Shown here: piece by piece, positions 1 through 50,008 of the stretch
Position numbering within the stretch: position 1 is the stretch's first letter
How the letters are laid out: the number at the start of each line of letters is the position of its first letter
Assembly (NCBI GenBank): GCA_020721585.1
Contig: DYMK01000014.1
Coordinates: 1 to 50,008, forward strand
Source of the DNA: Sulfuricurvum sp.
Lineage (GTDB): Bacteria > Campylobacterota > Campylobacteria > Campylobacterales > Sulfurimonadaceae
Length of the DNA stretch: 50,008 bases
Reading direction: 5' to 3'
Program-made: the position numbers and the translations under genes
Notes under the pieces: model-generated
Seen by the model: only the letters and a program-made list of their open reading frames with translations
What the model was told of the DNA's origin: nothing
The model's database searches: none

Positions 1-103
1 GTGATGACAAAAGAGGGGTGGTCATAAAGAATTTTCATGGTGGGATTATAGCCAATACATTGGTGGAGAGCGGTTGAAAGAGGCAAAATGAGTAAAAAAC
101 CTG

Positions 104-109
104 TATAAT
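104..109 (+). promoter_or_regulatory. -10 promoter element of the toxin-antitoxin/ligA operon
   Basis: TATAAT preceded by TG (extended -10) lies 22 bases before the antitoxin start. No convincing -35 hexamer is placed at 16-18 bases, which is usual for Campylobacterota sigma-70 promoters. It is the only clear promoter seen before the three overlapping genes that follow. Confidence 0.6.
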
Positions 110-131
110 ATTCCGTACAATTACACGGGAG

Positions 132-432
132 ATGACGATGGTAGCCTACAAATCCAACGAACTGATGAGTTCAACCGATGTCGCAAAAAACTTCGGAGCA
201 GTGCTTGCTAAACTCGCTAGCCACGAAGTGGATAAAATCTGCGTACTGCGAAACAACAAACCCGAAGCAGTCGTCCTCAGCGCACTCCAATATGAACAAC
301 TCCGTGATTATCGCTATTGGAATACGATGAGCGAAAAAGAGTATCTTCAAAAATCGCATGAGAGTATCGACAGTTCACAGAGCTATTCGATAGAAGAAGT
401 GGATGCTTATCTTGAACGGATTATCGACGCGT

Positions 433-443
<11 letters not shown>
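132..443 (+). CDS. Phd/YefM-type antitoxin
   Basis: Antitoxin of a type II toxin-antitoxin pair, expected to bind and neutralise the toxin encoded next and to repress its own operon. The 103-residue length, the N-terminal region with the 'SSTDVAKNFGAVLAKL' helix pattern and the 'ICVLRNNKPEAVVLSALQYEQL' core (split across residues ~35-57) are typical of the Phd/YefM DNA-binding fold. The C-terminal third is polar and acidic, as expected for the toxin-wrapping tail. Two in-frame ATGs (132 and 138) are possible; the second is slightly better spaced from the GGGAGA at 127-132. The stop overlaps the toxin start by 11 bases, so the two are translationally coupled. Subfamily assignment is by pattern only. 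Confidence 0.85.
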
Positions 444-3879
<3,436 letters not shown>

Positions 3880-3883
<4 letters not shown>

Positions 3884-4542
3884 GGGATGAATTGGTATCC
3901 CATCCCACGTACGGAACGGATAAGGACGGGGTGTTTTGGGTCACGTTCGATTTTTTGACGGATACGCCGAATGAGGACATCAATGCTCCGTTCTGAACTT
4001 TCCCATCCGATGGATTGGACATTATTGGCAATAAAATCCCGTGAGATGATGTGACCGGAATGTTTGATCAAAAGGCTCAACAGCTCAAATTCTGCCCGAG
4101 TGAGGGGAAGGGGTTCTCCTGATTTAAAAATTCCGTGTTCATCGACCCTAAAGGTATCCTCAGTGGTATGGAGAATTCTCCCTTGGGTACGGCGTAAGAG
4201 ACTTTGGATACGGGCGACCAATTCACGCGGTTCGTACGGTTTGGGGAGATAATCATCCGCACCCAGCTCCAGACCGATCACTTTATCGTTAAGGTCACTG
4301 CGGGCTGAAGAGATGATGATAGGAAGATCGCAGTATTCGCGTAATCGTTCACACACCTCAAGCCCGTCCATATCGGGCAAGGTGAGGTCAAGAAGCACCA
4401 AATCATACGATTCGATGGAGAGGGAGTTTAACGCAGCGTGCGGATGGGCATACCCAATCACCTCCATATCGTAGCGACCCAAATATTGGGTCAGAAGATC
4501 GGTAATTTCCAGATCATCTTCGATAAGGAGAATTTTGGTCAT
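3880..4542 (-). CDS. OmpR-family response regulator, ArsR/CpxR-like
   Basis: DNA-binding response regulator of 220 residues. The receiver domain (1-115) has the acidic pair at Glu8/Asp9-Asp10, the phosphoacceptor Asp52 in 'LVLLDLTLPDMDG', and the conserved Lys101 in 'YLPKPYEP'. The C-terminal winged helix (about 125-220) ends in the usual 'RSVRGMGYQF' wing. It follows the Spy-like gene after 24 bases and overlaps the kinase gene, so the three form one operon. Direct repeats GTTANC in the promoter of that operon (5031-5067) are candidate binding sites and suggest autoregulation. Confidence 0.95.
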
Positions 4543-4566
4543 ACGATTGTTAAATCCGCAAAAGCG

Positions 4567-4995
4567 TTATTTTTTTTCAGGACAGTTGTCGCAACCCATC
4601 CCATTGTCTGGCATAGCTTGATTTTGCATTCCGCCACCATTACCCATACCACCTTGTCTCATCCCACGCATTCCCCCTTGTGGTCTCATCTGCTGCATAG
4701 TGGTTTCAAAGGTTTTGCGTTGATCCGGAGTCAAAACCGACATCATTTTCTCGTGCTGTTTTTTATGAAACGCTTTTCCCTCTTCCCGAATTTTTTGGAT
4801 ATCCGCTTTTTGGGCATCGCTTAATCCCAATGCTTCAAAGGGTTTAGGAAGTTTAGTGCTGTCCATGTTGCATCCGCGCATCATTCCTCCCCCCATCATT
4901 CCACCATTGTTATTCATTGGGCCATTCCCCATAGGAGGGGCAGCAAAAAGGGTGGTAGTACCGACAATAAGGGCAAGAGTAAGAAGTTTTTTCAT
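4567..4995 (-). CDS. Periplasmic Spy/CpxP-like Met-rich protein
   Basis: Likely periplasmic stress or metal-responsive protein of 142 residues. An N-terminal signal peptide ('MKKLLTLALIVGTTTLFAAP') is evident; the start at 4995 is preceded by AAGGA at a good distance, while the ten upstream codons in the same frame are unlikely to be translated. The middle contains the LTxxQ-type motif 'LTPDQRKTFE' with the preceding 'LSDAQKADIQKIREE', as in Spy, CpxP and ZraP. The regions on both sides are rich in Gly and Met and contain Cys (for example 'GGGMMRGCNMD' and the end 'GMGCDNCPEKK'), a composition seen in proteins that bind copper or other soft metals. As first gene of the two-component operon it may act as a periplasmic modulator of the kinase. 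Confidence 0.8.
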   Translation of the reverse strand: MKKLLTLALIVGTTTLFAAPPMGNGPMNNNGGMMGGGMMRGCNMDSTKLPKPFEALGLSDAQKADIQKIREEGKAFHKKQHEKMMSVLTPDQRKTFETTMQQMRPQGGMRGMRQGGMGNGGGMQNQAMPDNGMGCDNCPEKK

Positions 4996-5030
4996 GGTAA
5001 ATCCTTGTAAATGTGATAGTGACATGATAG

Positions 5031-5067
5031 GGTAACTTAGTCAATTGTATGCTAACCCAATGTTAAC
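5031..5067 (-). promoter_or_regulatory. Promoter with direct repeats, likely response-regulator boxes
   Basis: On the minus strand, TACAAT (5044-5049) forms a -10 element about 50 bases before the Spy-like start. Just upstream are GTTAAC (5062-5067) and GTTAGC (5051-5056), direct repeats 11 bases apart, the spacing at which OmpR-family regulators bind as tandem dimers. A further GTTACC lies downstream at 5031-5036. The two upstream boxes cover the -35 position, which suits activation. Binding is inferred, not shown. Confidence 0.5.
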
Positions 5068-5075
5068 CGTAACGA

Positions 5076-6080
5076 TCAAAAGAGGGCTTGCGGTGGTGTC
5101 CCAAATTTGAGCAGTTCATAGGTTTTGGTCGTCGCAATCCGTCCACGTGCGGTACGTTCTAAATACCCATTGGCCAATAAATAGGGTTCAAGAACATCTT
5201 CGATTGTCCCCTCATCTTCGCTCATGGCGGCTGCAATGGTCGATAATCCCATCGCCCGCCCCTTGGCTCCCATAAGCAACGTCAACAAACGCAGATCCAT
5301 CTCATCAAAACCGTTGGCGTTAATCCCCAATTGGTCAAGGGCGTATTGGGTTCGTTCCTGCAAAATGGTCGTTTCATTCGCCACTTCAGCAAAATCCCGC
5401 ACCCGTTTAAGGAGACGCAATGCGATACGGGGCGTTCCGCGTGAGCGTTTGGCTATTTCGTAAGCGGCATGGGAATTGATCGTTTTGCCCAATTTTAACG
5501 CCGCTTTGGTGATGATCGTACACAGCTCCTCGGGGGTGTAAAACTGCATCCGAAAATTCATCCCGAAGCGATCCCGCAAAGGATTGGAGAGCATCCCAGC
5601 ACGCGTCGTGGCACCGATGAGGGTAAAACGGGGAAGATCGATTTTGACCGTTTGGGCAGCAGGCCCCGAACCGATGATAATATCAAGGCGAAAATCTTCC
5701 ATTGAGGGGTACAAAATCTCCTCCACCGCGGGACTTAGGCGGTGAATCTCATCGATAAAAAGAATATCCCCCTCCTCAAGATTGGTCAAAATCGCCGCCA
5801 AATCACCACTTTTTTCGATCATGGGTGCAGCGGTCACTTTGATGTTGCTCCCCATTTCATTGGCAATGATAAGGGCTAAGGTCGTTTTCCCCAATCCCGG
5901 AGGACCATAAAAGAGGACATGGTCTAACGCCTCTTTCCGTTTGGTACTGGCTTGAATAAAGACCCCTAAATTTTTTTTGATCTGCTCTTGACCGATATAA
6001 TCATCCCACGCACTGGGGCGAAGAGAGGTCTCAGCTACCGCTTCAAGCTCAAACTTTTCGATCTCGATGATCCGACCCAT
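5076..6080 (-). CDS. ruvB: Holliday junction branch migration ATPase RuvB
   Basis: Hexameric motor that with RuvA drives branch migration of Holliday junctions. The 334 residues match the family length. Walker A 'GPPGLGKTT' lies at about 59-67, Walker B is 'LFIDEIHRL', sensor I 'IGATTRAG' and the arginine finger region 'NPLRDRFGM' are present, and the C-terminal winged helix ends the protein. The ATG at 6080, giving '[10 protein letters not shown]', matches the usual Campylobacterota start; an in-frame extension to 6212 would run through the small lipoprotein gene and is rejected. It lies 13 bases after that gene. Confidence 0.97.
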
Positions 6081-6093
6081 TACGCGCGCTCTT

Positions 6094-6312
6094 TTAGTGA
6101 CATAACGGTGCTTCGCGCAATTGGTTTTGGTGAGAGAGGCACTCTTGCCGCTCTTGGGTGTTGGGATTGAGGTAGCAATTGGTGTTGTTGAACCGTTCGG
6201 TTTCCAAGACACACCGTGATTGAGGATAGGTGAGATGTGATTCGTGGCTAAAACACCCTTGGAAAGTGATGATACTAAGGATTAGGCTAAGCTTAATAAG
6301 CGTACGTTTCAT
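6094..6312 (-). CDS. Small predicted lipoprotein, 72 residues
   Basis: Hypothetical small lipoprotein between panB and ruvB. From ATG 6312 with AGGAG seven bases upstream, the product has a basic N-terminus, a hydrophobic stretch and a lipobox-like 'TFQGC' with the cysteine near residue 20. The mature part is short and holds four further cysteines, which could form disulfides in the periplasm. The gene overlaps the 3' end of panB by 20 bases and precedes ruvB by 13, consistent with an operon panB-lipoprotein-ruvB. No family is recognised. Confidence 0.7.
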
Positions 6313-7081
6313 CCGGAAAACTCCTACTTTGAACTTCATCGGCATAGGTTTTGACCGATTCTTTGACCAAAGTGGCACCGTTGAGGTATTGTTTGACAAA
6401 TTTTGGGACGAAAGGTTCATACAGTCCCAACATATCCGAAAAGACCAATACCTGACCATCTACCCCATGACCTGCGCCAATTCCAATAACAGGGATAGCC
6501 ACACTGTGCGCAACGCGGGTGGCAACATCGGCTTTGACCCCCTCGATGACCAGTGCAAACGCTCCCGCTTTTTCGATGGCTTGGGCATCGGCGATGAGAG
6601 AAAGCGCTTCTTCTTCGGATTTGCCTTTAACTTTGTATCCCCCCTCCGCACGGACACTTTGGGGTAAAAGACCGATGTGACCGCACACCGCCAACCCATT
6701 ATCGACCAGATGTTTGACCAAATGCGCCTTTGAAACCCCCCCCTCGATTTTAATCGCATCGGAGGGAGTTTCACGGTAGACGCGTAGAGCATTATGCAAG
6801 GCACTCACTTCATCGGTATAGGTGCCAAAGGGCATATCGCAAATGACAAACGTATCCCTTGCCCCTTTGCACACCGCATTGGTGTGATACAGCATCTGAT
6901 CCATCGTGATGGTCAACGTATCGGCGTTTCCCCCAAAACTCATATTCAGACTGTCCCCCACCAAAAGGATGTCGGCACTGGGAGCCAAAAGACGGGCAAA
7001 GAGGGCATCATACGCCGTAATCATCACCAAAGGTGCACCATTTTTACGTTTTAAAATTGTGGTAATTGTGAGCTTTTTCAT
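6293..7081 (-). CDS. panB: 3-methyl-2-oxobutanoate hydroxymethyltransferase PanB
   Basis: First committed step of pantothenate synthesis: transfers a hydroxymethyl group from methylene-tetrahydrofolate to ketoisovalerate. The 262-residue product has the family start 'ITTILKRKNGAPLVMITAYD', the metal/substrate-binding 'LLVGDSLNMS', 'CDMPFGTY', 'IKIEGG', 'HIGLLPQS' and 'IGIGAGHGVDGQVLVFSDMLG' motifs in order. Length is typical. No strong ribosome site precedes the ATG. It leads the minus-strand group panB-lipoprotein-ruvB and is divergent from trpA. Confidence 0.97.
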   Translation of the reverse strand: MKKLTITTILKRKNGAPLVMITAYDALFARLLAPSADILLVGDSLNMSFGGNADTLTITMDQMLYHTNAVCKGARDTFVICDMPFGTYTDEVSALHNALRVYRETPSDAIKIEGGVSKAHLVKHLVDNGLAVCGHIGLLPQSVRAEGGYKVKGKSEEEALSLIADAQAIEKAGAFALVIEGVKADVATRVAHSVAIPVIGIGAGHGVDGQVLVFSDMLGLYEPFVPKFVKQYLNGATLVKESVKTYADEVQSRSFPDETYAY

Positions 7082-7147
7082 GAGCAGAAGTGTACCTTAA
7101 ATTTTATTACACCCTTTAAATATGTCATTTTGTCAGAATTAAAACGG

Positions 7148-7153
7148 TACAAT
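7148..7153 (+). promoter_or_regulatory. -10 element of trpA
   Basis: TACAAT preceded by GG lies about 35 bases before the likely GTG start of trpA. It resembles other -10 elements in the window (TACAAT before recR and mog). No clear -35 is visible. Confidence 0.45.
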
Positions 7154-7188
7154 CTTCCCCATAATTCTTTTTTTAGATGGGAGCGCGT

Positions 7189-7929
7189 GTGAAGCAGTTG
7201 GTCGCCTATATTACGACAGGATATCCTGATAAAAATTTTACCATTGATTTGGCTTTGGCGTTGGGGGAAAATGGGGTTGATACCTTGGAATTGGGGGTAC
7301 CCTTTTCCGATCCCGTCGCCGATGGTCCTGTGATTGAGCTTGCCAATCATCAAGCGTTGGCACAAGGGTTTTGCTTTGAGGATATGTTTGAGGTCTCTTC
7401 CGCCATTACCCCTAATGTGGATACGTTGTGGATGGGGTATTTCAACCCTTTTTACCAACAAGGGATGGAATCGTTGCTTGATCGCGCCCACAGCGTTGGG
7501 GTCAAAGGGCTTATTATCCCCGATCTTCCCTACGAAGAGGCAAAAGCGTACCATCCGTTGTTTGAGGATCGTGGTTTGGCGAATATCAGTTTTGTCGCCC
7601 CCACCGATGGAGAGGCACGTATTGCTCAAATTACCCAAAACGCCCGAAAATTTATCTATCTCGTCGCCTACGCGGGGATTACCGGCAGTGGTCAAAGTGA
7701 GGCGTTAGCCCCTGTGCTGGAGATGATTAAACGTCATACCCAAACCCCTGTCTATGTGGGCTTTGGGGTCAACGAAAAAACGGCACGGGAAAAAGTCGCA
7801 GGGGCAGATGGGGTGATCGTAGGGTCAGCGATTGTCCAAGTGCTTTTGGACGAGACCCTCACGCATACCCAAAAAATCACGCGATGTTGTGAAATTACCC
7901 GCACGATTAAATCACTCATCAATTCGTAA
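7189..7929 (+). CDS. trpA: Tryptophan synthase alpha chain TrpA
   Basis: Cleaves indole-3-glycerol phosphate to indole and glyceraldehyde 3-phosphate in the TrpAB complex. The TIM-barrel protein shows 'LVAYITTGYPD', the catalytic Glu in 'LELGVPFSDPVADGPVIE', the catalytic Asp in 'GLIIPDLPYEEA', the phosphate-binding 'YAGITGSGQ' and 'VGFGVNEKTAREKVAGADGVIVGSAIV' (two blocks). The start is set at GTG 7189 because GGGAG lies five bases upstream and because related proteins begin 'MKxLVAYIT'; an ATG at 7177 in frame has no ribosome site. It stands alone here, away from other trp genes. Confidence 0.95.
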   Translation: MKQLVAYITTGYPDKNFTIDLALALGENGVDTLELGVPFSDPVADGPVIELANHQALAQGFCFEDMFEVSSAITPNVDTLWMGYFNPFYQQGMESLLDRAHSVGVKGLIIPDLPYEEAKAYHPLFEDRGLANISFVAPTDGEARIAQITQNARKFIYLVAYAGITGSGQSEALAPVLEMIKRHTQTPVYVGFGVNEKTAREKVAGADGVIVGSAIVQVLLDETLTHTQKITRCCEITRTIKSLINS

Positions 7930-7935
7930 AATATC

Positions 7936-7955
7936 ATTCCCGCGAAAGTGGGAAT
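7936..7955. repeat. Dispersed palindromic repeat, copy 1
   Basis: ATTCCCGC and GTGGGAAT flank a GAAA loop seven bases after the trpA stop, forming an eight-pair stem with one G-T pair. The same palindrome type occurs at 9723-9742, 10458-10477 and 10486-10505, so it is a REP-like dispersed element. It could also act as a 3' stabilising hairpin for trpA, but no T-run follows. Confidence 0.7.
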
Positions 7956-8012
7956 CCATCCTCGATTTTCTAAAAATCCGCTATACTGTCACCCTAACTT
8001 CGGTTATCACGT

Positions 8013-8385
8013 GGGGGCGACATGGCTTCGACTGGATCAAGAAGGTTTAGGTTGCATCGCCGGACTGAGCAACTCCGTTATACGGCTCACACTTGCTTAA
8101 ACGCAAACAACACTAATTACCGTCCTGCTTACGCTGTAGCGTAAGTTTAATTAAACTTTAGGACTGCGCTACCTCTCTATGCTATCACCGAGAGGGCTTG
8201 GCGTATAACCCCTGCGATAGCTATATTCTTGGAGTGTCTCGGACTTGAATGAATTTAGAGGATTGGATGATGTAGCTTTGCACGTTGTGTGATAGTCATC
8301 TGAAAAACAAACAACGTTACTAAGCATGTAGACGCCTTTACTCTCTTGGTTTAGGACTCCGGTTCAATCCCGGACGCCTCCACCA
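8013..8385 (+). ncRNA. ssrA: Transfer-messenger RNA (tmRNA)
   Basis: Rescues stalled ribosomes by trans-translation together with SmpB. The 5' end GGGGGCGACATGGCTTCGAC and the 3' end with the T-arm GGTTCAATCCCGG and encoded CCA are classical. GGGGGCG (8013-8019) pairs with CGCCTCC (8376-8382) to make the seven-pair acceptor stem with one G-U pair. The RNA is one piece of about 373 bases. A TATACT at 7982-7987 may be its promoter. The 3' end is a common integration site for genomic islands, and the next gene downstream is AT-rich. Confidence 0.96.
8103..8144 (+). other. ssrA: tmRNA tag-coding frame
   Basis: Starting at the resume codon GCA (8103), the frame reads ANNTNYRPAYAVA and stops at TAA 8142-8144. 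The ANN start and the Ala-rich hydrophobic end are typical of degradation tags of Campylobacterota tmRNA. Thirteen tag residues are encoded. Confidence 0.9.
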
Positions 8386-8605
8386 AAACTTTCAAATTAT
8401 TTCCCTCGCGATACAAAGAAAACTATCACATCGTCCATTCAACAATCAAGTGTAATGTGAAGATTGAATATCTGCCCCCTTGATTTTGACCCCTTGATTT
8501 GCCTTGATTTTTGATTTGATCTTGATTCTGGTTACCTATGTGGGGAAATGAGTTGTAGATATTTTGTTGTATAATATTAAAATTAAAAAATAGTTAGGAA
8601 CTAAT
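8386..8605. other. Intergenic stretch with short CTTGATTT reiterations
   Basis: No gene is seen in these 220 bases after ssrA. Between 8478 and 8527 the word CCTTGATTT occurs three times exactly (8478-8486, 8492-8500, 8502-8510), followed by degenerate TTGATTT and TTGATT copies. The final part is AT-rich and includes TATAATAT (8569-8576), a plausible -10 for the Sel1-repeat gene. The role of the reiterations is unknown. Confidence 0.6.
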
Positions 8606-9571
8606 ATGATTGGATTTCGTTTGTCTTTTATTCTTCTAATGACTGTTGTTTCATTATATTCTAAAACCTTTTCTTCATTTGAGGAAGCTGAAAAAGCATT
8701 TATGCTTTATGGAGATAAAGAAGCTCAAGCTTATGTTATGAGTGCAGGTGAAAAAGGACATCCAAAAGGCCAATATTATTTAGCCTATATGTATCTTTAT
8801 GGTGAAAAAGGTTTTCCGAAGGATGAAAAAAAGGGGATAGAGCTGTTTAGACAATCTGCTGATAACGGTGAATCATCTGCTCAACTTATTGTTGGAGATA
8901 TGTATCGAGATGGCATGAGTGTACATCAAGATTATTTTATGGCAGTTAATTACTATCAAAAAGCAGCAGAGCAAAATAGTGAACAAGGGTTGAGTTCGTT
9001 AGCTAGGATGTTTCAAGAAGGAATTGGTGTTAATAAGAATATTAAAATCGCATATATGCTTAATACTCTATCATCTAAGTGTAAACGGCACACGATTAAT
9101 GTTGAAAATAATGCTCGTGAATTAAGTAAACGTTTAAGTACCGAAGAATTATCGGAAGCTAATTTGCTTTTAGAAAATAATGATAAATTTTGGCTATATG
9201 TGAATAAAGCTAAAAAAGAAGAAATAAGAAGAAAAGTGGTTGAATTTGACAAAAACTTTAATGTATCTAAATCAGATGGGGTTTTTTTAGTAAAAATTAT
9301 GATTACTCGTGATGAGTATATATCCATAATGTTTGAACCAAAAAATTGTATGAAAAACATTCGCATCTATGATAAAAAGAACGATACTATTACATCACAA
9401 TCAAATTTTGCTGAAAATTTCCCTTTGAAAATTGACAAACAAGGCTTAAGAACGGGTGAATATTATATTGATTTTCAAAGTAAATTAGATAATTGCAGTG
9501 TAGTTTTTTCGGAAAAGAATAGTTTTGAAGAGGAACTTTTACTCTTTAAAAAGAAGAATGGTTTAAAATGA
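8606..9571 (+). CDS. Secreted Sel1-repeat protein
   Basis: Predicted exported solenoid protein of 321 residues. A signal peptide of about 20 residues opens it ('MIGFRLSFILLMTVVSLYSK'). Sel1-like repeats follow between about 40 and 150, shown by 'GHPKGQYYLAYMYLYGEKGFPKDEKKG' (two blocks), 'SSAQLIVGDMYRDG' and 'EQGLSSLARMFQEGIGVNKN'. The C-terminal half has no recognised domain and is rich in Lys, Asn and beta-strand patterns. Sel1 proteins usually mediate protein-protein contacts. The gene is clearly more AT-rich than its neighbours and lies directly after ssrA, which suggests horizontal gain. No partner gene is adjacent. Confidence 0.8.
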   Translation: MIGFRLSFILLMTVVSLYSKTFSSFEEAEKAFMLYGDKEAQAYVMSAGEKGHPKGQYYLAYMYLYGEKGFPKDEKKGIELFRQSADNGESSAQLIVGDMYRDGMSVHQDYFMAVNYYQKAAEQNSEQGLSSLARMFQEGIGVNKNIKIAYMLNTLSSKCKRHTINVENNARELSKRLSTEELSEANLLLENNDKFWLYVNKAKKEEIRRKVVEFDKNFNVSKSDGVFLVKIMITRDEYISIMFEPKNCMKNIRIYDKKNDTITSQSNFAENFPLKIDKQGLRTGEYYIDFQSKLDNCSVVFSEKNSFEEELLLFKKKNGLK

Positions 9572-9711
9572 AAACTAAACGACGCCACATTATGCCGTTG
9601 ACAGATACTATGATAATAAGTAGCCTGTCCCCATTTTTCTAAAAAATGATACTTTCTTATTATTTTTAGCTTGGAGCGGGGCATCGATGTGCGATAGCAC
9701 CAATGTCACTA

Positions 9712-9746
9712 AGTCTAGCTGGATTCCCGCCTTCGCGGGAATGACG
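9712..9746. repeat. 35-bp dispersed repeat with palindrome, copy 2
   Basis: The 35 bases from AGTCTAGCTGG through the palindrome ATTCCCGC-CTTC-GCGGGAAT (9723-9742) to GACG are identical to 10475-10509. The two copies are direct repeats that flank the nuclease gene at 9773-10351. Confidence 0.85.
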
Positions 9747-9768
9747 AGAGGTGGTCATGCTGACAAAC

Positions 9769-9797
9769 CCCGTCATTGCGGGCTTGATCCGCAATCT
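9769..9797. repeat. Second type of dispersed repeat, overlapping a gene end
   Basis: CGTCATTGCGGGCTTGATCC followed by GCAATCTT is a word found as a short interspersed repeat in many bacterial genomes; here it carries the stop codon and last codons of the nuclease gene on the minus strand. GATTGCGGATCAAGCCCGCAAT forms an inverted repeat (GATTGCGG / CCGCAAT). Confidence 0.6.
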
Positions 9798-10351
9798 TTA
9801 GGGACAAACGTCTCCATCACATCCCCTTTGCGTTGCAAAACGATGACGTTATTTTCCAATGCTTTTTCTTTTAGCTCTGGAGGCATATAAAAGGAAGCTA
9901 GGGCAAGATGATGGTTATAGTCTTTATAGATGGGAAACAGTTCTTTAAAGTTAGTCTGTTTTTTGGTCAAAAGTTTTTCTAAATCTTTTTCATGCGCTTT
10001 GTATTTTACTTCGATAATCGCAATGTCTTTCCCATTGACCATCACTATATCAAACTCATCGCGCAGATTTTTGGTACTGCTTTTCCAATTTTTATCGATA
10101 AAGTCGTAATGAATTCCTGCTAGGTCTTTTTTATCTTCCAGTGAATTGTAAAAAAACTCTTCGGCAACGTCACCTTGATTATTGGAAATGTTTCCTAAGA
10201 GTACTCCCATACGTTTATTGGAGGTTCTGAGGTCTTCAAAACGTTCATCGGTGCGCTGATTGGATGCTTTAAGTTCTTTGAGTTGTTCATCGGTTTTGGC
10301 TTGTGAAATGGCTAAACTTGCCACGAGGTCTTTGAGTTCTTGATCGGTCAT
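9773..10351 (-). CDS. Coiled-coil PD-(D/E)XK nuclease-like protein (DUF3782 type)
   Basis: Predicted nuclease-fold protein of 192 residues. Residues 1-50 form a coiled coil with short repeats ('KTDEQLKELKASNQRTDERFEDLR' in two pieces). After 'GVLLGNISNNQGDVAEEFFYNSL', residues 95-125 show the PD-(D/E)XK pattern: 'RDEFDIVMVNG' then 'IAIIEVKYKAHEKD', where Asp, Glu and Lys match the catalytic set. The last residues ('DCGSSPQ') are encoded by a dispersed repeat, so the natural end may have been altered. Its start and upstream 65 bases are nearly identical to those of the partial gene at 49822, so it belongs to a duplicated family. Substrate and role are unknown. Confidence 0.7.
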   Translation of the reverse strand: MTDQELKDLVASLAISQAKTDEQLKELKASNQRTDERFEDLRTSNKRMGVLLGNISNNQGDVAEEFFYNSLEDKKDLAGIHYDFIDKNWKSSTKNLRDEFDIVMVNGKDIAIIEVKYKAHEKDLEKLLTKKQTNFKELFPIYKDYNHHLALASFYMPPELKEKALENNVIVLQRKGDVMETFVPKDCGSSPQ

Positions 10352-10416
10352 TGGGGTCTCCTTACAGTAGGAAAAATCATAACCGTATTTTAGCGTATTT
10401 TTTTAGACCCCGAATC
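10283..10416 (-). repeat. Duplicated promoter-plus-start block, copy A
   Basis: This 134-base block, from GATTCGGGGTC (10406-10416, minus strand) through the promoter, ribosome site and first 23 codons of the nuclease gene, aligns without gaps to 49757-49890. In the 44 bases before the start codon only about three differences are seen. The outer edge coincides with a GATTCGGGGTC repeat word. Confidence 0.85.
10387..10392 (-). promoter_or_regulatory. -10 element of the nuclease gene
   Basis: On the minus strand GCTAAAATACGG contains TAAAAT, 35 bases before the start codon. The same element is conserved in the second copy (49781-49786). AAGGAG precedes the ATG by seven bases in both. Confidence 0.5.
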
Positions 10417-10457
10417 AAGTTCAGGGTGACGGTTGGACGTTCAGGGTCTCTCCCGTC

Positions 10458-10509
10458 ACTCCCGCGAAGGCGGGAGTCTAGCTGGATTCCCGCCTTCGCG
10501 GGAATGACG
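10458..10509. repeat. Two palindromic repeats in tandem, copies 3 and 4
   Basis: ACTCCCGC-GAAG-GCGGGAGT (10458-10477) is followed by ATTCCCGC-CTTC-GCGGGAAT (10486-10505). Each is a perfect eight-pair hairpin, and the two are also inverted relative to each other. Bases 10475-10509 repeat 9712-9746 exactly. They lie between the nuclease promoter and the dnaJ stop, where they could terminate or protect transcripts. Confidence 0.85.
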
Positions 10510-10541
10510 CGGATCATGTTCAGGCTGAGGGGATGGTGATG

Positions 10542-11663
10542 TTATTTAAACCACCCTTTGATTTTTTCAAACGTTGATTCAAACATCGATTCATGGGGTT
10601 TGGATTCGATGCCAAAACTCTCTTGCAGTTTTTGTAAGAGTTGCTCTTGTTCGACCGTAAGACGATTGGGGTAGGTGAGGGTAATTTGGGCAACCATATC
10701 CCCTTTGCCACGACCATGGACATCACTAATCCCCTCGCCACGGAAGCGGTATTGTTGTTTGTCTTTGGTTCCTGTTTCGAGTTCTAGGGTCACTTCCCCT
10801 TTGAGTGCTGGGATGGTGATGTTTTCCCCTAAGACCGCTTGGGTGAAGAACACGGGGACTTCAAGATAGACATCATTCCCATTACGGATAAAGTGGCTGT
10901 CTTCTTCGACTTCAAAGGTGACGTACAAATCGCCGCGAACGCCACTTTTCCCTTTATTCCCTCGACCTGAAACACGCAAACGGTTGCCGGTGTCAATCCC
11001 TGGGGGGACTTTGACGGTCACTTTCTCTTTCTCTTCGGTATAACTTTTCCCTTTACAATCGGGACATTTATCTTTGGCGATGCTCCCCTCACCGTGACAC
11101 ACAGGACAGCTTTGGGAGAAGGTCATAAACCCTTGACGGACATAGACTTGACCCTTACCGCCACATTGCGAACAATGGGAGAGTGTGGCCTCTTTTGCTC
11201 CTGTCCCTTTGCACGATTTACACGAAGTTTTGACATCGAATGTGACCTCTTTGTCACACCCAAAAACCGCTTCTTTAAAACTAATGCGCATCTCTACGAT
11301 CATGTCCAGCGGAAAACGATCCCCCGGCGCGCGTGTTTTACTGTTGGTACGCGTCCCTCCTGAAAAGCCATTAAACATCTCTTCAAAGATACTGCCCAAA
11401 TCATCAAAACCTCCGCTGCTACGGCGCGCGCCTCCCCCTTGAAGCCCCTCTTTGCCATAACGGTCATACACCGAGCGTTGTTGCTCATCACTAAGGACTT
11501 GATACGCTTCATTGCAGAGTTTAAATTTGTGTTCGGCACTCTCATCATCGGGGTTACGATCAGGGTGATACAGCTTTGCCATTTTACGGTACGCTTTTTT
11601 GATCTCATCCCCACTGGCGTTTTTGCTCACCTCTAAAATTTCATAATAACTTAAATTTTCCAC
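10542..11663 (-). CDS. dnaJ: Chaperone protein DnaJ
   Basis: Hsp40 co-chaperone that delivers substrates to DnaK and stimulates its ATPase. The J domain (1-70) contains the HPD motif at 33-35 ('LYHPDRNP'); a Gly/Phe-rich linker with '[12 protein letters not shown]' follows; the zinc region holds four CxxCxGxG repeats ([32 protein letters not shown]); the C-terminal substrate-binding barrels complete 373 residues. The start is GTG 11663 with GGAG seven bases upstream, which gives the usual '[12 protein letters not shown]'; the in-frame ATG at 11690 would add nine unusual residues. Confidence 0.97.
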
Positions 11664-11735
11664 CCATAGTCTCCAAAAATTTTTGCGCAATTATACCATA
11701 GCTTAGTTGAGCCACCAAGACTAAAGATATTTTGC

Positions 11736-11741
11736 TACAAT
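11736..11741 (+). promoter_or_regulatory. -10 element of recR, possibly giving a leaderless mRNA
   Basis: GCTACAAT contains TACAAT ending seven bases before the recR ATG at 11749. Transcription would therefore start at or within a base or two of the start codon. No Shine-Dalgarno sequence is present. Confidence 0.45.
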
Positions 11742-11748
11742 GCCATTT

Positions 11749-12318
11749 ATGAAACGATCCTTAGAAAAATTTAACCATCTTGTCGATGCCCTCCAACTTT
11801 TGCCCTCCATTGGTCACAAATCAGCGACCCGATTGGCGTACCATCTGGTGATGAGTGACCAATTTGGTGCGTTAAAATTGGCGCACGCCATCGAAAATGC
11901 GGTACGAAATCTCAAAAAATGTCGCTCGTGTGGCGGATTAAGTGAAGATGAATTGTGTGCCATTTGCAGTGATGACCATCGCAATCAAGAAATGTTATGC
12001 ATTGTCGAAAATGCCAAAGAAATTTTGATGTTTGAAGAAAATGGTCTCTTTGAGGGGCGTTATTTTGTCCTAAATACCCTTGAAGAGCTGGATATGGATC
12101 ATCTCAAAGCCATTGTCAACAGCGGGGTAAAAGAGGTCATTTTTGCCCTAACCCCCTCCATCGCCAATCAAGGGATTATCCTTTATGTGGAAGATCAGCT
12201 CAAAGGGTGCGAAGTGAATTTTAGCCGTATCGCCCAAGGGGTGCCTACGGGGGTGAGTTTGGAAAACGTCGATATTCTCTCGTTGTCCAAAGCCTTAGAA
12301 GATCGGGTGAAGATTTAG
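11749..12318 (+). CDS. recR: Recombination mediator RecR
   Basis: Works with RecO (and RecF where present) to load RecA on gapped DNA. The 189-residue product has the helix-hairpin-helix 'LVDALQLLPSIGHKSATRLAYHL', split here over residues ~11-33, the four-cysteine zinc finger 'CRSCGGLSEDELCAICSD', and the Toprim domain starting 'EMLCIVENAKEILMFE' and including 'GVPTGVSLENVD'. ATG 11749 is preferred: the ATG at 11740 overlaps the -10 element. The stop abuts the KpsC-like start with no gap, so capsule genes may be read from the same transcript. Confidence 0.95.
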   Translation: MKRSLEKFNHLVDALQLLPSIGHKSATRLAYHLVMSDQFGALKLAHAIENAVRNLKKCRSCGGLSEDELCAICSDDHRNQEMLCIVENAKEILMFEENGLFEGRYFVLNTLEELDMDHLKAIVNSGVKEVIFALTPSIANQGIILYVEDQLKGCEVNFSRIAQGVPTGVSLENVDILSLSKALEDRVKI

Positions 12319-13386
12319 ATGAACTATTTTTTTGGATTTTCCCGATGGAAGCATCGATTTATGCCCCCTTTTTTTGATCAAAAACCGATTTTTATTAACC
12401 CATTTTTAGGTAAAGGGCATTTGGAAAAAGCGCTTGCCAAAGGTTTAACGCCAAAGGATTCGATCTACATCTGGGGACGAAGAGGGGTTGAAGCGGTTGA
12501 AGCGTATGCTCATGCCCATGGAAATCCTCTTTTTCGAGTGGAAGATGGTTTTATCCGTTCGGTAGGATTGGGATCGGATTTGACCCAACCCTATTCGTTG
12601 GTTGTGGACAGTAGAGGCATCTATTTTGACCCAACGCACGCCAGTGATTTGGAAGTTATCCTTGAAACGACCTTTTTTGAGGAGGCACTTCTTCAGCGAG
12701 CGCAAACCCTTAAACGCTATTTAGTGGACAAAAAACTCTCTAAATACAATGTGTATGATGCCCCCTTGCCCCCTTTTTCTTCCACTAAATCCATTATTGT
12801 TGTCCCCGGTCAGGTGGAAGATGATGCTTCCATCGCGTATGGCGCTAAGGGGATGAGTAATTTGGAACTATTACGTCAGGTTCGTTTTCATCGTCCACAG
12901 GGGTACATTATCTATAAGCCTCACCCTGATGTGTTAAGCGGCAACCGTATTGGGAAGGTAAAAACAGACGATGCCCTTGCGTATTGTGACCAAATTGTGA
13001 CTGAAGTGAGTATTGACAGCGTTCTTGGCTATGCGGATGAGATTCATACCATGACCTCTTTGGTAGGATTTGAGGGGTTGATGCGGGGGATTAAGGTGGT
13101 CACCTACGGTCTCCCTTTTTATGCAGGATGGGGATTAAGTGAAGATCATCAACCATCTCAACGACGAACGCGTCGATTAACGATTGATGAATTGGTTGCG
13201 GGGACGTTAGTGGTGTATCCACGCTATATTCATCCGCAAACATTGAAACGGTGCGAGATAGAGGACCTTTTAGAAGCGTTGGAAGGGCAACGGCTTACGT
13301 ATCAAAAATCGGTATGGATTAAAATTCGCAATGAAATCAGTCGAAAATCACAACGACTGCTCCGTTATGCTAAAGGGATAGGATGA
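12319..13386 (+). CDS. kpsC: KpsC-like capsule beta-Kdo transferase, single domain
   Basis: Predicted glycosyltransferase that extends the poly-Kdo linker on the phospholipid anchor of group 2 capsules. Family blocks are clear: 'RVEDGFIRSVGLGSDL' near 74-90, 'YSLVVDSRGIYFDP', 'IVVPGQVEDDASI', 'YKPHPDVLSGNR' near 201-212, 'TSLVGFEGLMRG' and 'TYGLPFYAGWGL'. Canonical KpsC is about 670 residues with two such domains that add alternating linkages; this protein has 355 residues and one domain. The second activity must be absent, supplied elsewhere, or carried out by this one domain. The gene starts directly after recR and overlaps the next by four bases. Confidence 0.88.
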   Translation: MNYFFGFSRWKHRFMPPFFDQKPIFINPFLGKGHLEKALAKGLTPKDSIYIWGRRGVEAVEAYAHAHGNPLFRVEDGFIRSVGLGSDLTQPYSLVVDSRGIYFDPTHASDLEVILETTFFEEALLQRAQTLKRYLVDKKLSKYNVYDAPLPPFSSTKSIIVVPGQVEDDASIAYGAKGMSNLELLRQVRFHRPQGYIIYKPHPDVLSGNRIGKVKTDDALAYCDQIVTEVSIDSVLGYADEIHTMTSLVGFEGLMRGIKVVTYGLPFYAGWGLSEDHQPSQRRTRRLTIDELVAGTLVVYPRYIHPQTLKRCEIEDLLEALEGQRLTYQKSVWIKIRNEISRKSQRLLRYAKGIG

Positions 13387-14510
13387 ACGAAAAAATCAAA
13401 AAACGGATTGTCTATTACATCGGAGGATTTGATCCGCGTGGAGTGCGTCACTACCATAGTATGTACAAAGAACATTTTACGAAACAAAGTGCTATTAATG
13501 GGATGAGTGGGAGCGTCTCTTCACGTAAAAAAGTCCATAATCATCTCTACCAATGGGAAATTGAGGCGGATGACCATGGTCATAAGGTGCATACCACCTA
13601 TAATTTTTTGAGTTGGGATGATATAGTCCGAGAACAATGGTCATCGGGTTTAGTGAGTTATTATAAGGATATTGTACTTTTTATCCGAGGGTATCTTCTT
13701 AGTGGTCTTTTTCTCCTTTTTACCAAAGAGTCTCCCAAACAATTGATTGCTGGATTATACCCTTTGATCTATTTAATGGGGGGGGTAATACTTGCTTTGT
13801 ATGGAAGTTTGCAAGTGTATTCTCTTCTACAGGGGTGGATTGGAAGTATCGTAGGGATGAGTCTTGGTTTTGGAATAGTGATTGCTTTGCAACGATTAGC
13901 GTCTAAGATTGGTGTTTTCTGGCTTCTGCGTATCTATGTTTTTTGTTTGCATTGGAGTAAAGGGCAAATTCAGGGTATGAATCAAAGAATAGATACGTTT
14001 GCGCACGAGCTGGCAACGACTATGAATCATTCAGATGATGTGGAGGAAGTTTTACTGGTTTCGCACAGTGTTGGGACGATTGTAGCCATCAGTGTGGTTG
14101 CGCGAGCGTTGGAAAAAAGCGACCATTGGGATAAATTTGGGATGGTCACATTGGGTGAGTGTATCCCCTTGGTGAGCTTTCAACCCAATGCGCATCACTA
14201 TCGAGAAGAATTGGTCAAACTGGGCAAGCAAAAAAACCTTGTATGGCTTGATTATACGTCTCCCATTGATGGAGCGTGCTTCCCTTTATACGATTTTATC
14301 CCGCTTGAGGAAAATTTGGTGATAAAACGGTCATTTCCCCGCTATCTTTCACCACGCTTTCATACACTTTTTACTACAATAACGTATAAAAAGCTCCGAC
14401 GGGATTGGTATACCACCCATTTTCTCTACCTTATGTCGACCCAAAAGAGTGGAGAATATGATTATTATGCTTTGACAGCGAGTGCTAATTCTATCCGAAA
14501 ACTTTTTTAA
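13383..14510 (+). CDS. Membrane-bound alpha/beta-hydrolase-like protein in the capsule anchor operon
   Basis: Protein of 375 residues with no named family that I can assign firmly. The N-terminal 'KRIVYYIGGFDPRG' looks like the first strand and oxyanion loop of an alpha/beta hydrolase. Three hydrophobic segments lie at about 96-113, 121-143 and 150-172. The motif 'LLVSHSVGTIVAIS' places a candidate nucleophile Ser229 in an SHSVG elbow; possible acid and base residues lie later ('WLDYTSPIDGACFP', 'RFHTLF'). Campylobacter jejuni has an integral membrane protein gene (Cj1412c) in the same place, between a P450 and kpsS/kpsC, so it may be the same family. A lipase or esterase acting on the lipid anchor is an inference. 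Confidence 0.65.
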   Translation: MNEKIKKRIVYYIGGFDPRGVRHYHSMYKEHFTKQSAINGMSGSVSSRKKVHNHLYQWEIEADDHGHKVHTTYNFLSWDDIVREQWSSGLVSYYKDIVLFIRGYLLSGLFLLFTKESPKQLIAGLYPLIYLMGGVILALYGSLQVYSLLQGWIGSIVGMSLGFGIVIALQRLASKIGVFWLLRIYVFCLHWSKGQIQGMNQRIDTFAHELATTMNHSDDVEEVLLVSHSVGTIVAISVVARALEKSDHWDKFGMVTLGECIPLVSFQPNAHHYREELVKLGKQKNLVWLDYTSPIDGACFPLYDFIPLEENLVIKRSFPRYLSPRFHTLFTTITYKKLRRDWYTTHFLYLMSTQKSGEYDYYALTASANSIRKLF

Positions 14511-14527
14511 CCCCAAAGGAGTCGCTC

Positions 14528-15919
14528 ATGTCCTCATGCCCTTTTCACCAACCTTTTTTCCCCCCACCCTTGAAAAATAAAGCATCTCTTTTTTTTACGT
14601 TTTTTAAAAAAAGACGTTCATGGCTTGATGGTCTGTATGAGCGAAGTTACAGCATGAAAATGGGACGGGTAAAGATGCCTGGATTGGACTTGCACGTGGT
14701 GAATCAACCTGAATTAATCCATAGGGTGATGGTTGAGGAGGTCAAAGCGTTCCCCAAAAATCAGCTTTTAGAACATCTTCTTGAACCCTTGTTGGGGGAG
14801 AGTATTTTTACGACCAATGGGGAACAATGGAAAAAACAGCGAGAAATGCTTAACCCCTCTTTTGAAATGACCCGTATTTCTCATGTTTTTGGATTGATGA
14901 ATGATGCTGTTAAAGAGTTACGGGTACGTCTTAATGGACAGGGAAAAGAGCATCACCTTGATATTGACCCTGAAATGACCTACGTGACTGCGGATATTAT
15001 TTTCCGTACCATACTCTCCTCACGCCTTGATCGTCATGCAGCGATTCAAATTATTGAAGCGTTTGTGATGTTTCAAGAAGAGACCGCACGAACCGCGATG
15101 CGTACCATGTTTAAAATTCCCCGTTGGTTATGGTTTTTGAGTGGTGAACGTAAACGGATTAAAGCGGGTAATTTAGTGCGGGATGTTTTGGCGGATATTA
15201 TCCGTCCACGCTACGATGCAGTCACTTCGCATACAATGGGAGAGGAAAAAGATATTCTTGCTTCCTTATTGCTTGTCGTGGATGCGGATACGGGTGCGAG
15301 ATTTTCGTTTGAAGAGATTCTTGATCAGGTTGCTATGTTGTTTTTGGCAGGTCATGAGACTTCAGCGAGTGCTTTAACGTGGAGTATGTATTTATTGGCG
15401 TTATACCCTGAAATTCAAGAGCGGGCGTATCAGGAGGTGATGAGTATTGTGGGTGAGGGGGAGTTTGATCCTTTCCATATTAAGCAAATGGCCTTGATCA
15501 CCAATATCTTTAAAGAGACCCTTCGTTTGTATCCCCCTGTAGGATTTTTTGCGCGTGAAAGTAAGGATGAGACGACCATGCGGGATAAAACCATTGTTAA
15601 AGGTGCTTCAGTAGTGGTGGCTCCGTGGCTCATTCATCGTCATCCCGATTTTTGGGACAATCCCAATGGCTTTGATCCGGATCGTTTTAATGATCCTTCT
15701 TCCATGCATAAAGATACCTATCTCCCTTTTGGGATGGGACCACGTATTTGTATTGGGGCTTCTTTCGCGATGCAAGAAGCGGTACTTATTTTGGCAACGA
15801 TCATTCGAGATTTTACCATTACGCTAGAAGACAATTTTGTTCCTGATGTCGTGGGACGATTGACCGTTCGTTCGGCTAATGGGATGCACATTGTATTAAC
15901 GCAACGAGAGGGACGATGA
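14528..15919 (+). CDS. Cytochrome P450, CYP172-like
   Basis: Haem-thiolate monooxygenase of 463 residues. The I helix has 'FLAGHETSASALTW' (about 272-285), the K helix ExxR is 'KETLRLYPP' (about 328-336), the meander has 'FDPDRF', and the haem loop is 'FGMGPRICIG' with Cys408 as axial ligand. A short basic, hydrophobic N-terminal region (about 15-30) could attach it to the membrane. P450s are rare in Campylobacterota; the known C. jejuni example, CYP172A1 (Cj1411c), is also beside kpsS and kpsC. The neighbourhood points to a lipid or capsule-anchor substrate, but none can be read from the sequence. Redox partners are not encoded nearby. Confidence 0.95.
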   Translation: MSSCPFHQPFFPPPLKNKASLFFTFFKKRRSWLDGLYERSYSMKMGRVKMPGLDLHVVNQPELIHRVMVEEVKAFPKNQLLEHLLEPLLGESIFTTNGEQWKKQREMLNPSFEMTRISHVFGLMNDAVKELRVRLNGQGKEHHLDIDPEMTYVTADIIFRTILSSRLDRHAAIQIIEAFVMFQEETARTAMRTMFKIPRWLWFLSGERKRIKAGNLVRDVLADIIRPRYDAVTSHTMGEEKDILASLLLVVDADTGARFSFEEILDQVAMLFLAGHETSASALTWSMYLLALYPEIQERAYQEVMSIVGEGEFDPFHIKQMALITNIFKETLRLYPPVGFFARESKDETTMRDKTIVKGASVVVAPWLIHRHPDFWDNPNGFDPDRFNDPSSMHKDTYLPFGMGPRICIGASFAMQEAVLILATIIRDFTITLEDNFVPDVVGRLTVRSANGMHIVLTQREGR

Positions 15920-16275
15920 AAGAACGATTAGCGGGATTTTTGCTCATGTGTGCGGTAGTTCCCTTGGCGATTATAGGGTATTTGATTATCTGTTATGCGG
16001 GGTTTTTTGGTCATCCCTCTCGTGCTAGAGCAGGAGTTCGAGCATTGGATCATTTTGTTAATGCAGCAGTTTTGAATGGTTACGCGTGGGAATCAATATC
16101 CTCGCATGCGTGGAGAGAACGGGAATCCAGATGGTGGGCACCATGGGTGATTAAAATTACCAATTATTTTCAACAGGATCATTGTATGCGTGCCAATAGA
16201 CGGGAGCAAGCCCTTATTGATTTGATGTTAGATCGGGGATTGCATCAACAAACCATTGGAAAGACACAAAAATAA
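15916..16275 (+). CDS. Small membrane protein of the capsule anchor operon
   Basis: Unrecognised protein of 119 residues. A hydrophobic segment at about 7-30 ('FLLMCAVVPLAIIGYLIICYAG') anchors it; the rest is polar, Trp- and Arg-rich ('HAWRERESRWWAPWVIKITNYF') and should be on one face of the inner membrane. It overlaps the P450 stop by four bases (ATGA) and ends three bases before kpsS, so it is produced with both. Its position between P450 and KpsS suggests a role in the same anchor pathway, perhaps as a membrane adaptor. Function is unknown. Confidence 0.7.
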   Translation: MKERLAGFLLMCAVVPLAIIGYLIICYAGFFGHPSRARAGVRALDHFVNAAVLNGYAWESISSHAWRERESRWWAPWVIKITNYFQQDHCMRANRREQALIDLMLDRGLHQQTIGKTQK

Positions 16276-16278
16276 TCA

Positions 16279-17493
16279 ATGGTCTCGTATGGAATAGCGT
16301 CATTTAAAGATAAAAAAGTACTTATGTTGCAAAGTCCTGTGGGTCCTTTTTTTAAACGTCTTGGGAAAGATTTAGAAAAAGTGGGGGCAGAGGTGAGTAA
16401 AATTAACCTCAATGGAGGCGATTGGTTTTTCTCTGACAAAGGGGCAATCAATTTTACCGGTAAGCCAGAAGAATGGGGTGTTTTTTTTGCTTCTTTTATA
16501 AAAAATCAAAAAATAGATCGACTTCTTTTGTTTGGGGATTGTCGGGAATACCATCGGATTGCCCATACACTTGCCCATGCTCAGGGGATAGAAATTGGGG
16601 TCTTTGAAGAAGGCTACGTCCGCCCTGATTACATTACCTTTGAACGTTTTGGGGTCAATGGATTCTCCTTGCTGCCTCGCAATCGTCCGTTTTATGATCA
16701 GTTGAATGACGATAAGGTGACTATTTCTCCCACGATTTCTGTCGGCAATAGTTTTTACGCTATGGCATGGTGGGCATTTTTGTACTATTTTTTTAGTGCA
16801 TTGTTGTTCCCTATGTTTCGTTTTTATCGTCACCATCGTCCCCTGAATCCATGGGAGATAATGTACTGGATTCGATCTTTTTGGCGTAAACAGTGGTATA
16901 AAGTAGCAGAACGAACACGAGAACAGACCTTAATCACGCAAGAGTCAAAAAATTATTTTTTAGTCCCGCTTCAAATTTCTACCGATGCGCAAGTGTGCGC
17001 ACACTCTCCGTATCATTCGGTAGAGGATTTTATCCACAGTGTTATTGCTTCCTTTGCAGAAAAGGCATCCAACGAGAGGATATTGGTGATTAAGCACCAT
17101 CCGCTTGATCGTGGATACCATAATTATAAAACGGTGATTACCAAAGTGGCGTTTCAGTATGGAATAATGCAACGCTGTTGGTATATTCATGATCAACACT
17201 TACCTACCTTATTGGATCATGCATTGGGGGTTGTTGTGATTAATTCAACGGTTGGACTTTCAGCACTGCATCATCATGTCCCCCTTAAGGTGTGCGGAAC
17301 GGCTATTTACGACATGGAGGGATTAACCTACCAAGGGTCACTGGATACTTTTTGGGATGAAGCTCCTTTCTATGCAATGGATAAGGAACTATTTAAAAAT
17401 TTTAGGGGCTATATTATTAACGATAAGCAGATTAATGGAAATTTTTACCGTAGATTAGAGGGAATGGGAACTTTCTCAGGTTTAAAGTGGTAG
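16279..17493 (+). CDS. kpsS: Capsule anchor Kdo transferase KpsS
   Basis: In group 2 capsule systems KpsS adds the first beta-Kdo to phosphatidylglycerol at the inner face of the membrane. The 404-residue protein begins with the family block 'ASFKDKKVLMLQSPVGPFFKRL', here split across residues ~7-28, and has 'DRLLLFGDCREYH', 'GVFEEGYVRPDYIT', 'HHPLDRG' and the late 'VVINSTVGLSALHHHVPLKVCG' (residues ~327-348). A hydrophobic patch near 154-180 may help membrane contact. No good ribosome site precedes the ATG, so coupling with the upstream gene is likely. The order KpsC-hydrolase-P450-membrane protein-KpsS is a compact unit. Confidence 0.92.
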   Translation: MVSYGIASFKDKKVLMLQSPVGPFFKRLGKDLEKVGAEVSKINLNGGDWFFSDKGAINFTGKPEEWGVFFASFIKNQKIDRLLLFGDCREYHRIAHTLAHAQGIEIGVFEEGYVRPDYITFERFGVNGFSLLPRNRPFYDQLNDDKVTISPTISVGNSFYAMAWWAFLYYFFSALLFPMFRFYRHHRPLNPWEIMYWIRSFWRKQWYKVAERTREQTLITQESKNYFLVPLQISTDAQVCAHSPYHSVEDFIHSVIASFAEKASNERILVIKHHPLDRGYHNYKTVITKVAFQYGIMQRCWYIHDQHLPTLLDHALGVVVINSTVGLSALHHHVPLKVCGTAIYDMEGLTYQGSLDTFWDEAPFYAMDKELFKNFRGYIINDKQINGNFYRRLEGMGTFSGLKW

Positions 17494-17625
17494 CAGAAAA
17501 AAAAGCATTAATAATTTAAGGGCAGGAATGTTACAATGCGCGCTTTAAAGGTTTGATAAAACTTATAAATTTTTGCTACTTGTATCATCTCAATGTAGTA
17601 AACTCAAACGAATAAGGAAACTGTT

Positions 17626-18735
17626 TTGGCACTCACATACAACTGGTTTAAGCGTCATCGCCTTTTTACTGCTACGGTAGTTATCCCTACTTTGATTGCT
17701 TCTTTTTATTATGGAGTGATTGCTTCTGATGTTTATATCAGTGAATCGCAATTTGTGGTGCGTGCACCTGATAAGCCCAGTATGAGTGGCATTGGTGCCA
17801 TGTTACAAAGTGCTGGCGTTTCGAGTTCTGGTGATAGCGATGCCAATACCGTTAAAGATTTTATTCTCTCACGGGATGCGCTGTACTCATTGGATCGGAC
17901 ACTTCACTATCGTCAAAAATATACTTCAGATACGATTGATCACTTTAATCGTTTTAATGGTTTTGGGATTAACGATAGCTTTGAATGGTTATTTAAATAC
18001 TATCAAGAGCATACCATGGTAACAGTGGATACTGCCTCTCCTGTTGTGACGTTGGATGTTCAGGCGTTTAATGCTAAAGATGCCAAAGCGATGAATGAAC
18101 ATCTTCTTCTCCTAAGTGAGCAATTGGTGAATCGTCTTAATGAACGTTCACGGAAAGATATGATTGGTTTTGCTGAAAATGAGGTAGCCCGTGCCATGAT
18201 TCGTGCTAAAGCTGCTTCTTTGGCCGTTTCCAATTATCGAGAAAAAAAATCGGTATTTGATCCTGAAAAACAATCTGCCCTACAGCTTGAGTTGGTGAGT
18301 AAAATGCAAAGTGAGCTTATCGCGACCAAAGCACAGTTAGCGCAATTGATGAGTCTCTCTCCTGAAAATCCCCAAATTGCGTTATTACAAAATAAAATTA
18401 CGAATCTAACGTCGCAAATAGCAGCAGAATCGTCCAAGGTAACCGAAGGGGATGTCTCCTTTGCCCATAAAACCTCAGAATACGAACGATTGATGCTCGA
18501 ACGCGATTTTGCAGGAAAACAACTCGCCATAGCCTTTGCTTCGTTGGAACAAGCCCGCAATGAAGCGCTTCGTAAGCACGTTTATTTGGAGCGCATCAGT
18601 CAACCCAACGAACCTGATTATCCCTTAGAGCCACGAAAAATACGTTCAATTGCGGCTATTTTCATGTTAGGGCTTATGCTCTGGGGAATTTTAAGTATTT
18701 TGAATGCTGGAGTGCGTGAACATTATGATCGCTAA
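17626..18735 (+). CDS. kpsE: Capsule export inner-membrane protein KpsE
   Basis: Polysaccharide co-polymerase/export-type protein that links the KpsMT transporter to the outer-membrane channel. The 369 residues show the classic layout: membrane helix at about 12-30, a periplasmic domain beginning 'YISESQFVVRAP', a long coiled coil from about 190 to 330, and a C-terminal membrane helix at about 343-360 after 'YPLEPRKIRS'. The start is TTG 17626, with AAGGA eight bases upstream. A 132-base gap separates it from kpsS and may hold a promoter. Its end overlaps kpsM. Confidence 0.93.
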   Translation: MALTYNWFKRHRLFTATVVIPTLIASFYYGVIASDVYISESQFVVRAPDKPSMSGIGAMLQSAGVSSSGDSDANTVKDFILSRDALYSLDRTLHYRQKYTSDTIDHFNRFNGFGINDSFEWLFKYYQEHTMVTVDTASPVVTLDVQAFNAKDAKAMNEHLLLLSEQLVNRLNERSRKDMIGFAENEVARAMIRAKAASLAVSNYREKKSVFDPEKQSALQLELVSKMQSELIATKAQLAQLMSLSPENPQIALLQNKITNLTSQIAAESSKVTEGDVSFAHKTSEYERLMLERDFAGKQLAIAFASLEQARNEALRKHVYLERISQPNEPDYPLEPRKIRSIAAIFMLGLMLWGILSILNAGVREHYDR

Positions 18736-19519
18736 AGATCAAATGACTTTTTTCGACCAATTTCGGATCCAAAAGCGGGTTATTTGGGCATTAATATTAC
18801 GTGAGATGATTACCCGCTATGGTCGTGAGGGGTTAGGTATTCTTTGGATTATTGCTGAACCTGCTATGTTTATTGTGGGGGTTATGACCATTTTTTCCCA
18901 ACTACATTCGGGAGAAGCCGGTCATTCAGTTGCGGAATATTTAGCCGTTAGTTATCCGACATTGTTACTCTGGCGTAATGGAACAGGACGCGTCACCAAA
19001 GCGGTTGAAGTCAATAAAGCCCTTTTGCATCATCGTCCTGTTCGCCCGATGGATATTATCTATTCACGCATTATTTTAGAATTTGCCAGTAGCATAGCTG
19101 CTTTTTTCTTTCTTTATCTTATTTTTGTAACCCTTGGCATTTGTCAGTGGCCGGATGATCTTTTTACGATGATTATTGGTGGATTGATGGTGATTTGGTT
19201 TTCGTTTGCCTTTGTGTTAATTATGGCAGCATTAGCGGAGTTAAGTGATGCGATTGAGCGTGTTTCGCATATTATTTTGTATTTAATGCTCCCTTTTTCA
19301 GGGGTATTTTTGGCTGCTCATTTGGTTCCTCAGCCGTATCGAGATTATTTATTACTCTTCCCTTTAGTTGATTGCGTTGAGTGGTTTCATGCGGGGTATT
19401 ATGGTCATCGTATGGAGACCTATTATTTTCCCGTCTACACCGTTATTGCTAACCTAGTGGTCACTTTGTTTGCTTTTGCATTGACCAATATCGCGATTAA
19501 ACGGGTGCAAAGTATATGA
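18725..19519 (+). CDS. kpsM: Capsule ABC transporter permease KpsM
   Basis: Inner-membrane half of the ATP-driven capsule exporter. The ABC-2 type permease of 264 residues has six predicted membrane segments and family blocks 'LILREMITRYGREGLGILWIIAEP', here at residues ~22-45, 'NKALLHHRPVRPMDIIYSR' and the late 'LFPLVDCVEWFHAGYYG'. The start at 18725 lies within the end of kpsE (11-base overlap); a further in-frame ATG at 18743 is possible. Followed by kpsT after 13 bases. Confidence 0.93.
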   Translation: MIAKDQMTFFDQFRIQKRVIWALILREMITRYGREGLGILWIIAEPAMFIVGVMTIFSQLHSGEAGHSVAEYLAVSYPTLLLWRNGTGRVTKAVEVNKALLHHRPVRPMDIIYSRIILEFASSIAAFFFLYLIFVTLGICQWPDDLFTMIIGGLMVIWFSFAFVLIMAALAELSDAIERVSHIILYLMLPFSGVFLAAHLVPQPYRDYLLLFPLVDCVEWFHAGYYGHRMETYYFPVYTVIANLVVTLFAFALTNIAIKRVQSI

Positions 19520-19532
19520 TGGATTACAGTAA

Positions 19533-20186
19533 ATGTTAGAATTAAAAAATATTTGTAAATCGTATCCTATCCATCATGGAAAATCGGAACGTTTAATCCT
19601 TGATGATGTCAACTTTCGCATAGAGAGAGGGGAGAAGTGGGGAATTTTAGGGCGTAATGGTGCAGGAAAATCAACCCTTATCCGCATTATCAGTGGTTCA
19701 GACCTTCCCCAATCGGGGAGTGTTACGAGCGATATGTCCATTTCGTGGCCATTGGCTTTTGGGGGTGCTTTTCAAGGAAGTTTAACGGGACGGGATAATG
19801 TGAAGCTTATCTCCCGTATTTATGGAGTTGATTTTCATAAAACATTGAAGCTTGTGGAGGATTTTGCTGAGCTTGGGGACTATCTGAATGAACCAGTCAA
19901 AAGTTACTCCTCAGGGATGGTTTCCCGTTTAGCCTTTGCGATTTCGATGTCGGTCGAGTTTGATTGCTTTTTGATCGATGAGGGGATGTCGGTGGGGGAT
20001 CACCGTTTTCATCAGAAGTGTAATGTTGAACTTTTTGATAAACGGGGTGATCGTGCGATGATCATTGTCGCCCATCAAGTCGATTTGATCCGAGCCCATT
20101 GTGATCATGCGGCTGTTTTGGAAAAAGGTAAGCTCATTATTTTTGATTCCGTTGATGAAGCGATTGCAATGTATGAGGGATTGTAG
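19533..20186 (+). CDS. kpsT: Capsule ABC transporter ATP-binding protein KpsT
   Basis: Energises capsule export with KpsM. In 217 residues it has Walker A 'GRNGAGKST' at 40-48, the degenerate ABC signature 'YSSGMVSRL' typical of KpsT, Walker B 'FDCFLIDEG' and the switch histidine in 'MIIVAHQVD'. Length is normal and no C-terminal carbohydrate-binding extension is present, as expected for group 2 capsule exporters that recognise the Kdo linker instead of a variable glycan. Confidence 0.96.
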   Translation: MLELKNICKSYPIHHGKSERLILDDVNFRIERGEKWGILGRNGAGKSTLIRIISGSDLPQSGSVTSDMSISWPLAFGGAFQGSLTGRDNVKLISRIYGVDFHKTLKLVEDFAELGDYLNEPVKSYSSGMVSRLAFAISMSVEFDCFLIDEGMSVGDHRFHQKCNVELFDKRGDRAMIIVAHQVDLIRAHCDHAAVLEKGKLIIFDSVDEAIAMYEGL

Positions 20187-20293
20187 GTATAAAAGCAAGG
20201 AGAGGAACTAAAATTTAATGTAAGATTAAAACGATAAGGTGAACTCGTATGATTCTAGTGTGTTATAAAAATTTAAGTCAATAAGGAAAATGT

Positions 20294-21865
20294 ATGGAGA
20301 CTACAACTGATAATAAACAAAAAACAAGAATTCTTTTAGAGATGCGACCTGCATTGGAAGGGTTTGCAGGCATTCCCCAGGAGGTAAGACTTCTGTTTAG
20401 AGGATTGTCTAAATTAGACTCGATTGAGTTAGAGGGAATGATCCAGACGTCACATCGAACACTTGCCAGAGGAACCAAAGAAAAGTTGGGAATCTTTGAG
20501 TCACCTCCATCTGAGACAAAAAAAATTAACCGCTATTCGCGTGTTATCGTTTCTATGGCAGAAAAGCCTTATCGTACAATTGCAGATATTGCTATTGATT
20601 TTATTGAAAAAAGGCTCTCTTCTATATCATTAACACTATCAACTCTATTGGGGTTTACAGAGATAAAATTAACGAAATTTGAATCCAAGTATTTCGAAGA
20701 TTTTACTTGGCGAACCATGTTTGCTAAAACGTTGCCGGCATCAGATTTTGATTTGGTTTCAAAAGCAAATCACCGTATTTGTTCGACTTCTTGGCATACG
20801 ATGCACATGGTTGGACTCAATACGCTAAGTGTTCATGAAACTCCAAGATATGGGAAACTTGATACAGGTGATTTTGATATTTTTATTGGTCAGACACCTT
20901 ATCCGGCTCAAATTCATAAAAAAACAGCATTTATTGTTCGTTATCATGATGCAATACCTGTGTTAATGCCGCATACTATTTCAGATAAATCGATTCATCA
21001 GGCGACACATTTTTATGCTTTAATGAGTAATGTACGTAATGGTGCCTGGTTTTCTTGTGTATCGGAAGCGACACGCCAAGATTTAATAAAACTTTTCCCC
21101 GAAGCTGAAAAGCGTAGTATAACGATCCATAATATGGTTTCTCATCACTATTTTAATGAAAACTCTTCATTTGACTTGGTACCAGGGATTATACGTTCAC
21201 GCTTGTATGCTAATGACCCTGATGCAAAAGATATGGAACTTTTTCCAAAATTTTTAACTATTAGAGAGCAAGAATCTTTCTTTACGCGTGTTCTCAATAA
21301 AGGAAATTTGAAATACTTACTGATTGTATCGACAATTGAGCCACGTAAAAATCACACACGATTATTGGCTGCATGGGAAGTCATCAAAGCTGAAATAGAT
21401 CCAGAGATTAAATTAGTAATAGTTGGGACATTGGGATGGGATTATAAGCAAATCGTTAAAGGACTTAAAACATGGATAGACCGTGGTGAACTCTTCATGC
21501 TTAATGCTGTTCCTGCACCTGATTTGCGTACATTGTATCATCATGCAGCAGCTACAGTATGCCCAAGCTTGGGTGAAGGGTTCGATTTTTCCGGAGCCGA
21601 ATCAATGGCGAGTGGCGGTGTGACAATTGCATCGGACATTCCGGTTCACCGTGAAGTGTATGATGATGCAGCTGAATATTTTGATCCTTATTCGACAGCG
21701 AGTTTGGTTAAAGCACTCAAAAAAGTCCTCTATTCAGAAGATTCTGTGAGTATACAGGAACAAATGCGTATTAAAGGTGCTAAAGTAGCTGAACGCTATC
21801 AACCTGATCAAATTTTACCACAGTGGGAAAATTTTCTTAATCACGTTATCGTGGAAAAAAGGTAG
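20294..21865 (+). CDS. GT4-family glycosyltransferase
   Basis: Retaining glycosyltransferase predicted to build the capsule repeat. The 523-residue protein has a GT-B fold with the C-terminal donor-binding half best conserved: 'YLLIVSTIEPRKNHTRLLAAWE' (about 338-359), 'LVIVGTLGWDY', and the E-x7-E region 'PSLGEGFDFSGAESMASGG' (about 420-438). The N-terminal half carries an insert of about 100 residues compared with compact GT4 enzymes. AAGGAAA precedes the ATG. The gene and those following it are more AT-rich than kpsC-kpsT, which fits the exchangeable serotype part of a capsule locus. Donor and acceptor are not predictable. Confidence 0.85.
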   Translation: METTTDNKQKTRILLEMRPALEGFAGIPQEVRLLFRGLSKLDSIELEGMIQTSHRTLARGTKEKLGIFESPPSETKKINRYSRVIVSMAEKPYRTIADIAIDFIEKRLSSISLTLSTLLGFTEIKLTKFESKYFEDFTWRTMFAKTLPASDFDLVSKANHRICSTSWHTMHMVGLNTLSVHETPRYGKLDTGDFDIFIGQTPYPAQIHKKTAFIVRYHDAIPVLMPHTISDKSIHQATHFYALMSNVRNGAWFSCVSEATRQDLIKLFPEAEKRSITIHNMVSHHYFNENSSFDLVPGIIRSRLYANDPDAKDMELFPKFLTIREQESFFTRVLNKGNLKYLLIVSTIEPRKNHTRLLAAWEVIKAEIDPEIKLVIVGTLGWDYKQIVKGLKTWIDRGELFMLNAVPAPDLRTLYHHAAATVCPSLGEGFDFSGAESMASGGVTIASDIPVHREVYDDAAEYFDPYSTASLVKALKKVLYSEDSVSIQEQMRIKGAKVAERYQPDQILPQWENFLNHVIVEKR

Positions 21866-21870
21866 TTATT

Positions 21871-24663
21871 GTGAAAAAAAATATATTTTTCAGAGCTTTT
21901 GTAGGTTTTTTTGCTAAAAATATAATGCAAGAAATGTATCAAGGATTATTAAATCGAGAAGCAGATGTAGAAGGCTTAAAAGCTTACACAGATGCATTGC
22001 AAAAAAATAAAATCTTATCTAAGTTTTTATCAGAGATGTCCACCTCTCAGGAAGCATGGGAAAAAAATCTTTATGCTCATTCAGAACAGATTGTTGATAT
22101 TTATTACCGTGGTGTTTTAGGACGAGAACCTGATGAAGCGTCTTTGGGTTATAGTGAACGTATTAAACAAGGTGAAAGCCTTGAGAATATCCTCACTGCG
22201 ATTGTTTCTTCAGACGAGGCATGGCATCGTCAAACCTCTGAACATGCAGCTCAACTGGTGGCTTTGGCCTACCGTGGTGTTTTAGGACGAGAACCTGATG
22301 AGAGTGGTTTAAATGAATACACAAAGCATTTGCGGAAAAATGGCGATTATGAAGCCATCTTGCGATCTCTAAGTGGTTCTCGCGAATTGAAGGATCACAT
22401 TAAAGAAGTAGATAACTATGAAAATTTTTCACAAATCAATGGTCTGAGAGACTACTCTTTGATATTCCTTGACCACCTTTCTTTTTTGCCATGGGTAATG
22501 GCGATTACTGACTATTTAAGTCGGAATTGTGGATGTAAAACGGTTTTGGTAACACGGGATCGTTCAAAAGAAATATCGCATTGGGCGTTCTTCTCACCAG
22601 CTGTTTCGTTGGTGCTAAGCAACGATGAATTCGAGCGTAGTATGAAGCTATTAACAAATCGCCCTAAGATGCTCGTGGTTCATGCATTCTTAGGATCTAA
22701 AGATAAAGCTCGCAAGATTGATACTTTTTTGGATGCGGATCTGATCTTGTATGGTGACGGTTCGACTAACTTTACTAATACTTCTTATCAAGGTTATCGT
22801 ACAAAAGGCTTGCTTTGTTTTGGTTACGAACAGCTTCACGAAACTCATGGTCATCGTATCAGACAAGATCTTCCTTTGCTGGGTATTGTGCCATGGCGTA
22901 GCGTGTTTGGATACTACTGTGAGATTGCTAAGCATCATTCGCAGGTGTTGCCGAAAACGCCCTCGCCTCGTGCAACTAGTATGTTATTTCTCCGTTATTG
23001 GCAAGCGGGTCGATACCAAATTTCGGAAGAGGTCATCATCCATGCACTGACCCAGTTTTTGAGCGAGCATATTGCGCAAAACGAAATTCTTGTTATCAAG
23101 GGAGACTATCGTTGTTCAACGACGATCCTTGAGCAGCTGTGTGCAGCTGCCACTGCGTATGGCGTGACGGTATTGAGTTATGAGAGCTACTTGAAGTGCT
23201 GGGGTTCGAGTGCGGATGGCTCACTGCCTTTTGAGATGACGGTGACTGCGCCAATGCTGCAAGCTGTCAAAAACTATCTCGTGCTTGATTCCTCTTTTGC
23301 CCTGACCTTACCTTATTTTCTTAAAAAACTGGGATTAAGCGGCAGCACTCGGATTGTGAGTGGCATTACTTCAAATGCGTTTTCTAAATCGGATTCAGAC
23401 CGTGAAATACCAAAAATCCGTGAGTTTGTTAAACATTACCGAGCGACGCTTGCCGATTTGGTGCAATCGCTTCAATTTCAAGACCACGATGATTCCTGTT
23501 GGTCTGTCGATTTCGATCCACAGAGTATCGATGTGTCACATTTGGATCAAGAGATTTATAAAGAAAATTTGCTCCCATTTAATGGTTTTTCGGGTGCGGT
23601 CATTTATGTACCAGAGCGCCAGTGGTTAACTTATACGCTTGCACTAGCCCAACAGCTTGCCAGCGAAGAGGTCAATATTCTCTTCGTTACCCCAAGGGGT
23701 GTTCGATTTGACTTTGCCCATCCCGATTACTTGTATGCACAAATGGAAATGGATCACTTTGATCGTGCCGTACGGTATGGTGATAGAGTATCAATCCGTC
23801 GCCTGTATGTTCATTCTTATGGTTGGAAGAATGATATTCAACAACTCACTAACCTCTGCAAGACAGCTCAACTCTGTTTTTATGGGGATGGATTTAAGAA
23901 TGAGTTTGCGAAACCAAGACATGAGCAAAGTGTTTTTGAATGGGTGGATTTTGGGTATTCGCTTTTTGACTGGGCAACTCCAAAGCGTATAGTGTCTTAC
24001 AGCGAATGGTTAAAGCAAATACCGTTGGTGTATCCAATCATTCAGCCATCTATTCCGCCGATTGAGGCAGATGTTTTGGTTTGCCTCAGATATTATGGCA
24101 GTGGACCTTACCTGTTTAATGAGGAACAATTAAAGAGATTATTCTGGCAAACCATCAAAGTTGTGCTTAAACCAGGATGCACGGTCATTATCAAGAGCGA
24201 CAAGCGAGGCCCGAAATTGACTGAAATCGTCAAAACATTGATCACAAGTCAGCATGACGGACCAGTCATTGATCTTGCTGATCAACTAGACGCTCTAGCC
24301 GATGAATCAGTTGAAGTGATCCTGCAAACACCCATGCTGGAAAAGATAATGTCATTTATTGTGTTTGATAGCTCTTTGAGCTACATCTTGGCACACCATC
24401 CTGCCATTAAACCAGATACACAAATTTTGCTTGGTGCTGCATTGGATTCTTTGGAGCAATCTGAAGTAGAGAGTTGCCAATTTGATCATGACACCCAGTT
24501 GGCTCAAGAAGAAGGGCGTGCTGAGCGAACTTATGAGGCTGCTCTTAATACCATCAATTTCTACAGTACGCGTTATGCGGATGCACTTGTTAAAGAAGAT
24601 TTCCCAGTGGAACAGCTTGAAAAGGGACTCTATTTGATACGCAAATCACAAAAAAAATTGTGA
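21871..24663 (+). CDS. Large protein with three DUF4214 repeats and two polysialyltransferase-like modules
   Basis: Unusual 930-residue protein. Near the N-terminus are three DUF4214-type repeats, each with 'Y.G(L/V)L.RE.D..GL' (about 23-37, 73-87 and 132-146). Two homologous modules follow. Module 1 (about 195-500) has 'LYGDGS' (~292), 'FLRYWQAGRYQISEE' (~373), 'LVIKGDYR' and 'VLDSSFA' (~471). Module 2 (about 570-900) has the matching 'FYGDGF' (~670), 'LRYYGSGPYLFNEE' (~737), 'VIIKSDKRG' and 'VFDSSLS' (~830). These resemble bacterial polysialyltransferase-type enzymes. It is probably a cytoplasmic bifunctional capsule glycosyltransferase. The start is GTG 21871 six bases after the previous gene. 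Enzyme class is inferred from motifs only. Confidence 0.65.
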   Translation: MKKNIFFRAFVGFFAKNIMQEMYQGLLNREADVEGLKAYTDALQKNKILSKFLSEMSTSQEAWEKNLYAHSEQIVDIYYRGVLGREPDEASLGYSERIKQGESLENILTAIVSSDEAWHRQTSEHAAQLVALAYRGVLGREPDESGLNEYTKHLRKNGDYEAILRSLSGSRELKDHIKEVDNYENFSQINGLRDYSLIFLDHLSFLPWVMAITDYLSRNCGCKTVLVTRDRSKEISHWAFFSPAVSLVLSNDEFERSMKLLTNRPKMLVVHAFLGSKDKARKIDTFLDADLILYGDGSTNFTNTSYQGYRTKGLLCFGYEQLHETHGHRIRQDLPLLGIVPWRSVFGYYCEIAKHHSQVLPKTPSPRATSMLFLRYWQAGRYQISEEVIIHALTQFLSEHIAQNEILVIKGDYRCSTTILEQLCAAATAYGVTVLSYESYLKCWGSSADGSLPFEMTVTAPMLQAVKNYLVLDSSFALTLPYFLKKLGLSGSTRIVSGITSNAFSKSDSDREIPKIREFVKHYRATLADLVQSLQFQDHDDSCWSVDFDPQSIDVSHLDQEIYKENLLPFNGFSGAVIYVPERQWLTYTLALAQQLASEEVNILFVTPRGVRFDFAHPDYLYAQMEMDHFDRAVRYGDRVSIRRLYVHSYGWKNDIQQLTNLCKTAQLCFYGDGFKNEFAKPRHEQSVFEWVDFGYSLFDWATPKRIVSYSEWLKQIPLVYPIIQPSIPPIEADVLVCLRYYGSGPYLFNEEQLKRLFWQTIKVVLKPGCTVIIKSDKRGPKLTEIVKTLITSQHDGPVIDLADQLDALADESVEVILQTPMLEKIMSFIVFDSSLSYILAHHPAIKPDTQILLGAALDSLEQSEVESCQFDHDTQLAQEEGRAERTYEAALNTINFYSTRYADALVKEDFPVEQLEKGLYLIRKSQKKL

Positions 24664-24679
24664 TCAAGGAGAAAAAAAC

Positions 24680-24703
24680 ATGATGCGAATTCGCCTCAGT
24701 TAA
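24680..24703 (+). other. Seven-codon leader ORF containing a 16-bp direct repeat and palindrome
   Basis: AAGGAG at 24666-24671 is followed eight bases later by a frame reading MMRIRLS and a stop. The first 16 bases (ATGATGCGAATTCGCC, 24680-24695) recur exactly at 27889-27904 and contain the perfect palindrome GCGAATTCGC. The following 30 bases up to the next gene start are also similar in the two places. It may be a cassette boundary or a translated leader. Confidence 0.5.
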
Positions 24704-24730
24704 ATGTTTATTTTATGCTAAAGGAAAAAG

Positions 24731-26344
24731 ATGAGTGTTAAAATTTTAGATTGCACCCTTCGAGATGGTGGATACTATAATAATTGGGATTTTAACCGTG
24801 ATTTGATCTATTCTTATTTGTATGCGATGGATGCTCTGGATGTCGATTATGTCGAGATCGGTTTTCGGAGTTTGAAGAATGAAGAGTTCAAAGGTGGTTT
24901 GGCATTTAGTACGGATGGCTATATAAATTCGCTCTCTATTCCCGCCGGCTTGAAAGACAAAATCGGGGTGATGATCAATGGAAGTGAAATATCCGATCCT
25001 GACTCCCAACAAGAGACATTAAACAGACTTTTTGCCCCAAAGTCTCAGTCGCCTGTTGCATTGGTTCGAATCGCGTGTCATGTTCATGAATTTATCAGCT
25101 GTTTGCAGGCAGTAATATGGCTTAAAGAGCAAGGCTATAAGGTAGGGATTAATTTAATGCAGGTTGCTGACCGAGATTTGCAGGAAATAATGGACATAGC
25201 CAAAGCTGCAAGCGAGTACCCTATTGATGTACTGTATTTTGCTGATTCGATGGGAAGTCTAAACCCCGATCAAGTTACCGAGATTGTAAGTGCTTTTAAA
25301 CAAGGGTGGCCTGCAGAGCTTGGGATCCATGCCCATGATAATCTGGGGCAGGCACTTGCCAATACTCTGCGTGCAATAGATGAAGGAGTGATCTGGACTG
25401 ATTGCACCGTGACAGGCATGGGGCGAGGACCAGGCAATACCCAGACCGAGTATCTGGCTATGGCGCTTGTCAATAGAAGAAGCCCTTCGGCTAATCCTAC
25501 AAAACTTTTAGAATTGATTCGTAATCACTTTAAGCCTATGCAACACCATTATGGTTGGGGAACCAATCCATTTTATTATCTTGCCGGAAAGCATGAAATC
25601 CACCCAACATATATACAGGAAATGTTGCAAGATAGCCGCTATAACGACGAAGAGATTTTAGCGGTAATAGATCATCTAAAAGTTGTCGGGGGTAAAAAAT
25701 TCAGCTTTGATACGCTGGATGTCGCTCGTCATTTTTATACAAAGTTGCCTTTAGGTACTTGGGAGCCTAAAAATGTCATCCTAAATCAAAAGGTTTTGAT
25801 TCTCGGAAATGGACCCAGTATGAAAAAGTATCGCGCAGAGATTGAAAGTTTTATAGAGCAATACCAGCCATACGTTATTGCACTGAATACGCAGAAACAC
25901 ATCGATGAACATCTGATCCATGCCCGTGCTGCGTGCCATCCGGTACGTTTGTTGGCTGATTACCACGAACATAGAAATTTATCCCAGCCGCTAATCACCC
26001 CCGCTTCCATGTTACCCAGTGATATCAGGACCGAGTTAAAAGGGAAGCGGATTCTCGATTTTGGCTTGAGTATCATTCAGCAAGGATTTGTTTTTCATTC
26101 AAACTATTGTGAATTACCGTCCTCTTTGGTCATCGCTTATGCACTAGCAATTACGACTAGTGGGGGTGCCGAACACATCTATTTGGCTGGTTTTGATGGT
26201 TACGGTGCGGATGATCCAAGACGGAAGGAGATGGATGACCTTTTTAAGCAGTATTCCAGTTCTGAAAAGTCTATTCAGATTACCTCAATCACGCCCACAC
26301 GTTACGAAGTTCCCGTCAAATCTATTTATGGAATGCTAAAATGA
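24731..26344 (+). CDS. DRE-TIM aldolase fused to a GT42/DUF115-like domain
   Basis: Two-domain protein of 537 residues. The N-terminal TIM barrel (1 to about 290) is of the HMG-CoA lyase/4-hydroxy-2-oxovalerate aldolase type: 'LDCTLRDGGYYNNWDF' gives the catalytic Arg-Asp, 'GIHAHDNLGQALANT' gives the metal-binding HxHDN, and 'GMGRGPGNTQTE' the glycine loop. The C-terminal part (about 350-537) begins 'VLILGNGPSMKKY' and has 'IAYALAITTSGGAEHIYLAGFDGYG', split over residues ~463-487, a pattern shared by GT42 sialyltransferases and MptE/DUF115 proteins. With a CMP-sugar synthetase and a HAD phosphatase downstream, the barrel may condense pyruvate with an aldose to form an ulosonic acid, and the second domain may transfer it. 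This is inference. Confidence 0.7.
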   Translation: MSVKILDCTLRDGGYYNNWDFNRDLIYSYLYAMDALDVDYVEIGFRSLKNEEFKGGLAFSTDGYINSLSIPAGLKDKIGVMINGSEISDPDSQQETLNRLFAPKSQSPVALVRIACHVHEFISCLQAVIWLKEQGYKVGINLMQVADRDLQEIMDIAKAASEYPIDVLYFADSMGSLNPDQVTEIVSAFKQGWPAELGIHAHDNLGQALANTLRAIDEGVIWTDCTVTGMGRGPGNTQTEYLAMALVNRRSPSANPTKLLELIRNHFKPMQHHYGWGTNPFYYLAGKHEIHPTYIQEMLQDSRYNDEEILAVIDHLKVVGGKKFSFDTLDVARHFYTKLPLGTWEPKNVILNQKVLILGNGPSMKKYRAEIESFIEQYQPYVIALNTQKHIDEHLIHARAACHPVRLLADYHEHRNLSQPLITPASMLPSDIRTELKGKRILDFGLSIIQQGFVFHSNYCELPSSLVIAYALAITTSGGAEHIYLAGFDGYGADDPRRKEMDDLFKQYSSSEKSIQITSITPTRYEVPVKSIYGMLK

Positions 26345-27081
26345 AGACTATTGTGATTATCCCTGCACGTTACAAATCCAGCCGTTTTCCTGGTAAACCG
26401 TTGGTTAAATTACTTGGAAAGATTATGATTCAGTGGGTCGCCGAACTTAGTGCAAGAGCCGTTGGCAAAGATAATGTTTATGTTGCTACAGACGATACAA
26501 AAATACAATCCGAGGTGATCGAGTTGGGCTATCAAGTGGTCATGACATCAGATCAATGCCTGACAGGAACGGATCGGCTGGCCGAAGTGGCTCAAAAAGT
26601 AGATGCGGATATTTACATTAATGTACAAGGTGATGAGCCATTGGTCGATCCAGAGGATATCCTAAAAGTTGTCGAGGCTAAAATGCGTCATCCGAATGAC
26701 GTTATCAATGGTTATGCAGTGATTGGTGCAAATGAAGATCCTGCTAGTGTAAATATTCCAAAAGTGGTTTTTACGGAGGACAAACGCCTGATATATATGT
26801 CACGACAAGCTCTTCCCGGTTTTAAAGAGGCAAAAAATGCACCGCAAACTTATTACAAGCAAGTTTGCATTTATGCTTTTAATCGGGCGGAGTTGCTGGC
26901 GTATGGAAGTTTTGGACGAAAAAGCACGCTCGAACATTCAGAAGACATTGAGATAATACGCTTTTTGGAATGGGAGCAAACTATCCGTTTAGTACAGACG
27001 AGACCAGGCAGTTTAGCAGTAGATATTCCTGAAGATGTTCCAATGGTCGAAGCGGCGCTTAAGGAGGTTTGGGGTGAATAA
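26341..27081 (+). CDS. KdsB-like CMP-ulosonate cytidylyltransferase
   Basis: Activates Kdo or a related 3-deoxy-ulosonic acid with CTP. The 246 residues carry the KdsB blocks: 'IPARYKSSRFPGKPL' (7-21), 'VYVATDD', 'CLTGTDRLAEVA', 'YINVQGDEPLVDPED' and 'SLAVDIPEDV'. The canonical 'RYxSTR' is 'RYKSSR' here, and the central part differs from housekeeping KdsB, which suggests a paralogue dedicated to capsule sugar. It overlaps the aldolase stop by four bases and is itself overlapped by the HAD gene. The exact sugar is unknown. Confidence 0.85.
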   Translation: MKTIVIIPARYKSSRFPGKPLVKLLGKIMIQWVAELSARAVGKDNVYVATDDTKIQSEVIELGYQVVMTSDQCLTGTDRLAEVAQKVDADIYINVQGDEPLVDPEDILKVVEAKMRHPNDVINGYAVIGANEDPASVNIPKVVFTEDKRLIYMSRQALPGFKEAKNAPQTYYKQVCIYAFNRAELLAYGSFGRKSTLEHSEDIEIIRFLEWEQTIRLVQTRPGSLAVDIPEDVPMVEAALKEVWGE

Positions 27082-27730
27082 TCAGATTCATGAATATAAA
27101 ACCCTCGTATTTGATTGCGATGGCGTGGTTCTTAATTCCAACAAAATCAAAACGCAAGCTTTTTATGAAGCAACAAAACATTTTGGTCACAAACCTGCAC
27201 AGGCTTTGGTTGAGTATCATGTTGCAAACGGTGGTATATCACGATATGCCAAGTTTGAATACTTTGTAATGCAGATTTTAAAGCAAGATTTTGATGTGAC
27301 ACTCCATCAGGAGTTACTTCAACATTTTGCAGAAGCAGTGAAGCAAGGTCTGATGGCTTGTGAAGTTGCAAAAGGCTTAGACCAACTTAAAGCACAAACT
27401 CCGAATGCCAATTGGCTGATTGTATCAGGTGGAGATCAGAACGAACTCCGTGAAGTCTTTGCTGTTCGTGGATTGGAACAATATTTTGATGGAGGAATTT
27501 TTGGTAGTCCAGATGATAAAGATACGATACTTGCCCGAGAGAAAGCCAACGGAAATATTAAAGAATTTGCACTTTTTTTAGGAGACAGTAAATACGACTA
27601 TCAGGCTGCAAAAAAGGCAGATTTGGATTTTATTTTTATTTCGCAGTGGACAGAAGTTCATGAATGGAAAACATTTTGTCAGGTTGAAAGTATATGGAAC
27701 CATATGCGACTTTTTGATTTAGTGAAATGA
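27074..27730 (+). CDS. HAD-superfamily phosphatase
   Basis: Predicted phosphatase of 218 residues. Motif I is 'VFDCDGVVLNSN' with the nucleophile Asp, motif II 'WLIVSGGDQNE', a Lys in 'GSPDDKDTILARE', and motif IV 'FLGDSKYDYQAA'. The helical cap between motifs I and II marks it as a beta-phosphoglucomutase-like subclass, not a capless KdsC. The start is GTG 27074, with AAGGAGG at 27061-27067 and an eight-base overlap with the cytidylyltransferase gene; the ATG at 27035 lies too deep in that gene. In context it could dephosphorylate the ulosonic acid phosphate before CMP activation. Confidence 0.85.
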   Translation: MNNQIHEYKTLVFDCDGVVLNSNKIKTQAFYEATKHFGHKPAQALVEYHVANGGISRYAKFEYFVMQILKQDFDVTLHQELLQHFAEAVKQGLMACEVAKGLDQLKAQTPNANWLIVSGGDQNELREVFAVRGLEQYFDGGIFGSPDDKDTILAREKANGNIKEFALFLGDSKYDYQAAKKADLDFIFISQWTEVHEWKTFCQVESIWNHMRLFDLVK

Positions 27731-27742
27731 TTGAAGAACACT

Positions 27743-27889
27743 ATGCATAAAATAAAAATACATTTTTACGGCAGATACAGTCATAGAACTCCCATGTCGT
27801 ATGAAGTGTATAAGCCATACTTTGACACAAAGCTTAGAGTTGAAGAAAGAGTAGAGGATGCTAGAATGTTAGCAATGGGTATTCGTTAA
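27743..27889 (+). pseudogene. Probable N-terminal remnant of a glycosyltransferase
   Basis: A 48-codon frame begins 'MHKIKIHFYGRYSHRTPMSY' and then reads 'EVYKPYFDTKLRVEERVEDA'. This start looks like the N-terminus of a longer family of surface-polysaccharide transferases ('YGRYSHRTP...Y.P'). It stops at TAA 27887-27889, and that last A is the first base of the 16-bp repeat at 27889-27904. The remainder of the gene appears to have been lost at the repeat. The family match is from memory of the motif and is uncertain. Confidence 0.45.
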
Positions 27890-27904
27890 TGATGCGAATT
27901 CGCC
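27889..27904 (+). repeat. 16-bp direct repeat, right copy
   Basis: ATGATGCGAATTCGCC is identical to 24680-24695. It includes the palindrome GCGAATTCGC (27894-27903). In frame it reads MMRIRQQ and stops. The repeat ends 31 bases before the gmd start, as the left copy ends 35 bases before the aldolase start. Confidence 0.8.
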
Positions 27905-27935
27905 AGCAGTGAAAATTTATAAAAAAAGGAAATAG

Positions 27936-29048
27936 ATGAAAATCGCACTTATTACTGGAATCACAGGACAAGATGGCTCGTATTTAGCCGAATTTTTGCT
28001 CAAAAAAGGGTACATTGTTCACGGAATCAAACGCCGAACGTCTTTGTTTAATACCGATCGTATCGACCATCTCTACCAAGATCCTCATGTCGATAATCGC
28101 AATTTATTCCTTCATTATGGGGATATGACCGACAGTATGAACCTTACTCGTATCATCCAAGAAGTCCAACCCGATGAAATTTACAATCTTGCAGCGATGA
28201 GTCACGTTGCGGTGAGTTTTGAAACACCTGAGTATGTCGCTAATGCGGATGGGACAGGAACATTGCGCATTTTAGAAGCGGTTAAATTATTGGGATTGAG
28301 TCAAAAAACTAAAATTTATCAAGCCTCTACCTCCGAATTGTATGGAAAAGTACAAGAGACTCCCCAATCCGAAACCACCCCTTTTTATCCCCGTTCCCCT
28401 TATGCTGTTGCCAAAATGTACGCTTACTGGATTACCGTCAACTACCGTGAAGCGTATGGGATGTTTGCGTGCAATGGTATTTTGTTTAATCATGAAAGCC
28501 CTGTACGCGGAGAGACGTTTGTAACCCGTAAAATTACCCGTGCCGCGTCTAAAATCGCCCTTGGTCTCCAAGAGAAACTCTATTTAGGGAATCTTTCAGC
28601 GAAACGGGACTGGGGTCATGCCAAGGATTATGTCAAAATGATGTGGATGATCCTCCAAGCACCAGAGCCTGAGGATTGGGTTATTGCCACAGGAACCACC
28701 ACTACGGTGCGGGATTTTGTCAAAATGGCGTTTGCGTACGCGGGCATTACGGTTGAATTTCGGGGTGAAGGGGTAGAAGAAAAAGGGTTTGTGGTTGCTT
28801 GCTCCAATCCAGAATACCACGTTGAACTTGGCAAAGAAGTCGTCGCGGTTGATCCACGCTATTTTCGCCCTACTGAAGTCGATTTATTGCTGGGCGATCC
28901 CACCAAAGCGGAACAAAAATTGGGGTGGGTACGAGAATACAAACTCCAAGAATTGGTAGATGATATGATGAAGAGTGACCTCAAACTAATGACCAAAGAT
29001 GTCTATCTTCACGAGGGTGGCTATAATACGATGAGTTATTTTGAGTAA
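27936..29048 (+). CDS. gmd: GDP-mannose 4,6-dehydratase
   Basis: Converts GDP-mannose to GDP-4-keto-6-deoxymannose, the precursor of GDP-fucose, GDP-rhamnose, GDP-perosamine and heptose-related sugars in surface glycans. The 370-residue SDR enzyme has the NADP-binding '[17 protein letters not shown]' at the N-terminus, '[11 protein letters not shown]', '[13 protein letters not shown]', the catalytic Thr/Ser-Glu in '[16 protein letters not shown]', and YxxxK in '[12 protein letters not shown]'. '[20 protein letters not shown]' follows. Length is typical. Codon use looks like the core genome, in contrast with the preceding AT-rich genes. The enzyme that would complete the sugar is not in the window. 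Confidence 0.96.
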
Positions 29049-29085
29049 TCAAGCATATAACGCTTGAATATACTACTTCAAGAAG
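29049..29085 (+). terminator. Weak hairpins after gmd
   Basis: TCAAGC (29049-29054) pairs with GCTTGA (29062-29067), and TACTTC-AA-GAAGTA follows at 29072-29085. Neither has a strong T-run, so intrinsic termination at the end of the capsule locus is only possible. Confidence 0.25.
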
Positions 29086-29112
29086 TAAAAAGCCAACACA
29101 GCGCAGATTCGA

Positions 29113-29118
29113 TACAAT
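29113..29118 (+). promoter_or_regulatory. -10 element of mog
   Basis: GATACAATTA contains TACAAT 26 bases before the mog start. TAGGAG at 29131-29136 is the ribosome site. Confidence 0.4.
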
Positions 29119-29143
29119 TAAGGCAACTATTAGGAGAATGACC

Positions 29144-29668
29144 ATGATTAAAATCGGAGTAATAACGGCATCGGATCGTGCCAGTGCGGGAATTTATGAG
29201 GATATTTCGGGTGTGGCGATTGCGGAGACGATGAAAGCGTATTTAACCTCAGCGCATGAAATTGTGTATCGTTGTATCCCTGATGTCCAAGATGTGATTG
29301 AAGATACGATGATTGAGCTGTGTGATGAAGAGGGGTGCTGTTTGGTGGTGACCACAGGGGGGACGGGTCCCGCATTACGCGATGTGACCCCTGAAGCCAC
29401 CGAAGCGGTATGTGAAAAAATGATGCCCGGATTTGGGGAGTTGATGCGATCGGTGAGTTTACAGTACGTCCCAACGGCAATTTTATCGCGACAAACGGCG
29501 GGGATTCGGGGCAAAAGTCTCATCATTAATCTCCCGGGAAAGCCCAAATCGATTCGGGAGTGTTTGGATGCGGTGTTTCCTGCGGTGCCGTATTGTATTG
29601 ATTTGATTGGGGGAGCGTATTTGGAATGTGATGAAACGGTTATCAAACCTTTTCGACCCAAAGCGTAG
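29144..29668 (+). CDS. mog: Molybdopterin adenylyltransferase Mog
   Basis: Adenylates molybdopterin before molybdate insertion in molybdenum cofactor synthesis. The 174-residue protein has 'KIGVITASDRASAGIYED', the MPT-binding 'VVTTGGTGPALRDVTPEA' and 'LPGKPKSIRECLDAVFPAVPYC' (two adjacent blocks, the second carrying the conserved Pro-Gly-x-Pro). ATG 29144 is chosen over 29138 because TAGGAG would be only one base from the latter. It is a single-gene unit between gmd and leuD. Confidence 0.93.
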   Translation: MIKIGVITASDRASAGIYEDISGVAIAETMKAYLTSAHEIVYRCIPDVQDVIEDTMIELCDEEGCCLVVTTGGTGPALRDVTPEATEAVCEKMMPGFGELMRSVSLQYVPTAILSRQTAGIRGKSLIINLPGKPKSIRECLDAVFPAVPYCIDLIGGAYLECDETVIKPFRPKA

Positions 29669-29704
29669 CGTGGGGAATTCAAACCGCTTTTAGTCGTTGT
29701 TAGC

Positions 29705-29710
29705 TATAAT
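29705..29710 (+). promoter_or_regulatory. -10 element of leuD-leuB
   Basis: TAGCTATAATCC holds TATAAT with a preceding GC, 37 bases before the leuD start; ATAGGA (29735-29740) is the ribosome site. Confidence 0.5.
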
Positions 29711-29747
29711 CCGCCTTTAGAAATTTACACGAATATAGGATACTTTG

Positions 29748-30254
29748 ATGCAAAAAATTGAAGGAAAAGTTTGGAATTTCGGTAAAGATATTGATACCGA
29801 TTTGATTATTGCTGCCCGTTATTTGAATACCTCCAACCCCCAAGAGTTGGCAAAACACGTGATGGAGGATGCCGATCCCACCTTTGTGACCAAAATGTCG
29901 GTGGGGGATATTATCGTAGCCGATGAAAATTTCGGATGCGGTTCTTCCCGTGAACACGCCCCCATCGCCCTCAAAGCTGCTGGTGTTGCGGCGATTATCG
30001 CCCCTACGTTTGCCCGTATTTTTTATCGCAATGCCTTTAATATGGGATTGCCTATTTTTGAACTTCCTGAAAGTATGGAAATTAAAGAGGGTGAATCGGT
30101 GAGTATCAATATGGCTGAGGGAACCATCACCAACACCACCAATGGAAAAGTCTATTCCTTTATCCCCATCCCCCCCTTTATGCAAGAGCTTATCGCCGCA
30201 GGGGGACTCATGAATTACGCCCAAAATGAAATTGCCGCAGGAGAGACAAAATAA
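29748..30254 (+). CDS. leuD: 3-isopropylmalate dehydratase small subunit LeuD
   Basis: Small subunit of the isomerase that converts 2- to 3-isopropylmalate in leucine synthesis. At 168 residues it is of the shorter, archaeal/HacB-like type. '[15 protein letters not shown]', '[20 protein letters not shown]' and '[20 protein letters not shown]' are the substrate-recognition and active-site blocks. ATG 29748 follows AGGA by eight bases. The stop overlaps the leuB start as TAATG, showing coupling. The large subunit gene leuC is not in the window. Confidence 0.96.
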
Positions 30255-31330
30255 TGAAAAAATACAATATTGCCCTGATTAAAGGGGATGGGATTGGCCC
30301 GGAGATTATCGATGAAGCGACCAAAGTACTTGATGCGGTTGGGGCGTGTGAGGGGATTGAATTTTCGTATCAAGAGGTGTTGATGGGGGGATGTGCCTAC
30401 GATGCGGTGGGTGATCCCTTGCCCCAAGAGACCATTGATGTCTCTTTAGCCAGTGATGCGGTACTTTTTGGTGCCATCGGTGGAGAAAAATGGGATACGC
30501 TCCCCAGAGAAAAACGCCCTGAGAGTGGATTGTTGCGCTTTCGTAAAGAGTTGGGGGTGTTTGCAAATCTTCGTCCTACCAATGTGTATGATGAGATGGT
30601 CAATGCAAGTTCGCTTAAACCTGAGATTGTCAAAGGGGTAGATTTGATGGTCGTGCGTGAACTCATCGGGGGGATCTATTTTGGTGAACCCAAAGGACGG
30701 GATGAAAATCGTGGCTGGAACACGATGGTCTATACCCGTCCTGAGATCGAGCGTATTGCCCATGTCGCCTTTAAAATCGCGATGGAACGCTCCAAAAAAG
30801 TGTGTTCGGTGGACAAAGCCAACGTGTTGGATGTGAGTCAATTGTGGCGTGAAGTGGTGATCGAAGTCTCCCAAGAGTATCCTGAAGTAGCATTGACCCA
30901 TATGTACGTGGACAATGCCGCAATGCAGCTCATTCGTGACCCCAAACAATTCGATGTCATTTTGACGGGGAATATTTTTGGGGACATCCTTAGCGATGAA
31001 GCCAGTATGCTCTCAGGTTCGATTGGATTGTTGCCTTCGGCTTCGGTAGGGGCAAAAATCGGCGTTTATGAGCCGATCCATGGTTCGGCTCCCGATATCG
31101 CAGGGATGGGGATTGCTAATCCCATCGCGACCGTTGCGAGTGCTTCGATGATGTTGCGCTATGCGTTGGGGGAAAATAGTGCAGCCGATCGTATCGATGC
31201 GGGGATCAAAGAGACGTTAGCGCAAGGATACCGTACCCGTGATATGGCAGCGTATGATGCCAAAGTGATCTGCACAACCTCACAAATGGGTTCTATGATT
31301 GCCCAAATGGCGGTGGAATGGAAAGCGTAA
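30254..31330 (+). CDS. leuB: 3-isopropylmalate dehydrogenase LeuB
   Basis: NAD-dependent oxidative decarboxylation of 3-isopropylmalate in leucine synthesis. The 358-residue protein has '[13 protein letters not shown]', '[11 protein letters not shown]', the catalytic region '[16 protein letters not shown]', Lys in '[15 protein letters not shown]', '[17 protein letters not shown]', and '[12 protein letters not shown]' with '[18 protein letters not shown]'. All expected residues are present and length is normal. It follows leuD as TAATG and is overlapped by a small downstream frame. Confidence 0.98.
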
Positions 31331-31473
31331 CGTCCGAGGAGGTTTCGGCTTCTAGGGAAGATTCCCACCCTTGTGAGGGGACAAATGAGGCGATGAAAAC
31401 CCTCTTTATCCGGATGGAGACCGCTGAAGAACGGCTGGAATTTGAAGCATGGTTGGTGGATTTATGGAACTAA
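31318..31473 (+). CDS. Small hypothetical protein, 51 residues
   Basis: Frame from ATG 31318, within the end of leuB, to TAA 31471-31473, within the start of the next gene. It reads '[20 protein letters not shown]' first and ends '[10 protein letters not shown]'. The frame bridges exactly the gap between two coupled genes, and overlaps of 13 and 10 bases at its ends suit a translated operon member. A shorter start at 31393 ('[20 protein letters not shown]') would also preserve the acidic helical end. No family is recognised. Confidence 0.5.
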
Positions 31474-31805
31474 GAGAACTGATTTTATCGACCTTGGCAG
31501 AACTGGAAGAAGAGGTGGTTCATACCTCCTCGATCGAAGAAGAAAAGGTGCTTGAACTACCGCAAGAGACCATAAATGCTATCCACGAAGAGGAAATTCT
31601 TTCCGAAACAACGGTGACTTCCAGAGGGGAAGAAGTCCTTTTTTTGGAGGGGATGAGAGAACGCCTTTTGGTCTTATGTGAGGGGTTGCAATCCCCTGAG
31701 GTGGTAAACCTCGAAGCGAAATTGGAGATAACCCTCCATTTTTTAACCTATCTTTTGGCTACGATTGAGCAGCGTCTTGGGTGTTATGAAAAAGGAATAG
31801 CGTGA
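31464..31805 (+). CDS. CiaD-like conserved Campylobacterota protein
   Basis: Acidic, helical protein of 113 residues starting at ATG 31464. The N-terminal '[17 protein letters not shown]' and the C-terminal 'RERLLVLCEGLQSPEVVNLE' followed by 'LEITLHFLTYLLATIEQRL' resemble the end of Campylobacter CiaD-like proteins, which in C. jejuni are encoded close to purU. The middle is low-complexity and Glu-rich. It overlaps purU by four bases (GTGA) and the small upstream frame by ten. In this probably free-living host a host-invasion role is unlikely; the ancestral role is unknown. Confidence 0.55.
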   Translation: MELRELILSTLAELEEEVVHTSSIEEEKVLELPQETINAIHEEEILSETTVTSRGEEVLFLEGMRERLLVLCEGLQSPEVVNLEAKLEITLHFLTYLLATIEQRLGCYEKGIA

Positions 31806-32641
31806 CGAAACAATACCGAATTTTGATTCAATGCAACGATGAAAAGGGGCTGGTCTATAAAGTCTCCAGTATCCTGTATCATCGAAATCTCAATATTTTA
31901 GCCAACAATGAGTTTGTTGATCGAACCCACACTAAATTTTTTATGCGCAGTGTGGTCAGCGGTGAAGCGAATCGAGAGTCGCTTAAAGCAGAACTCAAAG
32001 AGGTTTTGCCCCCGAATGCCTATTTGGAAATCATTGCCCCCCGAAAAAAACAGATTGTCTTAATGGTGACCAAAGAGTCCCATGCGTTGGGTGATCTGTT
32101 GATCCGTTACGAAGCGGGGGAGTTGGATGCGGTGATTGTGGGGGTGGTCTCCAATTACGATACCCTTAAACCTTTGGTGGAGAAATTTGGTATCCCTTTT
32201 TATACCGTTTCCCATGAGGGGTTAAGTCGCGAAGCGCATGAAGTGCGTGTGATGGAGTGTCTTGCGGGACTGGGGCGAATAGATTACATCGTTTTGGCCA
32301 AATATATGCGGATTTTGACCCCCGTCTTTGTGGAAGCGTACACCGATAAAATTATCAATATTCACCACTCTTTCCTCCCCGCTTTTATCGGTGCGAATCC
32401 GTATAAACAAGCCTACGAGCGTGGGGTAAAAATCATCGGAGCGACCGCCCATTTTGTCAATAATAATCTCGATGAGGGACCCATTATCGCCCAAAATGTG
32501 ATCCATATTGACCATGCGTACAGTTGGGAAGATATGCAACGCTCAGGACGGGATGTGGAAAAAATCGTCCTTTCACGGGCGTTAAAATTGGCGTTGGAAG
32601 ATCGTATTTTTATCCATGCTAACAAAACGGTTATTTTTTAA
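31802..32641 (+). CDS. purU: Formyltetrahydrofolate deformylase PurU
   Basis: Hydrolyses 10-formyl-tetrahydrofolate to formate and tetrahydrofolate, balancing one-carbon units. The 279-residue protein has an N-terminal ACT domain (about 5-80, 'ILIQCNDEKGLVYKVSSILY') and a C-terminal formyltransferase fold with the catalytic Asn and His in 'INIHHSFLPAFIGANPY' and the Asp in 'NNNLDEGPIIAQ'. The start is GTG 31802, four bases inside the previous gene. trmL follows after three bases. Confidence 0.96.
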   Translation: MTKQYRILIQCNDEKGLVYKVSSILYHRNLNILANNEFVDRTHTKFFMRSVVSGEANRESLKAELKEVLPPNAYLEIIAPRKKQIVLMVTKESHALGDLLIRYEAGELDAVIVGVVSNYDTLKPLVEKFGIPFYTVSHEGLSREAHEVRVMECLAGLGRIDYIVLAKYMRILTPVFVEAYTDKIINIHHSFLPAFIGANPYKQAYERGVKIIGATAHFVNNNLDEGPIIAQNVIHIDHAYSWEDMQRSGRDVEKIVLSRALKLALEDRIFIHANKTVIF

Positions 32642-32644
32642 GTC

Positions 32645-33115
32645 ATGGTTAACATTGTCTTAGTCACCCCCAAAATCCCCAACAATACCGGTGCCATCGG
32701 ACGGCTGTGTGTCAATACGGCCGCAACACTTCATCTGATCAAACCGTTGGGATTTGATATTGATGAAAAAGCGGTACGTCGCGCAGGATTGGATTATTGG
32801 CATAAGCTGGATCTCCACGTATGGGAAAACTTGGACGACTTTTTTGCCCATAATCCCCCAAGTGACCGTTGCTTTTTTGCCACCACCAAAACGACCAATC
32901 CCTATTTTGACCATACCTTTCAAGCGGGAGATTACCTCTTTTTTGGTTCCGAAACCGCAGGACTTCCCGCAGAACTTTTGGCATCCTTCCCCAAGCAGTG
33001 TATGACCATCCCCATGACCAAAGAGGGGCGAAGCCTCAATTTGGCCATTAGTACGGGGATTATCCTCTACGAAGCCATTCGACAAAATTTTTCAACCTAT
33101 CAAGAGGGGATGTAA
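32645..33115 (+). CDS. trmL: tRNA (cytidine/uridine(34)-2'-O)-methyltransferase TrmL
   Basis: SPOUT methyltransferase that modifies the ribose of wobble base 34 in certain leucine tRNAs. The 156-residue length fits TrmL. Knot-forming motifs are 'PKIPNNTGAIGRLC' (9-22), 'FFGSETAGLPAEL' and 'IPMTKEGRSLNLAISTGIILYE'. It follows purU after three bases and is followed after two by a tiny membrane protein gene. Confidence 0.94.
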   Translation: MVNIVLVTPKIPNNTGAIGRLCVNTAATLHLIKPLGFDIDEKAVRRAGLDYWHKLDLHVWENLDDFFAHNPPSDRCFFATTKTTNPYFDHTFQAGDYLFFGSETAGLPAELLASFPKQCMTIPMTKEGRSLNLAISTGIILYEAIRQNFSTYQEGM

Positions 33116-33117
33116 CT

Positions 33118-33243
33118 ATGCTGTTTCAAATTTTCGATAATCTCATGATCCTTTTGTTTGTCCTCTTCTTGATCTTTATTTTTCGAGGCTATCACCTCTC
33201 CAAGCGACAAGCGGATGAAGAAAATGAGGGTCATGAAGGGTAA
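33118..33243 (+). CDS. Tiny membrane protein, 41 residues
   Basis: Frame from ATG 33118 to TAA 33241-33243, two bases after trmL. Residues about 8-24 ('NLMILLFVLFLIFIFRGY') form one membrane helix, followed by a charged tail ending 'EENEGHEG'. GAGGGG ends about eight bases before the ATG and can serve as ribosome site. Codon use is ordinary for the region. Function is unknown; small single-helix proteins of this type often modulate larger membrane proteins. Confidence 0.6.
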   Translation: MLFQIFDNLMILLFVLFLIFIFRGYHLSKRQADEENEGHEG

Positions 33244-33280
33244 AAAGTGGCATTTTGTCATAGTTTTAGCTAAATTAGAC

Positions 33281-33286
33281 GATAAT
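33281..33286 (+). promoter_or_regulatory. -10 element of the S24 regulator gene
   Basis: GATAATAC lies 35 bases before the ATG at 33322; GGGAGA at 33309-33314 is the ribosome site. Confidence 0.4.
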
Positions 33287-33321
33287 ACCCCTCAAAATTA
33301 TTTTTTTGGGAGACCCACAGC

Positions 33322-33981
33322 ATGAAAAGTTTTTGTGACATCGTCGAAACCATCAAAGACATCGTGTCGGGGGAGTTTACCGATAAAAAAGTCTTTGACA
33401 AAGACATCGCGCAACTGCTCAATATCTCACAAATGAATTTTGCCACCATGAAAAAACGGAATAAACTCCCTTTTCATGAACTACTCGATTTTTGCGCGAA
33501 ACGCTCCATCGCCATCAATTGGCTTTTGTACAACCAATCCCCTGAAAGTTTGATCGAACCCACCAATCAGTTTTATAAAGTGCGCTATTTTGCTTCGTTG
33601 AGTGCTTCAGCGGGTGGCGGAGGTGAGGGGGAGGAGTTAGCATCCGAATCCTTGCGGATAGAAGCCCCTTTTGTTGCTGCGTTGGGGGGTGAAAAAGCGT
33701 TACGCTTTATTGAAGCGTTGCACGTTTCGGGGGATTCGATGGAGCCGTTACTGGGGTATAACGATCTGATTTTTATCAATCGTGCCAAAGTAAGCATCGG
33801 AAGAGGGGGGATTTTTGCCCTTCGTACGGCGGAAGGGTTATTGGTCAAACGTATCCAACCTCGAAAAGATGGAAGGTTGGAGATTATCTCCGATAACGAT
33901 GTCTATCCCTCTTTTAGTGTCGCACTCAATGACATTGAGATTCTTGGTCGGGTGGTGGGACGGTTTGGTGCGGTGGTGTAA
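33322..33981 (+). CDS. LexA/CI-like S24 peptidase transcription regulator
   Basis: Two-domain regulator of 219 residues. The N-terminal part (1 to about 75) is a helix-turn-helix domain of the Bro/CI kind ('KDIAQLLNISQMNFATMKKR'). The C-terminal S24 domain has the catalytic Ser139 in 'HVSGDSMEP' and Lys176 in 'LLVKRIQP'. A candidate self-cleavage Ala97-Gly98 lies in 'SLSASAGGGGEG'. Campylobacterota usually lack LexA, so such proteins may be stand-in stress regulators or domesticated phage repressors. No phage genes adjoin it, and its codon use matches its neighbours, which favours a chromosomal role. It is alone on its strand and converges with the aminopeptidase gene. Confidence 0.88.
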   Translation: MKSFCDIVETIKDIVSGEFTDKKVFDKDIAQLLNISQMNFATMKKRNKLPFHELLDFCAKRSIAINWLLYNQSPESLIEPTNQFYKVRYFASLSASAGGGGEGEELASESLRIEAPFVAALGGEKALRFIEALHVSGDSMEPLLGYNDLIFINRAKVSIGRGGIFALRTAEGLLVKRIQPRKDGRLEIISDNDVYPSFSVALNDIEILGRVVGRFGAVV

Positions 33982-34084
33982 TTCACCGACCATCTTCCCT
34001 CATTGGGAATACAGACTAACCCTGCCACTAAATTAGGCGAAGTAAAGCTAGAACCGTTATCCTATCCCGTAAGCTGGTCATACC

Positions 34085-35326
34085 TCAAAACTCCCCCACT
34101 CTTGCTAAAATTTGAGATAATCCATACGCATCCCTCACCCCCGCTACCTCACGAATTGAGTGCATCCCCAACGTAGGCACCCCCACATCGATGGTCTCCA
34201 TCCCCAAACGGGTTGCCATAATAGGACCAATAGTGGAACCGCATCCCATATCGGTACGGGTGACGAAGGTTTGGGTTGGAAGGTTCAACGCATTGGCACA
34301 CTGAATAAATTTCCCCATGGTCAGAGCATTGGTGGCGTAGCGTTGGTTGGCGTTGATTTTAATCGCCACTCCGCCATTGAGTAACGGAGCGTGTTGCGCA
34401 TCGTGTTTGGCGGTAAAATTGGGGTGAAGGGCGTGGGCATTATCGCATGAGACCATCAGCGATTGGGACATCACATGAGGGAAGTTTTCTCCCGTAATAC
34501 GGCGTAAAATCGTTTCGACAAAATTTCCCCCTGCCCCTACGTGCGAATCGCTTCCCACCTCTTCATGATCCAAACAGACCATCATCATCGGGGTTGTAGA
34601 GTGGCATAGTGCTTCCAATGCGACATAGCAGCTCAGGAGATTATCCAATCGTGCTGAGGCAATAAGCTCGTTATTAATCCCTAAAAATCCCCCTTTTTGG
34701 GTGTCATAGAAGCTTAGTTCATGGGCAAGGAGTTTTCCCTCTACTATTCCCGCTTCCTTCATAATCCACGATTCAAAGGTAAAATTTTCGCTAAATTCTC
34801 CCATGATGGGGACGATGTCGGTTTGGGCATTGATGGAGTGATTGCTGTTGGCTTCGCGGTCTAAATGGATCGCCAAGGAGGGGATAATGGCGATGGGGCG
34901 TTTAAGATCAATCACTTTTACCCCTAAAACTCCCTCATGGTCTTCGTAGACGATACGCCCCGCTACACTTAGCTCCCGATCAAACCATGGATTGAGTAAC
35001 ACCCCCCCATACACCTCGACCCCAAAACGGATCATTCCCGCACTCACAGTCAGGGGATTGGGTTTGAGGCGTAAAAGGGGGGAATCAGTATGCGCACCTA
35101 TGAGGGTATACCCTTTCTCTATGCTGGGAGGGTAGGTAAAGGCGATAAGGGAGGAATCATTACGCGTGACATAATAGCGTTTTCCCTCCTCCAATTGCCA
35201 CCTTGTTTTTTCTTCCAAAGGGACGAACCCATGGGACTCCAAAACCTTAACCATAGCACTCACCGCATGAAACGGGGTGGGTGATTCATTGATAAAATGG
35301 AGTAATTTTTCGTTAAACGTTTGCAT
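34085..35326 (-). CDS. apeB: M18-family aminopeptidase
   Basis: Zinc aminopeptidase of the aspartyl aminopeptidase type, removing N-terminal (often acidic) residues from peptides in the cytoplasm. The 413 residues include 'FINESPTPFHAVSAMV', the metal-binding 'LIGAHTDSPLLRLKPNP' (His and Asp), 'LDNLLSCYVALEAL', the catalytic/metal Glu pair in 'CLDHEEVGSDSHVGAGG', and late 'GCGSTIGPIMATRLGM' with the final metal His in 'VGVPTLGMHSIREVAG'. It is separated by only 29 bases from the DUF2130 gene upstream on the same strand. Confidence 0.93.
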   Translation of the reverse strand: MQTFNEKLLHFINESPTPFHAVSAMVKVLESHGFVPLEEKTRWQLEEGKRYYVTRNDSSLIAFTYPPSIEKGYTLIGAHTDSPLLRLKPNPLTVSAGMIRFGVEVYGGVLLNPWFDRELSVAGRIVYEDHEGVLGVKVIDLKRPIAIIPSLAIHLDREANSNHSINAQTDIVPIMGEFSENFTFESWIMKEAGIVEGKLLAHELSFYDTQKGGFLGINNELIASARLDNLLSCYVALEALCHSTTPMMMVCLDHEEVGSDSHVGAGGNFVETILRRITGENFPHVMSQSLMVSCDNAHALHPNFTAKHDAQHAPLLNGGVAIKINANQRYATNALTMGKFIQCANALNLPTQTFVTRTDMGCGSTIGPIMATRLGMETIDVGVPTLGMHSIREVAGVRDAYGLSQILARVGEF

Positions 35327-35355
35327 CTTCTAGCCCTTTTTTATACGTGTTTTTC

Positions 35356-36837
35356 CTATCCTTCATTCTCTTCGCCACTGTAGGGCAATTCCAACGCTTT
35401 GATACTGCCGATGGCATTTCCTGCTATCCCCCGAATCGATCCATACATTCCCGTGGTATTTTCGAGAACTTTCGTGATCTGTTTTTCACGTTGTTTCCAA
35501 ATCCGTTGCATTGCCCGTCGCTCAGAATCCAAATCCGCTTGCATCTGAGAAAACCCTTCGACGATCGCTTCGATCTGCATTTTAAACTCATTACTGGTCA
35601 AAAAGCTGTACAGCATGGTCATCTTGTCGGTTTTGTTCTCTTCGGAAAGCAACGCCCTTGCCATGCGTATGACGTTTTCACGCAAGACCATCGACAGCCC
35701 TTTGAACTCTTCAAAAGTACACACCCAAACCCCATCGAGTAATCCCATCCGACTCATATCTTTGGGCATCGTGCTAGTGACCAATACCCCGATGTCGACA
35801 CCACGGTCACGCATATCGGCTTTAAACTTTTCGATCCATGAGGGCTGAAAATCTTTGGTACGCTTACTCTCATAATAGATCGTTCCACAGTTTTGCATCT
35901 CGCGCGTATGCACTATCTGGATACAATCTCCCCCGCGCTGCCCTTTTTTGATCTCTTCGATAGCATCAAAGGGATACTGTGCCATGAGCCACTCTTCGAT
36001 GGCAAGCTCTTGCACCTCTCCTTGCATTTGCATACTTCCCTGCTCGGCTTTACGCTTCATCTCTTCGATCAGTTTCTTTTGATCTTCGAGCTGTTTGTCT
36101 TTTTCTTTGAGTTTGAGTTCGTTTTGCTCATCGACCAGTTTGTGAATTTTTTCTTTTTCCTCTTTGAGGCGTTCGGTCATTATCTGTTCGGCTTTGAGAT
36201 TGGCGGCTTGTTCTACTTCGTCTTTTTCCCGCTTCAGCCGTTCGATTTCTATCTTAGAGGCATTGAGCTCTTTGAGCTGTTCCGCCTTTTGTTCGAGTTC
36301 TTTGCGCATAAGTTCCAACTGATCGTTTTGTTCGATAGTGAATTGTTCTCGGAGCCGTTTTTCAGTCTTTTCACGTTCGATTTTTATAGATTCATTGAGC
36401 CGTTTTTGAAGTTCTGCTTCTACCTGTTCAGACATCTCTGCCTTTTCCCGTTTAAGCTGTTCAATTTCGGTTTTGGAGCGGTTTAGCTCTTTGACCTGTT
36501 CGGACTTTTCGGCTAACTCTTTTTGGAGCAACGCCATGGATTCGCTTTGTTCATCGAGAATCTGTTTTTTGAGGGCATCGGATAGTTTTTGGCGTTCGGC
36601 TTTGAGCTGAGTGGATACACCATCTCGGAGCTTTTCATCGAACTTTTCTTGCTGATCTTTGAACGCATCTTCTTTGGCTTTGAACTCATCCATAGCCGCT
36701 TTGTACTTTTTACGGTGTTCATCTACTTCGCTGTCAAACTTACTCTTCATCTGAGCTTCGAGCTGATGATAGAGGATTTCGTTTACGTCAATCTGTGTGC
36801 CGCATTTTGGACATTGAATGGTGGTTTGGTTAGACAT
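35356..36837 (-). CDS. DUF2130 coiled-coil protein with nuclease-like domain
   Basis: Protein of 493 residues. A zinc-ribbon-like start ('IQCPKCGTQIDVNEILYHQL') has one CxxC only. A long coiled coil of about 250 residues (30-285), rich in Glu, Lys and Gln, follows. The C-terminal domain (about 285-470) matches DUF2130: 'EEWLMAQYPFDAIEEIKKGQ', 'GDCIQIVH', 'CGTIYYESKRTKDFQPSWIEKFK' in two blocks and 'DIGVLVTSTMPKDM'. The Asp...Glu-x-Lys spacing fits a PD-(D/E)XK nuclease fold. The gene starts three bases after the SMC-like ATPase gene, so both are made together. The pair may act on DNA; the biological role is not established. Confidence 0.8.
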   Translation of the reverse strand: MSNQTTIQCPKCGTQIDVNEILYHQLEAQMKSKFDSEVDEHRKKYKAAMDEFKAKEDAFKDQQEKFDEKLRDGVSTQLKAERQKLSDALKKQILDEQSESMALLQKELAEKSEQVKELNRSKTEIEQLKREKAEMSEQVEAELQKRLNESIKIEREKTEKRLREQFTIEQNDQLELMRKELEQKAEQLKELNASKIEIERLKREKDEVEQAANLKAEQIMTERLKEEKEKIHKLVDEQNELKLKEKDKQLEDQKKLIEEMKRKAEQGSMQMQGEVQELAIEEWLMAQYPFDAIEEIKKGQRGGDCIQIVHTREMQNCGTIYYESKRTKDFQPSWIEKFKADMRDRGVDIGVLVTSTMPKDMSRMGLLDGVWVCTFEEFKGLSMVLRENVIRMARALLSEENKTDKMTMLYSFLTSNEFKMQIEAIVEGFSQMQADLDSERRAMQRIWKQREKQITKVLENTTGMYGSIRGIAGNAIGSIKALELPYSGEENEG

Positions 36838-36840
36838 CGT

Positions 36841-39800
36841 TTAATCCCTATAATATTTAATAGTTCGATTATCAAATGCAGGCATTGTTCCTTCAAGAAC
36901 TTTGACAATTTCTTTATTAATTTGTTTGTCTTCTATTGCGCCAGTGATATACTTGATTTGGTTTCCATTAGCTTTATCTAATTCAGTGTAAATTATCTGT
37001 TCAGCATCTGCAACAACTGCAATATTGGGGTTATGTGTAACTATGATTATTTGTCTTCTCTGTTTTGCTTGCTTTATATACGGTACAAGATATTCAAAAA
37101 CTGATTCATTATCAAGGTTATCTTCTGGCTGGTCGATAATAAGCGGAATATCTCCTTTATCAATCAGCAAATAAAAAATAATCAATAATGCTCCTCTTTC
37201 CCCGGGAGAAAGCTGTCTAACGTTTTTACCACCAAATAAAATATCATATTCAACTTTTAGATATTTAAGTCCGAATAATTCTAAATAAAAATCTATTAAT
37301 TGTTTTCCATCCCTAAATTGTTGATTAAGAGGCCTTTTATCTTTCTCTATCAAATCAATCAATTCAGTAAACATTTCTTTTACATTATCTAACCTTGTAT
37401 CATCAGAGTATTTTGCAACCAACTCTTTTAAATCTGCATCTTGGAATTGTTGTCTTCTCCCATCAAAAAAAGCAACTAAAGAGTTAATTAGGATTTTTTT
37501 ATCAATAATGATTTGTGTAGTAAAATTTATAAAACTTTCACTACCAAGCTTTTCTTTTTCCTGTGAAACAAACTCTAATACAGAGCTATACAATTCTTTA
37601 AATATTTCAAGTTCTTTATTGTATGTATTATATATTTCTGCAATTAGATCAATTTTTCTTGTTTCATATTCACTTAACTTGGTCGGTAATTCAGTTTTGG
37701 AAAAATCAATTTCTTTTTCAATCACAGTCTTATCAACTATAAGTTCAATATATTTTACTTCCCATAGTTTAATTTTTTCTAAATAATCTTGATATTCTCT
37801 TTGTGGTTCAGATAATTCAGAATCTAATTTTGTTCTACTTTCAGATAATGTATATACTTCTTGTGTTTTTTTCTCTTTTAGCACATTATTATTACTAATT
37901 AATTTTTTAATTTTTTCTAATTCTTCAGCGAGAATACTTTTCTCATAATGAATTTCAAATACTTTGCTAATATCAATCTCCAAACCACAATCTCTTAATT
38001 TTGATTGCTTTTCTTCCATAGATTTTGAAAATTGAGAGTAAAGTATATCAATTTCACCAGCTACAACTTCAATAGTATTTTTTTTGATACTTTCAGAATT
38101 CAGCAGGTTTTGAATTGTTATTAATTCTTTCTGCAAATCATCTATTTGAGTTAAAATTTTCTTTGATTCCTCAAATTTTATTTTAATTTCACCCTGTACT
38201 TCTTCGCTAGTTGTTGGGTCTTTAACCTCAACAATTAGTTGCTTATTTTGATTATGATCCACAATTTGTTGATTTTTTTCAGCTAATAAATTTTCTAATT
38301 TTTTTTGTTCAGTAGCTGAATATTTTATTTTCAAGTCTTCATTATCTTGAAGTAACTGTTTTAAATCTTTTAATAAATTTTCTCTTTCATTACTTACTAC
38401 TTCTGTTTTTATCCTAATTAAATCTTTTAAATTATGTTTTTCCAATCTATCTTCTTGTTTGATATGTGAAAAAACAACTGTATTAATTTCATCTTGAAAA
38501 CTATTATATTCATCTTCACTACAAATTTTTTCAATATATTTTTGTGGTAAATACTTTACTTTTTCTATAGATGCTTCAGGTGTTGAAGCATTGAGATTAA
38601 CTGCTTCTCCAGTGTGATTCATCCATGTTAATTTTGATTCAAAATTTGTTGCTAAAGACTTATTATCTTTAAATCTTTTTTTATTTAAAAAACTAAACCA
38701 ATCACCAGCAGGTAGTTTTACATTGCCCGATAATGCAATAATATCAGCTAAAGCACTTTTACCATTTCCCTTATTACCAATAATTGCAATTAAATCTGAA
38801 TTTAAAGGAATTGGATTTGTATTTTCAAACCATTTATCCGCTAATTGCGAAGTTGAAATTTTATTTATTTCAATTTTTTCTATGAATTTGTCTTTATTTG
38901 AATTAACAAGTCTAAGCTTAGATGGTATTTCTCCAATATAGACCCTATCCTTTGGCTCATTTATAACTTGCTTCAATCCTTCAAAAGTTGGGTTGGCTTT
39001 TATCCACGTAAATCTATTGTTTGCAGGTTTAAATAAATTATCATAACCATGAGCATCCGAACCCCATATACAAACTTTTACACTTTTAAATTCTTTAATA
39101 TAATCATCTATCGTTTCATTAAATTCACCAAGTCCCCATTTAATTGTTTTTGAATTTGAGGCAAATAACATATCGGCTTTTTGTAAAATCACTTTTCTCA
39201 CATTATGGTCTTGACTTTTCCAATTTATTGCACTTAAATCTTCATCAGCAGGAACTACTACTAAATATTTATTTTTAAACTTAGATTGCTTATTGTTTAA
39301 AATATCTAATACTTGTGTATCATCAACAACAGCACATTTAAGTCCAACAAACAAAGGATTTTCTCCTAATTCTGGTTGTTCAGCAATGAGTTTTTTTCCT
39401 AAATTCTCAATATTTAATCTTTTTAATTTCCACTTTTCATCACTATTTTGAGGATTACCTTCGTATATAAATTCTAATTCATGTAAAAAATTTTCTTCAA
39501 TATCCTCAATCAATACTTCATCTGAAAAAATTACATGAAAATTCACCCTATTTGTTACAACTATTTTATTTAGCCTAAATTCAATATTTGGGATTATTTT
39601 AATTGTTTTTATTTGATTAATCTGTTCATCTGTAAAAAGAGATTTTAGTTTTATGTCATTATCCAAATATTCTTTTCTTATTTTTTTATAACCTTCTATG
39701 GAAAAATAATCTGTCACACCTATTACAGCTATTTGATGTGAAATAGCATTCAAAAAAAGTTGTTTGACATAGTCATCAAAATCATTTCCAAATTGATTAT

Positions 39801-39870
39801 TTAAATATGAATATGGTGTATGGACATGTAAATCCCATTTACGCCACTCAGAACCTCTTGAAAAACTCAT
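36841..39870 (-). CDS. TrlF-type PHP-SMC-like ATPase
   Basis: Large protein of 1009 residues. The N-terminal PHP domain begins 'EWRKWDLHVHTPYSYLNN' and includes 'IGVTDYFSIEGY' and 'IWGSDAHGYDNLF' (about 275-290), residues of a metal-dependent phosphoesterase. An SMC/RecN-like ATPase follows: Walker A 'IIGNKGNGKSALAD' near 365-378, a long coiled coil (about 480-790), signature 'LSPGERGALLIIFYLL', Walker B 'PLIIDQPEDNLDNES' and 'IIIVTHNPN'. The gene is far more AT-rich than its neighbours, including its operon partner, a sign of transfer. ATG 39870 fits AGGGG better than 39873. Proteins of this type are often found near defence genes, but no mechanism is shown here. Confidence 0.85.
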   Translation of the reverse strand: MSFSRGSEWRKWDLHVHTPYSYLNNQFGNDFDDYVKQLFLNAISHQIAVIGVTDYFSIEGYKKIRKEYLDNDIKLKSLFTDEQINQIKTIKIIPNIEFRLNKIVVTNRVNFHVIFSDEVLIEDIEENFLHELEFIYEGNPQNSDEKWKLKRLNIENLGKKLIAEQPELGENPLFVGLKCAVVDDTQVLDILNNKQSKFKNKYLVVVPADEDLSAINWKSQDHNVRKVILQKADMLFASNSKTIKWGLGEFNETIDDYIKEFKSVKVCIWGSDAHGYDNLFKPANNRFTWIKANPTFEGLKQVINEPKDRVYIGEIPSKLRLVNSNKDKFIEKIEINKISTSQLADKWFENTNPIPLNSDLIAIIGNKGNGKSALADIIALSGNVKLPAGDWFSFLNKKRFKDNKSLATNFESKLTWMNHTGEAVNLNASTPEASIEKVKYLPQKYIEKICSEDEYNSFQDEINTVVFSHIKQEDRLEKHNLKDLIRIKTEVVSNERENLLKDLKQLLQDNEDLKIKYSATEQKKLENLLAEKNQQIVDHNQNKQLIVEVKDPTTSEEVQGEIKIKFEESKKILTQIDDLQKELITIQNLLNSESIKKNTIEVVAGEIDILYSQFSKSMEEKQSKLRDCGLEIDISKVFEIHYEKSILAEELEKIKKLISNNNVLKEKKTQEVYTLSESRTKLDSELSEPQREYQDYLEKIKLWEVKYIELIVDKTVIEKEIDFSKTELPTKLSEYETRKIDLIAEIYNTYNKELEIFKELYSSVLEFVSQEKEKLGSESFINFTTQIIIDKKILINSLVAFFDGRRQQFQDADLKELVAKYSDDTRLDNVKEMFTELIDLIEKDKRPLNQQFRDGKQLIDFYLELFGLKYLKVEYDILFGGKNVRQLSPGERGALLIIFYLLIDKGDIPLIIDQPEDNLDNESVFEYLVPYIKQAKQRRQIIIVTHNPNIAVVADAEQIIYTELDKANGNQIKYITGAIEDKQINKEIVKVLEGTMPAFDNRTIKYYRD

Positions 39871-40055
39871 CATATCCCCTTTTACACACTCTTCAAATCA
39901 AAAACATCATACCGATTCATTATCAAAACCTATTGGATATTTTTCTCTACCATTATACTGGGTTTGAGAGTGAAAACCCCTAGAGGGTCGGAAATCAAAA
40001 CGTGCTAACATTTTCCCTTGAGTGTAACACTATCGTGACAACATCATGGGTGCTT

Positions 40056-40931
40056 TTATCTTCTTAGGCTCTCTATCATAGCTTCACTAAGTCCTGTTTT
40101 TGAAGCTATGGTTTTGGTATCCAAAATATCAAGGAGATTTTTGGCTATTGCAATTTTTTCTTCCTCTCTCCCTCTTGCCTCACCTCTTGCTTCACCTCTT
40201 GCCTCGCCAATAGCTTCCCCTTTTCTCTTTGCAGTTCGTAGGGCATTTATTTCATCAAACTCTTTTAGCCCCATATATTCATACACCTCTAGCTCTTTTT
40301 TATCCCACGTGGTTTGGGTAGCTATATCAAAAGCATCTTTGAGTTCTGTGATTTCTTCGTATTGCGCTGGGATGACGGTTAAATCAGAGGCATTTTTGAT
40401 GAAGTAAATCCATTTATCGAGTAAGGTTTGCAGTTCATCTAGCTCTTTGGTGAATTTTGAAAGTTCGATAAACGTAAATTCAAAGTCATTTAGATCTTGG
40501 GTATGCGTCTCTTGATTGATTATGAGATGGCGTGAGATAAAACTAATATTCTCAAAGATAGTAAAATTCACAATACCGATGAAGTAAACCTTTTTAAGCA
40601 CGGTATAGTTATTTCCTTTTGGGAGTTGTGCTGTGTAGGCTTTACTGGTGTAGTATAAGCTTCTCTTGGTGAAATCTCCCAAATCTTTTTTTTGCATCTC
40701 AACGATAAAAGTATCACCCTTTTTATTCGTAGCTTTTATATCCAATATTGTCTCTTTGAGTTCGGGGATTTTTGGTATTTGATAGGGGTTTGCCAGTGAT
40801 ACATCGATGATGGCGTGATTGTCTTTGAAGTCTAGCACGGAGTTTAAAAAAGAGATAAGGATATTTTTGTGGTTAGAATCACCAAATATCTTCTTGAATG
40901 CTAAGTCGTTTTTTGGGTCGGCAAAGTTCAT
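40056..40931 (-). CDS. Rpn/PD-(D/E)XK nuclease-family transposase-like protein
   Basis: Member of the widespread Rpn family (recombination-promoting nucleases, PF12784 type), 291 residues. The family start 'DPKNDLAFKKIFGDSNHKNI' and the nuclease core 'ILDIKATNKKGDTFIVEMQK' (Asp, then Glu-x-Gln) are clear. 'RSLYYTSKAYTAQL' follows. Near the C-terminus a 12-base unit repeated three times encodes 'GEARGEARGEAR' before a charged helix and a helix-turn-helix-like end ('TIASKTGLSEAMIESLRR'). Related genes vary the number of such repeats. It has its own upstream region. No terminal inverted repeats or target duplication were seen. Confidence 0.85.
   Translation of the reverse strand: MNFADPKNDLAFKKIFGDSNHKNILISFLNSVLDFKDNHAIIDVSLANPYQIPKIPELKETILDIKATNKKGDTFIVEMQKKDLGDFTKRSLYYTSKAYTAQLPKGNNYTVLKKVYFIGIVNFTIFENISFISRHLIINQETHTQDLNDFEFTFIELSKFTKELDELQTLLDKWIYFIKNASDLTVIPAQYEEITELKDAFDIATQTTWDKKELEVYEYMGLKEFDEINALRTAKRKGEAIGEARGEARGEARGREEEKIAIAKNLLDILDTKTIASKTGLSEAMIESLRR
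40173..40208. repeat. Three 12-bp tandem units within the Rpn-like gene
   Basis: TCTTGCCTCACC, TCTTGCTTCACC and TCTTGCCTCGCC (plus strand) follow one another without spacer. As 12 is a multiple of three, changes in number would lengthen or shorten the Gly-Glu-Ala-Arg linker without shifting the frame. Confidence 0.85.
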
Positions 40932-41059
40932 TTGGGTTTCCTAGGTTTGTTTGGTTTTTATCGTGTGATATTATAGTGTATTGTTTGCATCTTCAATCCT
41001 TTTTATTTGAGTGCGCTATTTCTTCGCTCTACCGATTCTTTTTTGAAACCTTATCGTGC

Positions 41060-41065
41060 TAAAAT
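41060..41065 (+). promoter_or_regulatory. -10 element of the ubiX-coaD-tmk-hisS operon
   Basis: GTGCTAAAATGG holds TAAAAT with the extended TGC, 23 bases before the ubiX start. The same word occurs before dapD and both nuclease gene copies. Confidence 0.5.
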
Positions 41066-41088
41066 GGCGTTTTTAAAAAAGGGTTGGG

Positions 41089-41613
41089 ATGAAAATAATC
41101 GTAGCTATTAGTGGAGCCAGCGGTGCGGGTTTGGGATTGAAGTTTTTACGCGCCCTCCCAAGCGATACCACCAAACATCTTATCCTCTCAGACCATGCCC
41201 AAATTGTTTTGGAAAAAGAAGAGCAGTGTCATCTCCACCAAAACAATGAAATTTGGGCATCGGTCGCTTCGGGATCGTACGGTGCGGATGCGATGATTAT
41301 CACCCCTTGCAGTATGAATACGTTAGCCAAAATCGCGTGCGGTATCGCCGATAATCTCATCACTCGAGCAGCTGCGGTGATGATCAAAGAGAACAAAACC
41401 CTTATTTTAGCCCCGCGTGAAATCCCTTTTTCCCCCATTGCGTTGGAAAATATGCTCAAACTCTCACGACTGGGGGTGATCATCGCTCCCCCCGCGTTGG
41501 CCTATTATGGGGAACAAACGACCCTTGAAGCGATGGAAAATTTTATGATTGGAAAATGGATGGATTTAATGAAACTTGATAATACCCTCTACCCCCGTTG
41601 GAGCGGTGAATGA
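41089..41613 (+). CDS. ubiX: Flavin prenyltransferase UbiX
   Basis: Makes the prenylated FMN cofactor used by UbiD decarboxylases. The 174-residue protein starts with the FMN-binding 'IVAISGASGAGLGLKFL', and has 'SYGADAMIITPCSMNTLAKIACG', split at residues ~62-84, and 'LILAPREIPFSPIALENMLKL' in two blocks, with conserved Arg and Pro. Length is typical. The stop overlaps the coaD ATG, starting a chain of four overlapping genes. Confidence 0.95.
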   Translation: MKIIVAISGASGAGLGLKFLRALPSDTTKHLILSDHAQIVLEKEEQCHLHQNNEIWASVASGSYGADAMIITPCSMNTLAKIACGIADNLITRAAAVMIKENKTLILAPREIPFSPIALENMLKLSRLGVIIAPPALAYYGEQTTLEAMENFMIGKWMDLMKLDNTLYPRWSGE

Positions 41614-42104
41614 CTCCCAAAATAGCCCTCTATCCGGGAACCTTTGACCCCATTACCAATGGTCACTACGATATTATCGAGCGGGCGATTGTGCTGTTTG
41701 ATGAAGTGATTGTCGCCGTTGCCGATTCACGCGATAAACACCCCCTTTTCCCCTTGGATCAACGGGTTGAGATGGTCACTTTGGCCATTGCCCATTTGCC
41801 CAAGGTTACGGTAGTCGGATTTGATAATCTTACCGTCGATTTAGCCAACTCGCTGAATGCAGGATTTTTGATTCGGGGGTTACGGGCGGTGAGCGATTTT
41901 GAATTTGAGTTGCAGTTGGGGTATCTCAACCACTCCCTTGATTCCACCATCGAGACCGTCTATCTTATGCCACGCCTCAAACACGCTTTTATTAGCTCCT
42001 CCATTGTCCGAAATTTATTGAAATTCAATGGAAAAACCGCCCATTTGCTTCCACAAGCGGTGCAATCGGTCATTGGGGAGATGCGCTCATGTACCTTGCA
42101 CTAG
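41610..42104 (+). CDS. coaD: Phosphopantetheine adenylyltransferase CoaD
   Basis: Penultimate step of coenzyme A synthesis: transfers AMP from ATP to 4'-phosphopantetheine. The 164-residue protein has 'ALYPGTFDPITNGHYDII' with the TxGH nucleotidyl motif, 'LIRGLRAVSDFEFELQL' and the C-terminal 'AFISSSIVRNLLKF' (ISSTxVR type). It overlaps ubiX by four bases and tmk by 16. Confidence 0.97.
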   Translation: MTPKIALYPGTFDPITNGHYDIIERAIVLFDEVIVAVADSRDKHPLFPLDQRVEMVTLAIAHLPKVTVVGFDNLTVDLANSLNAGFLIRGLRAVSDFEFELQLGYLNHSLDSTIETVYLMPRLKHAFISSSIVRNLLKFNGKTAHLLPQAVQSVIGEMRSCTLH

Positions 42105-42670
42105 AGGGGATTGATACGGCGGGGAAAAGTACCCAAATAAGCGCGTTACGTGCGTTGTTCTCCGATGCCATCGTGACCAAAGAACCGGGTGGAACCCCCC
42201 TTGGGAACCAATTGCGCAGTATGATTTTGGGGGGAGAACTCTCCAGTCCCATGGGGGAATTGTTCCTCTTTTTGGCCGACCGTGCCGAACACGCCCAAAC
42301 CGTTTTGGCTCCCAATCGCGATAAACTCATCATCAGTGACCGCTCCCTTATTTCGGGGATTGCGTATGCGTTGGTGCAAAATATCGCTAGCCTAGAGACC
42401 CTCATCGAGCTTAACACCCTCGCCACGGGGGGGATTTTTCCCGATCAGGTCGTTATTTTGCAATTGACCCCCCACGAACTTTCTCATCGATTGGGGCAAA
42501 AAGCCCACGATGCCATCGAAGCACGGGGGACGCACTATCTTTTGACCATCCAAGATGCTCTTATTCAAGCTTCGCTTGCTTTGGGGATTACCCCCCATAT
42601 TATCGATGCTTCCCAAAGCGTGGAAGCCATTACCCATACCCTTACAACTCTTATCAAAGGACACGCATGA
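42089..42670 (+). CDS. tmk: Thymidylate kinase
   Basis: Phosphorylates dTMP to dTDP. The 193-residue product begins 'MYLALEGIDTAGKSTQ', so the P-loop is at the extreme N-terminus as in this family in Campylobacterota. 'VTKEPGGTPLGNQLR' carries the DRx-related substrate loop, 'ISDRSLISGIAYA' the DR motif, and the LID region follows. It overlaps coaD by 16 bases and hisS by four. Confidence 0.96.
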   Translation: MYLALEGIDTAGKSTQISALRALFSDAIVTKEPGGTPLGNQLRSMILGGELSSPMGELFLFLADRAEHAQTVLAPNRDKLIISDRSLISGIAYALVQNIASLETLIELNTLATGGIFPDQVVILQLTPHELSHRLGQKAHDAIEARGTHYLLTIQDALIQASLALGITPHIIDASQSVEAITHTLTTLIKGHA

Positions 42671-43881
42671 TTCAAAGCTTACGGGGGATGAACGACCTTT
42701 TTGCTCCCCACTCTCAACGATTTGACTATTTTTTATCGGTTGCGACCACCATCGCCCAACGGTACGGATTTCATACTATCGAAACCCCTTTACTCGAAGA
42801 GACCGCACTGTTTAAACGCTCCGTGGGAGAAAGCAGTGACATCGTCGGCAAAGAGATGTATCAGTTCACCGACAAAGGGGGCAATGATGTCTGTTTACGC
42901 CCTGAGGGGACAGCAGGGGTTGTGCGTGCTTTTATTCAACATAAATTGGACAAAAAAGGGGGAATCCATCGCTTCTACTATCATGGGAGTATGTTTCGGT
43001 ATGAACGTCCCCAAAAAGGGCGATTGCGTCAATTTCACCAATTTGGGGTAGAGAGTTTTGGGGTCGCTTCGGTGTATGAAGATGCCTCGATGATTATGAT
43101 GGTCGCTGACATCCTCAACGCCTTAGGGATTGGGTACCGATTGAAGATCAATTCGTTGGGAGACCAACACTGTATGCCCGCCTATCGTGAAAAACTTATC
43201 GGCTTTATTGAGGGTTGTGGGGATGCCCTTTGTGGGGATTGTCAACGTCGAAAGCTTACCAATCCCATTCGTGTATTGGATTGTAAAAATGAAAGCTGTC
43301 AAGATCTCTATGCCAACGCCCCCAAACTCATCCATCACCTGTGCGATGGGTGCCAAAGCGATTTTGAGACCTTACAAGCGATTTTGGATCACCAAAACAT
43401 TGCCTACGAAGTGGATACCCACTTGGTACGGGGATTGGATTACTATTCCAAAACGGCGTTTGAGTTTGTCAGTGATAATATCGGAAGCCAAAGTGCCATC
43501 GCAGGAGGGGGACGCTATGACCGTCTCATCGAATTTTTAGAGGGTAAACCCACCCCTGCGGTAGGATTTGCGTTGGGGATTGAACGCCTCTTAGAACTGA
43601 TCGTGATGCCTGAAGCGGTTGCGGAGGGGTATTATCTGGGGGCGATGGATGCGCAATCCCTTCCTCTGATTTTACAAGCCACCCAACGCTTACGCACCTC
43701 TTGCAAAGCCGTGGTCGAATACGAACCCAAAAGTCTCAAAGCCCACCTCAAAGGAGCAGACCGTATCGGCGCGCGCTATTGTGCGGTCATTGGGGAAAAT
43801 GAGCGCACTAAAGGGACGGTATGGATCAAAGATTTGGTCGAACAACGTGAATTTGTCCTCCCTTTTAACCAACTAACTTAA
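42667..43881 (+). CDS. hisS: Histidyl-tRNA synthetase
   Basis: Class II synthetase charging histidine to its tRNA. In 404 residues it shows 'LRGMNDLFAP', motif 1 region 'IETPLLEETALFKRSVGE', motif 2 'FRYERPQKGRLRQFHQFGVE', the histidine-specific 'LVRGLDYYSKTAFEF' and 'IAGGGRYDRLI', motif 3 'AVGFALGIERLLEL', and the C-terminal anticodon-binding domain. A four-cysteine cluster 'CGDALCGDC...CKNESC...CDGC' in the insertion may bind zinc. Last gene of the ubiX operon; speA follows after 14 bases. Confidence 0.97.
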   Translation: MIQSLRGMNDLFAPHSQRFDYFLSVATTIAQRYGFHTIETPLLEETALFKRSVGESSDIVGKEMYQFTDKGGNDVCLRPEGTAGVVRAFIQHKLDKKGGIHRFYYHGSMFRYERPQKGRLRQFHQFGVESFGVASVYEDASMIMMVADILNALGIGYRLKINSLGDQHCMPAYREKLIGFIEGCGDALCGDCQRRKLTNPIRVLDCKNESCQDLYANAPKLIHHLCDGCQSDFETLQAILDHQNIAYEVDTHLVRGLDYYSKTAFEFVSDNIGSQSAIAGGGRYDRLIEFLEGKPTPAVGFALGIERLLELIVMPEAVAEGYYLGAMDAQSLPLILQATQRLRTSCKAVVEYEPKSLKAHLKGADRIGARYCAVIGENERTKGTVWIKDLVEQREFVLPFNQLT

Positions 43882-43895
43882 GACAGGAACCTATC

Positions 43896-45725
43896 ATGCA
43901 AAATTACGGTATCGACATTTGGGGTGAAAACAATTTTATGATTGACCAAGGGGTGGTAAAAATCAATTACAAAAGTTCCCCCTCGCTGATCGAAATTGCC
44001 CGAAAAATTCGCAAAACCAATCTCAGTGGGCCGCTTATCCTCCGTTTTCCCCATCTCATCGGAAAACAAATCGATTTGCTTTACTCCAATTTTCAACGGG
44101 CGATTTTTGAAAACGATTACACGGGAAAATTTCATGCGGTTTTCCCTCTCAAGGTGAATCAATTTCCCGAAGCGGTCGATGCCATCGTCAAACACGGTAA
44201 TAAATACCATTATGGTCTTGAAGCAGGGTCTAAAGCCGAACTGGCTCTTGCTATGGCAAAAACCCCCCTTGGTTCCCCCATCACCGTCAATGGCTTCAAA
44301 GATGAGGAGATGATTACCCTAAGCTTTATCGCCGCCCAAATGGGTCACAATATTACGGTGACCATTGAGGGGATTGGGGAATTGGAATGGATTATTGATG
44401 TTGCCCAATCGTGCAATCTCAAAGTCCCCAATATCGGTATCCGTATCCGTCTTCAGAGTGAAGGGTCAGGGGTATGGGCAAAAAGCAGTGGGTTAAGTGC
44501 GAAATTTGGACTTACCTCCACCGAACTCATCGAAGCCATCAGTATGCTCCAAGAATCGAATATGGTGCAGTACTTTACCATGATCCATTTTCACGTAGGA
44601 AGTCAGATGCAAGACATCTCCACCCTCAAACGGGTCTTACGCGAATCGGGAAATATCTACGCCGAACTCAAAAAAATGGGGGCGACCCATTTGGGGGCTA
44701 TCAACATTGGGGGGGGATTAGCCGTAGAGTATTCCCAACACACCTCCAATCGTCTTCGCAACTATACCCTTGAGGAGTTTTCCAACAGCGTTATCTTTTT
44801 GCTAGGGGAGATCATGAAAGCAAAAGGGGTGGAACATCCCGACATTTATACCGAATCGGGTCGTTTTATCGTTGCGTCTCATTCGGTCTTAATCACCCCT
44901 GTTTTGGAACTTTTCTCCCACGACTATCAAGAAAAATCGCTCAAACTCAAAGAGAAAAATCCCCCCCTCATCGAAGAGCTACGAGAACTTAACGCCCTTC
45001 TTTCCCCGCGAACGTGTATTGAGTATATGCACGATGCACTGGACCATTTAGAATCGCTTTTAACCTTGTTCAATTTGGGTCACATCGATCTCCTTGACCG
45101 CTCAAACGCCGAAATCTTGGTGCATCAAATTATCAAAAAATCGCTCTATCTCTCCCAAGACAACAAAGTCCCTGAGATTGAACGGTTGCAAGTAAAACTC
45201 CAAGAGCGGTATTTGATTAACAGCTCTATTTTTCAAAGTATCCCTGATTATTGGGGATTGCAACAACCTTTCCCCATCATGCCCCTCGATCGGCTTGATG
45301 TCCCTGCCATCCGTGCAGCAAGTTTGTGGGATATTACGTGCGATAGCGATGGGGAGATTAAATTCAAACCCGAAACGCCTTTGTATCTTCACGACATTGA
45401 CTTGGATGAAGAGGAGTACTTTTTGGCGTTTTTCAATGTCGGTGCGTACCAAGAGACGTTGGGGATGAACCACAATCTCTTCACCCATCCCAGTGAGTGT
45501 ACCATTATCATTAACGATACGGGCTATGAAATCGAAAATTTCACCGAATCGGACAATGTCTTGAACATTCTTGAGGATATTGGGTACGACAGCTCAAAAC
45601 TTCTAACCAACCTTAAAAATAAATTGGCAAGCAGTGAGTTTATGGCGGAAGAAGAAAAAACCGATACACTACAAAAACTCGAAATGTATCTGTACCAAAA
45701 CGGATACTTACGAACAACACGATAA
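43896..45725 (+). CDS. speA: Biosynthetic arginine decarboxylase
   Basis: PLP enzyme that makes agmatine for polyamine synthesis. The 609-residue protein has the PLP lysine Lys86 in 'AVFPLKVNQFPEA', 'YGLEAGSKAEL', 'HFHVGSQMQDI', 'INIGGGLAVEY' (phosphate-binding), and the second-site 'ESGRFIVASHSVLI' and late 'DSDGEIKF'. Length is slightly under that of gammaproteobacterial SpeA. AGGA precedes the ATG by eight bases. cysE follows after nine bases. Confidence 0.95.
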   Translation: MQNYGIDIWGENNFMIDQGVVKINYKSSPSLIEIARKIRKTNLSGPLILRFPHLIGKQIDLLYSNFQRAIFENDYTGKFHAVFPLKVNQFPEAVDAIVKHGNKYHYGLEAGSKAELALAMAKTPLGSPITVNGFKDEEMITLSFIAAQMGHNITVTIEGIGELEWIIDVAQSCNLKVPNIGIRIRLQSEGSGVWAKSSGLSAKFGLTSTELIEAISMLQESNMVQYFTMIHFHVGSQMQDISTLKRVLRESGNIYAELKKMGATHLGAINIGGGLAVEYSQHTSNRLRNYTLEEFSNSVIFLLGEIMKAKGVEHPDIYTESGRFIVASHSVLITPVLELFSHDYQEKSLKLKEKNPPLIEELRELNALLSPRTCIEYMHDALDHLESLLTLFNLGHIDLLDRSNAEILVHQIIKKSLYLSQDNKVPEIERLQVKLQERYLINSSIFQSIPDYWGLQQPFPIMPLDRLDVPAIRAASLWDITCDSDGEIKFKPETPLYLHDIDLDEEEYFLAFFNVGAYQETLGMNHNLFTHPSECTIIINDTGYEIENFTESDNVLNILEDIGYDSSKLLTNLKNKLASSEFMAEEEKTDTLQKLEMYLYQNGYLRTTR

Positions 45726-45734
45726 GGATTTTTT

Positions 45735-46436
45735 GTGGGACTTTTTTCTGAAATGTGTGAAGATTTTTCTAATGTTACTAAAAATGACCCCGCCATTAGC
45801 TCACGACTGGAGCTTTTTTTTAACTATCCGGGGGTATGGGCGATCTTTTGGTACCGTATTGCCCATCGACTCTACCGTAATAATTTCAAAGCTTCTGCCC
45901 GTATCATTATGGGGATTAATCAAATCATCACCCACATCGATATTCACCCCGGAGCCACCATCGGTCGACGGGTCTTTATCGATCATGGGACAGGGGTGGT
46001 GATTGGTCAAACGGCGATTATCGAAGACGATGTCCTCATCTACCAAGGGGTCACCTTAGGGGGAGTGAGTTTAACCGCAGGCAAACGCCATCCGACCATT
46101 CAACGAGGGGTGGTCATCGGTGCGGGTGCCAAGATTTTGGGGAACATTACTATCGGTGAAAACTCCAAAGTGGGGGCAAATTCGGTCGTAGTGCGTAACG
46201 TCCCCCCCAACAGCACCGCCATTGGCATCCCCGCCCACGTCATCCAAAAAGGGCGCGACAAAGACCCCTTTAGTCACAATAAATTACCCGATATTAATAA
46301 AGAGATGTTTGAATATCTCCTCAAACGGGTCGCGATTTTGGAACACTACATGGTGCAAGATAATACCGAAATTTTGGAACAAGATTTACGTCTTGAAGAC
46401 ATTTATGAGTCGTTTATTAAGGCGATGAAGAATTAA
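45735..46436 (+). CDS. cysE: Serine O-acetyltransferase CysE
   Basis: Acetylates serine in cysteine synthesis. The 233-residue protein has the N-terminal helical domain with 'FFNYPGVWAIFWYRIAHRLY' and the left-handed beta-helix 'DIHPGATIGRRVFIDHGTG' followed by 'VLIYQGVTLGGVS' with the catalytic His and Asp. The start is GTG 45735 with AAGGA seven bases upstream. Hexapeptide repeats are intact and the C-terminal tail is long, of the epsilonproteobacterial type. Confidence 0.95.
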   Translation: MGLFSEMCEDFSNVTKNDPAISSRLELFFNYPGVWAIFWYRIAHRLYRNNFKASARIIMGINQIITHIDIHPGATIGRRVFIDHGTGVVIGQTAIIEDDVLIYQGVTLGGVSLTAGKRHPTIQRGVVIGAGAKILGNITIGENSKVGANSVVVRNVPPNSTAIGIPAHVIQKGRDKDPFSHNKLPDINKEMFEYLLKRVAILEHYMVQDNTEILEQDLRLEDIYESFIKAMKN

Positions 46437-46467
46437 TTTTCGCCCTAATATTTTCAAGAAGATCCCT

Positions 46468-46947
46468 TTAGGAGATCTGCTCACTTAATAACGCCAAAAT
46501 CTTTTTCTTCCCCATTTTTCGGGCAAAATCCAGTGCGCTAAAACCATGCCCATCGCGAACACTGACATCCACCCCCTTGTCCAACAATTGTTGGATCACC
46601 TCCGTACGACCATAACACACCGCCCCCATCAAGGGGGTAAATCCGCTACGTCGGGTGGAGCGATTCACATCAAATCCCGCTTCCAACAATTGCGTGATAA
46701 TAAAAGCGTTGTTATACGTAATGGCGACATCAAAAACACTCACCCCCTCCTCATCCGTGGCGTACAAATCCGCTCCGTGATCAATGAGCAGTTCCAAAAT
46801 TTCCTGATCACAATGGTGACGTAGGGCAAAACAGATGACCGATTCGCCGTTTTCTTCGCTCTCATTGGGGGAGGCACCATTTTTGAGGTACTGTTTAATT
46901 CCTAGGTAGTCGTTGGCTTTAAGCAATTCAATCCATTGTTTCATCAT
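46468..46947 (-). CDS. Ankyrin-repeat protein
   Basis: Small cytoplasmic protein of 159 residues made of about four ankyrin repeats: 'LKNGASPNESEENGESVICF', 'LLIDHGADLYATDEEGVSVFD', 'LLEAGFDVNRSTRRSGFTPLM' and 'LLDKGVDVSVRDGHGFSALDFA', given here in part. No signal peptide is present. Such proteins mediate protein contacts; no partner is evident. It lies between cysE and dapD, convergent with the former and divergent from the latter. Confidence 0.85.
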   Translation of the reverse strand: MMKQWIELLKANDYLGIKQYLKNGASPNESEENGESVICFALRHHCDQEILELLIDHGADLYATDEEGVSVFDVAITYNNAFIITQLLEAGFDVNRSTRRSGFTPLMGAVCYGRTEVIQQLLDKGVDVSVRDGHGFSALDFARKMGKKKILALLSEQIS

Positions 46948-47005
46948 AATCCATTCTCCAAAATATACCGACAGTATAACATCTCCACTTCCATGACAGT
47001 TATGC

Positions 47006-47011
47006 TAAAAT
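47006..47011 (+). promoter_or_regulatory. -10 element of dapD
   Basis: TATGCTAAAATTCG contains TAAAAT with extended TGC, 32 bases before the dapD start at 47044. Confidence 0.5.
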
Positions 47012-47043
47012 TCGCCATTCAATTTTACATAAGCGAGTTTTTA

Positions 47044-48243
47044 ATGAATTTAATCGAAACTGAGAGTGCGTTTAAAGCGTGTGTTGCTGATATTCAAGGG
47101 TCAAATGGGTATAAAAACCCTTTGGCGTTTGGGATTTGTCGTGTTGATTTTGGTCAGCTTAACCACGATAAAGTGCTTCAAGCTACCTATCCCCATATCA
47201 ATTGGAACGAAAATTTCGGCAGTGCTGCTATTTTTATCAAAAACGCGCAAGAGCAAGGTTTTGTGATTGATTTTACCGCCAATGAAGTGATTGTCCCTGT
47301 AACCTTGAAATTTTTGGAAGGGTGTTTGAATGCGTTTACCCCTTATGCTGATGAAGCGTATGGTGATGCTCATAAAAACATTCAAGTTATCTCCACATTG
47401 TACCGCCAAACCCGTGAAAATGGGATGCGTGAGGGGGAATTTCGTCTCGTTATCCTCTTTAATGATGCACCGTGTGTGAGTGTCGAGGGGACGTATCTAA
47501 AACTCTATGCGCTTTCAACCTCTAAAGTCCCCTTGCGTTCTCTCAATCTCAATGGGGCGTTTGGTTCATTGCACAATGTTGCATGGTCAGAAGGTCAACC
47601 CATCGAACTTGAATGGCTTCGGGAGAATGAGATCGAATTAAAATTCTCTAACACCTATCCGAAAATTGATTTTGTCGATAAATTCCCCCGTTATCTTCAA
47701 CACATTATTCCCGTAAATAACACCCGTATTTTGGATGATTCCAAAGTCCGTTTTGGGGCGCAATTGCACGCAGGTACCACGATTATGCCCGGTGCTAGTT
47801 ATGTCAATTTCAACGCAGGTACCACAGGAGTGAGTATGGTTGAGGGACGTATCTCTAGCTCAGCGATCGTCGGCGATGGCTCTGATGTGGGCGGAGGCGC
47901 TTCGATCCTTGGAGTCCTTAGTGGCACCGATGGAAACCCTATCTCTGTGGGCAAAAATTCTCTTCTAGGGGCAAACAGTGTGTGTGGTATCCCCTTGGGT
48001 GATGGGTGTATTATCGATGCGGGAATTGCGATTTTAGCCGGAACCAAACTCAGTATCACAGCAGATCAACGTACCGAAATTCAAGCCGCCAATCCCGAAA
48101 CGACCTTAGAGGATAAAACCCTCTTCAAAGGCTCAGAGCTAGCAGGACTTCATGGGATTCATTTCCGTCAAGACTCCCAAAGTGGTGCTTTGGTTGCTTT
48201 ACGTTCCACCCGCGAAATTAAGCTTAATTCAATTCTCCACTAA
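47044..48243 (+). CDS. dapD: Tetrahydrodipicolinate N-succinyltransferase DapD
   Basis: Succinylates tetrahydrodipicolinate in the lysine and diaminopimelate pathway. At 399 residues it is the long form found in Campylobacterota. The C-terminal left-handed beta-helix has 'NNTRILDDSKVRFGAQLHAG', 'TTIMPGASYVNFNAGT', 'GRISSSAIVGDGSDVGGGAS' and 'NSLLGANSVCGIPLGDGCII' (the last split from flanking repeats). The N-terminal half is the characteristic extension. ATG 47044 is used because 36 upstream codons in frame overlap the promoter. Its end overlaps the convergent lipoprotein gene by 20 bases. Confidence 0.95.
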   Translation: MNLIETESAFKACVADIQGSNGYKNPLAFGICRVDFGQLNHDKVLQATYPHINWNENFGSAAIFIKNAQEQGFVIDFTANEVIVPVTLKFLEGCLNAFTPYADEAYGDAHKNIQVISTLYRQTRENGMREGEFRLVILFNDAPCVSVEGTYLKLYALSTSKVPLRSLNLNGAFGSLHNVAWSEGQPIELEWLRENEIELKFSNTYPKIDFVDKFPRYLQHIIPVNNTRILDDSKVRFGAQLHAGTTIMPGASYVNFNAGTTGVSMVEGRISSSAIVGDGSDVGGGASILGVLSGTDGNPISVGKNSLLGANSVCGIPLGDGCIIDAGIAILAGTKLSITADQRTEIQAANPETTLEDKTLFKGSELAGLHGIHFRQDSQSGALVALRSTREIKLNSILH

Positions 48244-49621
48244 AACTTATCGCGCCTGAGCGCGATTTGGTAAAAATATTCATACTCACCAACGTACTTA
48301 GTAACATCCCATGCGGATCAAAATTTTCCACCTCTTTACCCAATTCTAACGTACTAATGACCGTTTTGCCAATCACCGCTCGTCCTGCAATCCCTCGACT
48401 ATCGCGGGTACGAACCCCCCAAATGTTGTGCATCACCATCACTTTGTCTTCGTAGGTTCCAATGTACAACAGAACATGACCTTTTTTATACAAAATCGTT
48501 TCAAAGGGAACCCCGCGTTCTTTGATCAACGCAATTTTTTGCTCATTCCGTAGCCCTTTAAACGAAAAAATTTCTCCCCGTTTGGCCTGTTCTTTGGAAT
48601 TACGGGGCAAAAAAATCCCAAAAGGGATCGCAAAATCGCGGATGGTCGAGGAACAATCACGCTCTTGAAACATCCCTCCCCATCCGTAGGTGGTATTCAT
48701 GAGATTATTCCCCAACTGAACAAGGGTTTTTTTGTTGATAAGATCAATCCCCACATGAGCCGATGTTTTGGGTACGGCTAGCTCTTTGAGATTTCCCCCG
48801 CTATCAATAGCAAATGCCGTATATCCCTCAGCGGTTTCTCCGGCTAAAGGAAGTACCATCCCAATCCGTGACCATGCCATCACCTGCTGGTCACGATCGA
48901 CCAAAGGGACTTTATCATCGGTAATAAAGAGCTTTTTTTTGCTTTTAAAGAGGCTAATGGTTTGGGGATCAATCAAGGCAATCCCTGAAGATTCTACCCA
49001 CCCTGAGGCGTTATTACTAAAAACATAACTCCAATTACCATCCAATGAGGTATGGGACAAAAACACCGGTTCATTAAAGGAAACGCTGCTGTTTTGCAAC
49101 AAATCAAACGGGTATCCCCCTCCTGCGCGAGAGGGATTGGAATATAAGGGATCGTTGGTAGGGAAAACCCGCATACTCATCCATCGGGTCGTAATGGCAT
49201 AGCGATTGATCGTAGAGTACGCTTCAAAATTGCTTTGCTCCTCCATCTGGGTAAACCATGTAGCGGGGAGACGCTGTAAATTAGCCCCAAAGCCCCCCTT
49301 AAACGCACTAATTGCCCATGACGCTGATTTGGTCGAGATGGGGGCGAACGAATAACTCCATGGTTTGTAAAAGTGTTGATCGAACTCTTGCTGAACCGCG
49401 TACTTATTGATTTGTTCACTGGCATTAAGATTGACATACGTGGCAATATTTTGGGGATAATAATCGACATCATAAGGCTTAATAAAATCACATACCGGTT
49501 TATTCTCCACCGTGGGGATAGAGAGTAATTTGGGAGGGGTTACCTGCGCCATTTTCGGGGTACACCCACTTAGCATCACCAAGGCGGTGACCGCCACTAT
49601 CCCATATTTTAACGAAATCAT
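48224..49621 (-). CDS. SH3-domain and NlpC/P60 lipoprotein
   Basis: Predicted cell-wall hydrolase of 465 residues. The signal peptide ends in the lipobox 'MLSGC' (Cys near 20). Two SH3b-type domains lie in the middle ('EPVFLSHTSLDGNWSYVFSN' and 'GWVESSGIALI'). The C-terminal NlpC/P60 domain has the catalytic Cys in 'YGWGGMFQERDCSSTIRDF', 'PRNSKEQAKRG' and the His in 'HVLLYIGTYEDKVMVMHNIWG' (split at residue ~395). Such enzymes cut the peptide stems of peptidoglycan. Relatives are exported and anchored in the periplasm. Confidence 0.9.
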   Translation of the reverse strand: MISLKYGIVAVTALVMLSGCTPKMAQVTPPKLLSIPTVENKPVCDFIKPYDVDYYPQNIATYVNLNASEQINKYAVQQEFDQHFYKPWSYSFAPISTKSASWAISAFKGGFGANLQRLPATWFTQMEEQSNFEAYSTINRYAITTRWMSMRVFPTNDPLYSNPSRAGGGYPFDLLQNSSVSFNEPVFLSHTSLDGNWSYVFSNNASGWVESSGIALIDPQTISLFKSKKKLFITDDKVPLVDRDQQVMAWSRIGMVLPLAGETAEGYTAFAIDSGGNLKELAVPKTSAHVGIDLINKKTLVQLGNNLMNTTYGWGGMFQERDCSSTIRDFAIPFGIFLPRNSKEQAKRGEIFSFKGLRNEQKIALIKERGVPFETILYKKGHVLLYIGTYEDKVMVMHNIWGVRTRDSRGIAGRAVIGKTVISTLELGKEVENFDPHGMLLSTLVSMNIFTKSRSGAISFSGELN

Positions 49622-49756
49622 TATCCATTCTCCTGCTGTTGCTACGACGTTATTGTAAAATCACGCCCGTAATGATAGCTTAGCTAGATAAACCTTTCCA
49701 TACGATAGCCACATTGCCCCTCCAAAATTTCTCGACGGTCTCCCCCAAAGTCCCGT

Positions 49757-49890
49757 GATTCGGGGTCTAAAAAAATACGCTAAAATACGGTTACGATTTT
49801 TCCTATTCTAAGGAGACCCCAATGACCGATCAAGAACTCAAAGACCTCGTGGCAAGTTTAGCCATTTCACAAGCCAAAACCGATGAACAG
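49757..49890 (+). repeat. Duplicated promoter-plus-start block, copy B
   Basis: Matches 10283-10416 (minus strand) from GATTCGGGGTC through the first 23 codons. Both blocks have 65 bases between the edge and the start codon. Beyond codon 23 the two genes differ in the coiled coil and then agree again in protein sequence. Confidence 0.85.
49781..49786 (+). promoter_or_regulatory. -10 element of the second nuclease gene copy
   Basis: ACGCTAAAATACGG holds TAAAAT 35 bases before the ATG, as in the first copy. Confidence 0.5.
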
Positions 49891-50008
49891 ATGAAAAAAA
49901 CGGATGAGCAGATGAAACGCAATGAAGCCAAACTTACCAAAATGGGCGTACTGTTAGGCAATATTTCCAATAACCAAGGGGATGTTGCCGAAGAATTTTT
50001 TTACAATT
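49822..50008 (+). CDS. Paralogue of the coiled-coil PD-(D/E)XK protein, cut by the window edge
   Basis: Only the first 62 codons are visible. Residues 1-23 equal those of the gene at 9773-10351; then 'MKKTDEQMKRNEAKLTK' replaces its coiled coil with a shorter repeat 'KTDEQM', and 'MGVLLGNISNNQGDVAEEFF' is again shared. The conserved promoter and ribosome site (AAGGAG, 49810-49815) show that it is expressed the same way. The nuclease core lies beyond the window. Confidence 0.75.
   Translation, partial: MTDQELKDLVASLAISQAKTDEQMKKTDEQMKRNEAKLTKMGVLLGNISNNQGDVAEEFFYN

Follow-up and report, generated by a model that had tools for sequence, protein, structure and literature searches.

The group 2 (ABC-transporter) capsule pathway of Escherichia coli and Neisseria comprises KpsS, KpsE, KpsM, KpsT and a KpsC-type enzyme. 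In E. coli, an organism stated to be without P450 (PMC3784454), the capsule is anchored on phosphatidylglycerol (PG) or its lyso form (PMC7694667, PMC10148158). In Campylobacter jejuni, the capsule has been described as anchored by diacylglycerol phosphate (PMC11800397), and a 2013 study found that deletion of a cytochrome P450 resulted in less capsule and lower serum resistance, with LOS staining lost along with capsule staining. This P450 is membrane-associated, and its spin state shifts upon addition of an inner-membrane fraction (PMC3784454).

We analysed a window of 50,008 nucleotides from Sulfuricurvum sp. (contig DYMK01000014.1 of assembly GCA_020721585.1), in which KpsS, KpsE, KpsM and KpsT of the KpsS/KpsC capsule pathway are all present together with a KpsC-type enzyme (Table 1). 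KpsS matches NF050054 at 1.9e-138, under that model's 600-bit cut-off, and KpsE matches TIGR01010 at 9.5e-110; the products of 17626-18735, 18704-19519 and 19533-20186 match the KpsE, permease and ATPase genes of an E. coli K1 kps locus, respectively. Unlike the one E. coli K1 kps locus inspected, where kpsC and kpsS lie side by side and the trio genes are absent, the window adds genes for a membrane hydrolase (Hyd), a P450 and a small membrane protein (Mem119), and its KpsC is cut to one module. The C. jejuni Cj1411c locus, for which the first-pass annotation of this DNA had noted a P450 and a membrane protein beside kpsS and kpsC, indeed contains an orthologous P450 with the same Hyd and Mem119 neighbours and the same kps context; there the trio follows kpsC-kpsS, whereas in the window it lies between the half-length KpsC and KpsS.

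Table 1. The trio and neighbouring capsule genes in the window
Feature	Coordinates	Strand	Evidence
Half-length KpsC (355 aa, single C-type beta-Kdo transferase module)	12319..13386	+	PF05159, 2e-38
Hyd, membrane alpha/beta-hydrolase, 375 aa	13383..14510	+	Predicted structure, invariant residues
Cytochrome P450, orthologue of C. jejuni Cj1411c	14528..15919	+	PF00067, 3e-84
Mem119, 119-aa single-span membrane protein	15916..16275	+	Hydrophobic span, alignments of relatives
KpsS, beta-Kdo transferase starting the capsule linker on phosphatidylglycerol	16279..17493	+	PF05159, 3e-82
KpsE, KpsM, KpsT capsule export genes, downstream of KpsS	17626..20186	+	Profile and E. coli K1 matches

The genes are tightly coupled. 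The KpsC-like and Hyd genes overlap by 4 bases (ATGA), as do the P450 and Mem119 genes, while gaps of 17 and 3 bases separate Hyd from P450 and Mem119 from KpsS; both the open reading frames and the junctions are as first described. The earlier view that both Kdo transferases flank the trio stands for KpsS and for a KpsC-like enzyme, the latter being half-size with one module. This KpsC is closer to the C-terminal half of its C. jejuni counterpart (44%) than to the N-terminal half (32%). It and KpsS are the only PF05159 proteins in the Sulfuricurvum genome, where a PF05159 search found the single 355-aa C-type module and no dual-module KpsC. Because a monofunctional, single-module KpsC-C-like enzyme is already known (PMC10148158), its likeness to the window KpsC being by description only, the half-length protein weakens assignment to the standard E. 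coli type and not assignment to the kps pathway.

The first-pass annotation had read an SHSVG nucleophile elbow in the membrane protein now called Hyd and had proposed structure prediction as a check for a catalytic triad. The AlphaFold model (pLDDT 92.1, pTM 0.92) has an alpha/beta-hydrolase fold in which the motif VSHSVG forms the elbow (strand 222-228, Ser229, helix 231-243). Asp290, Asp296 and His346 are found in 53 of 53 aligned relatives and Ser229 in 52, an invariance also seen in an alignment of 33 relatives; Asp296 sits in a loop after a strand in the predicted structure. Ser229 as nucleophile, Asp296 (or Asp290) as acid and His346 make up the probable catalytic set, the fold and elbow of the proposed check coming from a confident model and the Ser/Asp/His set from conservation. 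The model further places a two-helix membrane hairpin (residues ~118-175) ahead of the nucleophile strand, as an insertion inside one hydrolase domain; fusion of a hydrolase with an independent membrane domain was ruled out.

Searches of Pfam, NCBIfam, PHROGs and solved-structure sequences gave no family above cut-off for Hyd. The PGAP1-like profile PF07819 matches 4 of 33 members weakly (best E 0.0027), and a DDHD profile is absent from the Pfam matches listed for Hyd. Foldseek against the PDB returned nothing significant (best E 0.1), and hydrolases were clearly ranked only by a second-look aligner, whose matches were led by Nir2/Nir1 DDHD, the Tle3 phospholipase, TesA and PGAP1. The VIA Z scores were 12.6 for Nir2 DDHD (ranked first) and 12.1 for Nir1 DDHD (third), nearly tied with other hydrolases, including 11.9 for Tle3 and 11.1 for a PGAP1 structure. 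Hyd shares its fold with the Nir2/Nir1 DDHD domains, the GPI-inositol deacylase PGAP1, Tle3 and bacterial lipase A at 10-11% identity, and differs from them by its membrane hairpin before the nucleophile strand.

The P450 is complete, as had been claimed, with the heme-binding motif PFGMGPRICIG and the ETLR motif intact, as well as AGHET, in its translation. It is 62% identical to the P450 of the C. jejuni capsule locus, Cj1411c, named CYP172A1 in the first-pass annotation; P450 subfamilies are conventionally named at >55% identity to the founding member, which under that name would place the window enzyme in CYP172A. The closest solved P450 sequences (~163-185 bits) are CYP97A3 (LUT5) and CYP102/P450 BM3-type enzymes, which belong to different families from the window P450, itself without a fused reductase. 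Both CYP97A3 and CYP102/BM3-type P450s oxidise lipids. Mem119 has a single hydrophobic span (~residues 2-33) and ~40 residues invariant across 25 aligned relatives. Its predicted model is of low confidence (pLDDT 73), and a structural search with this model gave no useful match; it matches the phage family phrog_3342 weakly and nothing in the phage genome collection.

Across 349 Campylobacterales genomes, those with Hyd, with P450 and with Mem119 are the same 31; in each, the three genes are adjacent and Hyd is full-length. Full-length KpsS is present in 30 of these 31 genomes compared to 11 of the 318 others (Fisher p ~5e-33), and by genus in 6 of 7 with the trio compared to 7 of 79 without (p ~2e-5). 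In the one trio genome lacking full-length KpsS, a contig appears to end in a partial KpsC/KpsS. The link persists where the trio is distant from kpsS or on another contig (five genomes), and in one Campylobacter group the trio adjoins a KpsD-like export gene. Among Sphingomonadaceae, KpsS was found in 8 of 11 Hyd-bearing genomes, and not detected in the other 3, compared to 24 of 139 genomes without Hyd (p ~2e-4). PF05159 proteins were present in 9 of 9 outlier genomes checked. The divergences of Hyd and KpsS are correlated (r = 0.91 over 25 loci), which shared ancestry alone may explain. A hit labelled 'Kuenenia', which would extend the spread to Planctomycetota, carries two tandem Hyd-P450 pairs; it is a probable binning contaminant (73% G+C) and was not counted. 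Because the three genes recur, nearly always no more than 20 bases apart, in more than 30 genomes, their arrangement is not due to chance. The co-occurrence with kps genes that the first pass proposed as a check is observed across the Campylobacterales genomes: the trio is a real conserved unit tied to the KpsS pathway.

We propose, at a probability of about one half, that Hyd, P450 and Mem119 serve the KpsS/KpsC capsule pathway as an accessory unit that modifies lipid at the inner membrane. Since the trio is conserved as a unit and is almost confined to KpsS-bearing bacteria, it probably modifies the lipid that anchors the capsule. More specifically, the lipid acted on at the cytoplasmic leaflet would be phosphatidylglycerol or the Kdo-PG glycolipid: the P450 would hydroxylate one of its acyl chains, Hyd would cleave or exchange one of its acyl esters, and Mem119 would hold both enzymes at the membrane. 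The outcome would be a capsule that sits on a chemically distinct anchor. In weighing anchor modification, we counted in favour the gene coupling, the co-occurrence with KpsS, the fold and residues of Hyd, the P450 profile resembling lipid and fatty-acid hydroxylases and the C. jejuni phenotype. Counted against it were the loss of LOS staining, the diacyl anchor of C. jejuni, the Sphingomonadaceae without KpsS, the Hyd-P450 pairs outside kps loci, a Methylorubrum Hyd without P450, and one relative in which Mem119 remains but Hyd is missing and the P450 is reduced to a remnant.

Several of these observations fit another explanation, rather unlikely in our assessment, in which the product of the trio is a modified lipid of the membrane or the LOS, such as a hydroxylated or lyso phospholipid, for general envelope assembly, and the link to kps reflects demand for this lipid during capsule export rather than editing of the anchor. 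Capsule and LOS staining are both lost in the C. jejuni P450 mutant, the Hyd-P450 pairs of Paracoccus and most Sphingomonadaceae lie away from kps genes, and C. jejuni membranes can be highly lysophospholipid-rich (PMC12709257). However, within Campylobacterales the trio is near-obligate with KpsS and missing from most KpsS-negative genomes.

We consider it improbable that the P450 and Hyd act on the capsule polysaccharide, through an acyl group or some other substituent carried by one of its sugars. The trio is located inside capsule loci, but conservation of the P450 and Mem119 stays high between capsule loci that otherwise differ in gene content, the two genes are placed with the constant kps genes, and both Hyd and Mem119 carry membrane segments. 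Similarly doubtful is a glycolipid pathway of the kind that makes rhamnolipids or sophorolipids, in which a lipid hydroxylated by the P450 would serve as glycosyl acceptor and Hyd would hydrolyse an acyl ester or a lactone. This possibility draws on the translational coupling of Hyd with a GT28/EryCIII-like glycosyltransferase in Polaromonas JS666, which has a half-KpsC upstream, and in Methylorubrum. Against it, no such glycosyltransferase was identified beside the trio in the window, the flanks of other loci being annotated in part, and the PG glycerol head group is the site used by KpsS. Finally, the strong form of the first-pass suggestion, in which Hyd is the missing general deacylase that supplies every group 2 capsule with its lyso-PG anchor, can draw on a lipase-like fold in the right operon and on the existence of lyso-PG anchors whose deacylation is assigned to no core kps enzyme, but it is unsupported and very improbable because the inspected E. 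coli K1 locus is without the trio although E. coli anchors its capsule on lyso-PG or PG, a diacyl anchor has been described for C. jejuni, and 11 KpsS-bearing Campylobacterales are without the trio.

Among open-licence papers, a literature search on the trio or on Cj1412c/Cj1410c retrieved only the 2013 publication, which covers the P450 alone, and one association table. To call the module undescribed is therefore only partly right, since its P450 member was studied in 2013; within this literature the trio as such was not found. Since that study, the capsule phenotype of the C. jejuni P450 has stood with neither substrate nor partners assigned to the enzyme. Its membership of a fixed trio that includes a lipase-type hydrolase and goes with KpsS in distantly related bacteria gives this orphan P450 a pathway that can be tested, with phosphatidylglycerol or the Kdo-PG anchor as the candidate substrate. 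More tentatively, the trio may be a horizontally mobile, P450-dependent anchor-editing system that yields oxidised (hydroxyacyl) or re-acylated PG-Kdo in Campylobacterota and in some beta- and alphaproteobacteria. If anchor editing is true, the capsule terminus made by Hyd, P450 and Mem119 would be of a chemically new type, and capsule anchors would vary more than the E. coli model suggests, with a bearing on capsule retention, shedding and purification.

The capsule locus of the window carries, between a half-length KpsC-like gene and KpsS, genes for a 375-aa membrane α/β-hydrolase (Hyd), a complete cytochrome P450 and a 119-aa membrane protein (Mem119), and is completed by KpsE, KpsM and KpsT downstream of KpsS. 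The embedding of this trio, reported by the first-pass annotation, is confirmed: the ORFs are coupled by 4-base overlaps (ATGA) at both the KpsC/Hyd and P450/Mem119 junctions, with gaps of 17 bases at Hyd/P450 and 3 bases at Mem119/KpsS.

Capsule genes surrounding and forming the unit in the window
Feature	Position	Remark
KpsC-like gene, half-length	12319-13386	C-terminal module type
Hyd	13383-14510	
P450	14528-15919	
Mem119	15916-16275	
KpsS	16279-17493	

No PF05159 protein (the family of KpsC and KpsS) beyond these two was found in the genome. Because KpsC is a single C-type module and an N-type module was not found in the genome, a very short Kdo linker is possible. The capsule locus also encodes a 930-aa protein with DUF4214 repeats (21871-24663), flanked by a glycosyltransferase on one side and an HMGL-like aldolase/KdsB pair on the other. 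A CiaD-like domain (PF21862) occurs in a small protein encoded at 31449-31805 of the window.

The gene order Hyd-P450-Mem119 was the same as in the window in all nine relatives first sampled within Campylobacterales, and intergenic spacing within the unit is nearly always below 20 bases. Carriers of the trio include C. jejuni, C. coli, C. volucris, several Helicobacter, Poseidonibacter and an Aliarcobacter. In C. jejuni subsp. jejuni 414, kpsS appears as two adjacent ORFs of 225 and 166 aa, which suggests a frameshift or phase variation.

To quantify the link with the capsule pathway, 349 Campylobacterales genomes were surveyed, counting KpsS at E below 1e-100. All three genes of the unit are present at full length in one set of 31 genomes, adjacent in every case. 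One further genome, whose kpsC and kpsS lie about 10 kb off, has a decaying copy of the unit (L105, 14884-15416): Hyd is absent, and Mem119 is intact next to a P450 remnant of 55 C-terminal residues. KpsS was found in 41 genomes, namely 30/31 with the unit versus 11/318 without it (Fisher p about 5e-33 by genome, about 2e-5 by genus). The lone exception is probably an assembly effect, since in a genome that seems to be the same one Hyd and a PF05159 fragment each lie close to the end of a separate contig. KpsS is present even in several genomes where the unit does not adjoin kpsS (G013, G045, G059, G098, G123). Among Sphingomonadaceae, KpsS occurs in 8/11 Hyd genomes versus 24/139 others; as genome counts are non-independent through shared ancestry, this and the genus-level test are the safer figures.

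Outside Campylobacterales, Mem119-Hyd-P450 precedes KpsS in Methylotenera, Mem119 is lacking beside Hyd-P450 in Sphingomonas and Novosphingobium, and a conjugative plasmid of Polaromonas JS666 (L106, 9597-16146) carries in a row half-KpsC, a GT28-type glycosyltransferase, Hyd, P450, Mem119 and a second Hyd, near type I secretion genes. Hyd-P450 pairs in Paracoccus and most Sphingomonadaceae are not near kps genes, and on a Methylorubrum extorquens CM4 plasmid (L108, 9947-12507) a Hyd homologue with no P450 nearby shares a 4-base overlap with the gene of a GT28/EryCIII-like glycosyltransferase; the wider Hyd family may therefore act on other lipids. A contig binned as Candidatus Kuenenia (L052; 73% G+C), with two tandem Hyd-P450 pairs, is probably a binning contaminant.

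Family profile searches placed Hyd in no sequence family above cut-off. An AlphaFold2 model built from 33 relatives is confident (pLDDT 92.1, pTM 0.92) and bears out the proposed hydrolase fold, with a standard nucleophile elbow (strand 222-228, Ser229, helix 231-243) and a hydrophobic hairpin of two helices at about 118-175. The model had no significant match in plain Foldseek; a second structural aligner ranked Nir2 DDHD (Z 12.6), Nir1 (12.1), Tle3 phospholipase (11.9), TesA (11.6) and PGAP1 (11.1) above lipases and esterases, top matches so nearly tied that they give the superfamily, not the family. Across 53 relatives Asp290, Asp296 and His346 never vary, while Ser229 is missing from one, which has no recognised P450 neighbour; Asp296 follows a strand and would occupy the usual site of the acid residue. 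A Sphingomonadaceae relative without a recognised P450 neighbour (L100, 8484-9734) has Gly for the nucleophile Ser (GHGLGA) and is perhaps a non-catalytic copy; KpsS was not detected in its genome. Because Hyd has no apparent signal peptide and a short loop joins its two membrane helices, the catalytic domain most likely lies on the cytoplasmic side of the membrane, on which KpsS and KpsC also act.

The P450 shares 62% identity with that of C. jejuni, and its nearest solved relatives by profile search are CYP97A3 and P450 BM3-type enzymes. The C. jejuni orthologue, Cj1411c, is 83% membrane-bound, and its spectrum shifts with added inner-membrane but not cytosolic fraction; its deletion mutant stains less for capsule and LOS, survives serum and invades less well, and recovers when complemented (PMC3784454). 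The P450 is one unit member already tied to capsule through genetics. Mem119 consists of a single hydrophobic span followed by a short, highly conserved domain, with about 40 residues invariant in 25 relatives. It is weakly similar to phrog_3342 and phrog_34710, phage families of unknown function. The core motif of Mem119 recurs in an 87-aa protein (L103, 4487-4750) from a second genome of the window's genus, and this protein matches phrog_3342; Mem119 may derive from a phage protein family of this kind.

The first-pass annotation had proposed that Hyd could deacylate the capsule lipid anchor and the P450 could hydroxylate an acyl chain, a reading that is partly supported: a conserved, KpsS-linked unit stands, and Hyd as the missing general deacylase is not supported. 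Eleven KpsS genomes lack the trio, and at the one E. coli kps locus inspected (K1) kpsC adjoins kpsS with no trio gene, yet the anchors of E. coli are (lyso)PG (PMC7694667, PMC10148158). The dependence is one-sided: the unit relies on the KpsS pathway, which itself does not require it. The unit is therefore probably an accessory modification. A plain lyso end product is disfavoured in C. jejuni, whose anchor is described as diacylglycerol phosphate (PMC11800397); acyl-chain modification (hydroxylation, with hydrolysis or exchange) is compatible with the data. Acyl-chain chemistry could matter for capsule export, because in a transporter structure one acyl chain of modelled Kdo-PG is held in the KpsM canyon (PMC11041684). 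With this unit, the window shows a new accessory version of the established KpsS/KpsC pathway.
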